From an uncultured Chloroflexota bacterium (GTDB lineage Bacteria; Chloroflexota; UBA11872), in NCBI GenBank assembly GCA_958296175.1, contig OY282448.1, positions 1,217,899-1,281,898 on the forward strand: a stretch of DNA of 64,000 nucleotides, written 5' to 3'. A program made the translations under genes and the position numbers. The notes beneath the pieces were generated by a model. It was not told the origin of the DNA, did no database searches, and saw only the letters and a program-made list of their open reading frames with translations. Positions 1 to 64,000 of the stretch are shown here, in pieces; the first letter of the stretch is position 1, and the number at the start of each line of letters is the position of its first letter.

Positions 1-1568
<1,568 letters not shown>

Positions 1569-1638
1569 CGAGCCCGCCTGTGCCGGCGCGCCACACGTAT
1601 TCCGACCTGCCGCGTCCCGGCGGCCCGACCCCGCGGGC

Positions 1639-2673
1639 ATGACGGACGCAAGCGTCCCGCCCGCGCCTGGGCGCGAGCTGACAATTGCGCTGGACGTGAT
1701 GGGCGGCGATCGGGCGCCCGACGCGATCGTGAGCGGCGCCATCCGCTGGGCGCGCACCGCGGGCCGCCGCGCCCTGCTGGTGGGCGACCCGGACGTCATC
1801 CGCCGCCTGCTCGCCAGCGGCGGCGAAGACCCGGCCGCCTGGCGCATCGAGCCGGCCCCCGACGTGATTGGCATGGGCGAGCATCCCGTGCAGGCCATCC
1901 GCGCCGCGCCCGACGCCTCCATCTGCCGCTGCGCCCAGCTGGTCAAGGCCGGCGACGCGCACGCCCTGGTGTCGATGGGCAACACCGGCGCCGCGCTGGC
2001 CGCCGGCGTGCTGATCGTGGGCCGCGCCGCCGGGGTCGACCGGCCTGGGCTGGCCGCCTTCATCCCCGGCGGTTCTCCTCCCACCCTGCTGCTGGACGTG
2101 GGCGCCAACGCGGAGGCGCGTCCCGAACACCTGCGCGACTTCGGGCTGATGGGCGCCGCCTATGCCCGCGCGGTGTTCGACACCGCCGCCCCCCGCGTGG
2201 CCGTGTTGAGCATCGGCGAAGAAGACACCAAGGGCAGCCCGCTGACGCTGGCCGCCGCCGAGCTGCTGGCCGCCTCCCCCGTGGGCTGCGTTGGCAACGT
2301 CGAACCTTCCGGCCTGTTTACCGGCCACGCCGACGTGGTGGTCTGCGACGGGTTCTCCGGCAATCTGGTGGTGAAATCCATCGAAGCGACCGCGGAGTTC
2401 GCGCAGGCCGAACTGCGCCAGGCGGTGCGCCAGCGGCCCTATACGCTGCCGGGGCTGGCCTTCCTGTTCCCCGCGTTCCGCGCCGTGAAACGCCGCACCG
2501 ACTACGCCCAATACGGCGGCGTGCCCCTGCTGGGCGTGAACGGCGTGGTTCTGGTTGGCCACGGCCGTTCCAACGCCCTGGCCGTGGCCAACGCCCTGGC
2601 GGCCGCCGCCCGCAGCGTGCACCGCAACATGGTCGCCCGCCTCACCGACGGCCTTGCCGCCATCCGCGGCTGA
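1639..2673 (+). CDS. plsX: Phosphate acyltransferase PlsX
   Basis: Converts acyl-ACP to acyl-phosphate, the first step of the PlsX/PlsY/PlsC route to phosphatidic acid, at the inner face of the membrane. The 344-residue length is normal for the family. The N-terminal signature ALDVMGGDRAPDAIVSGA is present, and SMGNTGAALAAG, LLDVGANAE and CDGFSGNLVVKSIE follow in the usual order. The ATG at 1639 puts the family signature at the usual distance from the N-terminus. In many bacteria plsX sits with fabD/fabG or rpmF; here it follows gyrB, so the context adds nothing about regulation. Confidence 0.95.
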   Translation: MTDASVPPAPGRELTIALDVMGGDRAPDAIVSGAIRWARTAGRRALLVGDPDVIRRLLASGGEDPAAWRIEPAPDVIGMGEHPVQAIRAAPDASICRCAQLVKAGDAHALVSMGNTGAALAAGVLIVGRAAGVDRPGLAAFIPGGSPPTLLLDVGANAEARPEHLRDFGLMGAAYARAVFDTAAPRVAVLSIGEEDTKGSPLTLAAAELLAASPVGCVGNVEPSGLFTGHADVVVCDGFSGNLVVKSIEATAEFAQAELRQAVRQRPYTLPGLAFLFPAFRAVKRRTDYAQYGGVPLLGVNGVVLVGHGRSNALAVANALAAAARSVHRNMVARLTDGLAAIRG

Positions 2674-2755
2674 CGCTGGCGGGAGAGAACATGGACGAAC
2701 AGGATGGACAGGACAGGAAGCTGCGAGCACCGCCGCGAACGCGGCGGGCACGGCC

Positions 2756-3769
2756 ATGGACGCGGCGGTGACAGGGGACGGGCGCGGCCGGCGGCAGGCT
2801 GACGCTGGCCCACGGGCGGACCGGGATGTGTTGACGCGGCGGCGGGTGATGGGTCTTGGGGCTGGCGTGGCGGCGGCGGCCGGGCTAGGCGCCTGCGACG
2901 TCTGGAACCTGGTCGGGCGGCCCGACGCGCGCAGTCCGGGCGGGTCGCCGCTGTCGATTCCGGCCCTGCGCGCGCGCGCCTTCCCGCCCACCGAGATTCG
3001 CCTGCACGCCGCCGCGGCGCGTCACGACGCCTACACCGCCTACCTGATGACCCACGAGGCGGACGGGTTGCGCCTGACCGGCATGGCCGCAATTCCCAAG
3101 GGCCGCGGGCCGTTCCCGGTGGTGCTGCTCAACCACGGCTACACCCTGCCGGCCCAGTTCGAGACCGGCGACGGCACGCGCGTGCTGTCGGACGCGCTGG
3201 CGCAGCGCGGCTATCTGACGCTGGCCACCGACTACCGCGGCCTGGGCGGCTCGGAAGACGACGCGGCCTTCAACCCGGGCGCGCGGCTGGAGTTCGTGAT
3301 CGACGTGCTCAGTCTGGCCGCCTCGGCGCCAACGCTGCCGGAGGCGCAGGACGGCCCCATCGGCGCCTGGGGGCATAGTCTGGGCGGCGAACTGGCCGTA
3401 CGCGCCGCCGCCGTCGATCCAAACATCGGCCCTCTGGCGTCCTGGGCGGCGCTGAGCGTCTGGATCGACGACATCGTCGACTACTACCGCGTGCCCACCT
3501 CGCGCGCCAGCAGGGGCCTGCGCGCCGCGTTGTCCGCCGGGAATTACCTGGACGCGCTGACGGGGCCGGTCGACATTCACCAGGGGGAGGGCGATCGCGT
3601 GGTCGACCCGGCCTGGGCCTCCAAACTGCACGCGGCGCTGACCGCCGCCGGCGTGGCCAGCCAGCTGCATCTCTACCCGAACCTGGGCCATGAGCTGACG
3701 GCCGGCGCCCATCAGGTGGTGCGCGACACGGTGCGCTTCTTCGAACGATCCCTGCCGCCCGCCGGCTGA
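2756..3769 (+). CDS. Exported alpha/beta hydrolase (dienelactone hydrolase/acyl peptidase type)
   Basis: Predicted serine hydrolase of unknown substrate. From the ATG at 2756 the product is 337 residues. It has a Tat-like/lipoprotein signal (TRRRVMGLGAG, then a hydrophobic run to GLGAC), suggesting export and lipid attachment. An oxyanion-region motif LLNHGY is followed by the nucleophile elbow GHSLGGE (Ser about 208), an Asp in GEGDRVVDP and a His in NLGHEL near the C-terminus, which completes a catalytic triad. The frame is open further upstream but overlaps plsX, so 2756 is preferred. No strong ribosome binding site is visible. Cutinase, esterase or peptidase activity cannot be separated by sequence reading alone. 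Confidence 0.75.
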   Translation: MDAAVTGDGRGRRQADAGPRADRDVLTRRRVMGLGAGVAAAAGLGACDVWNLVGRPDARSPGGSPLSIPALRARAFPPTEIRLHAAAARHDAYTAYLMTHEADGLRLTGMAAIPKGRGPFPVVLLNHGYTLPAQFETGDGTRVLSDALAQRGYLTLATDYRGLGGSEDDAAFNPGARLEFVIDVLSLAASAPTLPEAQDGPIGAWGHSLGGELAVRAAAVDPNIGPLASWAALSVWIDDIVDYYRVPTSRASRGLRAALSAGNYLDALTGPVDIHQGEGDRVVDPAWASKLHAALTAAGVASQLHLYPNLGHELTAGAHQVVRDTVRFFERSLPPAG

Positions 3770-3782
3770 CGGTCTGGCGGCC

Positions 3783-5327
3783 GTGAACGCGCCGGCGCGG
3801 CCGCGGCTCCGTCGGGCGGTGCTGGCGCAGCTCCCGCGCGCGGTGCGGACGGGGCTCCCACGGGCGGCCCGGGCGGCGCGGCGCGTCCACCCCGCGCCCG
3901 CGGCAGCCGCGGCGGCCCTCGCCATCCTGGCCGCGGCGCAGCCGCTGGACGCCGACCTGTGGGTGCATCTGAACAACGGACGCTTCATCGCCGCCGCCGG
4001 CCGGCTGCCCTATCCCGACCCGTTCAGTTTCAGCGCGGGCAGCGCGGTGTGGACGGTGCACGAGTGGCTGCCGGCCCTGGTGCTCTATGCGGTGGTCGGT
4101 CTGGGAGGCGTGGGACTTGCGGCGGTCGTCTTTGCCCTGATCTACGCCGCCGTCTGGCTGCTGCTGGAACGCGCCCTGGCCGCGCACGGCGTGGGTCCCT
4201 GGGCGCGCGCCGCCGCGATTGGGGCGGCCGCGCTGCCGCTGCTCCCGTTCGCGGGGCCGCGTCCGCTGGCCTTCGGCGTGCTGGCTGCCGCCGCGGCTGC
4301 CGCGCTGACCCTGGAGCACCGCCGCAGCGGCTCGCGGCTGATCTGGCTGACGCCCCTCGTGTTCTTGTACTGGGGCAACGTGCACGCCTCGTTTCCCATC
4401 GGGCTGGCCGTGCTGGGAACGGCGCTGGGCGAGGCGGTCTGGGCGCGCGCGCCGGTTCCGTTCGCGGGGGAGCGGCCGCGCACGCGCCTGGGCTGGACGG
4501 CGCTGGTTGCGGCGCTGTCGGCGGCGGCCGTGGCCGTGAATCCCTCGGGGCCGCGCTTGCTGGGGCAGCCGTTCTTTCAGTGGGGCGGCGAGTTTCGCAG
4601 GTTCAACAGCGACTGGCTGCCGCCCGCGGCGGGTTCGGACACGTGGTGGTCGTTCGCGGTCTTCATTGGCCTGGCGGCGCTGACGGCGCTGCTGGGCTGG
4701 CGGCGGCTGCGGCCGGCGGAGCTGGCGCTGCTGGTCGTTCTGATCGCCGCGGGGGTCAGCGCGCGCAAGGTCATGCCGTTTGCGGCGGTGGTTGCGCCGC
4801 TGCTGCTGGCCGGGCCGCTGCGCGGCGGCGGCGCGCCGCACTTGCGGCCGCCGGCCTGGCTGAGCCGCGCCGCCGCCGGTCTTGCGCTGGCCGCCGCGGT
4901 CGGCGCCGCCGCGGTGATGGCCCCGCGCAGTCTGGCGGGGCCGACCGCCGTGCCCATGCCGCACGCCGCGCGCAGCGTACTGACAGCCGCCGCGCCCGCG
5001 CGCGTGTTCAACACCTACCATTGGGGGGCCTACCTCACCTGGAGGCTCTGGCCCCGCACGCTCGTGTTCATCGACGGACGCTTCGACCTGTTCGTCCCCG
5101 GCCCGCTGGCGGACTATCTGACCGTGACAGGGCTGGACCCCGCCTGGCGCGAGACGCTGGCCCGCATCGACCCGGACGCGGTGCTGATCGAAACGGCGTC
5201 GCCGCTGGCGCAGCGGCTTGCCGAACCAGATTCCGGCTGGCGAGATGCCGGCGGCGACGCCGTCGCGCGGGTCTTCCTGCCCGCGCCGCCGAGTCCTGCG
5301 CCCTCCAAGAGCAAGGGCGGCGCGTGA
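3783..5327 (+). CDS. Polytopic membrane protein of unknown function
   Basis: 514 residues from a GTG start. An Arg/Ala-rich N-terminus is followed by many hydrophobic segments through about residue 385 and a C-terminal soluble part. Two regions look conserved: DADLWVHLNNGRFI with PDPFSFS and HEWLP near the first periplasmic loop, and FNTYHWGAYLTWRLWP with VFIDGRFDLF near the C-terminus. Similar loops occur in widespread GT-C-like membrane proteins without assigned activity; that comparison is from memory. The stop overlaps the start of the next gene (GTGA), so the two are probably translationally coupled. Function is not assigned. Confidence 0.7.
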   Translation: MNAPARPRLRRAVLAQLPRAVRTGLPRAARAARRVHPAPAAAAAALAILAAAQPLDADLWVHLNNGRFIAAAGRLPYPDPFSFSAGSAVWTVHEWLPALVLYAVVGLGGVGLAAVVFALIYAAVWLLLERALAAHGVGPWARAAAIGAAALPLLPFAGPRPLAFGVLAAAAAAALTLEHRRSGSRLIWLTPLVFLYWGNVHASFPIGLAVLGTALGEAVWARAPVPFAGERPRTRLGWTALVAALSAAAVAVNPSGPRLLGQPFFQWGGEFRRFNSDWLPPAAGSDTWWSFAVFIGLAALTALLGWRRLRPAELALLVVLIAAGVSARKVMPFAAVVAPLLLAGPLRGGGAPHLRPPAWLSRAAAGLALAAAVGAAAVMAPRSLAGPTAVPMPHAARSVLTAAAPARVFNTYHWGAYLTWRLWPRTLVFIDGRFDLFVPGPLADYLTVTGLDPAWRETLARIDPDAVLIETASPLAQRLAEPDSGWRDAGGDAVARVFLPAPPSPAPSKSKGGA

Positions 5328-5881
5328 CCCGCAAACACCACGGCGACCAGGGCGAGACCAGCCTGTTCGACGGCACGCGCGTTCCCAAGACCGACCTGCG
5401 CATCGCAGCGCTGGGGGCCGTGGACGAGACGAACGCCGCCATCGGGCTGGCCATCAGCGCCTGCCCGCCGGACGGCGAACACGCGCGGCGGCTCGGTTGG
5501 GTGCAGACGCGGCTTTTTGCGCTGGGGTCGGACCTGGCCAATCCGGGCGGCCGCGCGCGCGGCGACCGCGTCACGCGCGCGGACGTTGCCGCGCTGGACG
5601 ACTGGCTGGACGGCTACCGCGGCACTCTGCCGCCGCTGCGGAACTTCATCCTGCCCGGCGGCGCGCCGGCCGCGGCGGCCGTCAACCTGGCCCGCGCCGT
5701 CTGCCGCCGCGCCGAACGCGAAACCTTCCGTCTGGACGCCCACGCGCCGGTGCGCCCGGACGTGCAGGTGTTCCTCAACCGCCTGAGCGACGTGCTCTTC
5801 GAACTCGGCCGCGCCCTCGACCACGACGCCGGCGCCCCCGACCGCATCTGGCAAGGCCCCCGCGACCGCCCCAATTCTTGA
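5324..5881 (+). CDS. Cob(I)alamin adenosyltransferase, PduO/MMAB type
   Basis: Transfers the 5'-deoxyadenosyl group of ATP to cob(I)alamin, giving adenosylcobalamin. The 185-residue product starts at a GTG at 5324 that overlaps the previous stop. PduO-family signatures are present: GDQGETSLFDGTRVPK with RIAALGAVDETNAAIG (ATP-binding N-terminus), FILPGGAPAAAAVNLAR, VCRRAERE, and LNRLSDVLFELGR near the end. The frame is open far upstream because it runs antiphase to the membrane protein gene, so the overlapping GTG was chosen on homology. No other cobalamin gene lies nearby. Confidence 0.9.
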   Translation: MTRKHHGDQGETSLFDGTRVPKTDLRIAALGAVDETNAAIGLAISACPPDGEHARRLGWVQTRLFALGSDLANPGGRARGDRVTRADVAALDDWLDGYRGTLPPLRNFILPGGAPAAAAVNLARAVCRRAERETFRLDAHAPVRPDVQVFLNRLSDVLFELGRALDHDAGAPDRIWQGPRDRPNS

Positions 5882-5986
5882 TCCCCGCCAGTTTTCCCAG
5901 CACGCCCCGGCCGGCATGCGCCGCGGCTGTTCCACGGCAGCCGCTGTGTATGCTCCGATACCTGTAACGCAACACGTTTTCCCGCC

Positions 5987-7147
5987 ATGCCGCGCCCGAC
6001 CTTCATGCCCATCACCGGGCCAGTGTTGCGCTGGGCCATCGACGAGAGCGGCCTGTCGGACCGCGAGTTTGCCCAGAAGATCGAGACCGACCCGGCGCTG
6101 GTCGAGGCGTGGATCGCCGAGCAGGCTCGGCCCACCAAGACGCAATTCAGCCACATCGTCCGCACACTGCGGCGGCCCAGCGCGGCGTTCTTCCTGCCCG
6201 AGCCGCCGCGCCGCGTCAGCTTGCCGCCGCCGCTGCGGCGGTCGGTTGGCGCCAGAGTCCGGGACCTCGATCCCGCGGAGCTGCGCGAGATTCGTTGGGC
6301 GCGGCGCCTCCAGCGCCTGCTCGCCCACCTGCGGGCCGAAGACGCCGCCCGCGGCGTTCCGCTCCCGCAGGTCGAACTGCGCACCCAGCCGCAGCAAGCG
6401 GCGCACGCCTTGCGCACGCTGCTGAAGGTCACGGAGGAACGCCAAACGCAGTGGAAGACCCCCAGGGAGGCCTTCGCCGGCTGGCGCGAGGCTGTGGAAG
6501 CCGCCGGCGTGGCGGTGCTGCTGTTGCCGCTTGGCCGCACGGCGATTCGCGGGTTCGCGTTGTGGAACGACGCCGCGCCGCTCGTTGCCGTGAATACAGC
6601 CTTCATCCCGCAGGCGCGCACCTTCACGCTGTTTCACGAGGTCGCGCACCTGCTGTTGCGCCAGGACGCCGCATCGCACGAACACGTCGTTGGCGATCAG
6701 CCGCCGTCGGCCTCGGGATATGACGTCGAACGCTGGTGCGAACGCGCGGCGGCGTGCGTGCTGCTGCCGGAATCCGCGGTCCGCGGCGCTGCGCCGGCAT
6801 TCGCGGCGGGCGATCGAGCCTTCGAGCGGGCGCAGCTCGTGGCCCGTCGATTCAAAGTCAGCGTGCGCGCCGCCGCCATCCGGCTGATCGAACTCGACCT
6901 CGCCCCACGCGAGCTGTACGACGAGGTCGCGGCCAGGTCTGGGGCATTGGACCGTCCTCCCAAGTCCGGCGGCGGCGGCGGGCGTACCGCTGCGCAAACG
7001 CGCCTCGCACAGGTCGGACAGGCTGCGGCGAGCAGCATCGTCGCCGCGGTCAGCGCCGACCGGCTCTCCGAGCGCGACGCGCGCGACGTCCTGCGGCTCG
7101 GCGGCCAGGGCTTTCAGGACCTCGAGGAAATGGTGTCTTTGGGTTAG
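5987..7147 (+). CDS. ImmA/IrrE-family metallopeptidase with N-terminal HTH-like region
   Basis: 386 residues. The N-terminal 70 or so residues (SDREFAQKIETDP, VEAWIAEQARPT) resemble a XRE-type helix-turn-helix. The central domain carries the zinc peptidase motif HEVAH (residues 217-221) within FTLFHEVAHLLL, followed by WCERAAACVLLPE, typical of the ImmA/IrrE (DUF955) family. Family members cleave repressors or antitoxins. The gene abuts a DUF4411-type PIN-like gene with no intergenic space, a recurrent pairing described as a putative toxin-antitoxin or stress module. Base composition of the downstream partner is lower in GC than its neighbours, compatible with transfer. Confidence 0.8.
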   Translation: MPRPTFMPITGPVLRWAIDESGLSDREFAQKIETDPALVEAWIAEQARPTKTQFSHIVRTLRRPSAAFFLPEPPRRVSLPPPLRRSVGARVRDLDPAELREIRWARRLQRLLAHLRAEDAARGVPLPQVELRTQPQQAAHALRTLLKVTEERQTQWKTPREAFAGWREAVEAAGVAVLLLPLGRTAIRGFALWNDAAPLVAVNTAFIPQARTFTLFHEVAHLLLRQDAASHEHVVGDQPPSASGYDVERWCERAAACVLLPESAVRGAAPAFAAGDRAFERAQLVARRFKVSVRAAAIRLIELDLAPRELYDEVAARSGALDRPPKSGGGGGRTAAQTRLAQVGQAAASSIVAAVSADRLSERDARDVLRLGGQGFQDLEEMVSLG

Positions 7148-7168
7148 ATGCTTCTGGAGGAGACTCGG

Positions 7169-7693
7169 GTGTACGTCATCGACGCAAGCTCGCTATTCAA
7201 CGCGAAGAGGTATATCCAGGCGAAGCATCAATGGGGGTTCTTCAACGAAACGATGACCAAGCTGGTCGAACGTAGAGAATTGCTGATCACGCCTCAAGTC
7301 GAAAACGAGTGCGAAAGGGCAAAGCACCCGGACGTGCCAGGCGCATGGGCGTTAGCAATAGCAGATCATTTTCCAGGAGTAAGGGACCCCGACATGAATA
7401 CGGTGAAGGAGGTCCTGCGCGGGCATCCAAAGTCGATCGATCCAGATGGAGAGAAAGAACAAGCCGACCCTTACGTCGTTGCCCGCGCAGTGGAGCTTCA
7501 AAACGCAGGCGAGGATGTCTGCGTCGTGACTGACGACGTGAAGAATCGGCTGCCAGCCAAATCGTCGATCGCCGATGCATGCGCTGGTTTCGGCGTCGAC
7601 TGGATCATGCTGGCCGCGTTTCTCGGGCCAGATCATCTCGACGTTTCTCGCAACAGGCTTACGCACGCGGGAAGGCAAGCGTCTGGCCGGTAG
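7169..7693 (+). CDS. DUF4411-family PIN-like protein, putative toxin of the ImmA/IrrE pair
   Basis: PIN-fold nuclease-like protein, probably the effector of a two-gene module with the preceding metallopeptidase. Acidic residues at expected PIN positions are visible: VIDASSL at the N-terminus, ENECE after the second strand, ADPYVVARA and VVTDDV towards the end. Two starts are possible. An ATG at 7148 directly follows the preceding stop. A GTG at 7169 has a strong GGAGGAG eight bases upstream and gives the family-like N-terminus VYVIDASSLF; the GTG is preferred (174 residues). Nuclease activity and toxicity are inferences from family membership. Confidence 0.75.
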   Translation: MYVIDASSLFNAKRYIQAKHQWGFFNETMTKLVERRELLITPQVENECERAKHPDVPGAWALAIADHFPGVRDPDMNTVKEVLRGHPKSIDPDGEKEQADPYVVARAVELQNAGEDVCVVTDDVKNRLPAKSSIADACAGFGVDWIMLAAFLGPDHLDVSRNRLTHAGRQASGR

Positions 7694-7738
7694 CCGCACC
7701 GACCGCTGACGGGCGGCGCTTGGTTGGCTGGCCTCGGT

Positions 7739-7767
7739 TTGACATCTCTCTGCGCGGCCGACAGCGT
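7739..7767 (+). promoter_or_regulatory. Candidate sigma70-type promoter for the nitrilase gene
   Basis: A perfect TTGACA at 7739-7744, 17 bp spacer, then CAGCGT at 7762-7767 (a weak -10). It lies about 45 bp before the ATG at 7812. The -35 match is good but the -10 is poor, so this is only a candidate. Confidence 0.3.
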
Positions 7768-7811
7768 TGTTTGCCTGGGGTGGAAGGTTCGCGGTCGAAG
7801 GGGTGAGCGCC

Positions 7812-8651
7812 ATGTACCGATCGATCCGTGCGGCGGCGTTGTCGATCAAGCCGCTGAAGTGGGACAAGCCGGCGAATGCCGACAAGCTGGAAACGTTCGT
7901 GCGGCGGGCGGCGGCGGAGGGGGCGGAGCTGATCGTGGCGCCGGAGGGGTTTCTGGAGGGCTACGTGGTGATGGAGGCCATCCAGAACCCCGAACTGCGC
8001 GCCGACATGTGGGACATTGCGGAACCGTTGGACGGGCCGTACGTGCAGCGCTTCCGGCGGCTGGCGGATGTCTTGGGCGTGGTGCTGTGCTTTGGGTTTG
8101 CCGAGCGCCGTGCGGACGGTATTTACAACGCCGCGGCGGTGCTGGGACCCGACGGCGAGCTGTGCGGAACGTATTACAAGACGCAGCTGGCCGAGGGCAC
8201 GGCCTCGTCTTGGGATTTCAACCGGCTGGGACCCTCCCTGCGGGCGATCGACACGCCGCTGGCGCGGGTGGGCACCATGATTTGCAACGACCGCTGGAAC
8301 CCCGACATCGCGCGCGCGCAGGTCTTGGACGGCGCGCAGGTGATTCTGATCCCGTCGTACGGCTCCCGCGCCCGCCGCCAGAACCTGGCCGTGATTGCCC
8401 GCGCGCGCGAGAACGGCGTGCCGGTGGTGGAGGCCAACGTGGGCGTGAACCTGATCGTCAGCAAGGGCGAGGTGGCGGCCTACACCTGGGGAACGGACCG
8501 CGTGACCACGGCCACCATCGAGTCCCCGCTGCCGCCTTCCGAGGCGAACGCGCGGGCGATGGAATCACAGTTCCTGGCCTGGCGCGGGCCGGAGATGCAG
8601 CGGCGCTACGAGCGGACGCTGGAAAACTATCCGCGCGCCAAGGGGCCGTGA
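7812..8651 (+). CDS. Carbon-nitrogen hydrolase (nitrilase superfamily)
   Basis: Hydrolyses a non-peptide C-N bond (amide, carbamoyl or nitrile). The 279-residue product carries the complete Glu-Lys-Cys catalytic set: E45 in VAPEGFLEG, K123 in YYKTQLAEG and C158 in MICNDRWNP. A second Glu is plausible in the loop after the Lys. The protein is close in length to N-carbamoyl- and aliphatic amidases. The ATG at 7812 was chosen because upstream in-frame codons precede the family N-terminus. Substrate cannot be named from sequence; an omega-amidase or ureidopropionase-like role is possible. Confidence 0.85.
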   Translation: MYRSIRAAALSIKPLKWDKPANADKLETFVRRAAAEGAELIVAPEGFLEGYVVMEAIQNPELRADMWDIAEPLDGPYVQRFRRLADVLGVVLCFGFAERRADGIYNAAAVLGPDGELCGTYYKTQLAEGTASSWDFNRLGPSLRAIDTPLARVGTMICNDRWNPDIARAQVLDGAQVILIPSYGSRARRQNLAVIARARENGVPVVEANVGVNLIVSKGEVAAYTWGTDRVTTATIESPLPPSEANARAMESQFLAWRGPEMQRRYERTLENYPRAKGP

Positions 8652-8679
8652 GGCGCGGCGCCGGGCGGGCGGGCGGGTG

Positions 8680-8751
8680 AACGGCCGGTCTGGTCTGAAC
8701 GGCCGGTCTAGTCTGAACGGCCGGTCTGGTCTGAACGGCCGGTCTGGTCGG
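8680..8751. repeat. 18-bp minisatellite, four units
   Basis: Four tandem units of AACGGCCGGTCTGGTCTG (starts 8680, 8698, 8716, 8734). On the minus strand they encode the DQTGRS tail of the DUF971 protein. One unit differs by a single base (TCTA for TCTG at 8710), which creates the TAG stop of that gene. Confidence 0.9.
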
Positions 8752-9070
8752 CCAGGCCGCGCAGGGTTTCCCAGGGGTAGATGCCGGTGGTGTGTCCGTC
8801 GCTCCACTCGAACGTGAGCGCGTAGTTGCCGACCGGCGCGATGCGCGCCGCTCGAATGTCGGCGGGGACCGCGGCGGGGTCGAGCAGCGGCTCGCCGGTC
8901 AGTTCGTTGCAGCAGACGGCGCAGCCGCAGGCCAGGCGGATGTCCCGCAATGGAATCACCGAGGCCGCGCCGTCGGCCCAGTCGATGCCCAGCGCGTCGG
9001 CGCCGACCCGCCGGATGCCGGTGGCGGTGACGCGCGCGCGCGCGGCGTCCGCGCCCCGCTGGTTGGTCAC
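8708..9070 (-). CDS. DUF971-domain protein
   Basis: 120 residues with a DUF971 (gamma-butyrobetaine hydroxylase N-terminal-like) fold: GIDWADGAASVIPLRDIRLACGC, then LTFEWSDGHTTGIYPWETLR. The CGCAVCC cluster could bind metal. Such domains occur alone or on Fe-S carrier proteins such as Mrp; the role here is unknown. The GTG start overlaps the ManC-ManB stop by four bases (GTGA), so the two are probably co-translated. The C-terminus is built from an 18-bp DNA repeat (DQTGRS) and ends at a stop created by one substitution in a repeat unit. Confidence 0.75.
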   Translation of the reverse strand: MTNQRGADAARARVTATGIRRVGADALGIDWADGAASVIPLRDIRLACGCAVCCNELTGEPLLDPAAVPADIRAARIAPVGNYALTFEWSDGHTTGIYPWETLRGLADQTGRSDQTGRSD

Positions 9071-11553
9071 CGGGCGGCGTTGGCGACCAGCAGCTCAACC
9101 TCGTCCGCCAGCATGCTTGCGTCGTCGGGTTTGGCGCTTTCGGCCATGATCCAGAACACGGGGCGGTCGTCGTCGGGCACCACCACGGCGCGCGAGCCGC
9201 CGCCGCCAAAGACGACCCCGTCCACGCCGCCTGCGTCGCTGCGGTCGCGGTGCGAGTTGAGCACGCGCATCACGCGCGCGCGCCGTTCCCAAGGCACCGG
9301 CACTTCGCGCTGCACGCGGTCGAAGGCCGGCAGCGCCTGCGCGCGTTCGGACAGCGGGCGCTCGATGGACGCCTGCGTGCTGATGAGATGCACCAGCGTG
9401 GCCATGGCGTCGGGTCCCGGATGCAGGCGCGGGAAGGCCAGCGCGTTGCGGCCGCTGGCCGCCACCACCGCCTGTTCGCTGTCGCTGACCCACATCATGT
9501 TGGCCGCGTTGGCCTGGGTGCGCAGCGGGGCGAAGCCCAGGTCGCTGGCGTAGGCCGTCAGACTGTTCGGCGCGGTGAAGGGCATGGCGAACGGCCCGAC
9601 CAGGCCGCGCATGCGCAGGCCGTCCAGGATCAGCGCGATGGCCGCCAGGCTGCCGATGGGCGCGCCCTGCTCGTCCACGATCCAGATGCGGTTGCCGTCC
9701 GGCCCGACCACGGCGCCGAAGGTGGCGCCCACGGCGGTGACGATGCGCCCCAGGCGCGCCAGGCGCTCGTCGACGCCGACGCCGCCCGTGCCCAGGTCGG
9801 CCGGCGCGGCGTCGACCGCCGTCTCGCGCACGCCCAGCCGGGTCAGCAGGCCCGACAACACGTCGCCGCAGGTGCCGCCCGCGTAGTCGACCACCACGCT
9901 GACGTGGCGGTGGGAGGCGTGGGCGTCCGCCACTTCGGAAAGCAGCGCCTCCCGGTAGGCGTCCACGGCCGAGGCGTCGGTGATTTCGGCGATGGACTCC
10001 GAGCCTACGCGCCGAAAGTCCTCGCGCATGAAGGTAGCTTCCACCTTGCGCTGGTCGGTGGGGCGGATGTCCACGCCGCGGTGGTTGGTGAAGCGGATGT
10101 CCACGGCGGCGGCGTCGTAGGGCGAGGTGCGCACGTGCGAGGCGCCGGCGGCTTGCAGGCGGACGCACGAGAACCGCGCCACGGGGAAGGGCGTGGCGCC
10201 GATATCGACCACGCGCACCCCAACCGAGGCCAGCCCCGCCATGAGCGCGCGCTTGACCATGCGCGCGGGGCGCGTGTGGTCGCGGTTGGCCACGATGGAC
10301 GACCCTACCGGCAAGGTGGAGCCCCAGGCCGCTCCCACGCGGGCGGCGAATTCGGGGGTCAGCTCGAAGTTGGCCAGGCCTGCCACGCCGCCGCGCGTGA
10401 AGATGGTGCGCCGCGCCTGCGGCGCGTGGATGAGGTTGCGGTCCACCACCGCGCCGGCGTCCACGAACTTGCGCGGCCAGACGCGCACGCCGGGCCGCAC
10501 GGAGGCGCCGTCGCCCAGCGTGCTGCCATCGCCCACCACCGCGTCTTCGCGGATGGTCACGCCGCGCCCGATGGTGGCCTGGCGCGCCACGATGCAGCGT
10601 TCCAGTTCCGAGCCGTCGCCCACCACCACGTTGCCGCTGACCACCGACGCGCGGATGACGGCGCGTTCCGAGATCACCGAGTTGTCGCCGATGACCGCCG
10701 GCCCGATGATCTGGGCATGGGCGCGAATCTCGCTGCCGCGGCCGACGTAGACCGGCCCGCGCACGCGCGCGGTGGGGTCGATGCGCGCGCTGGCGTCCAC
10801 CGCGGGCGTGTCGGCGCGGTACTGCACCCCGCCGTGCATGCGCACCCGTCCCGACACCAGGTCGGCGTTGGCTTCGCGGTAGGCCGTCAGCGTGCCGATG
10901 TCCGTCCAATACGACCCGTCCGCCACGTGCCCGTGGATGGGCCGTCCTTCGGCGAGCATGGCGGGGAAGACGTCCATCGAAAAGTCGACCGGCTGGCCGG
11001 GCGGGATCAGCTCGAACACCGCCGGGTCGAGCATGTAGATGCCGGTGTTGGCCGTATCGCTCAGCACCTCGCCCCAGGACGGCTTTTCCTGGAACTGCTC
11101 GATGCGCCCGTCGGCGGAGGTGACCACCACCCCGTATTCCAGCGGGTTGGGAACGCGCGCCAGCAGCAGCGTGGCTTGGGAGCCGCGCGCCGCGTGGGCG
11201 GCGGCCAGGCCGGGCAGGTCGACGTCGGTGAGCGCGTCGCCGGAAATGACCAGGAACGGCTCGGTCAGCTGGTCGCGCGCCAGCGCCACGCTGCCGGCCG
11301 TGCCCAGCGGCTCGTCCTCGTAGGTGTAGGTGATGCGCAGCCCGAAGTCGTGGCCGGACTGGAAATAGTCCTCGACCGTGGAACCCAGGTAGTAGAGCGT
11401 CACGACGACGTCGGTGACGCCGCTGGCGCGCAGCAGGCGCAGGATGTGCTCCATCACGGGAGCGTCGGCTAGGGTTACCATCGGCTTCGGGCGCTCGATG
11501 GTTAGCGGCCGCAGCCGGGACCCTTCGCCGCCGGCCATCACCACAGCGTGCAT
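9067..11553 (-). CDS. Mannose-1-phosphate guanylyltransferase / phosphomannomutase-like fusion
   Basis: 828 residues in three parts. Residues 1-235 form a nucleotidyltransferase with VMAGGEGSRLRPLT and EKPSW, so synthesis of an NDP-hexose, probably GDP-mannose, is likely. Residues 250-375 are a left-handed beta-helix of hexapeptide repeats. From about 383 there is a phosphomannomutase-like domain. That domain lacks the catalytic SHNP serine (TSPYDAAA at 476-483) and the DxDxDR metal loop (GPDGNR at 617-622), so it is probably not an active mutase. The ATG at 11553 was chosen because it starts exactly at the nucleotidyltransferase motif. The gene is divergent from a GT2 gene and is a likely source of sugar nucleotide for glycan assembly. 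Confidence 0.88.
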   Translation of the reverse strand: MHAVVMAGGEGSRLRPLTIERPKPMVTLADAPVMEHILRLLRASGVTDVVVTLYYLGSTVEDYFQSGHDFGLRITYTYEDEPLGTAGSVALARDQLTEPFLVISGDALTDVDLPGLAAAHAARGSQATLLLARVPNPLEYGVVVTSADGRIEQFQEKPSWGEVLSDTANTGIYMLDPAVFELIPPGQPVDFSMDVFPAMLAEGRPIHGHVADGSYWTDIGTLTAYREANADLVSGRVRMHGGVQYRADTPAVDASARIDPTARVRGPVYVGRGSEIRAHAQIIGPAVIGDNSVISERAVIRASVVSGNVVVGDGSELERCIVARQATIGRGVTIREDAVVGDGSTLGDGASVRPGVRVWPRKFVDAGAVVDRNLIHAPQARRTIFTRGGVAGLANFELTPEFAARVGAAWGSTLPVGSSIVANRDHTRPARMVKRALMAGLASVGVRVVDIGATPFPVARFSCVRLQAAGASHVRTSPYDAAAVDIRFTNHRGVDIRPTDQRKVEATFMREDFRRVGSESIAEITDASAVDAYREALLSEVADAHASHRHVSVVVDYAGGTCGDVLSGLLTRLGVRETAVDAAPADLGTGGVGVDERLARLGRIVTAVGATFGAVVGPDGNRIWIVDEQGAPIGSLAAIALILDGLRMRGLVGPFAMPFTAPNSLTAYASDLGFAPLRTQANAANMMWVSDSEQAVVAASGRNALAFPRLHPGPDAMATLVHLISTQASIERPLSERAQALPAFDRVQREVPVPWERRARVMRVLNSHRDRSDAGGVDGVVFGGGGSRAVVVPDDDRPVFWIMAESAKPDDASMLADEVELLVANAAR

Positions 11554-11734
11554 CGGCCTACGCAAGCAGCCACAAAGGACGCAATGCCAGTCTACGAACG
11601 GGCGATGCGGTGTCAAAGCCGCGCCGCCGCGCCGCGCGCCCGCGGCGTGCTTCTGATGGCCGCGCTCGTTCCGCTTCCGTGCTCGCTTGCCCTGTCGGGC
11701 GGCGGGGGCGAAGGGCGGGGGCGCGGGGGCGCTC

Positions 11735-12439
11735 ATGGCTGACGACCCGTCGGCCGCGCTGGCCGTGGTGGTGCCCACGTTCAACGAGCGGGGGAACGCC
11801 GGGCCGTTCGTGGAGCAGTTGCAGGCCGCGTTCGGTGGCGCGCCGCTGCGGGTCGTGTTCGCCGACGACAGCCGCGACGCCACGACACAGGAGATTCGCG
11901 AGCTGACGCGCCGATATCCGTGGGTGGCCCTGAACCACAGCCCGGCGCGGCGCGGCCTGGCTCGGGCGGTGGTGGACGCCCTGGCCGACGTGCCGAACGA
12001 CGTCGTGATCGTGATGGACGTCGACTTGCAGCATCCGCCGCTGGTTGCGCCGCGGCTGGCGGCGGCCGTGCGGGCGGGCGCCGACCTGGCGGTGGCCAGC
12101 CGCTACGCGCCCGGCGGCCGGGATCTGGGACTCAGCGGCCCCTGGCGGCGGGCGGTGAGCAAAGCCACGTCGCGCGCGGCGCGGCTGCTCGTGCCGGCGG
12201 CCCGGCGGACCACGGACCCGTTGAGCGGTTTTTTTGCCTTTCGGCGCTCCATCGTCGCGGGGGTGGAGCTGCGGCCCGTGGGGTTCAAGATTTTGCTGGA
12301 GATTCTGGCGCGGGGGCGGGCCCGCCGCGTGGTGGACGTGCCGTTCACGTTCGAGCGGCGCGCGCGCGCCGTCAGCAAGGCCTCCATGCTGGAGGGGCTG
12401 CGTTTCGCCTACCACCTGCTGCGCCTGCGCACGAGCTGA
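11735..12439 (+). CDS. Glycosyltransferase family 2 (polyprenyl-phosphate mannosyltransferase-like)
   Basis: 234 residues, cytoplasmic, with no obvious membrane anchor. The GT-A core is clear: VVVPTFNERGN at the N-terminus, ADDSRD for the nucleotide-sugar site and VMDVDLQHPP (D95-D97) for metal binding. The LSGFFAFRR and VGFKILLEILARG motifs resemble DPM1-type dolichyl/polyprenyl-phosphate mannosyl- or glucosyltransferases. Divergent transcription from the ManC-like gene (181 bp between starts) fits use of GDP-mannose. The ATG at 11735 gives the family-like N-terminus; an earlier in-frame start would add an unrelated Gly/Ala stretch. Confidence 0.82.
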   Translation: MADDPSAALAVVVPTFNERGNAGPFVEQLQAAFGGAPLRVVFADDSRDATTQEIRELTRRYPWVALNHSPARRGLARAVVDALADVPNDVVIVMDVDLQHPPLVAPRLAAAVRAGADLAVASRYAPGGRDLGLSGPWRRAVSKATSRAARLLVPAARRTTDPLSGFFAFRRSIVAGVELRPVGFKILLEILARGRARRVVDVPFTFERRARAVSKASMLEGLRFAYHLLRLRTS

Positions 12440-12573
12440 GGTCGGGCGGCGGCCGCGGGTGGACGCGGCGACCCTGCAATCGAGAGCCTGTGTACGAGCC
12501 GAGACCGGACGTCGGAGGCGGCCGCCAGGTCGGCCGATCCTGCCGCCAACGCTGCGCGCGGGCCGAGGTCAGG
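12431..12573. repeat. Three diverged repeat copies, 63-64 bp apart, spanning two gene ends
   Basis: Copies of GAGCYGAGRYCRG type start at about 12433, 12496 and 12560. The first overlaps the GT2 stop and the last overlaps the PNP stop on the other strand. Similarity is moderate and limited to about 14 bases. Confidence 0.4.
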
Positions 12574-13390
12574 CGCCGGCGGCGATCACGGCGGCCAGCG
12601 CCGTTCCCAGCCGCGCGGCCACGGACGCGGAGACGTCCACCACCGCCGCGTGGTCGGTGTCGTCCGCGCCCGCGCCGACGAGCGTGTTGGTGATGGTGGA
12701 CACCGCGGCCACCCTGGCGCCGGCGTGGCGCGCCGTCACCGCTTCGGACGCCGTGGACATGCCGACGGCGTCCGCGCCCAGCGCGCGCAGCATGGCCGCC
12801 TCGGCCGGCGTCTCGTAGGAAGGTCCGGCCACCATGGCGTAAACGCCCTGCCGCACCGTCAGCCCCGCCGAGGCCAGGGCGTCCGCCAGCGCGGCGCGCA
12901 GGCTGGCGTCGTAGGCGCCGGCCATGGCTGGAAAGCGCGGCCCGCGCGGGTCGTTCGGTCCCAGCAGCGGGTTGGCCCCGGCCAGCCCGGGCAGGAAGAT
13001 GTGGTCGGCCGCGACCATGACGTCGCCGGGGCGGTAGGCCGGGTCGAGCGCGCCCGCGGCATTGGTCAGCAGCAGCGTCGTGACGCCCGCGTCGATCAGC
13101 GTGCGCACGAAGGCGGCGATGGGCTGCATGCGGCCGTGTTCGTAGAAATGCGGCCGCCCCAGGCACAGCCAGACCGGCCGGCGCTGCGCCGCGGCCAGGT
13201 GGATGACGCCGGGATGTCCCTCGACGCTGGGGAGCGCCAGCCCTGGTACGCGTGCGTAGTCCAGCGACGCGTGAAGCGTGAACGCCTGCGCCAGGCCGGA
13301 CAGCCCGCTGCCGGCCACGACCGCCCAGCGCGGCGGGGCGCCCTGCGCCAGGCCGCGCAAGGCCCGAGCCCCGCGGGCGGGGTCGGTCAC
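12569..13390 (-). CDS. Purine nucleoside phosphorylase (PNP/MTAP family)
   Basis: Phosphorolysis of purine nucleosides to base plus ribose-1-phosphate. The 273-residue product has the family signatures AVVAGSGLSGLA, EGHPGVIH, GRPHFYEHG, LLTNAAGALDP, GPSYETPAEA and GMSTASEA followed by STITN. The GTG at 13390 lies inside a repeat shared with the 3' end of the upstream xer gene, so the first few residues are uncertain. It follows the recombinase by 88 bp on the same strand and converges with the GT2 gene. Confidence 0.9.
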   Translation of the reverse strand: MTDPARGARALRGLAQGAPPRWAVVAGSGLSGLAQAFTLHASLDYARVPGLALPSVEGHPGVIHLAAAQRRPVWLCLGRPHFYEHGRMQPIAAFVRTLIDAGVTTLLLTNAAGALDPAYRPGDVMVAADHIFLPGLAGANPLLGPNDPRGPRFPAMAGAYDASLRAALADALASAGLTVRQGVYAMVAGPSYETPAEAAMLRALGADAVGMSTASEAVTARHAGARVAAVSTITNTLVGAGADDTDHAAVVDVSASVAARLGTALAAVIAAGA

Positions 13391-13487
13391 GGGGCCGGGG
13401 CTCGCGCCAGCGGGGCGCGTCTGGCGTCCCTGGCCGCGGCGCGGTCGGGCCGCGGTCGGGCCCCGCGGGCAGGCTCGGTCACGAGGC
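13366..13487. repeat. 30-bp direct repeat pair at the xer stop and PNP start
   Basis: Copies at 13366-13395 and 13458-13487 share CCCCGCGGGC and TCGGTCAC blocks and are 92 bp apart. One contains the Xer stop codon and the other the PNP start codon. Confidence 0.6.
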
Positions 13488-14396
13488 GGGCGCGGCCTCC
13501 GGGGCGCCCGGCGGCTGGCGCCGGGCCTCGCGCGCCAGGTCGACGTAGACCTTCGTGCTGGCGGGGCTGGCGTGGCCCAGCAGTTCTTGCACTTCGTGCA
13601 CCGAGCTGTCGCCTTGCAGGCGGTGCGCCGCGAACGAGTGGCGCAGCGTGTGCGGCGTGATGGGCGTCTGAATGCCGGCGCGTTGCGCGGCGGCTTTGAT
13701 GATCAGCCAGAAGCCCTGCCGCGTGAGCCGGTTCCCGCGGTGGTTCAAGAAGACCGCGGGCTGGTCGGCGCGGCGCAGCAGCTTGGTGCGGGCGTCGGCG
13801 ACGTAGGCGTCCAGCGCGTCGGCCGCGCGGTCGGACAAGGGGGCGGTGCGCTGGCGCGTGCGCCCCAGCCTGACCGTCTGGCTCTCGGCGTCGAGGTTGC
13901 GCATGTCCAGCGCCACCAGCTCGGACACCCGCATGCCGGTGGCGTACAGCACCTCCAGCATGGCGCGGTCGCGGGCGGCTTCCGGCGTGGCGGCGTCCGC
14001 CGCCTGTTCCAGCAGCCGCTCCACGTCGGAGGTGGAGACGATCTTGGGTCGGCGCTTGGCCACGCGCGCGCCGCCCAGGCCGGCCGTGGGGTCGGTGGTG
14101 ATGCTGCCGCTGGCGTGCAGATGCCGATACAGCGCCTTGACGGCGGCCAGTTTGCGCGCCTGCGAGGCCTGCCGGTACTCGCGCTCGATGAGATAGGTCA
14201 TGAACTCCTGAATGACGCGCGGCGGCAGGTCCCAGTCCTGGTGCCCGCGCGCGCGCACGAACGTTTCGAACTGGCGCAGGTCGCTGCGATAGGCCGCCAG
14301 CGTGTTGGCGGACAGACCGCGTTCGGCCCGCAGGTGCTGAACGAACGCGTCCACCGCGCCGCGCATCGGCATGCCGCCCTCGTCACTCTCAGCCAT
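13479..14396 (-). CDS. Tyrosine recombinase, XerC/XerD type
   Basis: 305 residues: an N-terminal SAM-like DNA-binding domain (RGLSANTLAAYRSDLRQF) and a C-terminal catalytic domain. Catalytic residues are R156 (TGMRVSEL), H249 and R252 (TPHTLRHSFA), H275 (LLGHAS) and Y284 (STKVYVDL). The beta-hairpin lysine normally in a GKGxKxR motif is replaced by Arg (LGRTRQRTAPL). Length and domain order fit chromosome dimer resolution; no mobile element boundaries are visible nearby. An integrase role cannot be excluded. Confidence 0.88.
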   Translation of the reverse strand: MAESDEGGMPMRGAVDAFVQHLRAERGLSANTLAAYRSDLRQFETFVRARGHQDWDLPPRVIQEFMTYLIEREYRQASQARKLAAVKALYRHLHASGSITTDPTAGLGGARVAKRRPKIVSTSDVERLLEQAADAATPEAARDRAMLEVLYATGMRVSELVALDMRNLDAESQTVRLGRTRQRTAPLSDRAADALDAYVADARTKLLRRADQPAVFLNHRGNRLTRQGFWLIIKAAAQRAGIQTPITPHTLRHSFAAHRLQGDSSVHEVQELLGHASPASTKVYVDLAREARRQPPGAPEAAPAS

Positions 14397-14640
14397 GGGG
14401 AGCGCACGGCGCGCGCGTCTGCCCCGCCGTTCCGGGCGAGGGCCGAGGGCGCGGTGTGGTCGATTCGAACCGAGGTTTCACGCAGCCGCATTTCTGGGCG
14501 CGCCGCGGCATGGCCGGTGCACGCGGGGACGACGCGCCGTCGTCAGTCGAGAAAACGAACAGCCATGTTAACATAATAATCTCGGGCGGCTGCGCCCGGC
14601 GGCCCAGCATTGCGGGCAATGGTTTACGAAGGAGACCGCT

Positions 14641-15894
14641 ATGCGTGTCGATTTGGCGTACGGCCGCGGCGTGTTGCCCGTCGACCTGGACGTGGACGCC
14701 GACGTGATCGAACCGCAGGACCCGCCGCCGCTGGCCGACCCGGCCGCCGCGCTGCGCCAGGCGCTGCGCCAGCCGATCAGCGGCGCGCCGCTGGCCGAGC
14801 TGGCAGGACCGCACGCTTCAATCGCGGTGGTCATCAACGACAGCACGCGCGCCGCTCCCTCGCGGCAGATGCTGGAAGCCGTGCTGGCGGACCTGGGCGA
14901 GGCCGCGGCCGCGCGCATGCTGGTGCTGGTGGCCACCGGGCTGCACCGCCCCACGCGCGCCGACGAACTGGACCGCATGCTGGGGCCGGCGCTGCGGCAG
15001 CGGCTGCGGATCGTCAATCACGACGCGCGCGATACGGACGCGCTGCGCACGATCGGGCGCACCTCTTCCGGGCGGCCCGTGGTCGTCAACCGCCGCTATC
15101 TGGACGCCGACGTGCGCGTCGTGCTGGGGCTGGTCGAGCCGCATTTCTTTGCGGGGTTCAGCGGCGGCGCCAAGCTGATCTTGCCCGGCGTGGCGGGGGA
15201 GGCCAGCATCCTGCGCAATCACGACGCGGAAATGATCGGGCACCCATGCGCGCGCTGGGGCGTGGTGGACGGCAACCCCATCCACCGCGAACAGCGCGAG
15301 GCGGCGCGGCTGGCCGGCTGCGACTTCAGTCTGCAAGTCACGATCGACGCCGCCGGCGCCATCACCGGCGTGTTCGCCGGCGGCCTGGAGCCGTCCCACG
15401 ATGCCGGCTGCCAGGCCGTGCGGCGCGCGTCCATGCGCCCCGTGGACGAGGCCTACGACGTGGTGGTCACCTCCAACGGCGGCCACCCGCTGGACCTCAA
15501 CCTGTATCAGGCCGTGAAGGGGATGGACGCCGCCGCGCAAGTGGTGCGGCCGGGCGGCCACATCGTGATGGCGGCCGAGTGCTGCGACGGCGCCGGCCAC
15601 GGCGAGTTCGTGCACATGCTGCGGGAACACGCCGCGCCGGCCGCCATGCTGCACGCCATCACCGCGGGCGCGCGGGTGCGCGCCGACCAGTGGCAGAACC
15701 AGGTGTTCGGGCGTGTGCTGGACGGCGCCACCGTGCACCTGCACGCCGACGGGCTGACGGACGACGACGTCCGCGCCGCGCACTGCGTGCCCTGCCCAGA
15801 CGTGGCGCAGCGCGCGCGCGACCTGGCCGGCGGCGCGGGGCGGGTCTGCGTGCTCCCCCGCGGGCCGTATACGGTGCCCTACCTAGCGGCGTAA
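14641..15894 (+). CDS. LarA-family protein (nickel-pincer lactate racemase-like, DUF2088)
   Basis: 417 residues. LarA uses a nickel pincer nucleotide to racemise lactate, and homologues act on other 2-hydroxy acids. Expected cofactor and catalytic positions are present: H102 (ATGLHRPT), H168 (EPHFFAGFSGGAK), K178 in the same block (pincer attachment in LarA) and H194. A strong GAAGGAGA precedes the ATG by seven bases. An AT-rich patch about 65 bp upstream includes CATAAT (14572-14577), a possible -10 without a clear -35. The cofactor genes larB, larC and larE are not in this window. The exact substrate is unknown. Confidence 0.82.
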   Translation: MRVDLAYGRGVLPVDLDVDADVIEPQDPPPLADPAAALRQALRQPISGAPLAELAGPHASIAVVINDSTRAAPSRQMLEAVLADLGEAAAARMLVLVATGLHRPTRADELDRMLGPALRQRLRIVNHDARDTDALRTIGRTSSGRPVVVNRRYLDADVRVVLGLVEPHFFAGFSGGAKLILPGVAGEASILRNHDAEMIGHPCARWGVVDGNPIHREQREAARLAGCDFSLQVTIDAAGAITGVFAGGLEPSHDAGCQAVRRASMRPVDEAYDVVVTSNGGHPLDLNLYQAVKGMDAAAQVVRPGGHIVMAAECCDGAGHGEFVHMLREHAAPAAMLHAITAGARVRADQWQNQVFGRVLDGATVHLHADGLTDDDVRAAHCVPCPDVAQRARDLAGGAGRVCVLPRGPYTVPYLAA

Positions 15895-16018
15895 CGGCCG
15901 GCCGGGGCCAGGTCCGCGCCGTGTTCTGCGCGGCGCGCGCGCCGCACGGCGGGCTCCCCGGTCCTTGCAGATCTTCTTCGAGCGCGCGTCGGCGCAGCGG
16001 CGCTTGCGGGCGGCGCGG

Positions 16019-17233
16019 TCAGGCCAGCACGATCAGGTGAGGGGCGGCCCACATGCGGCGGCCGCCGGAGGTGGTGTCGAGGCCGAAGAGTTGGCGCGGC
16101 GTCAGCACTGGAGCGTCGGAATACCGCGGGGCGTGGCGGTTGTAGCTGAAGATTTTGATGCCGCGCCACTTCAGCTGCGGGTAGGCCTCGGGGTTGGTGA
16201 TGGCGTTGTACTTGACGATCTTGGCGTCTGGGCTTCCAAACCCGTCGGCGTCGTAGACCAGCTCGACTTCCGGCAGGGCCTGAATGTCGCGCTTGCGCGT
16301 CACCATCGACCAGGAGTCCGACACGTCGTCCACGAACTGGTGAATGATCATGACCTTCTTGTGCGAGAGGCCCTCGTCGCGCACATAGGTCGCCAGCTCG
16401 GTTTGCGCCTCGTTGATCTGGTCGGCGCTGAGCCGCCCGATGGGCGAGCCGGGGTGCGACTGGCCGGGCCGTGTGGCGAACTCGGGGTCCAGGGCGACGT
16501 GCACGTTGGGATAGGCCATGTAGCCCTGGTCGATCATGTGGCGCACGAAGTGCAGCGGCGGGCGGCGGCCCATCTGGGCATCCAGAATGACCGCCATGCC
16601 GCGCTCCGCGGCCGGCTGGATGTAGTCGTTGACGAGGTCGACCCCGGACAGGTCCAGATAGATCAGGCACGAGTCGTCGTCGTTGTAACAGGGGCGCGCG
16701 AGGGCGTAGATCATGTGGAGCGCCACGTAGACCTGGGTCCCGGCGACCTCGGACATGCTGCGCACCCACGGGTCGATGCCTGCTTCCAGCTCGTCGAAGG
16801 ACTGGAACTCGCCCAGCATGCCGAGCAGCGGGGCCACGCCGAAGCTGCGCCCGTAGATCGTGAGCATGGGGCGTTCTTGCAGGATCGACCGGGGGATGTC
16901 GGCCAGCGGCGGGTCTGGTTCCCAACACTGCAGCACGGCCGGGCCCGCGCGCGCGATTTCGGGGATGCAGACGTCGGGAATCGAGAACGGCGGATCGACG
17001 ATCACGCCTGAGCCGGCGCTGGACGACGCGCGCGCCGCCGTCGCTGCCGTCGACTGGCCGGGCAGCGCGGCGCCGGCCGGCCCGGCGGCAGCGTTGGGCG
17101 GATGCGTGCGGGAGTCGGGCAGCAGGCCAACCGCTCCCACAGCAGTAGCCAGCCTCCCGGTGGTTGCTCCTGCCGCGCCTCCCGCCAGCAGTCCCAGGCT
17201 GCGCCTGAGAAAATCCCGACGCCTACGCAACAT
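16019..17233 (-). CDS. Exported protein of unknown function with Tat-like signal
   Basis: 404 residues. The N-terminus (RRRRDFLRRSLGLLAGGAAG) resembles a Tat signal, followed by an Ala/Pro/Ser-rich linker to about residue 75. The rest is a folded domain with motifs LTIYGRSFG, LDLSGVDLVNDYI, VILDAQMGRRPP, YPNVHVALDPEF and KVMIIHQFVDD. The alternation of strand-like segments ending in Asp/Glu would suit a TIM-barrel, perhaps glycoside-hydrolase-like, but no family was recognised. It stands alone between larA (convergent) and ddl. Confidence 0.6.
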   Translation of the reverse strand: MLRRRRDFLRRSLGLLAGGAAGATTGRLATAVGAVGLLPDSRTHPPNAAAGPAGAALPGQSTAATAARASSSAGSGVIVDPPFSIPDVCIPEIARAGPAVLQCWEPDPPLADIPRSILQERPMLTIYGRSFGVAPLLGMLGEFQSFDELEAGIDPWVRSMSEVAGTQVYVALHMIYALARPCYNDDDSCLIYLDLSGVDLVNDYIQPAAERGMAVILDAQMGRRPPLHFVRHMIDQGYMAYPNVHVALDPEFATRPGQSHPGSPIGRLSADQINEAQTELATYVRDEGLSHKKVMIIHQFVDDVSDSWSMVTRKRDIQALPEVELVYDADGFGSPDAKIVKYNAITNPEAYPQLKWRGIKIFSYNRHAPRYSDAPVLTPRQLFGLDTTSGGRRMWAAPHLIVLA

Positions 17234-17244
17234 AGATAACGGGG

Positions 17245-17273
17245 ACTATACCATAGGCACGCGCGGGGGAAAA
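17245..17273 (-). promoter_or_regulatory. Candidate promoter giving a nearly leaderless transcript
   Basis: On the minus strand TATAGT (17250-17245) is a good -10, with TTTTCC 17 bp upstream as a poor -35. The inferred start of transcription is only about 5 nt before the ATG at 17233. A GTTAC-4-GTAAC inverted repeat lies just upstream at 17278-17291 and could be an operator. Confidence 0.35.
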
Positions 17274-17396
17274 CGGCGTTACTTTCGTAACGACGCAATC
17301 GTCGTCGACAGCGGCAGGGCAGCAACGGCGGCCGGGCAGGTCGTCAGCGGCGGCAGGTCGTGCGGCGCGGCGTTGGCGCGGCGTCCGACGCCGGCG

Positions 17397-18485
17397 TCAG
17401 GTGTAGCTGGTCTTGGTCGCGCGCCGTTCGGCGTGCCGCTCCAGCGCCAGCTCGATCAGCCGGTCCAGCAGCGCGCGGATGTCGACGCCGCTGGCCTTCC
17501 AGAGCTGCGGGAACAGGCTGATGGAGGTGAACCCCGGAATGGTGTTGACCTCGTTGACTTTCACGTCCATGGTCTCGCCGTCCAGCAGGAAGTCCACGCG
17601 CGCGAACCCGGCCGCGTCGATGGCCTGGTAAGCCTGCCGCGCCATGTGCCGGATGAGCGCGGCCACCTGGACAGGGATATCGGCCGGGATGACGGCCCGC
17701 GCCGTTCCGTTGACGTACTTGTCCGCGTAGTCGTAGAACTCGCCGCCGGGAATGATTTCGCCGCAGACGGTAATTTGCGGGTCGTCGTTGCCAATCACGC
17801 CCACTTCGATCTCGCGCGCGTTTGGCACCGCGGCTTCGGCGACTATGCGGCGGTCGTAGGCGGCGGCCAGGTCGATGGCGGCGTCCAGACCCTCGGGGTC
17901 GTGCACCTTGGAAATGCCGACGCTGCTGCCCAGGTTGCAGGGTTTGACGAAGGCGGGATAGCCGAGCTGCACGGCGACCTGGGCGCGCACGCGCTCCGGG
18001 CGCTGGGCCCAGCCGCTGCGGGTGAACACCAGCGTCTCCGCCACCGGCAGCCCGTGCGCGTGCAGCACGCGCTTTTGCAGCGCTTTGTCCATGCCCACGG
18101 CCGACCCGGCCACGCCGCTGCCCACGTAGGCCGTGTCGGCCAGCTCGAACAAGCCCTGGATGGCGCCGTCCTCGCCGTGCGTTCCATGCATGACGGGAAA
18201 CACCACGTCGAACGGCCCCGCCGGCGCGTGGGTGGAGGGCGCCGCCGCCACGGGGAGGCTGACCGGCACGTGCGCGGGCGGCTGGCCGGCCGGTGCGCCG
18301 TCTTCGAGCAGCCGCATGGGGTCGTCCTCCAGCAGCCAGCCGCCCGCTTTGGTGATGCCGATGGGCCGCACGTCGTACTTGGCCGGGTCGAGCGATTCCA
18401 GGATGTACTTCGCCGACCGCAGGGAGACTTCGTGTTCCCCGGAGCGTCCGCCAAAGACGACGCCGACGCGCAGCTTGTCGGGCAT
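17397..18485 (-). CDS. ddl: D-alanine--D-alanine ligase
   Basis: ATP-grasp enzyme joining two D-Ala for peptidoglycan precursor synthesis. The 362-residue product carries [17 protein letters not shown] at the N-terminus, the HGxxGEDG motif ([13 protein letters not shown]), the [16 protein letters not shown]-grasp loop, FARVDFLLD and the C-terminal [11 protein letters not shown] metal-binding segment. The ATG overlaps the pyrE stop by one base (TGATG), so it is probably translated from a pyrE-ddl transcript. Confidence 0.95.
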
Positions 18486-19036
18486 CAGGCCGCCAGGCCC
18501 AGGCTGGCGCTGGTGAACAAGGCTTGGAAGGGGTGACCGGCGGCGTGGAAGGCCTGCGCCGCGCCTTCCTGGCGGTCCACCACCACGAGGGTCAGCTCGA
18601 CGTGCGCGCCAAACTCGCGCAGGGCCTGCGCCGAGGCGATGGCCTGGCCGCCGGTCGTCACCACGTCCTCGAGCAGCGTGACGCGGTCGCCGGGCGCCAG
18701 CTCACCCTCGAAGCGGCGGCCGGTGCCGTAGGCCTTGGCTTGGGAGCGCACCAGCACGCTTGGCAGCCCGCTGACCAGCGAGACGGCCGCGGCCAGGGGC
18801 ACCGCGCCCAGCTCGGGCCCGGCCACGCGCTGCGTCCCGGGCGGCAGCCGCTCCGCCAGCGCCCGCCCAATGTCCCACAGCAGCTCGGGCCGGGTGGTGA
18901 AGCGGAACTTGTCCAGGTAATAGCGGCTGCGCCGCCCGGAGCGCAGCACGAAGTCGCCCTCCAGGTACGCCGCCTCGACGATTCGCGCGCCGAGGGACGT
19001 GAGATCCGGGCCGGTCGCAACGGTATCCGCGTGCAC
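18485..19036 (-). CDS. pyrE: Orotate phosphoribosyltransferase
   Basis: Forms orotidine 5'-phosphate from orotate and PRPP in pyrimidine synthesis. The 183-residue product has [10 protein letters not shown] near the N-terminus, [15 protein letters not shown], the [11 protein letters not shown] flexible loop and the PRPP motif [13 protein letters not shown]. The GTG at 19036 is the first available start; the N-terminus is uncertain by several residues. It is coupled to ddl through overlapping stop and start codons. No other pyr gene is adjacent. Confidence 0.9.
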
Positions 19037-19111
19037 GTGCGCAGCGTAACAGCACGAGGGCGGCGTGGATGGTTGTTGGTGGGTGGCGCGTGTGGCAGGG
19101 GGGGGCGATTT

Positions 19112-19199
19112 CCTTGCCCCGTGATGCGTGGAGCGGGGCGAGCAGGGTGTTCATCCGCTCGATCTGGTAGGCCTTGCCCCGTGATGCGCTGAGCGGGGG
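19112..19199. repeat. 28-nt repeat pair with 60-bp period
   Basis: Copies at 19112-19139 and 19172-19199 share CCTTGCCCCGTGATGCG, then a few changes, then GAGCGGGG. Each can form a CCCCG/CGGGG stem, as type I-E CRISPR repeats do. Only two copies are present. Confidence 0.55.
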
Positions 19200-19261
19200 C
19201 TGAGGCAGGGGACTCGTGTTCCTGCGCCGCGCTTCCTCCTGGGCGCGGCGGCAGCCCTCGG

Positions 19262-19765
19262 CTTCTCCCCCTCACCCTGCCCTCTCCCTCCAGGGAGAGG
19301 GAAAGAAAAGACGCAAGCCCAGGTGCGGCACATGCTGCCGCCAGGGGCCGCCGTTCCGAGCTAGGGCTGCCATTCTTCCCTCTCCCCGCGCTGCGGGGAG
19401 AGGGTTAGGGTGAGGGGCGGCCGCCGCGCCAGATGGGAAGACTCTTCGTCTTCGCGCAACGCTCCACGTGCATGGTCTGCTTCACGCCAGCTTCTCCCCC
19501 TCACCCTGCCCTCTCCCTCCAGGGAGAGGGGAAAGAGCAGACGCAAGCCCAGGTGCGGCAGATGCTGCCGCCGGGGGCTGCCGTTCCGGGCTAGGGCTGC
19601 CATTCTTCCCTCTCCCCGCGCTGCGGGGAGAGGGTTAGGGTGAGGGGCGGCCGCCGCGCCAGATGGGAAGACTCTTCGTCTTCGCGCAACGCTCCACGTG
19701 CATGGTCTGCTTCACGCCAGCTTCCCCCCTCACCCTGCCCTCTCCCTCCAGGGAGAGGGGAAGAG
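19262..19765. repeat. Tandem repeat of about 230 bp, 2.2 copies
   Basis: Units start at 19262, 19491 and 19721 (last one partial). Each full unit holds two palindromes, one around CCTCCAGGGAGAGGG and one around CCCCGCGCTGCGGGG followed by GGTTAGGGTGAGGGG. The same palindrome family recurs at 20679-20710, 40410-41065 and 49290-49345. No gene is seen from 19037 to 20118; open frames there are repeat translations. Confidence 0.85.
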
Positions 19766-19940
19766 AGGGCGGCGGCGGTTCTTGGCTTTCCCCCCGCACC
19801 CTGCCCGATTCATGTCGCGCCCGGAATCGCTTGTACGGGCATCCTGGCGCGATTCTGACGATTCTGTTGGCATGGCAAATGTGTTCGGGGGCGCTAGAGG
19901 CCGCCAGGGACAACCGATAGGTCATCCCTGACGGCCTAGC

Positions 19941-20091
19941 TTCTATCCCCGCACTCGGCGGGGGAGCCGATAGCGCGGGCTGTGGCGGCAGGTCTAGCGC
20001 AGGTATATCCCCGCATGAGGGGGAGAACCGGCGGCGAGGCCATCATCGTGTCCACCCAATAGGGTCTATCCCCGCATGAGGGGGAGAACCG
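19941..20091. CRISPR. Degenerate type I-E-like CRISPR remnant, three repeats
   Basis: 29-nt repeats at 19941-19969, 20002-20030 and 20063-20091 are exactly 61 bp apart, giving two 32-nt spacers. Their shared core is CTATCCCCGCAT/C followed by GGGGGAGMMCCG, which in reverse complement matches the form of type I-E repeats (CGGTTC, CCCCC, GCGGGGATA). The second and third copies are nearly identical and the first is diverged. No cas genes occur in the window, so this is an orphan or decayed array. Confidence 0.7.
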
Positions 20092-20118
20092 CTTCCCTTG
20101 AAGCAAGTTTCCATGAGA

Positions 20119-20274
20119 TTACTCCTTAGACTTGCGATTGAACGCGCTGAAGATCGCGGAGACGAACAGCCCCACGAAGAATCCGCCCACAATCTTCCAG
20201 ACAAAAGGTATGGAGTCCCACAGGGGCATCCCGTTCGGCGCGACGTTATCAATGAGACCCCCGAGCGCATCCAT
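20119..20274 (-). CDS. Small one-helix membrane protein (51 aa), unknown
   Basis: A 51-codon ORF with ATG at 20274 and TAA at 20119-20121. A good GGGAGAG motif lies 8 bases upstream. The product has an N-terminal polar part (MDALGGLIDNVAPNG), then WKIVGGFFVGLFVSAIFSAF as a single membrane helix and a basic tail NRKSKE, giving positive-inside topology. Codons are less GC-biased than in the neighbours. It sits between two blocks of I-E-like repeats, where extra repeat-spacer units would be expected. No homologue was recognised. The signal, ribosome site and charge pattern support a real gene. Confidence 0.5.
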   Translation of the reverse strand: MDALGGLIDNVAPNGMPLWDSIPFVWKIVGGFFVGLFVSAIFSAFNRKSKE

Positions 20275-20298
20275 CACACACACTCTCCCGTATGCGAC

Positions 20299-20388
20299 GG
20301 CCTATCCCCGCGTGGGCGGGGGAATCCGCCCAGGGCGGCGATGCCTAGGGCATACATGGGCTCTATCCCCGCGTGCGCGGGGAACCTC
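20299..20388. CRISPR. Second block of the I-E-like remnant, two repeats
   Basis: Repeats start at 20299 and 20360, again 61 bp apart, with cores CTATCCCCGCGTGGGCGGGGG and CTATCCCCGCGTGCGCGGGG (first 20 bases quoted in part). The second is close to the canonical type I-E palindrome. The block is separated from the first one by a 208-bp insert holding the 51-codon ORF; 236 bp from the third repeat is not a multiple of 61. Confidence 0.6.
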
Positions 20389-20446
20389 TGGCCCGTGCAC
20401 TTTTCAAGCGATGCAAACCTACCTGCCGGTGCGCCGCTCATTCTGC

Positions 20447-20608
20447 CTACCCCAGACTCGATTCGGGGCGAGGTTCGGGCGGATCGCGCCAACCCTCTGA
20501 CGTAGCGCTCCGTGTCAGAGTGACGGTCATGGGTTCGATCTCCCCGAAGTCGTCATAGGCGGCCACGGCCTTCTGGGATTCGAGGTCGAGCGCGTAGTAG
20601 AGGCGCAC
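20447..20608 (-). other. Possible short or truncated CDS (53 aa)
   Basis: A 54-codon frame from a GTG at 20608 to TAG at 20447-20449. The translation (LYYALDLESQKAVAAYDDFG, then EIEPMTVTLTRSA) looks protein-like, with ordinary codon choice, and is preceded in frame by a TGA at 20617-20619. It may be the surviving end of an older gene. No family was recognised. From here to 21129 no other gene is seen. Confidence 0.25.
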
Positions 20609-20891
20609 GTCGAGTCAATCCCCACGTGTTGGCCCGTGCAGGCCGCCGTGCGCTTGGAAGCCTTGTCACGGTAGGCGCGGGAACTCTCCCTTGAGGGAGA
20701 GGGTAAAGAGGGGGCGGTGGGGGTTTGGGGGTGTGGGTGGTGGGTACACTTGCAGACTGCGGCCAGTGGTTGAAGCCTGTGTCTGACCAGCCTTGTTGCG
20801 CGCCCGCGGCGGCCCGCGGGTCGGGGGGCGTGCGCCAGGGCGATCTGGCCGGGCCTCCAGCGCTGCGCCAGGCCGAGGGTTCCGCCAGAGC

Positions 20892-21100
20892 GCCGTCGGC
20901 CCCGCGCGCGGCCGAGCGCTCCTCCTCGCACGTGGACGCCTCGGAGCCGCTGCCGTCAGCCCCGCGCGCGGCCGGGCGGCCGACGGCCATTACACTTGAC
21001 TCGAGCGTGAGAGGCCCAACCCCGCGCGCGGCTGAGGGGCCCTTACACGACCAGGCCAGGCAGCGCCGCCAACACCCGGCTCCGCGTGCGGCCGAGGGGC
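20892..21100. repeat. Four repeats with exact 60-bp period
   Basis: Copies of a roughly 28-nt unit start at 20892, 20952, 21012 and 21072. The core CCCCGCGCGCGGC is intact in the first three and changed to TCCGCGTGCGGC in the fourth; intervening segments of about 32 nt are unrelated. The layout is that of a small CRISPR array with a GC-rich palindromic repeat, directly upstream of the formylglycine-generating enzyme gene. Confidence 0.7.
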
Positions 21101-21129
21101 CGGGGAAGCGGCGCTCCGAACGGGCTGCG

Positions 21130-22011
21130 GTGCCTGGCCTGGGCGCGGTGCGGCTGCGCGGGGGGGAGTTTCGCATGGGGACCGACGATCGACAGGGGTT
21201 CCCGGCGGACGGCGAAGGGCCGGTGCGGGTGGTGCGCGTGGGGGGCTTTCGCATCGCCGCCGCGGCGGTGTCCAACGCGCAATTCGCCGCGTTCGTGGAC
21301 GCCGCGGGCTACCGAACCGAGGCCGAAGGCTTTGGCTGGAGCTATGTCTTTCACCTGCTGGCGCCGGACGAGATCGTGCGCCGCGTTCCGCAGCGGCCGC
21401 AGGGGACGCCCTGGTGGCTGCCGGTCAGCGGCGCCTGCTGGTCGGCGCCCGAAGGGCCGGGGTCGGACGTGGACGACCGCCTCGACCATCCCGTGGTGCA
21501 CGTCTCCTGGAACGACGCGCAGGCCTATTGCGCCTGGGCCGGCGCGCGGCTGCCAACCGAGGCGGAATGGGAATTTGCCGCGCGCGGCGGCCTGGATCAG
21601 CGGCGCTATCCCTGGGGCGACAAGCTGACGCCCAAGGGGGAGCACCGCTGCAACATCTGGCAAGGCGAGTTTCCGCGCCTCGACACTGGCGCCGACGGCT
21701 GGACCGGCACGGCGCCGGTGGACGCGTACCGGCCCAACGGCTACGGCCTGTACAACCTGGCCGGCAACGTGTGGGAATGGTGCGCCGACTGGTTCAGCGC
21801 CGCGCACCACCGCAGCGCCGGGACCGACAACCCGACGGGGCCGGCCCAGGGGCAGCGGCGCGTGCTGCGCGGCGGGTCGTATTTGTGTCACCGCTCCTAT
21901 TGCAACCGCTACCGCGCGGCGGCGCGCAGCTCCAACACGCCGGACAGCACGGCCGGCAACCTGGGGTTCCGCTGCGTACAGGCGGCTCCGCCGCCGGCCG
22001 CCCGGTCCTGA
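21130..22011 (+). CDS. Formylglycine-generating enzyme (SUMF1 family)
   Basis: Copper-dependent oxidase that converts the active-site Cys of sulfatases to formylglycine. From the GTG at 21130 the product is 293 residues. Family signatures are present in order: FRMGTDD, VSNAQFAAFV, EGFGWSYVF, HPVVHVSWNDAQAYCAWAG, RLPTEAEWEFAARGG, YPWGD and GLYNLAGNVWEWCADW. The active-site pair C253 and C258 in LCHRSYCNRYR marks a true enzyme rather than a catalytically silent domain. The frame stays open upstream through repeats, so 21130 is the likely start. The stop-codon segment is duplicated in tandem (21993-22031). No sulfatase gene lies in the window. Confidence 0.85.
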   Translation: MPGLGAVRLRGGEFRMGTDDRQGFPADGEGPVRVVRVGGFRIAAAAVSNAQFAAFVDAAGYRTEAEGFGWSYVFHLLAPDEIVRRVPQRPQGTPWWLPVSGACWSAPEGPGSDVDDRLDHPVVHVSWNDAQAYCAWAGARLPTEAEWEFAARGGLDQRRYPWGDKLTPKGEHRCNIWQGEFPRLDTGADGWTGTAPVDAYRPNGYGLYNLAGNVWEWCADWFSAAHHRSAGTDNPTGPAQGQRRVLRGGSYLCHRSYCNRYRAAARSSNTPDSTAGNLGFRCVQAAPPPAARS

Positions 22012-22116
22012 TGCCGGCCGCCCGGTCCTGACGCCGCCGCGCGTTAGGATGCCTGGTATGACCAGCAACCCGCGCCCGGCGGCGCTTGGGCGTTCCACCA
22101 CGCAGCGGCCGCCGGC

Positions 22117-23067
22117 GTGAGCGGTCCGGCGATTCGGACCTGGGGCCTCACCAAGCATTACGGCTCGGTGGAGGCGCTGTGCGATCTCGATCTGGAGGTC
22201 GTGCGGGGCGAGGTCTTCGGGTTCCTGGGGCCGAACGGCGCCGGCAAGACCACGGCAATCCGACTGCTGTTTGGCCTGATGCGCCCCACGCGCGGGCGCG
22301 CCGAGGTGCTGGGGCGCGACGTGCACCGCGACGGACCGGCGGCGCGGCGCTCGATGAGCTTCATGCCCAGCGACAGCAGCTTGTACCCCTTCATGAAGGT
22401 GCGCCAATACCTGGAGGCGTTCGGACGCCTGGGCAGCGCCTCGCGCCGCCGCCAGCGCGACCTGATCGAACGGCTGGACCTGGACGACTCGCGCAAGATT
22501 AGCGACCTGTCCATGGGCAACCGCCAGAAGGTCGTGATCGTGCGCGCGCTGCAGGAGGACGTGCCGGTCTACGTCGTGGACGAGCCGACCCGCGGGCTCG
22601 ACCCGCTGGTGCAGCAGGAGTTTGGCGCGATCGTGCGCGAGATCAGAGACGACGGGCGCACGGTCTTCCTGTCCACGCATTTCCTGTCCGAGGCCGAGGC
22701 GCTGTGCGACCGCGTGGGCATCCTGCGCAGCGGACGGTTGATCCGCGTGGACGCGGTGGCCGACCTGGCCGCCGCGCGCGTGCGGCGGGTGACGGTCACG
22801 TTCGAGGGCGAGCCGCCCGCCGCGCTGGCGATTCCCGGCGTCGGCAACATCCAGCGCAGCGACGGCGCGGCGCGCTTCGAGGTGCGCGGCTCGATGGACC
22901 CGGTCATCAAGGCGCTGGCGCAGTTCGACGTGGCCGACCTGGAAACCGACGAGCCGAGCTTTGCGGAAGCGTTCCTGCGCCACTACGAACATGGCGGCGC
23001 GGATGGCGCGGACGGCGCGGACGGCGCGGCGCAGGCCGCCGCGCACGGCGAGGCGCGGGACGCATGA
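22117..23067 (+). CDS. ABC-2 type transporter ATP-binding protein
   Basis: 316 residues, energising the permease encoded by the next gene. Walker A is GPNGAGKTT, the Q-loop region is MPSDSSLYPFMKV, the signature is the variant LSMGNRQK, Walker B is YVVDEPTRGLDP and the H-loop lies in LSTHFLSEAEALCDRV. A C-terminal regulatory-like domain follows, ending in a GADGADGAD tail coded by a short DNA repeat. The GTG start at 22117 is the first available. The stop overlaps the permease ATG by four bases (ATGA). The substrate is unknown. Confidence 0.88.
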   Translation: MSGPAIRTWGLTKHYGSVEALCDLDLEVVRGEVFGFLGPNGAGKTTAIRLLFGLMRPTRGRAEVLGRDVHRDGPAARRSMSFMPSDSSLYPFMKVRQYLEAFGRLGSASRRRQRDLIERLDLDDSRKISDLSMGNRQKVVIVRALQEDVPVYVVDEPTRGLDPLVQQEFGAIVREIRDDGRTVFLSTHFLSEAEALCDRVGILRSGRLIRVDAVADLAAARVRRVTVTFEGEPPAALAIPGVGNIQRSDGAARFEVRGSMDPVIKALAQFDVADLETDEPSFAEAFLRHYEHGGADGADGADGAAQAAAHGEARDA

Positions 23068-23894
23068 CGCGCGGCGCGGTGCTGAGCCTGGAGCTGGTGC
23101 GTCTGACCCTGCGGACGCGGCGGCTGGCCACGTTCTGGTTTTCGATCGGCGTGGCGCTCTACGCGCTGCTCATCATGGGCCTGTGGCCGCTGTTCAAGGA
23201 CATCGACTGGCAGGCCATGGCGGAGGCCTTTGGCGGCACGCAGACCTTTGGCGGCGTGACTTCCTCCGCCGCCACGGCGCAGGAGAACGCGTTCTACCAG
23301 TACTGGAGTTCGCAGTACACGACCTGGGTTACGCTGGTGATGACCTATGTCGGCGTCTGGTTCGGCGCGGGGGTGATCGTGCGCGACTTCGGCGCCGGCA
23401 CGCTGGACGTGCTGTTGGCCGCGCCAATCAGCCGCACGCGGTTCCTGGCCGCGCGCGGCGCCGCGGTGGCCGCGGCCGCCCTGCTGGTGGCGGCGGCCTC
23501 CCTGCTGGGGGTGCTGGTGGGCGCGGCGGTCTGGATCACGGACGTGGCGCTGTCCCCGCGCGACCTGGCGCTCATCCACGTGCAGCTGCTGCTGTTCACG
23601 CTGGCCTTCGCCGGCGTGGGCGCGCTGCTGGGCGCGCTGATTCTGCAGCCCGGCCGCACCTACGGCATCGCCGCGGCGCTCGTGGTGCTGATGTTCGTGC
23701 TCACGATCGTGGCGGACGTGGCCTCCGCGGCCGAGTGGCTGGGCCGACTGAGCCTGTTCGGCTACTGGAACCCCATCGACCAGGCGGCGACGGGCGCGTT
23801 CGCCTGGCGCGACGCGCTGGTGCTGGGCGGGTCGGCGGTGGTGACGTTTGGCGCTGCGCTGGCCGTGTTCCGCCGCCGCGACCTGGCGGCCTGA
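23064..23894 (+). CDS. ABC-2 type transporter permease
   Basis: 276 residues with about six hydrophobic segments. A long extracytoplasmic loop (residues about 45-85) follows the first helix, and VRDFGAGTLDVLLAAPISRTRFL is the cytoplasmic coupling region typical of ABC-2 exporters. It is the membrane partner of the overlapping ATPase gene. The last codon is followed immediately by the ATG of the selenoprotein-like gene, so all three are likely in one transcript. Export of a lipid, drug or polymer is possible; nothing points to one substrate. Confidence 0.85.
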   Translation: MTRGAVLSLELVRLTLRTRRLATFWFSIGVALYALLIMGLWPLFKDIDWQAMAEAFGGTQTFGGVTSSAATAQENAFYQYWSSQYTTWVTLVMTYVGVWFGAGVIVRDFGAGTLDVLLAAPISRTRFLAARGAAVAAAALLVAAASLLGVLVGAAVWITDVALSPRDLALIHVQLLLFTLAFAGVGALLGALILQPGRTYGIAAALVVLMFVLTIVADVASAAEWLGRLSLFGYWNPIDQAATGAFAWRDALVLGGSAVVTFGAALAVFRRRDLAA

Positions 23895-24407
23895 ATGCCG
23901 CGGGCGCAGGGGTCGACGACGCTGCAGCCGGGCGACCGCGCGCCGCGGGCCGCGCTGCCCACGGCGGCCGACCCCGGCCAGACCCTCGACATTCCCGCCG
24001 CCGGCGCCTGGCAGCTGCTGCTGTTCCTGCGGCATCCCTGGTGACTGAACTGCCAGGGCTATCTGGCGCGGCTCGCGGGCGAGCTGGAGGAATGGGAGCG
24101 GCGGGGCGTGCGCACGGCCGGCGTGTTTCCGCAGTCGCCGGGCCGCGTGCAGGGTCTGGCGGACGACCTGGACCTGCCCTTTCCGCTGCTGATAGACGAG
24201 GATCGAGCGGTCATCCGCGCGTACGGCGTCTACGTGCGCGTCAACTTCGAGTCCTGGAACATGGCGCGCCCCAGCGTCTTCCTGATCGACCCGCAGGGCC
24301 GCGTGCAATTCCTGCACGTGGGCTCGCACCAACGCGACTGGCCCGACAGCGAGGCGCTGTGGGCGGTGGTGGACGGGGACGACGCGGCGGGCAGCGCTTC
24401 TGCGTGA
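23895..24407 (+). CDS. Peroxiredoxin-like selenoprotein (in-frame TGA at codon 50)
   Basis: Thioredoxin-fold AhpC/TSA-like protein of 170 residues if TGA at 24042-24044 is read as selenocysteine. The N-terminus has the family motif LQPGDRAPRAALPT. Then LLLFLRHPW is followed by TGA and LNCQGYLARL, which places Sec at the redox position of a U-x-x-C motif (C53). After the TGA the frame continues with strong similarity in style to the fold: PFPLLIDEDRAVIRAYGVY and ARPSVFLIDPQGRVQFLHVG. A stem-loop resembling a bacterial SECIS lies at 24069-24086. The ATG follows the permease stop directly. A conventional caller would split this into a 49-residue stub and a downstream ORF. A nonsense mutation is the alternative reading. 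Confidence 0.7.
24069..24086 (+). promoter_or_regulatory. Candidate bacterial SECIS stem-loop
   Basis: Bases 24069-24075 (CGGCUCG) pair with 24080-24086 (CGAGCUG) through seven pairs, one of them G-U, closing a CGGG loop at 24076-24079. The loop begins 31 nt after the UGA and has a G among its first two bases, as bacterial SECIS elements do. The stem lies inside the coding frame. Confidence 0.5.
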
Positions 24408-24668
24408 CGGGGTCTGCGCCCTTGCCTTGTGCTGCTGCCGCGCTTCCCGCCGGCGCTGCCCATCGCCGCGGTGGACGTTCTGGTCCTGGTGGACCGCGCC
24501 CCCGCCTGGCGGCGCCTCGCGGTACCTGTTTCGCGCGCCAAGGGGCTGTTCCCTCGCTCCGTGCAGCGGGGAAGAGGAAACGGAGGGTGAGGGAAAAAGA
24601 AGGCGGGGAGGGGCGGCGGGTTGGATAGTGCTTGCGTGATTCGTCCGTTGGGCGTACTATCAGAGCCG

Positions 24669-25256
24669 ATGACGGTATCTCGCGTTGACGAATCTGCGGC
24701 TGGCGGGTCGGCGTGGGCGGCGGACGAGCTGGCGGTGCTGGCGGGGCGGCTGGCGCGCATCTCCGAGCGCTTTGCGTGGTCGCACGAGGACGACTTGCGG
24801 CTGTCGCTGCGGGCCTATCGGGTGCTGCGCGCGCTGTGCAGGCGCGGGCCGCTGCGCATGCAGGCGCTGGCGCGGGCGCTGATGCTCAGCAAGCAGACCG
24901 TCTCCCAAACCGTCGACCGGCTGGTGGTGGACGGCCTGGCCACCCGCGCGCAGGACCCCGACGACCGGCGCCACGCCGTGGTGACCGCCACCGACGAAGG
25001 CCAACAGCGGCTGGCGCAGTACCTCGCCGCGTTCACCCAGCACCTGCAAGGCGCGCTGGACGGTTTGGACGAGCGCGAGGCCGAGGCCGCCGCCGCGGCG
25101 CTGCAGCGGCTCAACGACCAGATCGAGGCCAAGCGCGAAGCCGGCTATTTCCGAACCCTCCGCGGCGTTTCGAGTCGACGCGAGGGGCGCGGCGGGCGCG
25201 AGGCTGACGGCGGGTATCCCCGCTCGACCCGCGAGCGCGGGGGCGCCCATGCATAG
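24669..25256 (+). CDS. MarR-family transcriptional regulator
   Basis: 195 residues. The winged-helix core runs from LSLRAYRVLRALCRRGPLRM through MLSKQTVSQTVDRLVVDGLA to the wing RAQDPDDRRHAVVTATDEG, the typical MarR DNA-binding segment. The C-terminus after about residue 165 is Arg/Gly-rich and not conserved. The stop overlaps the start of the downstream ABC exporter gene by eight bases. MarR proteins often repress an adjacent exporter and respond to its substrate, so autoregulation of this operon is likely but unproven. Confidence 0.88.
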   Translation: MTVSRVDESAAGGSAWAADELAVLAGRLARISERFAWSHEDDLRLSLRAYRVLRALCRRGPLRMQALARALMLSKQTVSQTVDRLVVDGLATRAQDPDDRRHAVVTATDEGQQRLAQYLAAFTQHLQGALDGLDEREAEAAAAALQRLNDQIEAKREAGYFRTLRGVSSRREGRGGREADGGYPRSTRERGGAHA

Positions 25257-27060
25257 CGGAACCATTTTGCTGCGGCTGACGCGCTACGCGCTGCCCTCCT
25301 GGCGCCTGGGTCTGGCCACGCTGGTCGTCACCCTGGTCGGCGCCGGCGCGGACCTGACGATTCCCCTGTTCGTCGGCCAAGCCATCGACCAAGGTCTTGG
25401 CCAAGCCGTCGACCAAGGTCCTGCGAGCGGCCTCCCGCGCGTGTTGCTGCTCATGGGCGGCCTGGTCATTCTCTTCACGGCCGCCAAGGGGCTGTCGCAG
25501 TTTGGCCGCCAGTTCATGGCCGAGGTGCTGAGCCAGCGGGTCGTCTTTGCGCTGCGCAACCAACTCTATCGGCACATTCAAGGCCTCTCGTTCCGTTTCC
25601 ACGACCGCACCCGCACGGGCGAGTTGATGTCGCGCACGACCAGCGACGTCGAGCGCGTGCGGCGCTTTGCCGCCATGGGTGTTTTCCAAATGACGCAGAT
25701 CGTGCTCTTGTTCGCCGGCGTGGCGGTGGTGCTGCTCATCAAAGACTGGCAGCTCGCAATCCTGGCCTTGCTCATCGTTCCGGTGCTGACGGCGATCGCC
25801 GTAGGCTTCGCGCGCCGCATCCGGCCCATGTACCAACTGGTGCAGCAGGCCTGGGCCGACCTGAACGTGAGGATTCAGGAAAACTTGGCGGGCGCGCGCG
25901 TGGTGCGCGCCTTTGCCCAGGAAGACAAGGAGCGGCGCCGGTTTCATCCGGCCAACGCCACGCTCAACGATCGGACGATCAGCGTCATGCGGCTGTTCGC
26001 CATCCGCACGCCGCTGTTCAACGCCATCGTGGGGGCCGGGCAGGTGGCCGTGCTCTGGTTCGGCGGCTGGAAGGTGATCGACGACCAGATTTCGCTCGGC
26101 ACGCTGGTCGAGTTCAACTTCTATCTGCTGATTCTGTTCATGCCGGTGCGCATGTTGGGAATGACCATCAACAGCTTTGCGCGCGCCGTGGCGTCGGGGG
26201 AACGCATCTTCGACATCCTGGACGTGCGTTCGGAAGTGCAGGACGCGCCCGGCGCGCAGGCGTTGGGCGAGGTGGACGGCCGCGTGACGTTCGAGCAAGT
26301 GAGCTTCCAGCACGACGAGCGGCCCGTGCTGCGCGGCATCGACTTCGACGTGGCGCCCGGCCAGGCGCTGGGCATCGTGGGCGCCACCGGGTCCGGCAAA
26401 AGCTCCATCGTCAACCTGGTGCCGCGCTTCTACGACCCCACGCAGGGCGCAGTGCGGCTGGACGGCCAGGACGTGCGCGGCGTGACGCTGGACTCGCTGC
26501 GGGCGCAGGTCGGCATCGTGCATCAGGAGCCGTTCATCTTTGCGGACTCGGTGCGGGCCAACATTGCCTACGGACGGCCCGCGGCCACGCGCCAGCAGGT
26601 GGTGGCCGCCGCCAAGCTGGCGCAGATTCACGACTTCATCGAAACGCTGCCCAACGGCTATGAGACCGTGGTGGGCGAGCGCGGCGTCACGCTGTCGGGC
26701 GGGCAGAAGCAGCGGGCGGCCATTGCGCGCGCGCTGGTGCTGGACCCGCGCATCCTGATCCTGGACGAGTCCACCTCCAGCGTGGACACCTGGACCGAGC
26801 GCGCCATTCAGAACGCGCTGCGGGAGGCGCAGCGCGGGCGCACCACGCTCATCATCAGCCAGCGCATCCGCAGCGTGCGCCACGCGGCTGAAATCATCGT
26901 GCTGGACCAGGGCGCGATCGTGCAGCGCGGCCGCCACGAGGCGCTGATTGCGCAGGAGGGGCTCTACCGCGAGATGTGGGCGGCGCAGGAAGCCGAAGCC
27001 GAACGCTTGCGCCGCGAGGCCGCCATGTCCGCCAGCCCCGCCCCCGTGGGAACGGCCTGA
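25249..27060 (+). CDS. ABC exporter half-transporter, degenerate H-loop subunit
   Basis: 603 residues: a six-helix transmembrane domain (about 1-310) and a nucleotide-binding domain. Walker A is GATGSGKSS, the signature is the canonical LSGGQKQR, and Walker B with catalytic Glu is ILILDESTSSVD. The H-loop His is replaced by Gln (IISQRIRSV). The partner encoded next has the reverse pattern. This suggests a heterodimer with one weakened ATP site, built from this Walker/H-loop and the partner signature. Loading of drugs, lipids or peptides is possible. It is co-transcribed with the MarR gene upstream. Confidence 0.9.
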   Translation: MHSGTILLRLTRYALPSWRLGLATLVVTLVGAGADLTIPLFVGQAIDQGLGQAVDQGPASGLPRVLLLMGGLVILFTAAKGLSQFGRQFMAEVLSQRVVFALRNQLYRHIQGLSFRFHDRTRTGELMSRTTSDVERVRRFAAMGVFQMTQIVLLFAGVAVVLLIKDWQLAILALLIVPVLTAIAVGFARRIRPMYQLVQQAWADLNVRIQENLAGARVVRAFAQEDKERRRFHPANATLNDRTISVMRLFAIRTPLFNAIVGAGQVAVLWFGGWKVIDDQISLGTLVEFNFYLLILFMPVRMLGMTINSFARAVASGERIFDILDVRSEVQDAPGAQALGEVDGRVTFEQVSFQHDERPVLRGIDFDVAPGQALGIVGATGSGKSSIVNLVPRFYDPTQGAVRLDGQDVRGVTLDSLRAQVGIVHQEPFIFADSVRANIAYGRPAATRQQVVAAAKLAQIHDFIETLPNGYETVVGERGVTLSGGQKQRAAIARALVLDPRILILDESTSSVDTWTERAIQNALREAQRGRTTLIISQRIRSVRHAAEIIVLDQGAIVQRGRHEALIAQEGLYREMWAAQEAEAERLRREAAMSASPAPVGTA

Positions 27061-27062
27061 CC

Positions 27063-28901
27063 ATGGCAATGTCCGGGCGCATGTCCATGGGCCGCTTCGA
27101 GGGCGAGGCCGCGGCCTACAACCACCGCATTGCCCTGCGGCTGCTGGCCTATCTCCGCCCGCATCGGCGCCGGCTGCTGCTGGCGCTGGTGCTGGTGATC
27201 ATTGCCTCCACCTCCGGCCTGGCGGGTCCGTTGCTGCTGAAGATCGGCATCGACGAGGGCATCGAGAAAAACGACGTGGACGTGCTGATGCGCGTGGGGG
27301 TGGCCTATCTCCTGAGCCTGGGCGTGATGTGGGTGGCGTCGTACTTCCAGGTGCGCATTTCGGCCGCCGTCGGCCAGGCCAGTCTCTTGCAGCTGCGCGA
27401 CGACCTGTTCGTGAAGATCAACCGTCTGTCGCTGTCCTACTTCACGCGCAACCCGCTGGGCGCCGTGATGTCGCGCCTGACCAACGACGTGGACGTGATC
27501 AGCGAGTTCGTCACCCTGGGCGTCATCACGCTGGTGAGCGACGCGGTGATCCTGATCGTGATCGTGGGGATGATGTTCGCGTTCGACGCCGGTCTGGCCG
27601 CGGTCACGCTGACGGTGCTGCCGCTGATGTGGCTGGCCAGCCGCTATTTCAGCAGCAAGGCGCGCACGGCCTACCGCGACGTGCGCGCCACCGTGGGCGA
27701 CGTCTACGCCAATCTGCAGGAAAGCATCGACGGAGTTCGCACCACCCAGTCGTTCGGCCGCGAACGCACCAACGCCTCGCGGTTCGAGTCCACCAACCAG
27801 GCCAACGTGAGCGCCAGCATCCGGGCCGGGGCTGTGGTGTCGGGGTTCATCCCGGTCGTCGACACCATCGCGGCGGTCGCAACGGCGCTGGTGATCGTGG
27901 TGGGCGGCTCGTTCGTGCTGGACACCGGCATGTCCAAGGGCGACTTGATCGCCTTTCTGGCGCTGGTGACGCGCTTCTTCCAGCCCATTCAGCAGCTGAC
28001 GCGGTTCTACAACCAGCTGCAATCCACCATGGCGGCCGGCGAGAAGATCCTTCAGCTGGCCGACGAACCCGAAGAGGTCAGCGACCGCCCGGACGCCGTG
28101 GAGCTGCCGCCGGCGGCTGGCCGCGTGGAGTTCGACCAGGTGACGTTTGGCTACAACGGCGCCGACGTGCTGCGCGGCGTGTCCTTTACGGCCGAGCCGG
28201 GGCAGCGGGTGGCGCTGGTGGGTCCAACCGGCGCGGGCAAGACCACCACCATCAACCTGCTGGCGCGCTTCTACGACGTTGGCGGGGGCGATATTCGGAT
28301 TGACGGCCATTCCATCGGCGCGGTTACCCAGCACTCGCTGCGGCGCCAGCTGGGGATCGTGCCGCAGGACAGCTTTCTGTTCTCGGGCAGCATTCGCGAC
28401 AACATCGCCTTCGGCCGGCCGCAGGCGTCGGGCGCCGAGGTGGAGGCCGCGGCCGCGGCGGTGGGCGTGCACGAGTTCGTTCGCTCGCTGCCGGAGGGCT
28501 ATGCCACCGACGTGCGCGAGCGCGGCGCGCGGCTCTCCGTGGGACAGCGGCAACTCATCTGCTTTGCGCGCGCGCTGCTGGCCGACCCGCGCATCCTGAT
28601 CCTGGACGAGGCCACCTCCAGCGTGGACGCGCGCACGGAGCGGGACATCCAAGAGGCGCTGGAACGCCTGATGCAGGGCCGCACTTCGTTCGTGATTGCG
28701 CACCGCCTGGCCACCGTGCGCGGCGCCGACCTGATTCTGGTGTTCCAGGACGGCGGCATCGTGGAACGCGGCGTGCACGCCGACCTGCTGGCGCAGGGCG
28801 GCCTGTATTACCAGCTCTACACGACCGGCTTCCCCGGCAAGGACGCGGTGGAAACCACGCAGACCATCCGCACGCCCACGCGCCGCATGTGGGGCGGCTG
28901 A
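27063..28901 (+). CDS. ABC exporter half-transporter, consensus-site subunit
   Basis: 612 residues with the same TMD-NBD plan. Walker A is GPTGAGKTT, the Q-loop is IVPQDSFLF, Walker B is ILILDEATSSVD and the H-loop His is intact (VIAHRLATV), but the signature is the variant LSVGQRQL. Paired with the preceding subunit, its Walker motifs meet a canonical signature, so this would be the active site of the heterodimer. The ATG at 27063 starts two bases after the upstream stop; a second ATG at 27069 is also possible. Confidence 0.9.
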   Translation: MAMSGRMSMGRFEGEAAAYNHRIALRLLAYLRPHRRRLLLALVLVIIASTSGLAGPLLLKIGIDEGIEKNDVDVLMRVGVAYLLSLGVMWVASYFQVRISAAVGQASLLQLRDDLFVKINRLSLSYFTRNPLGAVMSRLTNDVDVISEFVTLGVITLVSDAVILIVIVGMMFAFDAGLAAVTLTVLPLMWLASRYFSSKARTAYRDVRATVGDVYANLQESIDGVRTTQSFGRERTNASRFESTNQANVSASIRAGAVVSGFIPVVDTIAAVATALVIVVGGSFVLDTGMSKGDLIAFLALVTRFFQPIQQLTRFYNQLQSTMAAGEKILQLADEPEEVSDRPDAVELPPAAGRVEFDQVTFGYNGADVLRGVSFTAEPGQRVALVGPTGAGKTTTINLLARFYDVGGGDIRIDGHSIGAVTQHSLRRQLGIVPQDSFLFSGSIRDNIAFGRPQASGAEVEAAAAAVGVHEFVRSLPEGYATDVRERGARLSVGQRQLICFARALLADPRILILDEATSSVDARTERDIQEALERLMQGRTSFVIAHRLATVRGADLILVFQDGGIVERGVHADLLAQGGLYYQLYTTGFPGKDAVETTQTIRTPTRRMWGG

Positions 28902-28991
28902 GTCGTTCGCCCCCCAGGCGGGCGGCGCCTGCCGGGCCTCAGCCGCCGCCTGGACCCGCTGCTGGAAGAAGTCGCGGCCGCCGCGGCCGCC

Positions 28992-29138
28992 ATGACGGTG
29001 CTGGCCGTGCTGATCGCGGCGCTCTACTGGCTGGTCACGGGCCTCTCGCCCTGGCCCGGCGTGGTGCTGGGCGAGCTGATCGGGTTCGGCTTCGGCTTGT
29101 CCCTGCTGGCGCTGACGGCGCCGCGGCGGCGGAGGTAA
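28992..29138 (+). CDS. Small membrane protein (48 aa), unknown
   Basis: An ATG at 28992 opens a 48-residue frame with two hydrophobic stretches (VLAVLIAALYWLVTG and LIGFGFGLSLLALTA) and a basic PRRRR tail. It lies 90 bp after the exporter stop, in the same frame, and could be an accessory subunit. There is no good ribosome binding site, so the start and even the gene are uncertain. Confidence 0.4.
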   Translation: MTVLAVLIAALYWLVTGLSPWPGVVLGELIGFGFGLSLLALTAPRRRR

Positions 29139-29292
29139 GCGGTCGGCGGCGTCCGAGCGGCGCGTCGGCGAGGGGCCCCTAGCGCCTCCGACTGATAGAC
29201 TCGACAGGTGCTGAGGGCCGCGCCCTCGATTGGGTCGGCCGTGCGCTCGACAATTCGAGGCGGCCGCGAGCGCGGCGCCAAGGAGTGGACGC

Positions 29293-29664
29293 ATGACGCC
29301 GGAGTTGATTGGAATCCTCAGCGTTGGCGTGGCGCTGGCGGCTGTCATGCTGGCGTCACTCGCACGCATCAATGCGCGCATCGACCAGTCTGCGTCGCGC
29401 GCAGACGCCCGTTTCGACGCGATGGAAGCCCACCTCGACGCCCGTTTTGCTTCGATGGACGCCCGCTTTTCCTCAATGGACGCCCGCTTTTCCTCGCTGG
29501 ACGCGCGGTTTGCCTCGATTGACGCTCGTTTTGCTTCGATGGACGCGCATTTCGACGGGCTCGAATCTCGCGTGGATGCGCTGAGCGAGCGTGCGGCGCG
29601 TATCGAGGGCGTGATCGAAGGCGTGCTGGCCGAGCGGGCTGGCAACGGGCGGCGCACGGCCTAA
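29293..29664 (+). CDS. Membrane-anchored heptad-repeat coiled-coil protein
   Basis: 123 residues after a clear AAGGAG ribosome site. Residues 5-25 form one membrane helix. The rest is a long coiled coil built of 7-residue units of the type DARFASM, SSMDARF and ASIDARF. At DNA level residues 49-90 are encoded by six consecutive 21-bp repeats (29437-29562). Proteins of this type are common but uncharacterised. Repeat number may vary between strains. It converges with the MacB-like operon; the 153 bp between them show nothing notable. Confidence 0.65.
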   Translation: MTPELIGILSVGVALAAVMLASLARINARIDQSASRADARFDAMEAHLDARFASMDARFSSMDARFSSLDARFASIDARFASMDAHFDGLESRVDALSERAARIEGVIEGVLAERAGNGRRTA

Positions 29665-29817
29665 CCTCCTTTCCCGCCAGCGCTGCGCCAGGCCGTCAGG
29701 CACGGCGGGCGCCTGCGTTCCTGACTCACCGCTCCAACGGCGCACCGTCCCGCCGCTTGCCGTGCGCTGGCGCCTGTCCTGCCTGAAACTCCGCCCTGAC
29801 CTGCGCCCTGGCGCGCC

Positions 29818-31128
29818 TTACTCGTACCGCAGCGCCTCGATGGGCGACAGGCGCGCGGCGCGTGCGGCGGGGTAGACGCCGAAGACCAGGCCGATGGCGA
29901 TCGACACCCCCAGCGCCAGCAGAATGGGTTGGGTGGTGATGGTGGTCGTCAGCCCGTCGGCAAAGGGGTTCCCATCCGGCCCCCCGCCAGTGTCGCCGCC
30001 AGTGTCGCCGCCGCCTTGCCCGAAGGTCAGACCGTTCAGCCCCAGCGACATGGCAATCCCAAACGCCGCGCCGGCCAGGCCGCCGCCCAAGCTCACGGCC
30101 ATTGCCTCGATCATGAACTGCGTCATGATGTCGCGGCGCTTGGCGCCGATGGCCTTGCGAATCCCGATTTCACGGGTTCGCTCGGTCACCGACACCAGCA
30201 TGATGTTCATGATGCCGATCCCGCCGACCAGCAGGGAAATGCCGGCCACGGCGCCGAGGAACAGCGACATGATGCCGGTGATTTGTGCGACCGCCTGAAT
30301 CGCCTGCGCCTGGCTGGTGACCGAAAAGTCCTGTTCCTCGCTGGCGTGCCGTTGCAGCAGCAGCGTTTCGATCTCCTGCGTCACGCGGGTGACCGTGGCG
30401 TTCGACTCGTCCGTGAGCTGCACGACGATGCGGTCCACCAGGTCCTCGCCGCGCGTAGTGCGTGAGGGTTCCATGCGCAGCGCCAGGGTGGAGAAGGGGA
30501 TGAAGCCCGACCCGTCGCGGCCGGAGAACGCGTTCCCGCCTTGGGGCGTGAGGACCCCGACCACCGTGAACAGCTGACTGTTCAGGCGCACCGTGCTGCC
30601 CACGGCGCCGCCGTTGGGAAACAGGTCCTCGGCCAGCGTGGCCCCCAGCACCAGCACGCGCGTGCCGTCCGCCAGGTCCGTCGCCGAAAAGAACGCGCCC
30701 TCGGCGATTGGGGCGTTGTGCACCACGACGTATTCCTCGGTCACGCCCTCCAGCGAGGTCGTCACGGCGGCGTCGCTGGACACCAGCGAGCCGCCCGACG
30801 AGCGCGTGGGGTCGAGCCGCGCAATCCCCTCGATGTTGGCCGCGCGGATGGCGTTGGCGTCGTCCAGCGTCAGGGTGCTCGCCCACTGCCGCCGACTCAG
30901 GAAGCCCCCGAATGGATCGTCGCGGCCGCCGCCCGGCGTCACGAACAACTGGTTGGTGCCAAAGGTGCGGATTTGCTCTTCGATGCTCGTCTGGACGCCG
31001 GCGCCGATGGACATCAGCGTGACCACGGCCCCAACGCCGATCACCATGCCCAGCAAGGTCAGGGAGGTGCGCATTTTGTTGGCCACCAACGAGCGCAGCG
31101 CCGAGTACACGGCGTCCAGAATGGTCAT
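29818..31128 (-). CDS. MacB/FtsX-type ABC transporter permease
   Basis: 436 residues: an N-terminal helix ([20 protein letters not shown]), a large extracytoplasmic MacB-PCD domain, then three C-terminal helices including [20 protein letters not shown] and the [16 protein letters not shown] coupling segment. A Gly/Asp-rich loop ([12 protein letters not shown]) sits before the final helices. The gene overlaps its ATPase by four bases (ATGA) and together with the adaptor upstream forms a tripartite-like system. In a cell without a typical outer membrane it may instead act by mechanotransmission or lipoprotein handling. Confidence 0.9.
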
Positions 31129-31847
31129 GCCCGCGCAGCGTCCACGTCGACCACCTCGTCCAGCTCGATCACGCCGTCCAGGAAGCGGATGACGCGCCGC
31201 GCGCGCTCGGCCACGGTCGTTTCGTGCGTGACCAGAATGATGGTGATGCCGCGCTCCTGGTTGAGCCGCTCGATCACGTCCATGATCCCGGCGGCCGACT
31301 TGGTGTCCAGGTTACCCGTGGGTTCGTCCGCCAGGAGCATGCGCGGCTGGCTGACCAGCGCGCGCGCAATGGCCACGCGCTGCTGCTGCCCGCCGGACAG
31401 TTCCACCGGCGCGTGGTTCATGCGGTCGGCCAAGCCCACGATGTCCAGCGCCTCCCGCGCGCGGGCGCGGCGGCGCAGCGCCCCGGCGTACATGAGCGGC
31501 AGCTCCACCTGTTCCAGCGCCGACATGCGCGGCAGCAGGTTGAAGGATTGAAACACGAAGCCGATCTTGCGCAGCCGGATGTCGGCCAGCTGGTCCTCGC
31601 TCAGCCCGGCCACGTCCTCGCCGTCCAGGCGGTAGCTGCCCGACGTGGGCGAATCCAGACAGCCCAACAGGTTCATGGTGGTCGACTTGCCCGAGCCGGA
31701 CGGGCCCATGATGGCCAGCATCTCGCCGTGCTGGACGGTGAACGTGGCGCCGCGCAACGCTTCCACCTTCACGTCGCCCATCATGTACGTCTTGGTGAGG
31801 TCGACGGCCTCGATGATGGGAGCGGTCCCGTTGTTCGTCGAGGTCAC
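31125..31847 (-). CDS. MacB/LolD-type ABC transporter ATP-binding protein
   Basis: 240 residues from a GTG 13 bp after the adaptor stop. Walker A is GPSGSGKST, the Q-loop lies in [13 protein letters not shown], the signature is [15 protein letters not shown], Walker B is [12 protein letters not shown] and the H-loop is [11 protein letters not shown]. These are hallmarks of the LolD/MacB branch. The frame is open further upstream within the adaptor gene; the chosen start gives a family-like N-terminus ([13 protein letters not shown]). Middle gene of the adaptor-ATPase-permease operon. Confidence 0.92.
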
Positions 31848-31860
31848 GGCATCCTCGGGT

Positions 31861-34266
31861 CTACCCGCCGACCCGGACGCCAACCGCGCTGCCCTGGCCG
31901 CGGCGGGGGGGCGGCCGCGGCGCTTGCGCCTGGCCTTGCCCCTGCGCGTCCGGCGGGTCTTGCGGCTGTATTCCCGCCGGCGCGCCCACCGCTTGGCCGG
32001 CGGCCAGGTCGGCCAGCGCCTGCGCAACGTTCGGCATCACCAGCTCGCCCTCCTGGAGGCCGTCGACGATTTCGATCATGAAGGTGTCGCTCAGGCCGGT
32101 CTGCACCTGGCGGGGTTCGCCCACGCCGTTGGGGCCAACCACCACCACCATCCCGCCGCCCGGCGTGGTTCGCACGGCAGCCTTCGGCACCGCAAGCACA
32201 TTGCTCACCTCGTCGATCAGGATCGACATGTTGCTGGACAGCCCGGCGCGCAAGCGCTGCGCGTCCTCGCGCAAGGCGATGTCCACGTCGAAGGTCACCA
32301 GCCCTTGGTTGAACTCGCCCTGCACGGCAATCCAGGACACCTCGCCTCGATAGGGGCGGTCGTCCAGGGCGATGAAGGTCAGCTCCACGGGCTGGCCGAC
32401 GGTTATCTGGCCGATGTCCGACTCGTCGATGCTGACGCGCGCCCGCAGACTGCCGGCGGCGCCGATCTTGATGAAGGCGCCGGAAACGCGCTCGCCCACG
32501 TGGTTGTCCACACTCAGCACCACGCCGTCTATCGGCGCGGTGATGACGGAGTCCACCAGATCGGTGCGCGCCGATTCGAGGGCGCGCCTGGCGTCGGTGA
32601 CCGCCAGTTCGCGGCGCTCCACGTCCAGCTGGTCGGGCGGCAGGCGCAGTTTGTCCAGCGCAATCTCGGCGCGGACGACCGCCGCCTCGGCCTTGCGGCG
32701 GTCCACGGCGTTGGCGCCGGCCATCAGATCGGCCAGACGCGCCTGCGCATCGGCCAGACTCGATTGCGATGCGGCCAGGTCCAGGCGGGCTTTCTTGACG
32801 TCGTTCGGGTCCGGGTCGGCCTGCAGGTCCGCCAGGCGCTGCTCCGCCGCCGCCAGCGCGTCCATGGCCGAGGCCACGCTGGCGCGGCGCGCGGCCAGGT
32901 CGGTCGCGCTGGGGCCGCTGCGCAGATCGTCGAGTTCGCGGACGGCGGCGGCCTCGCTGCGCTCGGCGGCGGCCTCGCCGCGCTCGGCGGAGGCCACGCT
33001 GCGCTCGGCCGCGGTTACCGCCTCGTCCAGATCGGCCAGGTCGGGCCCCGTCAGCAGATCGGCCAGCGTCGTCTCCGCCACGGCCAGGTTGGCCTGCGCC
33101 GCGGTCAGGCGCGCTTCGGCTTCGGCCAGTTCCTCCGCCGTGGCCGGCTCCAGCGCCTTCAGGTATCTGCGCTGCGCTTGCTCGAAGGTGTAGGCCGCCT
33201 GCTCTTTTTGCGCCGCGGTTGCGCGGGCGCCGGTTCGCACGGTGTCGTCGTGGGTCAGGCGCGCCTGCTCCAGTTCGATCTCCGCGCTGCGCACGTCGTC
33301 GGGCGTGGGCTTGGCGCGCAGATTCTGCAGCGAGGTGGTGGCCGAGATGACCTCGGCCCGTCGGTTGGCCAGGGTGGCCTCGGCGTTGGTCACGTTGGAG
33401 GGATGGTCGGCGACCGCTGCCGCGCGATTGCGGCGCGCGGCGGCCAGCGCCTCGCGCGCGCCCGTCAGCGCCTCGCGCGCGCCCGCCAGCGCCTCACGCG
33501 CGCCCGCCAGATTGTCGCGCGCGGCCGCCGCTTGCAGCTCGGTCGGCCCGGCCTGCAGGTCGCTCAAGGAGCTTTGGGCGCTCACCAGCGAGGAGCGGGC
33601 CGAGGCCAGCGAACTCTCCGCGTCCGCCAGTTCACGCGGCGTCGGCCCATCCAGCAAGTCGTCGAGGGCGCTCTGCGCGGTGATGAGCGATCCCTGCGCC
33701 GAGGACACACCGGACTCCGCGGCCGCCACGCTGGACGCACCAGGCGGGTCGTCCAGATCGTCCAGGGCGGCGCGCGCTTCGTCCAGGTCCAGCTCGGTCT
33801 GGCGCAGGTCGGTGGGGGTGGGGTCCGCCAGCAGGTCGGCCAGGTCCAGCTGCGCCCGCCGCAGGGACGCTTCGGCGTCTTCGACCTTGCGCGCCAGCTC
33901 GTCCCGTTCCAGCGTGGCCAGGGTGTCGCCGGCTGACACCGGGCCGCCCTCGGTGACGTTCAGGCTGGCGATAACGCCCGAGGCGGCGAACCCGAGCTCG
34001 ATGACCGAGCCGTAGTCGATGGACCCCACGGCCGGCACGGTGAGCCGCAGGTCCTGCCGCACCGCCGGCACGGGTTCGGGCGGCGGAGGCGCGTCGTCCT
34101 CTTCGCCGCCGGTGACCCGCGGCAGCACCAGGAACCACACGCCCGCGGCGATGAGGGCCAGCAGCAGCAGCCACCAGAAAAAGCGCCCCAGCAAGCGCAG
34201 CAGCCACCACAGCCCGCGGCCCACCTGCCGCGCAAACCGAACCGGAAGCATCACGGCCGTGCGCAC
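31861..34266 (-). CDS. Very long HlyD/MacA-like membrane-fusion adaptor
   Basis: About 801 residues, roughly twice the length of MacA. One N-terminal membrane helix ([19 protein letters not shown]) is followed by a biotinyl-lipoyl half ([19 protein letters not shown]). A very long coiled-coil hairpin then spans about 450 residues, with recurring modules of the type [20 protein letters not shown]. The second lipoyl half ([13 protein letters not shown]) and the barrel domains close the protein. A GTG at 34266 with GAGGAG six bases upstream is preferred over the GTG at 34305. The hairpin length suggests spanning a thick wall or wide gap. First gene of the MacB-like operon. Confidence 0.88.
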
Positions 34267-34627
34267 GGAATCTCCTCGGGGGCTTCCCTGGCTCTCACGC
34301 CGCACTCAACGGCGGAAGCGTATGCCCGCCAGCATACCGCCGACGCACGCTCGAACCGTGAAAAACCTAATCGAACCGCGTGACGCCGCCGCCCTTGTTT
34401 TTCCGCGCCCAGTGCTCAGGGTACGCCAGGGTCTCGTGCGGGGATGCGTTGGTCGAGCCGCCGTCCGCGAGCGCGGCGGCCGGTGCTCGAACCAGTCCGC
34501 CGCCGCCTTGCGCCCCTCCCCGCCGCCCGCGAGTGCGCGGACGGCGCCCCAGGGTGTCGCGCGGAGATGAGGCAGGGAGTCGGGGGGTGCAGCGGGTCTG
34601 GATGACGCGGGGCGTCGTGGTCCGAAC

Positions 34628-34716
34628 GCTGCTTGCTGGCGCTTATGCGAACTGGCGCCTGCCGCGGCGCACGCGCTACGGCGGGCCGCAGGCTGTTTGC
34701 CGGGGCTTATCCGAAC
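34628..34716. repeat. Repeat pair 64 bp apart, one copy covering a stop codon
   Basis: 25-bp copies at 34628-34652 and 34692-34716 match at 21 positions (GCTGYTTGCYGG and GCTTATSCGAAC). The second contains the stop of the LysM-SH3 gene. A further looser pair near 34459 and 34521 shares CCGCGAGYGCG. Apart from these, 34306-34627 shows no gene. Confidence 0.55.
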
Positions 34717-35690
34717 CTGAGGAACTGGCCCTGGACCCAGTTGCCGTCGGACACCCGCCACCAGGTGACGCCGTCGAGGAGTTGCGTTTCGCCGGAGAGT
34801 TGCAGCGTGGACTCGCCGGGCGCCACGTAGGCCACTGCGGCGGTGGGGTCGGCGGCCACGCGCACGTTCAGGCCTGCGGCCGGAACCACCGAGGCGGTCA
34901 CCGGCTGGCCGGCGGCGGGCGTTGCCGGCGCGGCCGTAGCCTCGGTGGCGGCCGGCGTTTCGGTGGCGGCCGGCGGCGGCGCTGGCGCGGCCTGGCCGCT
35001 AAAGTCCAGGTATTGGCCTTGCACCCAGTTGCCGTCCGCCACTTCCCACCAGGTCACGCCGTCAATCTCTTGCTGCACGCCCGTCAGGTCCAGCCCGGAC
35101 CCTGACGGCGCCACGTACTGCACGGTGCCGGAGGCGGTGTCGGGCGCGGAGCGCACGTTCAGCCCCAGGTCCGCCGCCACCACGGCGGTGACGGGCGTGG
35201 GCCGCGCTTGCCGCCGTTCCGCCAGCTGGGATGGGTCGGTGGGGACTTCCAGCACCTGGCCCACGGAAATGTAGTTTTCGTCCGGCAGGTTGTTGAACTC
35301 CACCAGGTCTTCGACGCTCACGCCAAACTGCGAGGCGATGGTGAACAGCGTGTCGCCGTCTTGCACTTCGTAGTCGATAGGGCCTTCTGGCAGCGGGGTG
35401 GGCGTGGGGATGGGCGGCTCGGTGGGCGTAGGTTCGGGCAGCGGCTCGGTGGGCGTAGGTTCGGGCAGCGGCGTTTGCGTGGGCGCCACCGTGATGGCGG
35501 CCGGCGAGGCCGCACCCGTGGCGGCCGGCAGCCCGCTCACGGCGGCCGGCGTAGCCACGCCGGCCGTGCCGGACTCTTCCTGGCCGCCTCCGCCCGACAA
35601 CGCGATGACCAGCACCACAATCATCACAATGGCCAGAATCGGCAGCACCAGCAGCGTGACGAACAACCGATACTGACGCAGGGTTCTCAC
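34707..35690 (-). CDS. Membrane-anchored LysM and double SH3b-like protein
   Basis: 327 residues from a GTG start. One N-terminal membrane helix (residues about 8-33) is followed by a Pro/Thr-rich linker with EPTPTEPLPEPTPTEP repeats. A LysM domain (YEVQDGDTLFTIASQFGVSV, then NNLPDENYISVGQVLEVP) binds peptidoglycan. Two SH3b-like domains follow, each with LNVR and WWxVxDGNWVQGQxL. Surface attachment to the cell wall is likely; no catalytic domain is seen. It lies upstream of, and co-directional with, the adaptor operon but about 440 bp away. Confidence 0.82.
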   Translation of the reverse strand: MRTLRQYRLFVTLLVLPILAIVMIVVLVIALSGGGGQEESGTAGVATPAAVSGLPAATGAASPAAITVAPTQTPLPEPTPTEPLPEPTPTEPPIPTPTPLPEGPIDYEVQDGDTLFTIASQFGVSVEDLVEFNNLPDENYISVGQVLEVPTDPSQLAERRQARPTPVTAVVAADLGLNVRSAPDTASGTVQYVAPSGSGLDLTGVQQEIDGVTWWEVADGNWVQGQYLDFSGQAAPAPPPAATETPAATEATAAPATPAAGQPVTASVVPAAGLNVRVAADPTAAVAYVAPGESTLQLSGETQLLDGVTWWRVSDGNWVQGQFLRFG

Positions 35691-36037
35691 CGCGGCCCCT
35701 TATTCACACGCCCGTCGGCGGAGCGGCCTGCACGCAGCCCGCCCCGCTCGCGCAGACTCCGCATCCCGGCGCCTCCAGATGCAGTGAGGGGGTGCTGAGC
35801 CCCAGCGTGGCTCACGTGTATGCGTTGGCCATAGTACAACGTGCGCTGCAACGCCTCGGCGTCGACCACGTACGGTTCCCAAAACGCCCGCGCGCCCCGC
35901 AGCGTTACGCGCGGCCGGCCAACCCGTCCCCGGTCCCGCGCCAGGCCCCGGACCGTTTCACCCGTGACCCCCGGCATTTCCCGCGCTCTGGGCCGGGCGC
36001 GTCCGTCGTCTGGCGCAGGGCCGCGTTGGCGTCTGGG
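35691..36037. other. Intergenic region without a clear gene
   Basis: 347 bp between the LysM protein start and the PBP stop. A minus-strand frame (35687-35977) reads through it but has no recognisable product and no convincing ribosome site. No repeat or terminator stands out. Confidence 0.5.
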
Positions 36038-38899
36038 TCAGCCCGCGCGGAAGGTTACGGGCAGGGAGGCTGCGGCATTGCCGGCGCGGTCGGTGGCCGT
36101 GACGACCAGGGTGTGTTCGCCTGGCTGGCTGGGCCAGTCGATTTGGTAAGGGGCGCGCCGCACCACGCCCACCGACTGGCCGTCGAGGGTGAACTCCACT
36201 TCCGCCACGCCGCCGTCGTCGCGCACCTCGGCGCCCAGCGCCACCAGGCCGGCGGAGGGGTTGGTTGCGCCGCCGCCCAGACTTTTCACCTCCACGGTTG
36301 GGGGGGTGTTGTCCACCACGAAGCGGCGAAAGACCAGCTCCCCGCCGCCGTCCACGGCGCGCGCCGTCAGCCGCAGCGTGTAGGTCCCGTCGGGAAATTG
36401 CACCGTGTCCACGGCGCCCAGCTGCGCGTCGACGCGCGGCTGATCCACCGGGGGGCCGATGCGAATCCAGAGGCCTGGCGAGGCGCCCTCGCCGTAATGC
36501 AGCTCCGCGACCCGAAAGCCGTCCAGCGCGGCGCTGCCGGTGATTTCCAGGATGCTGCGCACGGCCTGGCCTTCTGTTGGCGCGCCTATCCGCACCGCGG
36601 CGCCTGCGTCCGCCGCCAGGCCCGGGCCGCCGGCGAATCGGTCCGGCGGCAGCCGCCAGGGCGAATCGTCGGGCTGCTCGCGCTGCCAGGCCGCGGCCTC
36701 GGTGGGCAGCACCACGAACACGCGCTCTTCGACCTGGTCCGGCGGCGTGTCCGGCGCCGCCAGCAGGCCGCTGGGGGTGTGGATGCGGAAGGCGTGATGC
36801 ACCATGTCGCGCTGCGTGGGCGCCGCGCCGGCCGCAAACTCCTCTTCGCGCGTCTGCGGTGTGAAGGGCGTGGGCAGCAGTCCCGACACGACGTCCACGT
36901 CCTGCACCACCACGCTGGCGGGCCGCGCCCAGGTCAGCGGGTCTTCGTCCGCCAGCGCGTGTTCCATGAACCGTTTCCAAATCGGCGAGGCGCCGCGCAG
37001 CCCGGTCACGTCGTCCATGGGCGACCCGTCGGAATTGCCCACCCAGACGCCCACGGCCAGCTGCGGGGTGAAGCCCACGGTCAGCGCGTCGCGCGTGTTT
37101 TCGGTGGTGCCGGTCTTGACCGCTGCGGGTCGGTCGCGCAGTTCCAGCATGGCGCGCGCCTGCCCGAAGCCTGGAATGCGGGCCTCCGCGTCGGAAAGGA
37201 TGGAGGCCATCAGATACGCGGCGTCGGGCGAGAGCACGCGCTCGGTCAGCGGCACGCCGCGCAGCGCGAAGGGCGAGGCGCCGGCCGGCAGCGCGCAGCC
37301 GTCGCCCAGCTGCTCCACCACGCGCCCGCGCGCGTCGCGGATGCACAGAATTGCGGTGGGCGTCACCCGCCGGCCCTGGTTGGCCACGGTGGCGTAGGCG
37401 CTGCTGAGTTCCAGCAGCTGCACCTCGTTCGACCCCAGCGCAACCGAGGGGCCGATGCGCGAGCGGTCGGTCAGCGAGGTTATGCCCAGCCGCCCCGCCA
37501 GGTCGATCGTGGCGTCCACGCCGGCGAAGAGCTGTGCGCGCACGGCCGGAATGTTCAGCGAGCTGCCCAGCGCCGTGCGCAGGCTCACCGGCCCGCGGAA
37601 CTTGCGGTCGTAATTCCGCGGCTCGTAGGGCTCCTGGCCCACGATCGGAATCGTCGTGGGAATGTCCAGCAGCATGGTGGCCGGCGCATAGCCTTGTTCC
37701 AGCGCGCTGGCGTAGGTCAAGAGCTTGAACGAGGAGCCGGGCTGCCGCAGCGCGGTTGTCACGTTGACCTGGCCGTCGATGTCGGCGTCGTCGAAGTCCA
37801 GGCTGCCCACCATGGCCAGAATCTCGCCCGTGGCCGGGCGCAGCGCCGCCAGCGCCGCGTTGGAGACGTCGCGCTCGGCCAGCGAGGCCGCGTGCTCGCG
37901 CGCCGCCGCCTCGGCCGCGGCCTGCAGGTCCAGGTCGATGGTGGTGACGATCTCCCAGCCGCGGCGGCTGACCTCTGGCCCGTAGCGCTCTTGCAGGCCT
38001 TGCAGCACGTAGTCCAAAAAATGCGGCGCCGGCGAGCTCGACTGCCGCGGCGGCGCAATGCGCACCTCCTCGGCGCGCGCCGCCGCCACCACGTCGGGCG
38101 GCGCCAGGCCGTTGCGTTCGATGGCCGTCAGCACGCGCAGCTGCTCGCGCCGCGCCGCCTGCGGGTCGGCGTGCGGATTCTTGGTGTGGGGCGACTGCTG
38201 GATGCCCGCCAGCATGGCCGCTTCGGCCAGCGTCACGTCCTGCAGGTCTTTGCCGAAGAACGTCTCCACCGCCGCCGCCACCCCGTAGGCCAGGCTGCCG
38301 TAGTAGTTCTGGTTCAGATACAGCCCCAGAATCTCGTCTTTGGAGAAGCGCTGGGTGATCTGCCAGGCCAGCACGGCCTCGCGCAGCTTGCGTTCGTAGG
38401 TTTCCTCTGGGGTCAGCAGCGCGTTTTTGACCATCTGCTGCGTGATGGTGCTGGCGCCCGACACCACCTCGCCGCCGCGCAGGTTCTGCCAGAAGGCGCG
38501 CAGGATGGCGCGGATTTCGACCCCTGGGTTTTCGTAGAACGAGGCGTCTTCGGCCGCCACCACCGCCACCTTGAGCACCTGGGGAATCTCGTCCGGCGGC
38601 ACCAGCGTGCGCCGCCCCTCGCCCAGCAGCTCGCCCAGCGGACGGCCGCGGCGGTCGCGGACGACGGTGGTTTGAAACAGCTCGTCGCCCACGGTGACGA
38701 TCTCGTCCACCGGCGGCAGGTCGGCCAGGAACCGCTGCGCCACGACCGCGGCGGCTGCCGCGCCTACGACGCCGGTCAGCGCCAGCGCCGCCAGCGCCAG
38801 CGCCAGCGCCGTCAGCCATGCTCCGCCCAGCCCCAGCCAGATCCACGGCCGCGGCCCCCGCGGGCGCGGCCGAGAAATCCTGCGCCTGGACGTCGCCAT
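36038..38899 (-). CDS. Class A penicillin-binding protein with C-terminal Ig-like region
   Basis: 953 residues. A short basic cytoplasmic tail and one membrane helix lead into a GT51 glycosyltransferase (VVAAEDASFYENPG, SGASTITQQMVKN, RKLREAVLA). The transpeptidase follows, with the SxxK motif in PGSSFKLL, SxN in GSSLNIP and KTGTTE. After about residue 720 there is a linker and one or two Ig-like beta domains (YTLRLTARAVDGGG, EHTLVVTATDRAGN), probably for wall or protein binding. It polymerises and cross-links peptidoglycan. PBP1A-like; the Ig-like extension is unusual but known in several phyla. Confidence 0.92.
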   Translation of the reverse strand: MATSRRRISRPRPRGPRPWIWLGLGGAWLTALALALAALALTGVVGAAAAAVVAQRFLADLPPVDEIVTVGDELFQTTVVRDRRGRPLGELLGEGRRTLVPPDEIPQVLKVAVVAAEDASFYENPGVEIRAILRAFWQNLRGGEVVSGASTITQQMVKNALLTPEETYERKLREAVLAWQITQRFSKDEILGLYLNQNYYGSLAYGVAAAVETFFGKDLQDVTLAEAAMLAGIQQSPHTKNPHADPQAARREQLRVLTAIERNGLAPPDVVAAARAEEVRIAPPRQSSSPAPHFLDYVLQGLQERYGPEVSRRGWEIVTTIDLDLQAAAEAAAREHAASLAERDVSNAALAALRPATGEILAMVGSLDFDDADIDGQVNVTTALRQPGSSFKLLTYASALEQGYAPATMLLDIPTTIPIVGQEPYEPRNYDRKFRGPVSLRTALGSSLNIPAVRAQLFAGVDATIDLAGRLGITSLTDRSRIGPSVALGSNEVQLLELSSAYATVANQGRRVTPTAILCIRDARGRVVEQLGDGCALPAGASPFALRGVPLTERVLSPDAAYLMASILSDAEARIPGFGQARAMLELRDRPAAVKTGTTENTRDALTVGFTPQLAVGVWVGNSDGSPMDDVTGLRGASPIWKRFMEHALADEDPLTWARPASVVVQDVDVVSGLLPTPFTPQTREEEFAAGAAPTQRDMVHHAFRIHTPSGLLAAPDTPPDQVEERVFVVLPTEAAAWQREQPDDSPWRLPPDRFAGGPGLAADAGAAVRIGAPTEGQAVRSILEITGSAALDGFRVAELHYGEGASPGLWIRIGPPVDQPRVDAQLGAVDTVQFPDGTYTLRLTARAVDGGGELVFRRFVVDNTPPTVEVKSLGGGATNPSAGLVALGAEVRDDGGVAEVEFTLDGQSVGVVRRAPYQIDWPSQPGEHTLVVTATDRAGNAAASLPVTFRAG

Positions 38900-38957
38900 G
38901 CCTCAAGCCTAACCCTCGATCTGTTCGACCTGGGGCCGCGGGAATGCGGCCAGGGCT

Positions 38958-39045
38958 GCCCCTCGGTCCAGGCCGCCTACGCGCGGTTCGCGGCGTTGCG
39001 GTTTACCTGGTTGCGGGCGCCCCTCGGTCCAGGCCGGCTACGCGC
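38958..39045. repeat. 27-bp repeat pair, exactly 61 bp apart, one copy covering a stop codon
   Basis: Copies at 38958-38984 and 39019-39045 are identical except for one base (GCCCCTCGGTCCAGGCC, S, CTACGCGC). The second contains the TAG stop of the oxidoreductase gene. Confidence 0.8.
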
Positions 39046-40135
39046 TCCAGTGGTCGAAAGGGTTTTTGCCGTCGGGGAGGGGCGGGGACACGCGGGCGCC
39101 CTGCACGTGGGCGGCGTGGGCCAGAAGCGCGGTTTCCAGGAAGCGGCGGGCGTCGGGCAGGTGCACCAGCTCCCAGGCCGGCGGTTTGCCCTCCAGCACG
39201 TCCAGCAGCGCGCGGGCCATGCGCCGGTGGGCGTCCAGCCACTTGGCGCCGTGCGGCGGCGGGTCGGAGGGGACGACCTCCCAGCGGTCGCCGCGCAGCG
39301 GCGTGGGGGCGGCGCTGGGGTTCCAATAGATGTCGGGGCCGCGCCCCATGGGGCCGGGCAGCCACAGCGCGCCCTCGGTCCCCAGAATCTCGACGCCGTA
39401 AGGGTCGGACGCGCCGTCGCCCTGGTAGGCCTCGAAGTCCGCCGCGGCCCCGTCCTCGAAGCAGTAGTAGGCCTTGAGACCGTTGCCGGCCACCAGTCCC
39501 ATGCCTTCCCAGCCGGGGGCGAGGTCGGACGGCTGGCAGCTGCGGCCGTTCTGCGTCAGGTGCGCCTGACACCACAGCGGCGCGCCGAAGAGCTGCCAGA
39601 GAAAGTCGACGAAGTGGGGGTAGAGGTCCAGGAACATCTGGTTGCCGCCGTGCGGGCCGTCCTTGCAGAACACGCGCGCCAGGCGCGGCTGGCCGATGCG
39701 GCCGGACTGGATGAGCGGAATGGCGGTGCGCTGAATCGGCGGATGGCCGCGCCAGGGGTGCGCCACCACGCACTGCACGCCGGCCTGCCGGCAGGCGGCA
39801 TGCATGGCGTCCACGTCCTGGGGCGCGGCGGCCACGGGCTTTTCCAGGTAGACGTTGGCGCCGGCCTGGGCGGCGGCGATGACCAGCTCGCGGTGGTCGC
39901 CGACTTCGCGCGAAGCCACCACGGCCACGTCGGGCCGCTCCCGTTCCAGCATCTCGCGGTAGTCGGCATAGACGGCGCGCGCGCCCGTGCGGGCGGCGGC
40001 CGCGGCGCGCCCCTCGTCGTCCGGGTCCGCCAGCGCCGCAATGTCGGCGCCCTCCACGCCAACGAAAGCCAAGTCGAGGTAATGCCCATAATTCCCCCGC
40101 CCGGTGTGTCCGATGATTCCGACCTTGAAGCTCAT
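39038..40135 (-). CDS. Gfo/Idh/MocA-family oxidoreductase
   Basis: 365 residues. The Rossmann N-terminus (KVGIIGHTGRGNYGHY, with IAALADPDD) binds NAD(P), and the conserved EKP is in NVYLEKPVAA. A C-terminal alpha/beta domain carries FLDLYPHFVDFL, in which the His/Asp pair resembles catalytic positions of sugar dehydrogenases. The ATG at 40135 starts directly at the Rossmann motif; upstream frame continuation is repeat sequence. Acts on a sugar or cyclitol, unidentified. Confidence 0.88.
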   Translation of the reverse strand: MSFKVGIIGHTGRGNYGHYLDLAFVGVEGADIAALADPDDEGRAAAAARTGARAVYADYREMLERERPDVAVVASREVGDHRELVIAAAQAGANVYLEKPVAAAPQDVDAMHAACRQAGVQCVVAHPWRGHPPIQRTAIPLIQSGRIGQPRLARVFCKDGPHGGNQMFLDLYPHFVDFLWQLFGAPLWCQAHLTQNGRSCQPSDLAPGWEGMGLVAGNGLKAYYCFEDGAAADFEAYQGDGASDPYGVEILGTEGALWLPGPMGRGPDIYWNPSAAPTPLRGDRWEVVPSDPPPHGAKWLDAHRRMARALLDVLEGKPPAWELVHLPDARRFLETALLAHAAHVQGARVSPPLPDGKNPFDHWSA

Positions 40136-40208
40136 GCCAGCCTGGGCCGTGCCCCTCTGTGCGCAGCGCGCCCATGGTAGTGGGTTTCGCGCACGGCGCG
40201 ATGGCAGG

Positions 40209-40354
40209 GGTCCGGCCGCGCGCGGACGGCCGGGTCCCAGGCGGCCCACGGCCACCTCTACGTCACCAAGGTCCGGCCACGCGCGGACGGCCGGGTCAGC
40301 AGCGTTGGCGCTGAACCTGGCGAGTACAAGGGTTCGGCCGCGCGGGTGGCCGGG
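40209..40354. repeat. Three palindromic repeats, exactly 61-bp period
   Basis: Copies start at 40209, 40270 and 40331. The first two share GGTCCGGCC, R, CGCGCGGACGGCCGGGTC (28 nt); the third is shortened (GGTTCGGCCGCGCGGGTGG). CCGGCC/GGCCGG can form a stem. The intervening segments are unrelated and about 33 nt long, as in a small CRISPR array. Confidence 0.75.
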
Positions 40355-40409
40355 AAGATCGTCGGTCATGCGCTGTGCTTTGCCTCTGGAGCTGCGCGTC
40401 ACCCCGGCG

Positions 40410-41065
40410 TTTCCCCTCACCCCGCCCTCTCCCTCCAGGGAGAGGGAAAGAAAAGCGCCAGCCAGCGCGCCGCGAACTCGCCCTCCTGCCCTCCCCCACG
40501 TCTGCGGAGAGCGGCGATTCGACGCATCAGCGCAAGGGAAATCTTGCCCCCTCTTCCCGCGCTTGCGGGGAGAGGGAAAGAAAAGCGCCAGCCAGTGCGC
40601 CGTGAACTCGCTCCCGCTCCCCTCTCCTCCGCGCTCCGGCCCCCTCTCCCCGCGCCTGCGGGGAGGGGGTTGGGGTGAGGGGCGGGCACGAGGCTGGCGG
40701 GGAAGACTCTTCCCGCGCGCCGCTGCCTTTGGCCGCACACTAAGGTTCACCCCGGCGTTTCCCCCTCACCCTGCCCTCTCCCTCCAGGGAGAGGGAAAGA
40801 AAAGCGCCAGCCAGCGCGCTGCGAACTCGCCCTCCTGTCCTCCCCCACGTCTGCGGAGAGCGGCGATTCGACGCATCAGCGCAAGGAAAATCTTGCCCCC
40901 TCTCCCCGCGCCTGCGGGGAGAGGGTTGGGGTGAGGGGCGGGCACGAGGCTGGCGGGGAAGACTCTTCCCGCGCGCCGCTGCCTTTGGCCGCGCAGCAAG
41001 GTTCACTCTGGCGTCTCCCCCTCACCCTGCCCTCTCCCTCGAGGGAGAGGGAAAAGAAGCAGGAG
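40410..41065. repeat. Large imperfect tandem repeat (about 255-350 bp units)
   Basis: Units begin at about 40410, 40758 and 41012 (last partial). Each starts with CCCCTCACCCYGCCCTCTCC, has the CTCCAGGGAGAGGG palindrome, a middle segment with CGACGCATCAGCGCAAGG, then the CCCCGCGCCTGCGGGG palindrome. The first unit carries an internal duplication. This is the family seen at 19262-19765, sharing the GGGAAGACTCTTC segment. No gene is supported between 40136 and 41423. Open frames in 41066-41350 include a minus-strand end reading LEFAPGITVGRFIR, perhaps a gene relic. Confidence 0.85.
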
Positions 41066-41350
41066 CCGACTGGTAGGCCCGGCGGGAATGGGGGTCTAGC
41101 GGATGAAGCGTCCGACCGTTATGCCCGGCGCAAACTCCAGGACGAGCGTCAGCATCGGAATCCGCCGCTCGCGCGCGTCCGCCAGGACGTCATGGGCCGC
41201 GTCTGCCGCTCGGTTGTCAGTCACCGCGCCGCATGCCGCTGGGGAAGCGCTGAACAACCCGCCCGCGTCCGCTGTCGGCGCCGGGGACGTTCGAGCGTGA
41301 CGAAACGCTGGTGGTTCCCTGCCGCCAGGCGTGCGGCGGATTAAACGCCA

Positions 41351-41385
41351 ACCGGTCGGCCCGGCACCACGCCGGGCCGACCGGT
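41351..41385 (-). terminator. Perfect 15-bp hairpin downstream of the sugar-binding protein gene
   Basis: ACCGGTCGGCCCGGC (41351-41365) and its exact complement (41371-41385) flank a five-base loop, 38 bp past the stop of the minus-strand gene. Only a weak T-run (GTTT) follows, so it may be a Rho-independent terminator or a 3' stabiliser. Confidence 0.6.
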
Positions 41386-41423
41386 CGTCATCCGCCCGTG
41401 GACGATGGGCGGACCGTTTGGCG

Positions 41424-43049
41424 TTACAGCGCTTCGATCCAGGCCTTCCAGGAGTCGTACTCCTCCTTGGTGTCTTCCAGGACACGGTTGGAGGTGTTGA
41501 TGATGTGCTGCATGCCTTCTTCGACCGTCATGTCGCCGATGAACGTGGCGTCGGCGGCGCGGAAGGACTCGTACCACTCCCACCAGTTCGGGTGGCCGTT
41601 TTGCCAGTGGTGGTGGTCCGTCTTGTCCATCCAGGTCTTGAAGTACCCGTAGTTCTCGGGCGGCGCCGCCCTGAACTCGTCGGAATCGACCACGGTCTTG
41701 ATCATGGGCAGCGAGCCGCGGTCGATGGCGATGCGGCCTTGCACGTCCTCGCCGGCGAAGAAGAGCAGCGTCTCGGTGCACTCTTCCACCAGGCCGTTCC
41801 TCTCTGCCGTGGCGGTGCAGTACTGGCCCTGGTTGGTGAAGTGGTGCGGGAACGGTCCGCGGTCACCCTCCTCCACGGGGCCAAGACCCCAGGAGAAGCG
41901 GTCCTTGATGCGCGGGATATTCCCACCCTCGCCGCCGCCGGTCCAGTAGCGGGCCATCTTCCCAGCCGCAAACGGGCTGCCGAACTCGCCCGCAATCGAC
42001 TGGATCTGGTCGAACGCGGGCGCGACGCCGTCGGTGATGGTCTGCACGGCGAGCGCGAAGCCGCGGTCGCCGCCGTCGTTGAAGATGTCCCATTCCAGCT
42101 GGTTGGGCGCGCGGTACATGTGGTTGCCGCTGTTTTGCATCGCGCGCGCCCAGCTGCCCCAGAGAATCCAGGCGTTCCCGCCCATGCGGAGGCCCCAGGT
42201 GTCCGTCTCCGGGTCGGTGGCCTGCATGAACAGGTCCCAGGCCTCACGCTCCAGGTGGAAGGAGCCTTCCACCGGCATGGGAATGCCCAGCTCCTCCAGC
42301 AGCGTGAAGTTGTAAACGTTCCCGTTGATGTTGCCCTGGTAGGGCATGCCGAACATGACGCCTGCGTAGCCCGTGGTGTGCGGGGCGGGGCGGGCGGCGC
42401 GGTCGTCGTCAAACTGGCCGACGGACACTTCGTCCGGCGGCGCGTACCACTTGGTGGGGTCCCAGTCCGGGTGCTTGCTCAGCGCGTCGTCGATGCGCGC
42501 AAACCCGCCGCGGTGCACCCAGGTGTTGAAGAAGCCGCCGTCCAGCAGCGCCAGCTCAGCCTGCGTGCCCGCCGCGATGTGAATCGAGAACGAGTCCACG
42601 TAGAGGTGGTCCTGCGGCTCGAACTTGATCGCGATGTGCGGAAAGCGCGTGGCGAACAGGTCGAGCGCCCAGTTCATGGCGGCGCCGCGTGCGCCGGAGG
42701 AGTGGTCGTTGGCCAGCCGGATGACCGCGCGCGGCCGCTGCGGCATGGCTTCGACTTCGACCTCGACGACCCTCTCGACTTCGACGATCTTCTCGACCTC
42801 GACGACCTTCTCGACCTGGATTTCCTGCGTGCGGGTGACGACCCGCTCGACCGGCACCTCGCGGGTGACGACCCGCTCGACTTCGCGGGTGACGACCTTC
42901 TCGACCGGGACTTCCTGGACGACGACCTTTTCGACCGGGACTTCGCGGGTGACCACCTGGGTCTCGCCGCAGGCCGCCAGGATCGCGGCGCCCGAAATCC
43001 CCAGAGCGGCGCCTCCGCCGGCCTTGAGCAGTTTTCGTCGTGAAACCAT
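41424..43049 (-). CDS. Extracellular solute-binding lipoprotein (sugar ABC type)
   Basis: 541 residues. A Tat-type lipoprotein signal (SRRKLLKAGGGAALGISG, lipobox LAAC) is followed by a stalk of about 75 residues made of VEKVV, EVPVE and VERVV repeats, then a family-1-like solute-binding domain (INGNVYNFTLLEELGIPMPV, WILWGSWARAM, AAGKMARYWTGGG). The ATG at 43049 gives the signal peptide directly. No permease or ATPase is adjacent; the MalF/MalG-type permeases at 52.7-54.6 kb lack a binding protein and are a possible partner. A perfect hairpin follows the gene. Confidence 0.88.
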   Translation of the reverse strand: MVSRRKLLKAGGGAALGISGAAILAACGETQVVTREVPVEKVVVQEVPVEKVVTREVERVVTREVPVERVVTRTQEIQVEKVVEVEKIVEVERVVEVEVEAMPQRPRAVIRLANDHSSGARGAAMNWALDLFATRFPHIAIKFEPQDHLYVDSFSIHIAAGTQAELALLDGGFFNTWVHRGGFARIDDALSKHPDWDPTKWYAPPDEVSVGQFDDDRAARPAPHTTGYAGVMFGMPYQGNINGNVYNFTLLEELGIPMPVEGSFHLEREAWDLFMQATDPETDTWGLRMGGNAWILWGSWARAMQNSGNHMYRAPNQLEWDIFNDGGDRGFALAVQTITDGVAPAFDQIQSIAGEFGSPFAAGKMARYWTGGGEGGNIPRIKDRFSWGLGPVEEGDRGPFPHHFTNQGQYCTATAERNGLVEECTETLLFFAGEDVQGRIAIDRGSLPMIKTVVDSDEFRAAPPENYGYFKTWMDKTDHHHWQNGHPNWWEWYESFRAADATFIGDMTVEEGMQHIINTSNRVLEDTKEEYDSWKAWIEAL

Positions 43050-43285
43050 AGACGCGTATCCCCTCCCTGCGGCCCAGACGGCGGGCCGTGGCCGCGCATC
43101 CCCGACGACCGCGCCGGGCAGTAATCCGCGGGCCGCCCACAACAGTGGGCAAGAATACCGACGAGCGGCAGGCTACCCGCGCGCAGGCGGCGGGTCAAGT
43201 CGTGCGGACGTGACGGGCGGTGCGGCGATGATGGATGATGATGCGGCGCCGGCGCGGCGTGCGCGGAGTTCGAGGAGCGGTGGGC

Positions 43286-44548
43286 ATGCGCGAGCGTGAG
43301 GCGGCGCGCGTGGACGGCGGCGCGGCCATGCTGGACCTGGGAGCCAGCCACGACTTCGGCGATGACGACCTGGCGGCGGTGGCCGAGGTGCTGCGCTCGG
43401 GTCACGTGGGCATGGGGCCCAGGACCGCGGCGTTCGAGCGCGCGTTTGCCCGGCGGCACGGGGTCGCCCACGCCGTGACGTGCAGCTCGGGCACGGCGGC
43501 CATGCACGTGTGCATCGGCGCGCTCGACCCGGAGCCCGGCAGCGAGATCATCGTGACGCCCTGGACGTCCGGCGGCTCGATCATCGGCGCGCTGCTGCAC
43601 AACTGCGTGCCGGTGTTTGCCGACGTGGACGACACCTACACGCTGGACCCCGCCGACGTGGAGGCCAGGATCACGCCGCGCACGCGCGCCATCATGGCCG
43701 TGCACCTCTTTGGCAACCCGTGCGACGTGGACGCCTTGCGCGCGATTGCCGACCGGCACGGCCTGGCCCTGATCGAGGACTGCGCCCAGGCACACTTCGC
43801 CGCGTCGCGCGGGCGCGTGGTGGGGTCGCTGGGCGATCTGGCGGGGTTCAGCTTTGGCGGCAAGCATCTCTCCGCCGGCGGCGGCGGCGCGGTGCTGACC
43901 AACGACCAGCGCCTGTGGGAACGCGCCGTGCTGTTCCGCGACGCCGCCCTGCCGCGCGCCAACGGCCCGCTGGAGGGCCGTCCCTACGCCAACTACTTTC
44001 TGGCGCCCAACTACAAGATCAACGACCTGACCGCCGCCGTGCTGCGCACGCAGCTGGGCAAGGTGGACGGCTACGTCGCAAACAAAATCCGCGCCGCCGA
44101 AGCCGTCATCGACGGGCTGGCGGACATGGACGAGCTCACGCCGCAGCGCGTGCGGCCCGGCGACCGCCACACCTACTGGGTGCTGGGCTTCACGCTGGAC
44201 ACCGGCACGCTGGGCTGCTCGGCCGCGGCGTTTGCGGCGGCCGCTGTCCGCAAGGGCGTTCCGCTGGGCGGCCCGTACATAGGGTCGGGGGACGCGGGGC
44301 CGCTGTACCGCAACCCGTTCCTGGCCGGGCCGCACTGCTACGGAACGAGCCGCTATCCGTTCGACGCCGGCCGCGGCGCGCCGCTGGACTACACCCAGGT
44401 CGAATGCCCGCGCGGCGAGGACATCATGGGCCGCGGCGTGTCCTTGCAAATGACGCCCAACATGAGCGGCGCGGTTATCGAGGCTGTCGTGGCCGCCATC
44501 CGCCAGACGGCGGCGGAGTTCCTGGCGCAGCGCCGAGGGTTTGCGTGA
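43286..44548 (+). CDS. DegT/DnrJ/EryC1-family aminotransferase
   Basis: PLP-dependent sugar aminotransferase-like enzyme of 420 residues. GTAAMHVCIGAL (cofactor phosphate), VHLFGNPCDVDAL, LIEDCAQAHFA (Asp to the pyridine N) and FSFGGKHLSAGGGG with the Schiff-base Lys are all present. The ATG at 43286 follows a GAGGAG ribosome site. It could form an amino sugar or act in secondary metabolism. It is divergent from the binding protein and followed by three hairpins and an oxidoreductase; no nucleotide-sugar dehydratase lies beside it. Confidence 0.87.
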   Translation: MREREAARVDGGAAMLDLGASHDFGDDDLAAVAEVLRSGHVGMGPRTAAFERAFARRHGVAHAVTCSSGTAAMHVCIGALDPEPGSEIIVTPWTSGGSIIGALLHNCVPVFADVDDTYTLDPADVEARITPRTRAIMAVHLFGNPCDVDALRAIADRHGLALIEDCAQAHFAASRGRVVGSLGDLAGFSFGGKHLSAGGGGAVLTNDQRLWERAVLFRDAALPRANGPLEGRPYANYFLAPNYKINDLTAAVLRTQLGKVDGYVANKIRAAEAVIDGLADMDELTPQRVRPGDRHTYWVLGFTLDTGTLGCSAAAFAAAAVRKGVPLGGPYIGSGDAGPLYRNPFLAGPHCYGTSRYPFDAGRGAPLDYTQVECPRGEDIMGRGVSLQMTPNMSGAVIEAVVAAIRQTAAEFLAQRRGFA

Positions 44549-44660
44549 ACGGCGGCGCGCCCATGGCGCCGCCGTCTGGCCGAAGCGTTCCACGCGGAAC
44601 CCGCGGGCGCCGCGCCCGCGGGACGCAATGCTCGGCGCGGTTCGGGGCTGCGCCGAGCAT
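44549..44660 (+). other. Three consecutive perfect hairpins
   Basis: Hairpin 1: 44549-44558 with 44566-44575 (10 bp). Hairpin 2: 44601-44609 with 44613-44621 (9 bp, CCGCGGGCG). Hairpin 3: 44628-44638 with 44650-44660 (11 bp, ATGCTCGGCGC). The first begins right after the aminotransferase stop. No T-run follows any of them. They may terminate, attenuate or protect the transcript before the next oxidoreductase gene. Confidence 0.75.
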
Positions 44661-44704
44661 TCGCTGGCCCTCGCCCTGGCAGGGGCCTGGGTATGACCTC
44701 GGCA

Positions 44705-44780
44705 TTCCGGCGCAGGCCGGCAGCCGCCGTCACCGTCATCAGGTTCGACGAGCACTCGGGCGGGCCGCAGCCCGCCCCGG
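44705..44780 (+). repeat. Dispersed 76-bp repeat, copy A
   Basis: Begins TTCCGGCGCAGGCCGG and ends GGGCCGCAGCCCGCCCCGG. A closely similar copy lies in inverse orientation at 55748-55823. Both are intergenic, upstream of or after carbohydrate genes. Confidence 0.75.
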
Positions 44781-44834
44781 CAGTGACGTGCGCCCAGGTT
44801 TCTGCCAGGGCGAGGGAAACGAAGGAGGCTGACC

Positions 44835-45881
44835 ATGCGCCTGGCCATCATCGGCGCGCAGCACGGCCACGTGCTGGGCATCACGCGGCAGCTCGCGGCG
44901 CAGCCGGGCGTGCGCCTGGTTGCAGTGGCCGAACCGGAAGCCGAGGCCAGGGAACGCGCGGCCGCAGCGTTTGGGGTTCCCGGCGTGGCGGACTACCGCG
45001 CGCTGCTGGACGACGGCGCGGTGGACGCGGCGGCGCTGGCGCCGGTCAACAGCGCCAAAGGCGAAATGGCCGCCGCCTGCCTGGACGCCGGCGTGCACGT
45101 GCTGCTGGACAAGCCGGCCGTCACCACGCACCACGACCTGGACCGTCTGGAAGCCGCCGCGCAGGGGTCGGCCGCGCTGAGCTGTGCGCTCACGCTGCGC
45201 TTCGACGGTCCCTATCTGGCGGCCAAACGGGCGATCGAGGCGGGCGAGATCGGCCGGGTGGTGTCGTCCGCGTCGCAGCGGCCGCACAAGTGCGGCCCGC
45301 AGCAGCGGCCGGCCTGGTTCTTCGACCGCGCGCACAACGGCGGCGCGCTGCTGGATCTGTGCATTCACGACATAGACGCCGTGCGCTGGCTGCACGGCTG
45401 CGAGCCGCTGGGCGTGGCCGCGCAGGATGGCGCGGTGCGTTTTACCGACCACCCCACTTTCACCGACCACGCCTCGGCCTGGTTCCGGCTGGCCGACGGC
45501 GGCGCAGCGTTCGTGCGCGCCTCCTGGCTCACGCCCGACGACGCGCCCTATCACGGCGACTGCCGCATGGTGATCGAAGGCGCCCGCGGCTCTATCGAAA
45601 TCCGCACCACGGCGGCGGCGTCCTGCACCATCGACACGGGCGGCGCGCGGCGCACGCTGACCGACTTCGAGGGGCCCTCTCTGGACACGCCCACGGCCGA
45701 CGCGCCCGGCGGCCTGGCGCGCGATTTCATTGCCGCCGCGCGCGGCGAAACCGACCTGGCCGTAACTGCCCGCGACGTGATCGCCTCCCATCGCTGGGCG
45801 CTGCTGGCCCGCGACGCCGCCGACAGCGGCCGCCTGCTCGGCGCGGCCGACGTTCCCAGCGCCAAGCGCGGCGGGCCGTAA
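44835..45881 (+). CDS. Gfo/Idh/MocA-family oxidoreductase
   Basis: 348 residues. The N-terminus (MRLAIIGAQHGHVLGITRQL, then LVAVAEPE) is a Rossmann fold, HVLLDKPAVT carries the DKP variant of the conserved EKP motif, and LLDLCIHDIDAVRWL holds the His/Asp pair typical of active enzymes. A strong GAAGGAGG precedes the ATG. It is probably an NAD(P)-dependent dehydrogenase of a sugar or derivative; the partner pathway is not determined. The gene follows three hairpins and a dispersed repeat, so it likely has its own promoter. Confidence 0.88.
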   Translation: MRLAIIGAQHGHVLGITRQLAAQPGVRLVAVAEPEAEARERAAAAFGVPGVADYRALLDDGAVDAAALAPVNSAKGEMAAACLDAGVHVLLDKPAVTTHHDLDRLEAAAQGSAALSCALTLRFDGPYLAAKRAIEAGEIGRVVSSASQRPHKCGPQQRPAWFFDRAHNGGALLDLCIHDIDAVRWLHGCEPLGVAAQDGAVRFTDHPTFTDHASAWFRLADGGAAFVRASWLTPDDAPYHGDCRMVIEGARGSIEIRTTAAASCTIDTGGARRTLTDFEGPSLDTPTADAPGGLARDFIAAARGETDLAVTARDVIASHRWALLARDAADSGRLLGAADVPSAKRGGP

Positions 45882-45935
45882 TTCCCCGCAAACCGGCGCG
45901 GCGGAACTGACGGCAGCCGCGGCGCTGGCCCCGCG

Positions 45936-45974
45936 GCAGCACGCGGCAGGCTGGGCAGCACGCGGCAGGCTGGG
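45936..45974. repeat. 19-bp tandem duplication
   Basis: GCAGCACGCGGCAGGCTGGG occurs twice with a 19-bp period in the gap after the oxidoreductase gene. Confidence 0.85.
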
Positions 45975-46110
45975 CGCTGGAGTGGCAGGGAATTGTGGGG
46001 TGTGGACGGTGGATCGAACGAGGGGGGCGGTGGGAGTTCGCGGGAACGGCGGGGTTCGCCCAGGTCTTGCGGGAGTGACGGGTATTACCCAGGCCTCCGC
46101 GCGGGAGCGG

Positions 46111-46200
46111 CGAGGGCCGGCCGGCGGCTGAGGTCGGCCACCGCGTGCGGCCTGGCGCTGCGCTGGCCGACCGAGGGCCGGCCGGCGCCCGGGGTCAGCC
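46111..46200. repeat. 29-bp repeat pair, exactly 61 bp apart, one copy covering a stop codon
   Basis: Copies at 46111-46139 and 46172-46200 share CGAGGGCCGGCCGGCG and match at 25 of 29 positions. The second overlaps the stop of the nuclease-like gene. No gene is seen between 45882 and 46194. Confidence 0.7.
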
Positions 46201-47280
46201 GGCGTCGTCCCAGACGGCGGCGATGCGGCCGTCGGGGCGGCGCAGTTCGCCGGGGTCGCGGCTGCCGTTGCTCCAGACGGGGCTGCGGCCAAAGCGCAGG
46301 GCTCCCGCGGCTTTGCCGGCCGCCACGGTCAGCGGCGCGCCGGGGGCAACCACGCTGCCGGCGGGGAACGTGAAGACCTGCGCGCCGCGCAGGCTGACCA
46401 GCCACCAGCCGCTGACGTCCACGGGCGCACCGCCGGCGGTGGAGAGCGCGGCGATCTCTTCCGCCTTGTCGACGGTGAGCGTCAGGTCGACCGCGGTCAG
46501 GGCCCAGATGCCGACCCCGTCCTGACGCGCCTGGGCGGCGGCCGCGGCGATGGCGTTCTGGTGCGCCAGGTTGGGCGCCACGGGCAAGGCGCGCGCCCAG
46601 CCCTGCCGCGCCAGGTCGGCGGCCAGCAGCCGCTCGCCCAGGAAGGCGTGCCGCAGCAAGCGCCCGCCGTCGTCGGTCGGTTCCGCGTCGGCCACCAGGC
46701 GCAGCGGGCCGCGGCCGACGAGCGCGCGCAGCGCCTCGCGCGCCTGCGCCGCCAGTCCGCGCTGGCCGGCCCGGTCGTCCAGTTCGGGCGCGTCTATGCC
46801 CAGGATGCGAACCGTCGCCTGGCCGCCGTCCACGGCGATCGTCACGGTGTCGCCGTCGATGACTTCCACCAGCCAGCCGGCCGCGCCGTCCAGGTCCACG
46901 GCCGCGCGCGGCCCAGGCGTTGGGGCGGCGGGCGCGGCGGGGTTGGGGGCGGCGGCGGTCGGCGGGGAACTCCCCGCGGCCTGGGCCGCTGGCGGCGCCG
47001 CCGCGGCGCCGCTCGCCGCCGTGCGGGCGGCGGTCCCCGCGGCGGGGGCGCTGACCGCCGTCGGTGCGATTGCGGGCGCGGCGGCCGTCGGCGGCCGGGG
47101 CCGCGCCGTCAGCCGCAGCACCACCACCTCGTCGGGCGGGTTCGCGCAGGCCGCCAGCGCCGCCAAGCTAAGCGCGCCGGCCAGCAGGGCGCCCGCAAGC
47201 GGCGCAAACCGTCGGCGCGCCGTCCGTCCGATGGGGGGTGGGCGCGAGGGGACTCGAACCTCTGACCTCCACGATGTCAA
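46195..47280 (-). CDS. Lipoprotein with thermonuclease-like (SNase) domain and C-terminal lamin-tail-like domain
   Basis: A signal peptide with lipobox (LSLAALAAC), an Ala/Pro-rich linker, then an SNase fold: VEVIDGDTVTIAVDGGQATV, RILGIDAPEL and LARQGWARAL. The catalytic Asp pair and Arg are present (DGDT, RILGIDAPEL). The end (VDVSGWWLVSLRG, FTFPAGSVVAPG) resembles a lamin-tail domain, so the protein may be a secreted or surface nuclease. The only conventional in-frame start upstream of the signal is a TTG at 47280 inside tRNA-Val; a non-canonical ATC at 47232 just outside the tRNA is the alternative. Confidence 0.7.
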   Translation of the reverse strand: MTSWRSEVRVPSRPPPIGRTARRRFAPLAGALLAGALSLAALAACANPPDEVVVLRLTARPRPPTAAAPAIAPTAVSAPAAGTAARTAASGAAAAPPAAQAAGSSPPTAAAPNPAAPAAPTPGPRAAVDLDGAAGWLVEVIDGDTVTIAVDGGQATVRILGIDAPELDDRAGQRGLAAQAREALRALVGRGPLRLVADAEPTDDGGRLLRHAFLGERLLAADLARQGWARALPVAPNLAHQNAIAAAAAQARQDGVGIWALTAVDLTLTVDKAEEIAALSTAGGAPVDVSGWWLVSLRGAQVFTFPAGSVVAPGAPLTVAAGKAAGALRFGRSPVWSNGSRDPGELRRPDGRIAAVWDDAG

Positions 47281-47312
47281 CGTGGCGCTCTAACCAGCTG
47301 AGCTACGCGCCC
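47239..47312 (-). tRNA. tRNA-Val (anticodon GAC)
   Basis: The 74-nt cloverleaf reads from acceptor GGGCGCG (47312-47306) to CGCGCCC plus discriminator A (47239). The D-arm is AGCTCAGCTGGTTAGAGC, the anticodon stem CCACG/CGTGG encloses TTGACAT, and the T-arm contains GGTTCGAGTCC. CC but not CCA follows the discriminator, so the terminal A would need CCA-adding enzyme. Confidence 0.95.
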
Positions 47313-47395
47313 ATCGTGCTGCGCCCTGAGGGTAGGCTGCGAGCGGGCATGATTCAACCCGCGCGCGCCCAGCGGGGCGCCGATGGAGCCGACCC

Positions 47396-48439
47396 ATGAC
47401 CACCGCGGACCCGCCGGCCGCCGTGTCGGCCGCCGAACTCCGACGGCGGCTCGACGTGCTGCCGCGTTTTCATCTGACCGACCTGCCGACCCCGCTGCAC
47501 GAGCTGCCGAACCTGTCGCGGCGGCTGGGCGGCCCGCGCATCCTGATGAAGCGCGACGACCTGACCCAGAGCGGGCTGGGCGGCAACAAGAACCGCAAGT
47601 TCCAGTTCGAGGTCGGCGCGGCTCTGGCGCAGGGGTGCGACGTGCTGGTGTGGGGCGGCGGGGTGATGCAGTCCAACCACGCCCGCCAATGCGCCGCCGC
47701 CGCGCGGCGCGCGGGGCTGGACGCGGTGCTGGTGCTGAACGAAGGCCCCCACGGCCGCGACATGCAAGGCAACCGCCTGCTGCTGGAGCTGCTGGGCGCG
47801 GACGTGCGCGCCACGGGGCGCGACGGCATGTTCGGGCACGAGGCGGACCTGGCGGCCGTGGTCGACGAACTGCGCCGCGCCGGCCGCCGCCCGTTCGTGG
47901 TGGAGTACGGCCCGCTCACGGCGGTGGGCTACGCCGAATGCCTGCTGGAGATACACGAGCAGTGCGCCGCCCTGGGCGTGGAGGCGGCGCACGTCTACGC
48001 GGCCTCGGGCGGCGGCACGCAGGCGGGACTGGAACTGGGCAACCGCGTTTTGGCCGCCGGCTGCACGATTCGCGGCTACAGCCCGCTGGACGTGGAAGGC
48101 GGGCGCACCGCCCAGCAAGCCGCGCTGGCCCGGGCCAGCGCCGAGCTGCTGGGGCTGCCGCTGACTATCGAGCCCGGCGACATCTGGAACTCGTCCGCGT
48201 TCGTTGGCCCTGCCTACGCCGCCGCCACGCCGGAGGGCATGGACGCCATTCGGCTGGTGGCCGAGACGGAAGGCGTCTTTCTGGAGCCGGTTTACACCGG
48301 CAAAGCGTTCGCCGGCCTGCTGCACGACGTTCGCCAGGGACGCCTGACCGCCGACGACACGGTCGTCTTCGTGCACACCGGCGGCACGCCGCTGCTCTTT
48401 GCCTACGCCCGCGAACTGAGCGAATCGCCGCGGCCATAG
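47396..48439 (+). CDS. D-cysteine desulfhydrase / ACC deaminase-like PLP enzyme
   Basis: 347 residues of the tryptophan-synthase-beta fold. The Schiff-base Lys is in GLGGNKNRKFQFEVG, QSNHARQCAAAARRAG follows, and the phosphate loop is AASGGGTQAGLELG. The end carries FVHTGGTPLLFAY. This set is shared by D-cysteine desulfhydrase, ACC deaminase and L-cysteate sulfo-lyase, which cannot be told apart here. The start is an ATG at 47396 and the gene stands alone. Its stop lies in the first copy of a repeated GCCGCGGCC motif. Confidence 0.85.
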   Translation: MTTADPPAAVSAAELRRRLDVLPRFHLTDLPTPLHELPNLSRRLGGPRILMKRDDLTQSGLGGNKNRKFQFEVGAALAQGCDVLVWGGGVMQSNHARQCAAAARRAGLDAVLVLNEGPHGRDMQGNRLLLELLGADVRATGRDGMFGHEADLAAVVDELRRAGRRPFVVEYGPLTAVGYAECLLEIHEQCAALGVEAAHVYAASGGGTQAGLELGNRVLAAGCTIRGYSPLDVEGGRTAQQAALARASAELLGLPLTIEPGDIWNSSAFVGPAYAAATPEGMDAIRLVAETEGVFLEPVYTGKAFAGLLHDVRQGRLTADDTVVFVHTGGTPLLFAYARELSESPRP

Positions 48440-48975
48440 GGGGAGACCGCGCGAGCCGCGCGAGCTGCCGCGGCCAGGTCTTCGATAGCGATGCCAGCGG
48501 TGGGCCGCGCGCCGTTCGCACAAGCCGCCGCGGCCGCGCGGGACCGACACAACCACCAACGTCGCGCCGACGACTGGCACGCAAGCCGTCGCGGCCGCGC
48601 GGGACCGACCCTCCCGTACACCCTGCGCATTCCGCTGGCCAACAAGCCGCCGCGGCCGCGCGGCATCGACCCGAGCGGGCCGATGGACGCCGGCCGGGCC
48701 GGCCGCGCCAGTCGCCGCGGCCGTGCGGAGAGGCGCGCGCGGGGCGAGCGAAGAGCTGCCGTCGAACGGCCGGCGCGCGCACGTCGAGCAGCGAGCAGGC
48801 CGCGAGTTGGCGTGTGCGTCCAGACGAATGGCCGCGGCCGACGTTCGACCTGGAACCACAGGCGCCCACAGCGAGCGAGCGCGCCCAGACGAATTGCCGC
48901 GGTCGACGGGAGGCTCTTTTGCTTTCCACATGTTAGACGTGCGAGCGCGCCTAGGTGAATTGCCGCGGTCGACGG
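48423..48975. repeat. Nine repeat copies, mostly 60-66 bp apart, starting at a gene end
   Basis: The CGGCC anchor (CGGTC in the last two) lies at 48431, 48471, 48531, 48592, 48653, 48718, 48835, 48900 and 48966. The middle three share CAAGCCGYCGCGGCCGCGCG and are exactly 61 bp apart; the last three share GAATKGCCGCGG and are 65-66 bp apart. The first copy overlaps the stop of the PLP enzyme gene. No gene is supported from 48440 to 49015. Confidence 0.75.
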
Positions 48976-49015
48976 GGTAGGCTTGGGCCGCTCGATTGGA
49001 AGGGCGAAAATCACG

Positions 49016-49174
49016 ATGACCCTTCGGTTTTCAGCCGCCCGCCGCGTCGTTGGCCTCGCGATGGCCGCGGTGCTCATTGCCGCCGTGGCCATGGCGTCGG
49101 GTTGCGGCGACGAACGCAGCGGAACCTTCAAGCTCAACCCCAGCAAGGCCTCGTCAGCCGGCATCGGCTTCTAA
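49016..49174 (+). CDS. Small lipoprotein (52 aa), unknown
   Basis: A 52-residue product from ATG 49016. The N-terminus is basic (SAARR), then a hydrophobic segment and lipobox MASGC give a type II signal; the mature part has only about 20 residues. GTFKLNPSKASS resembles the GTWKLNxxKSK segment at the N-terminus of longer uncharacterised secreted proteins, so it may be a truncated member. It lies downstream of the repeat cluster. Confidence 0.5.
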   Translation: MTLRFSAARRVVGLAMAAVLIAAVAMASGCGDERSGTFKLNPSKASSAGIGF

Positions 49175-49373
49175 CCCGCCCCACGCCCTGGAAGCTTCCC
49201 CCGATCGCGCGGGCCGTGCTGACCCACGGCCACAACGCGCTGCTGACGCTTCTTTCCCCTCTCCCTCGGGTGGGCCGCTTTCCCTCGCTTCTCCCTGGAG
49301 CGGGCTTCTTTCCCCCTCTCCCTGAGGGAGAGGGTCGGGGTGAGGGCGGGTCGGCGGGTATGGTGAGGGCGGG

Positions 49374-50492
49374 ATGGATGATGCTGTGACCTTGCCGGAC
49401 TCCAACGGCGTGGAGGACCCCGCGGCGCGCGTCGCGTTCTTTTGGGGGCCTCCCTCGCTGCATTGGCAGGTGAGCGGCGCCAATCCGTACGCAGGGCTGC
49501 TGGCGCAGGCGCTGGCGGCCCACCGCGTGCGCGTGGAGGCGCTGCCGGCCACCAGCTTGCGCTTCGTCTGGCGGTTTCCGCGGCCGTACGACGTCATTCA
49601 CATGAACTGGCTGCCGCTGCTGTACGAACATCCCAACCCGCTGCGGGCGGCGTTTCGGCTCTTTGGCTTCGCCTTCCTGCTGTTGCTGGCGCGCCTGCGG
49701 GGGTTCCGACTGGTGTGGACCATGCACAACGTGGTGCCGCACGAGCAGCTGCGGCGCAGCCACGGCGAGCTGGCGCGGCGCATCGTCACCACGCTGGCGC
49801 ACGGGGTGATCTGCCACTGCGAACACGCGCGCACGGTGCTGGCGCGCCGCTTTGGCCGCCGGTGGGGGGCGTACGTCATTCCGCACGGGTCGTTTGCCGA
49901 CGCCTATCCCAGCCAGGCCACGCGCGCCGAGGCGCGGCGCGCGTTCGACATTCCCGACGACGCCTTCGTCTACGGATTCTTCGGCAACATTCGCGCCTAC
50001 AAAGGCGTGGAGCGGCTGATCGAGGAATTCGGTGCGCTGGAGGGCGGCGAGCTGCGCCTGTTGATCGCGGGCGCGCTGCATCCGAATTACCACGGCCCGC
50101 TGTCCGACCAGACCATCGAAGACCCGCGCGTGATCGCCCACCTGCGCCACGTCGCCGACGAAGAAGTCCAGCTCGTCATGGCCGCCGTGGACGTGCTGGT
50201 GCTGCCGTTCCTGGACACGCTGACCTCCGGCTCCGCCATCCTGGCTCTGGGGCACGGCACGCCCGTGGTGGCGCCCCGGCACGGCTGTCTGGAGGAGCTG
50301 CTCGGCTCGCACGCGGCGGGTTTGACGTACGATGCCGCCGACCCGGACGCCTTGCGGGCGGCCTTGCTGGACGCGCGCGCTATCGACCTGGCCGCCGCCC
50401 GCGCGGCGGCGCGGAAGCTGGACGCCGCGCTGGGCTGGGATGCCATCGCCCGCCAGACGCTGGCCGTATACGGCCTCCAGACCGAAGCGTGA
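49374..50492 (+). CDS. Glycosyltransferase family 4-like
   Basis: 372 residues with a GT-B fold. An N-terminal acceptor domain (VIHMNWLPLLYEHPNP, LVWTMHNVVPHE) is followed by a donor domain with FFGNIRAYKGVERLIEEF, ADEEVQLVMAAVDVLVLPF and SGSAILALGHGTPVVAP, in which the usual ExxxxG(x)P motif is weak. It begins at ATG 49374 after a palindromic element. Its stop codon segment is duplicated 24 bp downstream, where the copy supplies the ATG of the lyase gene; the two genes are likely one unit for glycan synthesis or processing. Confidence 0.83.
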   Translation: MDDAVTLPDSNGVEDPAARVAFFWGPPSLHWQVSGANPYAGLLAQALAAHRVRVEALPATSLRFVWRFPRPYDVIHMNWLPLLYEHPNPLRAAFRLFGFAFLLLLARLRGFRLVWTMHNVVPHEQLRRSHGELARRIVTTLAHGVICHCEHARTVLARRFGRRWGAYVIPHGSFADAYPSQATRAEARRAFDIPDDAFVYGFFGNIRAYKGVERLIEEFGALEGGELRLLIAGALHPNYHGPLSDQTIEDPRVIAHLRHVADEEVQLVMAAVDVLVLPFLDTLTSGSAILALGHGTPVVAPRHGCLEELLGSHAAGLTYDAADPDALRAALLDARAIDLAAARAAARKLDAALGWDAIARQTLAVYGLQTEA

Positions 50493-50518
50493 CCCATGCT
50501 CCAACCGAAGCGCGGCCC

Positions 50519-52549
50519 ATGCCGGCGTTAGGCCTGCCGCCGCAGCCTTTGCAGCGCGCGCTGGCGCGAACCTCCGACCCGGCCTTTGCCGCGGCGCTGC
50601 GCGCCCTGCGCCAGGACGCCTCCGCCGCTCTGGCCAGTCCGCTGCGCCCCGCGGCGCGCAACGGCGGCTATTACCACGCCTATTTCTGCCCCGACCACGC
50701 GGCCGAATTGATCTTCACGGAAGAGGACCCCACGCGCCACGCCTGCCCCATCGACGGGAAGGTCTGGTCGGGGCAGCCCTTCGACGATTCCTGGCTTTGG
50801 ACGGCCAACCGCCGTCTGGCGCAGCGCGCCTACCGCCTGGCGCTGCTCTGGCGGCTGGAGGGCGACCGCGCGCATTGGGCCAAGGCGCGGGCAATCGTCA
50901 CCGACTACGCCGCGATTTACCCCGACGTGCACAGCCAGCGCGACGCGCCCAGCGTGGGCAAGATCACGTTCTCGGCCCTGGACGAGTCGGTCTGGGTCAT
51001 TCCCGTGGTCTGGGCCTGCCACTGGCTGTGGCCGGATCTGGACGACGCCGACCGCGCGCTGCTGCGCGGGCGACTGCTGGAACCCGCCGCCGCGCACGTC
51101 GAGTCCCAGCGCACGCCGCGCATCCACAACTACGAAAACTGGCTGAACGCCGCCCTGGGCACGCTGGGAACCGCGCTGGGCGACGAGGCGCTGGCCGCGC
51201 GCGTGACGCACGAGACCTACGGCCTGGGCGACCAGCTGGCGCGCGGGGTGCTGGCCGATGGGCACTGGTACGAGGGCGCGTCCAGCTACCACTACTACAC
51301 CTTGGGCGCGGCCCTGGCGCTGGCGCAGGCGCGCGAGGGCATGGCCGACGAACCGCGCGCCAACCCGATCATGCGCCAGATGTTCGAGGCGCCGCTGCGC
51401 ATTGCCTTCCCCGACGACCACGTGCCCGCCATCAACGACTGCTGGTACCACTCACGCGTCACGGACGAGGTGGGCCACGGCATTCCAACGGGCCCGGCCT
51501 TCTACGAGATTGCGGCCGGCTGGTACGGCGCGCCCGAGTTCCACGCCGTGCTGGCGCGCGCCTACCGCGCCGCGCCGCGCGACAGCGTGGAGGCGCTGCT
51601 CTACGGTCCGGACGCCGTGGCCGACGCGCAGCCGCCGCCGCTGGCGGAAGCCAACGAAGCCGCCAGCGGCTTTGCCGTGCTGCGTCCCGATTTGCCCGCC
51701 GGATGGCCGGGCGAGCTGCTGCTGAAATACGGCCCGCACGGCGGCGGCCACGGCCACGCCGACAAGCTGGCGCTCAGCGTGTTTGGCGGCGGCGAACGCT
51801 GGGGCGCCGACCTGGGCACCCCGGGCTACGGCATTCCCATCAACGACAGCTGGTACCGCCACACCCTCAGCCACTCCACCGTCGTGCTGGAAGGCGAGCC
51901 GCAGCCGCCGGCCAGCGGCGAAGCGCTGCGGCACCGCCCCGTGGCCGGCACGCCTTTCGGCATCGCCGACGCCCAGGTGGTGTGGGAGCAGGGGCCCTAC
52001 GCCGCCGTCTACGCGCGGCGCGTGGTGCTGGCGCGCAACGGCTACTTCGTGGTGCTGACGCGCGTGGAAGCGCCGGTGCCGCGGCGCGCGCACGTGGTGT
52101 TCCACCATGCCGGCCAGGTTGCCGCCTGGCCCCAAAGCGAGGAGACGGCCTGCGAGCTGCCCGACAACGAGTCCTACGCGCACCTCGGCCCGTCGCGCGC
52201 CTGGTCGGCCGCGGCTGGGGCGGACGTGCGCCTGCGCGCGCCCGTGCGCGGCAGCCCGCCGACAGAGCTGCTGATATCCACCGCCCCACTGCCGGGCGGG
52301 TCGATGATTCTGACGCATTCGCCCGGCAACCCGGCCAGCGACCGGCGCGCCGCGCTGATCCAGGACGTGACGGCCGAGGCCTTTTGGAGCGCCGCCGCCT
52401 TCGTCTACGGCGCCGAGGGGAGCGCCGCGTGGACGCCAGACCCGGCGGGCGGGCCGCCCGGTCTGGTCGTGTGCTGCGCCGGCCGCCAGGAGGTCTGGGC
52501 CTTCGCCGCCGGCGCCGCGGCCGAGTTTTTGTACCCGCTGGACGGCTGA
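50519..52549 (+). CDS. Heparinase II/III-like polysaccharide lyase
   Basis: 676 residues: an alpha/alpha barrel (YENWLNAALGTLGTALGD, GASSYHYYTLGAALAL) and a C-terminal beta domain with the family motif HGGGHGHADKLALSVFG and GADLGTPGYG. The Tyr in SSYHYY and His in the GHGHAD motif are candidates for the lyase acid/base pair. The family cleaves uronate-containing polysaccharides by beta-elimination (heparin, alginate, related). No signal peptide is seen, so it may act on imported oligomers. Upstream in-frame codons overlap the GT4 gene; the ATG at 50519 was chosen. Sugar permeases follow. Confidence 0.82.
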   Translation: MPALGLPPQPLQRALARTSDPAFAAALRALRQDASAALASPLRPAARNGGYYHAYFCPDHAAELIFTEEDPTRHACPIDGKVWSGQPFDDSWLWTANRRLAQRAYRLALLWRLEGDRAHWAKARAIVTDYAAIYPDVHSQRDAPSVGKITFSALDESVWVIPVVWACHWLWPDLDDADRALLRGRLLEPAAAHVESQRTPRIHNYENWLNAALGTLGTALGDEALAARVTHETYGLGDQLARGVLADGHWYEGASSYHYYTLGAALALAQAREGMADEPRANPIMRQMFEAPLRIAFPDDHVPAINDCWYHSRVTDEVGHGIPTGPAFYEIAAGWYGAPEFHAVLARAYRAAPRDSVEALLYGPDAVADAQPPPLAEANEAASGFAVLRPDLPAGWPGELLLKYGPHGGGHGHADKLALSVFGGGERWGADLGTPGYGIPINDSWYRHTLSHSTVVLEGEPQPPASGEALRHRPVAGTPFGIADAQVVWEQGPYAAVYARRVVLARNGYFVVLTRVEAPVPRRAHVVFHHAGQVAAWPQSEETACELPDNESYAHLGPSRAWSAAAGADVRLRAPVRGSPPTELLISTAPLPGGSMILTHSPGNPASDRRAALIQDVTAEAFWSAAAFVYGAEGSAAWTPDPAGGPPGLVVCCAGRQEVWAFAAGAAAEFLYPLDG

Positions 52550-52612
52550 AACTCAGGCAATTCCCTAATGCGGGCGCGGCCCCGGCCTTCGTACGATATG
52601 CGCCGTCATCTG

Positions 52613-52642
52613 TTGACGCGTGTCCCGCGGCTGCTGTACGGT
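52613..52642 (+). promoter_or_regulatory. Candidate promoter for the sugar permease operon
   Basis: TTGACG (52613-52618), 18 bp, TACGGT (52637-52642), about 100 bp before the first permease ATG. Both hexamers are reasonable. Confidence 0.45.
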
Positions 52643-52649
52643 TTGCCAC

Positions 52650-52669
52650 CGCGGGCGCCGCGATTTTTT
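52650..52669 (+). terminator. Short GC stem followed by six T
   Basis: CGCGG (52650-52654) pairs with CCGCG (52658-52662) and is followed by A and TTTTTT (52664-52669). It may end the lyase transcript; it lies just past the candidate permease promoter, so attenuation is also possible. Confidence 0.45.
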
Positions 52670-52740
52670 ACTAGGGGCCGCACGCGGCTCGGTCTCAGGC
52701 GAGCGAGCGGCCGAGCCGCTCAGACACACAAGGAGGGCTG

Positions 52741-53691
52741 ATGACCGCAACCGACATGGCCTCCCGGCCGGCCGCGCCGCGCAGGCGCGGGCTGCTCGGG
52801 TGGACGTGGAAGGAGACCCGGGGGTTCCTGTTCGTGCTCCCCTGGCTGTTCGGGTTCATCGTGTTCATCGCGGGGCCCTTCTTCTTCTCCTTCTTCCTGA
52901 GCTTCACGCAGTGGCGCCTGGTCGGCGACATCAAGTGGCTGGGCTTGCAGAACTACGCCCAGCTGCTCTCCGGCGAGGACACCCGCTTCGTGCAGAGCGT
53001 GTACAACACCGCCTACTACGTGATCTTCCACGTACCCGGCGTGTTGATCATCTCGTTCGCCGTGGCCGGGCTGCTGAACCGCAAGGTCAGAGGCATCGCC
53101 TTCTACCGCACGGCGTTCTACCTGCCGTCCATCACCACCGGCGTCGCCACCGCGGTGCTGTGGTACTGGGTGCTGCAGCCGAACGGCCTGCTGAACAACT
53201 TCCTGAACATCATCCTCGACCCGCTGGGCGTGCAGGCGCCCAACTGGCTGGGATCGACCACCTGGGCCATGCCCGGCCTGATCATCATGAGTTTCTGGTC
53301 CGTGGGAACCACGATGATCATCTATCTGGCCGGGCTGCAAGGCATCCCGCAGCACCTCTACGAAGCGGCGGAGATCGACGGCGCCGGCTGGTGGGGCAAA
53401 GTGCGCAACGTCACGCTCCCCATGATGACGCCGCAAATCTTCTTGACGCTGGTGCTGGCGGTGATCGGCTCGTTCCAGGTCTTTACAGCCGCCCTGATCA
53501 TCACCGAGGGCGGCCCGGCCGACGCAACCCTGTTCCTGCTGCTCTACCTGTATTGGAACGGGTTCCGCTTCTTCAAGATGGGGTACGCCTCGGCCATCGC
53601 GTGGATTCTGTTCTTCATCATCCTCTTCCTGACGATCGTGCAGTTCCTGACCGCGCGGCGCTGGGTGTACTACGAGGGTGAAAGGGCATAG
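52741..53691 (+). CDS. Carbohydrate ABC transporter permease, MalF/UgpA type
   Basis: 316 residues with six predicted helices. The first is preceded by a basic segment and WKETRGFLFVLPWL. The EAA coupling loop is YEAAEIDGAGWWGKVRNVTL, and the ATP-binding partner docks there. A strong AAGGAGGG precedes the ATG. The gene is followed by a MalG-type permease with 12 bp between stop and start. No ATPase lies in the window; a shared MsmX/UgpC-like ATPase elsewhere is probable. Confidence 0.93.
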   Translation: MTATDMASRPAAPRRRGLLGWTWKETRGFLFVLPWLFGFIVFIAGPFFFSFFLSFTQWRLVGDIKWLGLQNYAQLLSGEDTRFVQSVYNTAYYVIFHVPGVLIISFAVAGLLNRKVRGIAFYRTAFYLPSITTGVATAVLWYWVLQPNGLLNNFLNIILDPLGVQAPNWLGSTTWAMPGLIIMSFWSVGTTMIIYLAGLQGIPQHLYEAAEIDGAGWWGKVRNVTLPMMTPQIFLTLVLAVIGSFQVFTAALIITEGGPADATLFLLLYLYWNGFRFFKMGYASAIAWILFFIILFLTIVQFLTARRWVYYEGERA

Positions 53692-53703
53692 TGAGGGGGA
53701 GGC

Positions 53704-54618
53704 ATGGCGCAACAAACTGTCACCGTTGAACCGTCGTCCCCCATGGGGACGCCCGGCGGCTCTGTCCGTATCCGCACGCCTGCGCGCATCCGCGCGATGC
53801 GTGCGGGCGGCCGCGTCGCCACCTACCTGGTCCTCTGGGTCGGGAGCTTCCTGTACGCCATCCCGTTCCTCTGGATGGTGCGCACGTCGTTCATGCGGCT
53901 GGACAAGCTCTTCGAGGAGCCGCCGCAGATCTGGCCCAGCCCCTGGATCTGGCAGAACTACATCGACATGTGGGAGACCGGTCCGTTTGCCAACTGGATC
54001 GTGAACTCTCTCATCCTGGTCGCCCTGGGCATGTTCGGGCAGACGATCATCAGCATTTTTGTGGCCTACGGGTTCGCGCGCACGTCGTTCCCCGGCCGCA
54101 ACCAGTTGTTCGTGCTGATTCTGGCCACGCTGATGCTGCCCGGCCACGTGACCATCGTGCCCAAGTTCATCATGTTCCGCACGGTCGGCCTGCTGGACAG
54201 CATCTGGCCGGTGGCGCTGCCGGACCTGTGGGGCCAGGCGTTTTACATCTTCATCCTGCGGCAGTTTTTCCTAACCCTGCCGGTGGAGCTGGATGAAGCG
54301 GCGGAAATCGACGGCGCGAACCTCCTCCAAGTGCTGTTTCGCGTCGTGATCCCGCTGTCCAAACCCGCCATTGCCACCGTGGCCGTGTTCAACTTCATCA
54401 ACAAGTGGAACGAGTTCTTCGAACCCTTCGTCTTTATCCAGACGCCTGAGAAGTTGACGCTCGCCGTTGGCATTCGTTGGTTCCGTACGCAGTACGGCAC
54501 CGAATTTCAGATGCTAATGGCGGCATCCATCGTGGCCGTGGCGCCGATCATCATCGTGTTCTTCTTCGCACAGAAACAATTCGTGCGAGGCATCGCGTTG
54601 ACCGGCATCAAGTCCTAG
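53704..54618 (+). CDS. Carbohydrate ABC transporter permease, MalG/UgpE type
   Basis: 304 residues, six helices, with the EAA loop LDEAAEIDGANLLQVLFRVV and LSKPAIATVAVFNFINKWNEF in the last third. The N-terminal cytoplasmic tail is basic (RIRTPARIRAMRAGGR). A GAGGGGGAGG ribosome site precedes the ATG. Partner of the preceding permease; a strong terminator follows after 37 bp, which closes the two-gene operon. Confidence 0.93.
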   Translation: MAQQTVTVEPSSPMGTPGGSVRIRTPARIRAMRAGGRVATYLVLWVGSFLYAIPFLWMVRTSFMRLDKLFEEPPQIWPSPWIWQNYIDMWETGPFANWIVNSLILVALGMFGQTIISIFVAYGFARTSFPGRNQLFVLILATLMLPGHVTIVPKFIMFRTVGLLDSIWPVALPDLWGQAFYIFILRQFFLTLPVELDEAAEIDGANLLQVLFRVVIPLSKPAIATVAVFNFINKWNEFFEPFVFIQTPEKLTLAVGIRWFRTQYGTEFQMLMAASIVAVAPIIIVFFFAQKQFVRGIALTGIKS

Positions 54619-54655
54619 ACGCAGCGCCGGGCGCCAAGCCGTCCGGCGCCGTCCA

Positions 54656-54699
54656 CAGGGGGCGGGGACCTTCCAAGGTCCCCGCCCCCTGGACTTTTT
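54656..54699 (+). terminator. Strong Rho-independent terminator
   Basis: A 17-bp perfect stem (54656-54672 with 54675-54691, ending in GGGGGCGGGGACCTT on the left arm) and a T-run at 54695-54699. It ends the permease operon. Confidence 0.95.
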
Positions 54700-54801
54700 C
54701 CCACACCCTGCCCGGCGCCAATCCGCAGCGCCCCCGCTTGCCGAATATGCCTCTCCCCCGCCACACTGGTGCGGTTCGATTGGCCTGGAGCCCTGCTTCC
54801 C

Positions 54802-55692
54802 ATGCGCGTGTTGCTCGCATCCGGCGCCGAGGCGCTGACGGGCGCTCTGATAGACGCGCCTTCGCTCGACGTGGTCGGCGCGGCGCACCCGGACGCCGAG
54901 GTTCGCGCGCGGCTGGCCCGCGGCGGCCGCGTGGCAACGGCCGCCCGTCTGGCCTACCTGTGCGCGCAGACCGAGGCCGACCTGTTGGTGCTGGCCGGCG
55001 CGGACGCGGCCGCGGCGCTGGCGGACGTGGACGCGGCGCTTGCCCGCGCCAGCTTTCTGTCGGCCATCGGCGCCGCGGACGCGCGGCGCGCCGCGCTCCA
55101 GGCCGGCGGCCGCGTGCTGGCGCCCGCCCTGCACCGCAGCCCCTACCGCCTGCTGCGCGCGTCGCTGGACGCAGGCCGCATCGGCTCGGCGCGCTTCCTG
55201 CGCTGGACGCGCTGGGAGTCCCCAGACAACGCGGGAGGCCTGGCGGGTTTGCTGACGGACGAGCTGGCCGCCGTGATCGATCTGATGGGGCGGCCGCCGC
55301 TGCGGGCGTACGCCGCCAGCCACACGCTGCGCGCCGCCCAGGCCGACTATCTGGCGGCCACGCTCACCTTCGAGCGCGGCCTCACCGCCGTGATCGACGT
55401 CGGCGCCGCGTCCGCCGGCGGGCCGTCGTTCGACCGCGCCATGCTGATCGGCGCCAACGGGTCGGTGCACGCCGACGGCGGCGCAACGGCGGCGCTGCGG
55501 CTGAGTGACGACGCAGCCGCGCTGCTGCCCACCGACGGCCCGTTCGACGGCCACGTGCGCGCTCTGCATGCGTTGGCGCGCGGAGAAAGCCTCGACGACA
55601 CGCTCGCCGCCCACGCCGCCGCCGCGGCCGATGCCGTGCTCGCCTCGCTGGCCGCCGGAACGGTCACGGACGTCGAGCCGCCAACCCAATAA
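54802..55692 (+). CDS. Divergent Gfo/Idh/MocA-like protein
   Basis: 296 residues. The N-terminal Rossmann-like half (RVLLASGAEALTGALIDAP, AAHPDAEVRARL) lacks a clear GxGxxG, and no EKP motif is seen; the segment LAPALHRSPYRLLRASLDAG followed by RIGSARFLRW matches the middle of oxidoreductases. The C-terminal half has TFERGLTAVIDVGAAS. It is shorter than the other two oxidoreductases in the window and may have lost cofactor binding. It follows the permease terminator, so it has a separate promoter. Confidence 0.6.
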   Translation: MRVLLASGAEALTGALIDAPSLDVVGAAHPDAEVRARLARGGRVATAARLAYLCAQTEADLLVLAGADAAAALADVDAALARASFLSAIGAADARRAALQAGGRVLAPALHRSPYRLLRASLDAGRIGSARFLRWTRWESPDNAGGLAGLLTDELAAVIDLMGRPPLRAYAASHTLRAAQADYLAATLTFERGLTAVIDVGAASAGGPSFDRAMLIGANGSVHADGGATAALRLSDDAAALLPTDGPFDGHVRALHALARGESLDDTLAAHAAAAADAVLASLAAGTVTDVEPPTQ

Positions 55693-55747
55693 CGCTCACC
55701 TGCCCTGCGGCGCCCCTCGCTCTGGGCGCCCTGTGCATCGATCGCCG

Positions 55748-55823
55748 CCGGGGCAGGCTGCGGCCCGCCCGAAGGCTCGTCGAACCTGTCCACGGTGACG
55801 ATGGCTTCCGGCGTGCGCCGGAA
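55748..55823 (-). repeat. Dispersed 76-bp repeat, copy B (inverse of copy A)
   Basis: Reverse complement begins TTCCGGCGCACGCCGG and ends GGGCCGCAGCCTGCCCCGG. Most positions match copy A at 44705-44780. Confidence 0.75.
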
Positions 55824-55925
55824 CGACGGGGTCATGCACGGGTTGCCGGCAGGGGAACGAAACGGCTCACACCCCGCCGCTGCGCTGCGCATGGGGGAGC
55901 GCCGCGCAATCCCAGCTCCAGACGT

Positions 55926-56402
55926 TCACGATGCCCCGCCGTCGCGCGGCGCGTAGGGGAGCGGCTGCCCGGGAGCGATCTCCGTGACCTCCACGATGTT
56001 CCCCTCCGGGTCGCGCGTGTAGAGCACGCGCGTCCAGGTGTCGAACCAGGCCACCGGCCCGCCGACGTGTTCGACCTGCCGCTGCGCCAGCCGTTCCAGC
56101 ATCGGGTCAAGGTCGTCGGTCACGAAGTGCACGTGGTTCACGCCGTGCGTGTTGGGGTTGCGCGGGACTGGCGCGGACGGGTGGCGCACGTACTTCAAGA
56201 GTTCCAGCGCCGCCGGCCGATCGGGGGTGCCCAGAAAGACGACCTCCAGCCGCACGTTCGTCAGCCCCAGCAGCGCGTCCAGCGGACGCCCCTCGCGCTC
56301 GACCCGGCGCGTTTCCGACAGCCCCAGCACGTCGACGTAGAACTGCGCGACGCGCTCCAGGTCTTGCACCACGACGCCTGTGTGTCCCGCGTAGAGGGCC
56401 AT
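55926..56402 (-). CDS. VOC-family (glyoxalase-like) metalloprotein
   Basis: 158 residues with two beta-alpha-beta-beta-beta modules. Candidate metal ligands are His in GHTGVVVQDL, His in NHVHFVTDD and Glu in GNIVEVTE. The segment VAQFYVDVLGL is the usual VOC helix. The product may be a dioxygenase, lyase or antibiotic-resistance-like protein; the family does not define the reaction. The ATG at 56402 was chosen over a longer frame without support. It diverges from the phospholipase-like gene. Confidence 0.8.
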   Translation of the reverse strand: MALYAGHTGVVVQDLERVAQFYVDVLGLSETRRVEREGRPLDALLGLTNVRLEVVFLGTPDRPAALELLKYVRHPSAPVPRNPNTHGVNHVHFVTDDLDPMLERLAQRQVEHVGGPVAWFDTWTRVLYTRDPEGNIVEVTEIAPGQPLPYAPRDGGAS

Positions 56403-56493
56403 GCGGCCGGCCTCCCCGTAGAATCTGCCGCGCCCATTCTGACAGCCACCCCGCGCGAGGGACGTTCTGGCCAACCAGCCCACGCATCTCCGC

Positions 56494-57243
56494 GTGGCGT
56501 TTGCGGCGGCTGCCAGCGCCCCGCCTAAGCTGCGGCGCGCGCTGCGGGCGTGTCCGTCCGCCTATTACGCCGGCGCGATTGCGCCCGACGCGCGCGAGCG
56601 CGACCCGGCGTCGCGGGCCGCCACGCACTTTTACGGATTTACCGACCCGCAGACCTGGGGCGCCGCCACCCGCGCGCTCTTTCGCGCCTATCCCCGGTTT
56701 GCCGACCCCGCCGCGCTCTCGGAGGCGCAAGCCGCGTACGTGGCTGGCTATCTGACCCACCTGGCCGCCGACGAGGTCTTCGTCCTCCGTCTGGGCAGCC
56801 ACGCGGTGCAGCTCAACGGCGAGGCGATCGGGGGCCTCGCCTACGTCATCGAGGCCGGCGCGGCGGCGGCGTCCGACGGTCTGGCCGAGGTGTTTGGATG
56901 CCTGCGGGACTTCCAGGCGGACGGAATCGAGACCATCGTCGACCCGGCGCGGCTCACGCGCCACGCCCACGCCGTGGGCCTGATCGACCCGCAAGCGTCC
57001 GTGGGGGAGCTGCGGCGCGCCATTGCCGGCATCATCGGCCGCCGCATCGACGCCGACCAGGCCGAGCGCGAGGCCCAGGCGTCCGTGGCGGCCGGCGCCC
57101 GCTATTTTGGCCGCAACGCTGCGGACGACTTCTTCGCCGGCGCCCAGGCCGAGGCCGTGCGGCGGCTGCGCGCCTTCGCCCGCGGCGCCGCCGCCGGCTA
57201 CGATGCTCCGCATCTGCGCCCGGCGCGGCGTCCCGTCACCTGA
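56494..57243 (+). CDS. Zinc-dependent phospholipase C-like protein
   Basis: 249 residues from the GTG at 56494. Putative zinc ligands appear in the right spacing: AIAPDARERD, ATHFYGFTDP, and VAGYLTHLAADEV. The body is mostly helical, as in bacterial phospholipase C/S1-P1 nucleases. The frame continues upstream without a conventional start, to a CTG at 56467 that would give the N-terminus ANQPTHLRVAFA; the added THLRVA is family-like, so initiation at CTG is possible. No signal peptide is visible. The gene runs into the deacylase gene with 8 bp between them. Confidence 0.65.
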   Translation: MAFAAAASAPPKLRRALRACPSAYYAGAIAPDARERDPASRAATHFYGFTDPQTWGAATRALFRAYPRFADPAALSEAQAAYVAGYLTHLAADEVFVLRLGSHAVQLNGEAIGGLAYVIEAGAAAASDGLAEVFGCLRDFQADGIETIVDPARLTRHAHAVGLIDPQASVGELRRAIAGIIGRRIDADQAEREAQASVAAGARYFGRNAADDFFAGAQAEAVRRLRAFARGAAAGYDAPHLRPARRPVT

Positions 57244-57251
57244 GGGTCCCC

Positions 57252-58823
57252 ATGCCGCACGACCTCGTAATCCGCGACGCGTTCATCGTGGACGGTTCGG
57301 GCTTGCCCGGCCTGCGCGGCGACGCCGCCGTGGACGGCGCCCTGATCACGGCCACCGGACGGGTCGAGGACGCGGGGGCGCGCGAGATCGACGCCGGCGG
57401 CCGCGTGTTGGCCCCCGGTTTCATCGACGTGCACACCCACTCCGACCTGATTCTCCTGGACCGCCCCGACCACCAGCCCAAGGTGCGCCAGGGTGTCACC
57501 ACCGACCTCACCGGCTTGGACGGCATTGGCTACGCCCCGCTGGCCGCCGCGCAGCGGCCGGCCTTTGTGGAATACTTCGCCGCCGTGAACGGCGCGCCCG
57601 CCGTGGACGGCCCCTGGGACACGGTGCGCGGCTGGCTGGACAGCTTCGACCGCCGCGCCGCCGTCAACGTTGCGCACCACGTGCCGCACGGCTGCCTGCG
57701 CGCGGCCGTGGCCGGCTGGGACGACCGCCCCGTCACGCCCGAAGAACTGCGCACCATGCAGCAGCTGGCGGACGAGGCCATGCAGGACGGCGCGGCGGCG
57801 TTCTCCACCGGGCTGGACTACACCCCCTGCGCGTTCGGCGATACCGACGAGCTGGCGGCGCTCGCCGCCGTGGCCGGCCGCTACGGCGCGCCCTACGTCA
57901 CGCACATGCGCTACGACCTGGGCATGCGCGGGGCCATCCGCGAAACGCTCGAGGTCGGGCGGCGCGCCCCCTGCCCCGTGCACATCTCCCACTTCAACAG
58001 CGAGTCCGACGGCTGGTGGGTCAACCTGGACGAAATCAGCCGCGGCGCGAACCAGGGCGCGGCGGTGACCTTCGACACCTACGCCTGGCCCGCCGGCAGC
58101 ACCACCCTGCACTACTTCTTCCCCGACTGGGCGCTGGCCGGCGGCGTGGCGGCCATGCTGCGGCGGCTGGAAGACCCCGATGCGCGCGCGCGCATCGAGC
58201 GCGGCGTGTGCGGCGAACTGGACGCTCGGCAGCTTGCGCAGGGCCTCCGCTTTGCCTGCCTGCCCTCGCCGGCCAACAACCAGCTCGAAGGTCGGCTGCT
58301 GGCGGACGTGGCCGAGCAGCGCGGCATGCGGCCCGAAGCGCTGCTGGTCGACCTGGTGCGCGGCGAACGCGGCGCGGCGTCGGCGGTGATCCACAATGCC
58401 GCCAGCGACGCCGACTTCGAAGCCGCCATGCGCCACCCGGCGCACATGTGCTCCACCGACGGGCTGCTCACCGGCGGCAAGCCGCACCCGCGCACCTACG
58501 GCACCTACCCGCGCTTCCTGGGGCGCTTCGTGCGCGAGCGGGGCGCGCTCTCCGTCGAGCAAATGATCCTGCGCATGACCTCCGCCCCCGCCCGCTGCTT
58601 TGGCCTGGTCGACCGCGGCCTCCTGCGCTCCGGCATGGCTGCCGACCTGGTGCTGATCGACATGGCCGCCGTGGACTCGAACGCCACCTTCGAAGACCCG
58701 ACGCAGTACCCCGACGGCATCGACGTTGTGATCGTGAACGGCCAGGTCGTGATCGATCACGGCCGCCACACGGGGGCGCTCCCCGGCCGCGCGCTGCGCC
58801 GCGGCCAGCCGGCCGGGCCGTGA
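57252..58823 (+). CDS. N-acyl-D-amino-acid deacylase-like amidohydrolase
   Basis: 523 residues. Metal-dependent amidohydrolase fold with the signature GFIDVHTHSDL, a probable carboxylated or bridging residue region around THMRY and HISHFNSE, and the C-terminal MAADLVLID beta-sandwich. D-aminoacylase signatures include HPAHMCSTDGLL and APARCFGL. The likely reaction is release of a fatty or acetyl group from N-acyl-D-amino acids; dihydroorotase-like activity is less likely. It lies 8 bp downstream of the phospholipase-like gene, so co-expression is likely. Its stop segment recurs 50 bp downstream at the next start. Confidence 0.85.
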   Translation: MPHDLVIRDAFIVDGSGLPGLRGDAAVDGALITATGRVEDAGAREIDAGGRVLAPGFIDVHTHSDLILLDRPDHQPKVRQGVTTDLTGLDGIGYAPLAAAQRPAFVEYFAAVNGAPAVDGPWDTVRGWLDSFDRRAAVNVAHHVPHGCLRAAVAGWDDRPVTPEELRTMQQLADEAMQDGAAAFSTGLDYTPCAFGDTDELAALAAVAGRYGAPYVTHMRYDLGMRGAIRETLEVGRRAPCPVHISHFNSESDGWWVNLDEISRGANQGAAVTFDTYAWPAGSTTLHYFFPDWALAGGVAAMLRRLEDPDARARIERGVCGELDARQLAQGLRFACLPSPANNQLEGRLLADVAEQRGMRPEALLVDLVRGERGAASAVIHNAASDADFEAAMRHPAHMCSTDGLLTGGKPHPRTYGTYPRFLGRFVRERGALSVEQMILRMTSAPARCFGLVDRGLLRSGMAADLVLIDMAAVDSNATFEDPTQYPDGIDVVIVNGQVVIDHGRHTGALPGRALRRGQPAGP

Positions 58824-58869
58824 GCGCGCCCGCCAACCGGCGTTCGCCCCGCGGCCAGGCGGCGCACGC

Positions 58870-59082
58870 GTGAGCGCGCCGCCGCAGCCCCGCCCGCCCG
58901 GCTACACCGGCGGCGGCGCGCTGTCGGGCCTCTGGTGGCGGCTGGTGCGCTGGCTCTTGTCGCGCCGCTGCCCCATCTGCCGCGGCTCGGGCGTCGATCC
59001 CAGCGGCCCGCCCGCCCGCCCCAGCGGCCGCCCCCCGCGCTGCCCCCGCTGTTACGGCTTCGGCCGCGTGTCGTTCCCCTAA
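58870..59082 (+). CDS. Small zinc-finger-like protein
   Basis: 70 residues from a GTG. Two CxxC pairs, CPICRGSG and CPRCYGFGR, resemble a half DnaJ-type zinc finger. A tryptophan-rich helix (LWWRLVRWLLSRR) precedes them. It sits between the deacylase and the peptidase on the same strand. Function unknown. Confidence 0.55.
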   Translation: MSAPPQPRPPGYTGGGALSGLWWRLVRWLLSRRCPICRGSGVDPSGPPARPSGRPPRCPRCYGFGRVSFP

Positions 59083-59096
59083 CCGCCAGACGGCGC

Positions 59097-61010
59097 ATGA
59101 CCCCCAACCTCCCCCGCATCCGTCGGCTCCTCGAAGCCCCCGTCCCCACCCGCCCCCAGTGGGCGCCGGGCGGCGCGCGGCTGGTCTACACCGTGGCCCG
59201 CGCCGACACCGAGGCCAACCGCACCGCCAGCGAGCTGTGGATGCTGGACGCCCAGCGGCTGCGCGCCCACAAGCTGTGCGGCGGTCTGCCAGGCGCCGAC
59301 CCCCAGGTGACCTGGGCGCCCGACGGCGCGCGCCTGGCCTACCTCGAATCGGACGCTGAAACCAAGCGCGTGGTGGTGGTGGGCGTGGACGGGCCGCGCC
59401 GCCAGATCGACTTGGCCGACGCGCCGCACGGCAGCGTCGCCGCGCACCCGTTTTACCGCACCTGCGCCTGGTCGCCCGCCGGCGACCGGCTGCTCTATGC
59501 CGCGCACGACCCATCGCCCGACGAGCCGCCCGACCCCGTGGTCGATCCCCGCAACGACGGCGACGAGCTGGGCGAGGTCGAACGCATTCGCCTCTGGGTG
59601 CTCGACCTGGACGGCGCGTCGCCGCCGCGCCCGGTCACCTCGGCCGCCTGGCACAGCGGCGCCGGCGTCTGGACGCCCGACGGCCGCGCGGTGGTGTTCG
59701 TGTCGAACCGCAGCGGGCGCGAGGAGAGCGCGGTCTCCAACCTGACCCAGCCGTTCGCCCTCTGGCGCGCCGAGCTGGCCGACGGCGCCGAGCGCCTGCT
59801 CACCGCCGGCCCCGGCGCTCTGGTTGCGCCTGCCTGCGCCGCCGACGGTCAGCGCATCGCCTTCCTGGCCGCGCCCAGGCTGGGCGGCCCCCACGCCCAC
59901 AACATGGAACTGACCGCCGCCGACGCCGCGGGCGGCGGCCGCCGCTCGCTCACCGCCGGGCTGGACCGCAGCGTGGACCCGCAGACGCGCCCGGTCGAAG
60001 CCCCCGGCGGCGCCTGGGTCGCGGCCGTGCAGGACGGCATGCGCAACACGCTCGTGCGCGCCCGTCCCGACCGACCGCCCCAGCTGCTGGCGCACGCGCT
60101 GCCGCACGCCTCGCTGCCCGACGTGGACCTTGCCAGCGGCGCCATCGCCTGCGTGACCCAGTCGGCCGCGGCGCCGCCCGAAATCGAGCTGCTGGCGCCG
60201 GACGGCCGTTCCCGCTGGCGCTCGGCGCACCACGGCGTCGAAAGCGCGGCCCAGGCCCGCATCTGGACCTTGCGCCGCGGCGACGGCACGGCCATCGAGA
60301 GTCTGGCCCTGGAACCGGCCAACCAGCCGCCCCGCGGCGTCATCCTCTGGCCGCACGGCGGCCCCCACAGCCGCACCGCCCAGGAATACCGCCCCGAAAC
60401 CGAGGCGGCGGTGCGCCATGGGTTTGCCGTGGTGCAGCCCAACTTCCGCGGCAGCAGCGGCTACGGCCGCGACTTCTTGCTGGCCGACCACCTGGACCTG
60501 GGCGGCGCGGATTACGCCGACTGCCTGGCGGCGCTGGACGCCTGGCTCCAGGACACCGGCCGGCGCCAGATGCCCCAATACGTCACCGGCGTCAGCTACG
60601 GCGGCTACCTGACGGCCTGGGCCGTTGGCCACACCCGGCGCTTCGCCGCCGCCGCGGCCGTGAACGCCGTGGTCAACGTGGAAAGCTTCTTCGCGCAAAC
60701 CGACATCCCCAGCTGGGTCGTCTGGGAATTCGGCGGCTCGCCGCTGGAGCGCCGCGCGCTCGTGCGCCAGCGCTCGCCCGTGCAGCATCTGGCCAGCGCC
60801 GTCACGCCCACGCTGGTGCTGCACAGCGCCGCCGACCGCCGCGTGCCGCTGGCGCAGGGCCTGGAACTCCACGCCGCCCTGCGCGCGGCCGGCGCCCCCA
60901 CCATGTTCGTGCGCTACCCGCGCGAACCCCACCGCATCGCCGAACCCGCCCACCGCGCCGACGTCATCGCCCGCACCCTGGCCTGGTTCTTCGACCACGC
61001 CCCGCCATAA
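59097..61010 (+). CDS. S9-family peptidase (acylaminoacyl peptidase/prolyl oligopeptidase-like)
   Basis: 637 residues: an N-terminal beta-propeller with repeats such as PQWAPGGARLVYTV, VTWAPDGARLAYLES and GVWTPDGRAVVFVS, and a C-terminal alpha/beta hydrolase. The oxyanion region is WPHGGPHSR, the nucleophile Ser is in GVSYGGYLTAW, Asp in HSAADRRVP and His in REPHRIAEP. Cleaves short or N-acylated peptides, probably in the cytoplasm as no signal is seen. The ATG at 59097 starts 14 bp after the zinc-finger-like gene. Confidence 0.88.
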   Translation: MTPNLPRIRRLLEAPVPTRPQWAPGGARLVYTVARADTEANRTASELWMLDAQRLRAHKLCGGLPGADPQVTWAPDGARLAYLESDAETKRVVVVGVDGPRRQIDLADAPHGSVAAHPFYRTCAWSPAGDRLLYAAHDPSPDEPPDPVVDPRNDGDELGEVERIRLWVLDLDGASPPRPVTSAAWHSGAGVWTPDGRAVVFVSNRSGREESAVSNLTQPFALWRAELADGAERLLTAGPGALVAPACAADGQRIAFLAAPRLGGPHAHNMELTAADAAGGGRRSLTAGLDRSVDPQTRPVEAPGGAWVAAVQDGMRNTLVRARPDRPPQLLAHALPHASLPDVDLASGAIACVTQSAAAPPEIELLAPDGRSRWRSAHHGVESAAQARIWTLRRGDGTAIESLALEPANQPPRGVILWPHGGPHSRTAQEYRPETEAAVRHGFAVVQPNFRGSSGYGRDFLLADHLDLGGADYADCLAALDAWLQDTGRRQMPQYVTGVSYGGYLTAWAVGHTRRFAAAAAVNAVVNVESFFAQTDIPSWVVWEFGGSPLERRALVRQRSPVQHLASAVTPTLVLHSAADRRVPLAQGLELHAALRAAGAPTMFVRYPREPHRIAEPAHRADVIARTLAWFFDHAPP

Positions 61011-61137
61011 CCCGCCCGCGCCCCTGCACGAACGGGACTCCCAATCCCAGCGCGGCGGTTGCGGTTGCCGCGGCCCGCGCCTCTGCCCGCCAGTGCGTCC
61101 CGCGCGCCGCAATTCCCCAAGCGCCGCTCCGTCCCCA

Positions 61138-61166
61138 TTGCCCCCGCCCCCGCCGCGCGGTATCGT
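61138..61166 (+). promoter_or_regulatory. Candidate promoter of glmS with structured leader
   Basis: TTGCCC (61138-61143), 17 bp, TATCGT (61161-61166), about 80 bp before the ATG. The leader contains GGGGC-GAAA-GCCCC (61191-61204), a GNRA-capped hairpin. No glmS-ribozyme core is recognised. Confidence 0.35.
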
Positions 61167-61243
61167 CTGCGCAGGGAGGCGCGGACCCGCGGGGCGAAAG
61201 CCCCTGAGGCGCAGCAGCGCGGCCAACAGCGGAGTACAGCGCC

Positions 61244-63085
61244 ATGTGCGGCATCGTTGGATATCTTGGCGAGCGTCCGGCGGCGTCCACCATCCTGGAC
61301 GGCTTGCGCGCCCTGGAATACCGCGGCTACGACTCCGCCGGCCTGGCCGTGCTCACGCCCGACGGCCTGGAAGTGCGCCGCTGCGCCGGCCGCATCAGCG
61401 ACCTGGCGCCGCTGGTGGAAGACGCGCACCTGACCGGCAGCATCGGCGTCGGCCACACCCGCTGGGCCACCCACGGCGCCGTGACCGACGACAACGCGCA
61501 TCCCCACGCCGACGCCAGCGGCCGGCTCGTCATCGTGCACAACGGCATGACCGACAACGTCGACGAGCTGCGCGCCGAGCTGCTGGCCGACGGCCACCAG
61601 TTCAGCTCCGAAACCGACACCGAGGTCATCGCCCACCTGATCGGCGTGGAGCGCGACCGCGGCGCCGAACTCCCCGACGCCCTCGGCCGCGCCCTCCAGC
61701 GTCTGGTGGGCGCCCACTCCGTCGCCGTGCTGGCGGCGGACGAACCCGACATGCTCGCCGCCGGCCGCATTGGCGCCGCCGGCGGCCTGGTCGTGGGCCA
61801 CAACGGGTGCGGCGCCATCCTGGCTTCCGACCTGCCCGCCGTGGTGCGCCACACGCGCAAGGTGCAGATCGTGCAGGCCGGCGAGGTCGTGTCCCTGCGC
61901 CGCCGCGCGGCCGAGTTCCGCCGCCTGGACAACCGCCCCGTCACCCGCGGGCTGATCACCGTGCCCTGGGACCCCGTGGCCGCCGCCAAAGCCGGGCACC
62001 GCCACTTCATGCACAAAGAGATTCACGAACAGCCCGAAACCCTGGCCGAAACCATCCGCCCGCGCGTGACCCTCGACCCGCCCGAGCTGCGGCTGGACGA
62101 CTTCCGCCTGCCGACCGACGCGCGCCAGATCGACCGCGCCGTCATCGTGGCCAGCGGCACCTCCCACATCGCCGGCATGGTCGGCGCGCGCTATCTGCGC
62201 GAGCTGGCGCGGCTGCCCGCCGCCACCGAAATCGCCTCCGAATTTGCTTACGCGCCCGGCCCGCTCACCCGCCGCACCCTCGTCATCGCCGTCTCCCAGT
62301 CCGGCGAAACCGCCGACGTGCTGGTGGCCGTGCAGCGCGCGCACGCCGCCGGCGCGCCCGTCGCGGCGCTGGTCAACACCGTGGGCAGCGAACTCACGCG
62401 CATGGCCGACGCCGTGCTGCCCCTCCACGCCGGCCCCGAAGTCAGCGTGGCCGCCACCAAGACCTTCACCTCCGAGCTGGGCGCGTTTTACCTGCTGGCC
62501 TGCCAGCTGGCGCAGCAGCGCGGCGCTTGCACCCAGGCCCAGTTCGAGCGGCGCATCGCCGCCATCGCCCACGCCCCCATCGCCGTCGCCCGCGCGCTGG
62601 ACGTCGAGCCGCAGGTCGAAGAGCTGGCCCGCCGCTTCCACCGCTGCAAGAACTTTCTCTTCCTGGGCCGCGGCCTCGGCCATCCCGTGGCGCTGGAAGG
62701 CGCGCTCAAACTCAAAGAAATCTCCTACATCCACGCCGAAGGCTTCGCCGCCGGCGAACTCAAACACGGCCCCATCGCCTTGATCGACCCCGACATGCCC
62801 GTGGTGGCGGTGGCGCTGGACGACGACGACGTGCGCGCCAAGACGCTCAACGCCGTGGCCCAAATCCGCTCGCGCGACGGGCGCGTCATTCTGGTGGCCA
62901 GCGACGCCGACGACCTGCGCGGCGACCTGGCCGAACACGTCGTGCGCGTTCCCCGCACCGCCCCCCTCATCGCCCCCCTCGTCGGCGTCGTCCCCCTGCA
63001 ACTCTTTGCCTACCACATGGCCGTCCGCCTGGGCCTGGACGTGGACCAACCGCGCAACCTGGCCAAGTCCGTCACGGTCGAATGA
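61244..63085 (+). CDS. glmS: Glutamine--fructose-6-phosphate aminotransferase (isomerizing)
   Basis: Makes glucosamine-6-phosphate for peptidoglycan and other amino sugars. The 613 residues contain an N-terminal class II glutaminase (Cys2 after the Met in CGIVGYLG, YRGYDSAGLAVL, GHTRWATHG, HNGMTDN) and two SIS isomerase domains (VASGTSHIAGMVG, SQSGETADVLVAV, AATKTFTSELGAF, ending RNLAKSVTVE). Length and all motifs are normal. Likely a single gene under its own promoter. Confidence 0.97.
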   Translation: MCGIVGYLGERPAASTILDGLRALEYRGYDSAGLAVLTPDGLEVRRCAGRISDLAPLVEDAHLTGSIGVGHTRWATHGAVTDDNAHPHADASGRLVIVHNGMTDNVDELRAELLADGHQFSSETDTEVIAHLIGVERDRGAELPDALGRALQRLVGAHSVAVLAADEPDMLAAGRIGAAGGLVVGHNGCGAILASDLPAVVRHTRKVQIVQAGEVVSLRRRAAEFRRLDNRPVTRGLITVPWDPVAAAKAGHRHFMHKEIHEQPETLAETIRPRVTLDPPELRLDDFRLPTDARQIDRAVIVASGTSHIAGMVGARYLRELARLPAATEIASEFAYAPGPLTRRTLVIAVSQSGETADVLVAVQRAHAAGAPVAALVNTVGSELTRMADAVLPLHAGPEVSVAATKTFTSELGAFYLLACQLAQQRGACTQAQFERRIAAIAHAPIAVARALDVEPQVEELARRFHRCKNFLFLGRGLGHPVALEGALKLKEISYIHAEGFAAGELKHGPIALIDPDMPVVAVALDDDDVRAKTLNAVAQIRSRDGRVILVASDADDLRGDLAEHVVRVPRTAPLIAPLVGVVPLQLFAYHMAVRLGLDVDQPRNLAKSVTVE

Positions 63086-63263
63086 CCCGCGGGACGCCGC
63101 GCGGCGGCGCGGCTGGAGCATGCGTGACGACCAATCCGCACGCCGCGCGTTCCCCCAGACCGGCCCCCGCGGCCGTGGAGCCTGCCGCCGTGACTACGGT
63201 CCTTCGTGACGCGCGCTCCGTCTTCCAGACTCCCGCGGCCGCGGCAGCGGCGGGACGCGCGCG

Positions 63264-63701
63264 ATGAACGACCGCCTGGAAACCGAGCGCCCCGCGCCCG
63301 TCGTGAGCGAGCGCGTGCGCCTGCTGGGCCGCGCCGCCGCCATGATCGCCATCGTGGCCGTGGTGGCCATGATCGTGCGCGAAACCAGCACCTCGTCCAC
63401 CCAGCAAACCGCCGCCCAGCGCATCGCCGAACTCGAAGTCCAGATCGAGCGCGTGGAGCAGGAAAACGTGGGCCTGCGCGAACGCCTGACCTACGCCCAA
63501 GCCGTGCCCGCTCTGCGCCACATCGCCAAACGCGACCTCGGCCTGGTCGACCCCGGCGACCGCGCCATCGTCATCATCGACGACCTCACCGAAGCCCCCC
63601 GCCAAACCCCCATCCCCACCGTCCCCACCCCGCCCCCGCCCCCCACCCCCATCCCCTTCGGCCACGTCGACGCCTGGCTCGAGACCTTCACCGGCGGCTG
63701 A
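63264..63701 (+). CDS. FtsL/DivIC-like septum formation protein
   Basis: 145 residues: a basic N-terminus, one membrane helix (AAAMIAIVAVVAMIVRE), a leucine-rich coiled coil (AELEVQIERVEQENVGLRER), then a segment ending LRHIAKRDLGLVDPGD that is typical of DivIC/FtsL family proteins. A Pro/Thr-rich tail follows. It lies 178 bp after glmS. Role in the divisome is inferred from architecture. Confidence 0.75.
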   Translation: MNDRLETERPAPVVSERVRLLGRAAAMIAIVAVVAMIVRETSTSSTQQTAAQRIAELEVQIERVEQENVGLRERLTYAQAVPALRHIAKRDLGLVDPGDRAIVIIDDLTEAPRQTPIPTVPTPPPPPTPIPFGHVDAWLETFTGG

Positions 63702-63840
63702 CCCCGCGCCGCAGCTCCCCCTGAACGCCGCTCGGCCTTGCAGGGCGAGGGAAGCCGGCGGGCCGGGCCGAAGGGCTGCCTGCGCGCGTTGGCGGATATC
63801 TGGCATAGTGCGGGGCGGCGCGGGAGTGCGCGGGGTGCGG

Positions 63841-64000
63841 ATGACGCGGAGCCGGCAGGAGGACGAGCGCGGGGATGCGCCGGTGGAACTGCCTCGGCAG
63901 GAGGAGTTCTACCGGCCGCCGGCGCGGTTTGGGCACGTGCCTACGCCGCGCACGCCTTTGGGGTGGGAACCCAGGCGGCCCGGTTTTCGCAACCACTATC
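63841..64000 (+). CDS. Partial CDS running off the window, unknown
   Basis: An ATG at 63841 opens a frame that stays open to the window end (53 codons plus one base). The visible part is charged and Pro/Arg-rich (RSRQEDERGDAPVELPRQEE, then RPPARFGHVPTPRTP) with no recognised motif. An alternative GTG start lies two codons upstream at 63835. Function unknown. Confidence 0.4.
   Translation, partial: MTRSRQEDERGDAPVELPRQEEFYRPPARFGHVPTPRTPLGWEPRRPGFRNHY

What the first reader, a model, noticed from the sequence alone, without database searches (positions are those of the whole stretch)
23895..24407. Peroxiredoxin-like gene read through an in-frame TGA: probable selenoprotein with a U-x-x-C motif
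Seen: codon 50 of an otherwise intact thioredoxin-fold frame is TGA (24042-24044), placed as LRHPW-TGA-LNC, so the stop replaces the first Cys of a Cys-x-x-Cys-type redox motif. The coding character is strong on both sides of it. A 7-bp stem with a CGGG loop lies 31 nt downstream (24069-24086). Known: bacterial Sec insertion needs a SECIS within about 16-37 nt of the UGA with a G early in the loop, and AhpC/TSA-like selenoproteins exist. Inference: this is Sec, and the protein is a thiol/selenol peroxidase-like enzyme co-transcribed with an ABC-2 exporter. Standard gene calling would truncate it.
Basis: partly seen in the sequence, partly recalled or inferred. Interest (0 to 1): 0.86.

Follow-up and report, generated by a model that had tools for sequence, protein, structure and literature searches.

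The report
Selenocysteine-containing peroxiredoxin-like redox protein
A stop codon inside this Chloroflexota bacterial gene is almost certainly read as the selenium amino acid selenocysteine, giving a peroxiredoxin-like redox enzyme of an already known kind, so the finding is correct but only moderately surprising.

Summary
The finding is right. The frame 23895-24407 is an AhpC/TSA (PF00578) protein with an in-frame TGA as codon 50. The 3.0-Mb genome encodes SelA, SelB, SelD and a tRNA-Sec with anticodon UCA. All close relatives that carry the gene keep TGA at that column; more distant homologues have TGA or Cys there. Beyond the TGA the protein still evolves under purifying selection. Synonymous change almost vanishes in exactly two adjacent hairpins after the TGA (pS 0.19 and 0.08, against 0.58-0.63 elsewhere). 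The second hairpin (24069-24086, loop CGGG, 31 nt from the UGA) fits the published bacterial SECIS model; the first (24051-24068) does not, yet is conserved and covaries. The protein fits a catalogued family, the "Prx-like thiol:disulfide oxidoreductase, UxxC". It is not a canonical peroxiredoxin: Arg and Sec replace the Pro and Thr of PxxxTxxC. The ABC ATPase/ABC-2 permease just upstream is a conserved neighbour across two genera. Verdict: a new member of a known kind, with two modest novelties: a conserved gene cluster with an ABC-2 exporter, and a two-hairpin recoding element.

The parts
23895..24407 (+). Prx-like (AhpC-TSA, PF00578) selenoprotein gene, 170 aa with Sec50, ends at TGA 24405-24407
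   Evidence: Pfam AhpC-TSA 74.8 bits over residues 12-138, across the TGA; N-terminus MPR(A/P)(E/Q)GS(E/T)T conserved in relatives from ATG, GTG or TTG; AlphaFold pLDDT 89.4, peroxiredoxin fold
24042..24044 (+). Sec codon UGA (residue 50), first position of the UxxC motif (U50-L-N-C53); context UGAC
   Evidence: TGA at this column in all genus/family/order relatives carrying the gene; TGC in distant CxxC homologues
24069..24086 (+). SECIS hairpin (helix 2): 7-bp stem, loop CGGG at 24076-24079, 31 nt from UGA
   Evidence: 100% of cells paired in 24 sequences; loop G36 and G37 invariant while loop edges vary CGGG/AGGT; synonymous rate 0.078; meets bSECIS model
24051..24068 (+). Accessory hairpin (helix 1): 7-bp stem, loop GCUA at 24058-24061, 13 nt from UGA
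   Evidence: 98.2% of cells paired, two pairs with changes on both sides (GC/UA and GC/AU/GU); synonymous rate 0.189; loop too close to UGA for the bSECIS model
22117..23067 (+). ABC transporter ATP-binding protein (DrrA-like), conserved neighbour
   Evidence: PF00005; 70-78% identical neighbour in genus relatives, 59-67% in L057 and sister-genus loci
23067..23894 (+). ABC-2 type permease; its TGA stop abuts the ATG of the selenoprotein gene
   Evidence: PF12679; conserved upstream neighbour at 46-60% identity

Best explanation
The gene encodes a Prx-like redox enzyme, probably cytosolic, whose catalytic nucleophile is selenocysteine. UGA 24042-24044 is decoded by tRNA-Sec(UCA), delivered by SelB that is tethered to the SECIS hairpin 24069-24086; the hairpin just 5' of it (24051-24068) is a conserved accessory part of the recoding element. 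Sec50 attacks an oxidised substrate (a disulfide or a peroxide) and Cys53 resolves the selenium intermediate to an intramolecular Se-S bond, which a thioredoxin-type reductant reopens. It is probably translated together with the upstream ABC ATPase/ABC-2 permease. Shown: gene, TGA conservation, Sec machinery in the genome, RNA-level constraint, neighbour linkage; predicted: fold. Inferred: Sec insertion itself, which hairpin SelB binds, the catalytic cycle, the substrate, co-transcription.
For: Sec machinery in the same genome: SelA 447.8 bits, SelB 326 bits over its cut-off, SelD 371 bits with its own in-frame TGA, tRNA-Sec anticodon TCA. TGA conserved at the column in all genus/family/order relatives with the gene. 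dN/dS about 0.3 downstream of the TGA against the orthologue group. Synonymous rate: linker 0.61, helix 1 0.19, helix 2 0.08, next six codons 0.87, rest 0.58-0.63. Covariation reached by 0/500 shuffles. 46 of 49 TGA homologues meet the bSECIS criteria, against 2 of 8 Cys homologues and 16% of random TGAs in the window. Peroxiredoxin fold; Arg125 kept.
Against: No protein-level evidence of Sec. Energy of the single sequence is ordinary for this G+C content. Relatives are related by descent, so conservation counts are not independent. The conserved residues do not decide between peroxidase and disulfide reductase. One TGA-carrying relative (G252, 89% complete) shows no selB over the cut-off, though it has selA.
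Confidence: 0.95

Rival explanations
1. Sequencing or assembly error, or a recent nonsense mutation (pseudogene): the TGA is really a Cys/Trp codon or the gene is dead.
For: Only the general possibility; single assemblies do contain such errors.
Against: The same TGA stands in independent assemblies of a dozen genus relatives, the sister genus and another family; purifying selection continues downstream.
Confidence: 0.01
2. UGA is read as another amino acid: generic read-through, or a changed code with UGA as Trp or Gly.
For: UGAC is a comparatively leaky stop context (own knowledge).
Against: TGA serves as the stop of this gene and of the upstream permease; a Sec-specific tRNA with anticodon UCA and SelA/B/D are present; clear homologues show Cys, Thr or Ser at the column, never Trp, and Gly only in one weak match without the motif (L100).
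Confidence: 0.02
3. The stop is genuine and the downstream part is a separate gene with its own start (GTG 24108), so that two short proteins are made.
For: Mechanical ORF calling gives a 99-aa ORF from 24108.
Against: One Pfam domain spans the TGA; neither fragment alone makes the complete fold; the RNA after the TGA is constrained at synonymous sites.
Confidence: 0.02
4. Still a selenoprotein, but working as a true peroxidase rather than as a UxxC thiol:disulfide oxidoreductase.
For: Closest folds are Bcp4, AhpC and AhpE; Cys53 aligns with the peroxidatic Cys of PrxQ and Arg125 with its catalytic Arg.
Against: The PxxxTxxC motif is lost (Arg46 and Sec50 in place of Pro and Thr); ResA-type thiol:disulfide oxidoreductases are nearly as close by sequence.
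Confidence: 0.4

Closest known systems
Prx-like thiol:disulfide oxidoreductase, UxxC/UxxU, PF00578 (tables of PMC9312934 and PMC13188914; 'Prx-like protein', UXXC, in PMC1088965)
   Same: AhpC-TSA domain, UxxC motif, Sec in the thioredoxin-like position, bacterial SECIS downstream
   Different: This clade (RH-x-W-U-x-x-C) sits next to a conserved ABC-2 exporter and carries an extra hairpin between UGA and SECIS; not compared residue by residue with the listed representative WP_010940744.1
NCBIfam SelL_rel_redox (NF040769)
   Same: Best NCBIfam hit; holds related UxxC redox proteins such as that of L040
   Different: 55.4 bits against a cut-off of 120: not a member
Bcp/PrxQ and AhpE peroxiredoxins (e.g. 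PDB 3hjp, 2cx3, 4x1u)
   Same: Same fold, TM-score up to 0.89 on the target; Cys53 and Arg125 align with catalytic residues
   Different: PxxxTxxC motif not kept; Sec in place of Thr
ResA / StoA thiol:disulfide oxidoreductases
   Same: CxxC at the same place; sequence similarity E about 1e-16 with a profile
   Different: Sec instead of the first Cys; ResA-type proteins are extracytoplasmic (own knowledge), this one has no evident signal

Membership tests
Bacterial selenoprotein | In-frame UGA conserved in homologues, with Cys as alternative | tested here: met
Bacterial selenoprotein | SelA, SelB, SelD and tRNA-Sec in the genome | tested here: met
Bacterial selenoprotein | bSECIS: loop 3-9 nt, stem 4-16 bp, G in first two loop positions, 16-37 nt from UGA, energy at most -7.5 kcal/mol | tested here: met
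   Helix 2: 7 bp, loop CGGG, 31 nt, -9.3 kcal/mol (model from PMC13188914)
Bacterial selenoprotein | Sec detected in the protein | not testable with these tools
   needs mass spectrometry or selenium labelling
Prx-like thiol:disulfide oxidoreductase (UxxC) | PF00578 domain plus UxxC motif | tested here: met
Prx-like thiol:disulfide oxidoreductase (UxxC) | Thiol:disulfide oxidoreductase activity | not testable with these tools
   needs an enzyme assay
Canonical peroxiredoxin | PxxxT/SxxC active-site motif | tested here: not met
   R46...U50xxC53 in its place
Canonical peroxiredoxin | Catalytic Arg in the later strand | tested here: met
   Arg125 (ARPS) lies where PrxQ homologues have (K/E/Q)R(S/T/A)TF in the alignment
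SelL-related redox protein NF040769 | Score above the curated cut-off of 120 | tested here: not met
   55.4 bits

The most novel reading that the evidence does not exclude
The recoding signal of this clade is a composite of two adjacent hairpins, in which a UGA-proximal hairpin outside the bSECIS spacing range is a functional part (for example by pausing the ribosome or hindering release), and the selenoprotein is a dedicated redox partner of the neighbouring ABC-2 exporter.
Probability: 0.35. Interest if true: 0.55.

Novelty: new member of a known kind. Interest (0 to 1): 0.38.

Why it matters
It shows a Sec-decoding trait, with several probable selenoproteins, in an uncultured Chloroflexota lineage, and corrects a gene that standard calling would truncate. 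The per-codon synonymous dip marks the SECIS without any structural model and reveals a second constrained hairpin, which makes the limits of bacterial SECIS elements testable. The conserved exporter linkage gives a concrete lead to the substrate of a selenoprotein family whose physiological role is not known.

Tried and rejected
Single-sequence folding energy as evidence: not informative in this G+C-rich DNA. Rfam gave only a tRNA in the window at gathering thresholds. Plasmid records and the phage-protein library gave nothing. A composition-based scan for other read-through TGAs in the window flagged only 28899, the ordinary end of an ABC exporter, and missed the real one, so it is not sensitive and is not used. 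Sequencing error, altered genetic code and split gene were rejected on the relatives. The second paralogue group in genus relatives (L105-L114) has other neighbours (alcohol dehydrogenase, methyltransferase in L105), so the exporter linkage is not shared by both paralogues. No residue-level comparison with the family's listed representative was possible: the one scan of genome contigs was used.

Full report
Observation. The frame 23895-24407 is open except for TGA at 24042-24044, codon 50, in LRHPW-U-LNC. Its ATG follows directly on the TGA stop of the ABC-2 permease.

What the protein is. Translated through the TGA it matches Pfam AhpC-TSA with 74.8 bits over residues 12-138, i.e. on both sides of the TGA. 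The structure model (pLDDT 89.4, pTM 0.86) has a peroxiredoxin fold, closest to Bcp4, AhpC and AhpE. By sequence the nearest solved chains are BCP/PrxQ and ResA. In the alignment Cys53 takes the place of the PrxQ peroxidatic Cys and the TGA codon that of the Thr in PxxxTxxC, while the Pro is Arg46; the catalytic Arg is kept as Arg125. UxxC therefore corresponds to the thioredoxin-type CxxC.

Is the TGA Sec? The genome G000 (3,002,743 bases, one contig) holds selA (447.8 bits), selB (326 bits, over its cut-off), selD (371 bits, itself with an in-frame TGA at HGAGUASK) and tRNA-Sec with anticodon TCA. In all genus, family and order relatives in which the gene was found, the same column is TGA; distant phylum homologues have TGA, or TGC/TGT in CxxC proteins, or Ser/Thr in others. 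Of the Cys- or Ser-type genomes checked, three (G099, G262, G185) show neither selA nor selB; others with Cys/Ser forms do have selB, so the correlation is one-sided. G252 has the TGA and selA but no selB over the cut-off; it is 89% complete.

Translation beyond the TGA. Against the orthologue group, dN is 0.27-0.31 and dS 0.77-1.2 downstream of the TGA, the pattern of a maintained protein.

The RNA element. Across five groups of relatives the synonymous difference per site is 0.61 in the two codons after the TGA, 0.189 in helix 1, 0.078 in helix 2, 0.866 in the next six codons, 0.585 upstream and 0.626 in the rest downstream; the nine lowest 6-codon windows of the gene all lie here. In 24 sequences 99.1% of paired cells are standard pairs, and the covariation score exceeds all 500 shuffles and all slid registers. 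Helix 1 carries the covariation; helix 2 is nearly invariant, with G36 and G37 of its loop invariant while the loop edges change (CGGG to AGGU). The published bSECIS model asks for a 3-9 nt loop, 4-16 bp, G in the first two loop positions, 16-37 nt from UGA, and at most -7.5 kcal/mol (PMC13188914). Helix 2 meets all of these; helix 1 is too near (13 nt). 46 of 49 TGA homologues, including two more TGA genes of this genome, have such a hairpin, against 2 of 8 Cys homologues and 16% of random TGAs in the window; most loops share N-G-(G/U). Most homologues outside the family have a single hairpin about 25 nt from the UGA, so the extra hairpin is a feature of this clade. That helix 2 rather than helix 1 is what SelB binds is inferred from spacing and loop, not shown.

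Surroundings. The ABC ATPase and ABC-2 permease directly upstream are found upstream of the orthologues in the genus (70-78% and 58-60% identity), of L057 (67% and 52%), and in the sister genus (about 59% and 46-49%). The second paralogue in genus relatives has other neighbours. A functional tie to the exporter is thus plausible but unproven.

Known or new. A PF00578 'Prx-like thiol:disulfide oxidoreductase' with UxxC is listed among prokaryotic selenoproteins (PMC9312934; PMC13188914), and a Prx-like UXXC family was reported from the Sargasso Sea (PMC1088965). The present protein meets the sequence features of that family. It fails the canonical peroxiredoxin motif and the cut-off of NF040769. 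It is a new member of a known kind; the two-hairpin element and the exporter linkage are modest additions, and my few searches of the held library turned up no paper describing either, which is weak evidence of absence.

Confidence: Sec at residue 50, 0.95; disulfide reductase rather than peroxidase, about 0.6.

Noticed in passing
G000:C1:1857178-1857594 (L098) and G000:C1:533852-534238 (L101), outside the window: Two further Prx-like/thioredoxin-like genes of the same genome have in-frame TGA at the UxxC position (FWUSTC, GHWUSHC) with bSECIS-like hairpins: probable further selenoproteins.
   Followed up: partly
G000:C1:1456865-1457791 (L009), outside the window: selD itself has an in-frame TGA near its N-terminus (HGAGUASK), followed by a hairpin GGCGCA-CGUGU-UGCGCC: a probable Sec-containing selenophosphate synthetase.
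   Followed up: partly
L105-L114, L027: Most genus relatives carry a second paralogue of the selenoprotein, also with TGA and the same two hairpins but without the ABC neighbours; the window's genome has only the one close copy.
   Followed up: partly
window 20725-22011 (+): Sulfatase-modifying-factor-like ORF; best NCBIfam match is selenoneine synthase SenA at 134 bits, far below its cut-off of 420.
   Followed up: no
window 4212-4298 (+): ARAGORN calls a tRNA-Gly(ccc) of 87 nt that Rfam's tRNA model does not report at its gathering score; possibly spurious.
   Followed up: no
L029: A MAG titled Alkalihalobacillus macyae carries a 36-37% identical UxxC homologue with a bSECIS-like hairpin, and another TGA-bearing thioredoxin-like frame (TYTUGLC) on the opposite strand.
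   Followed up: no
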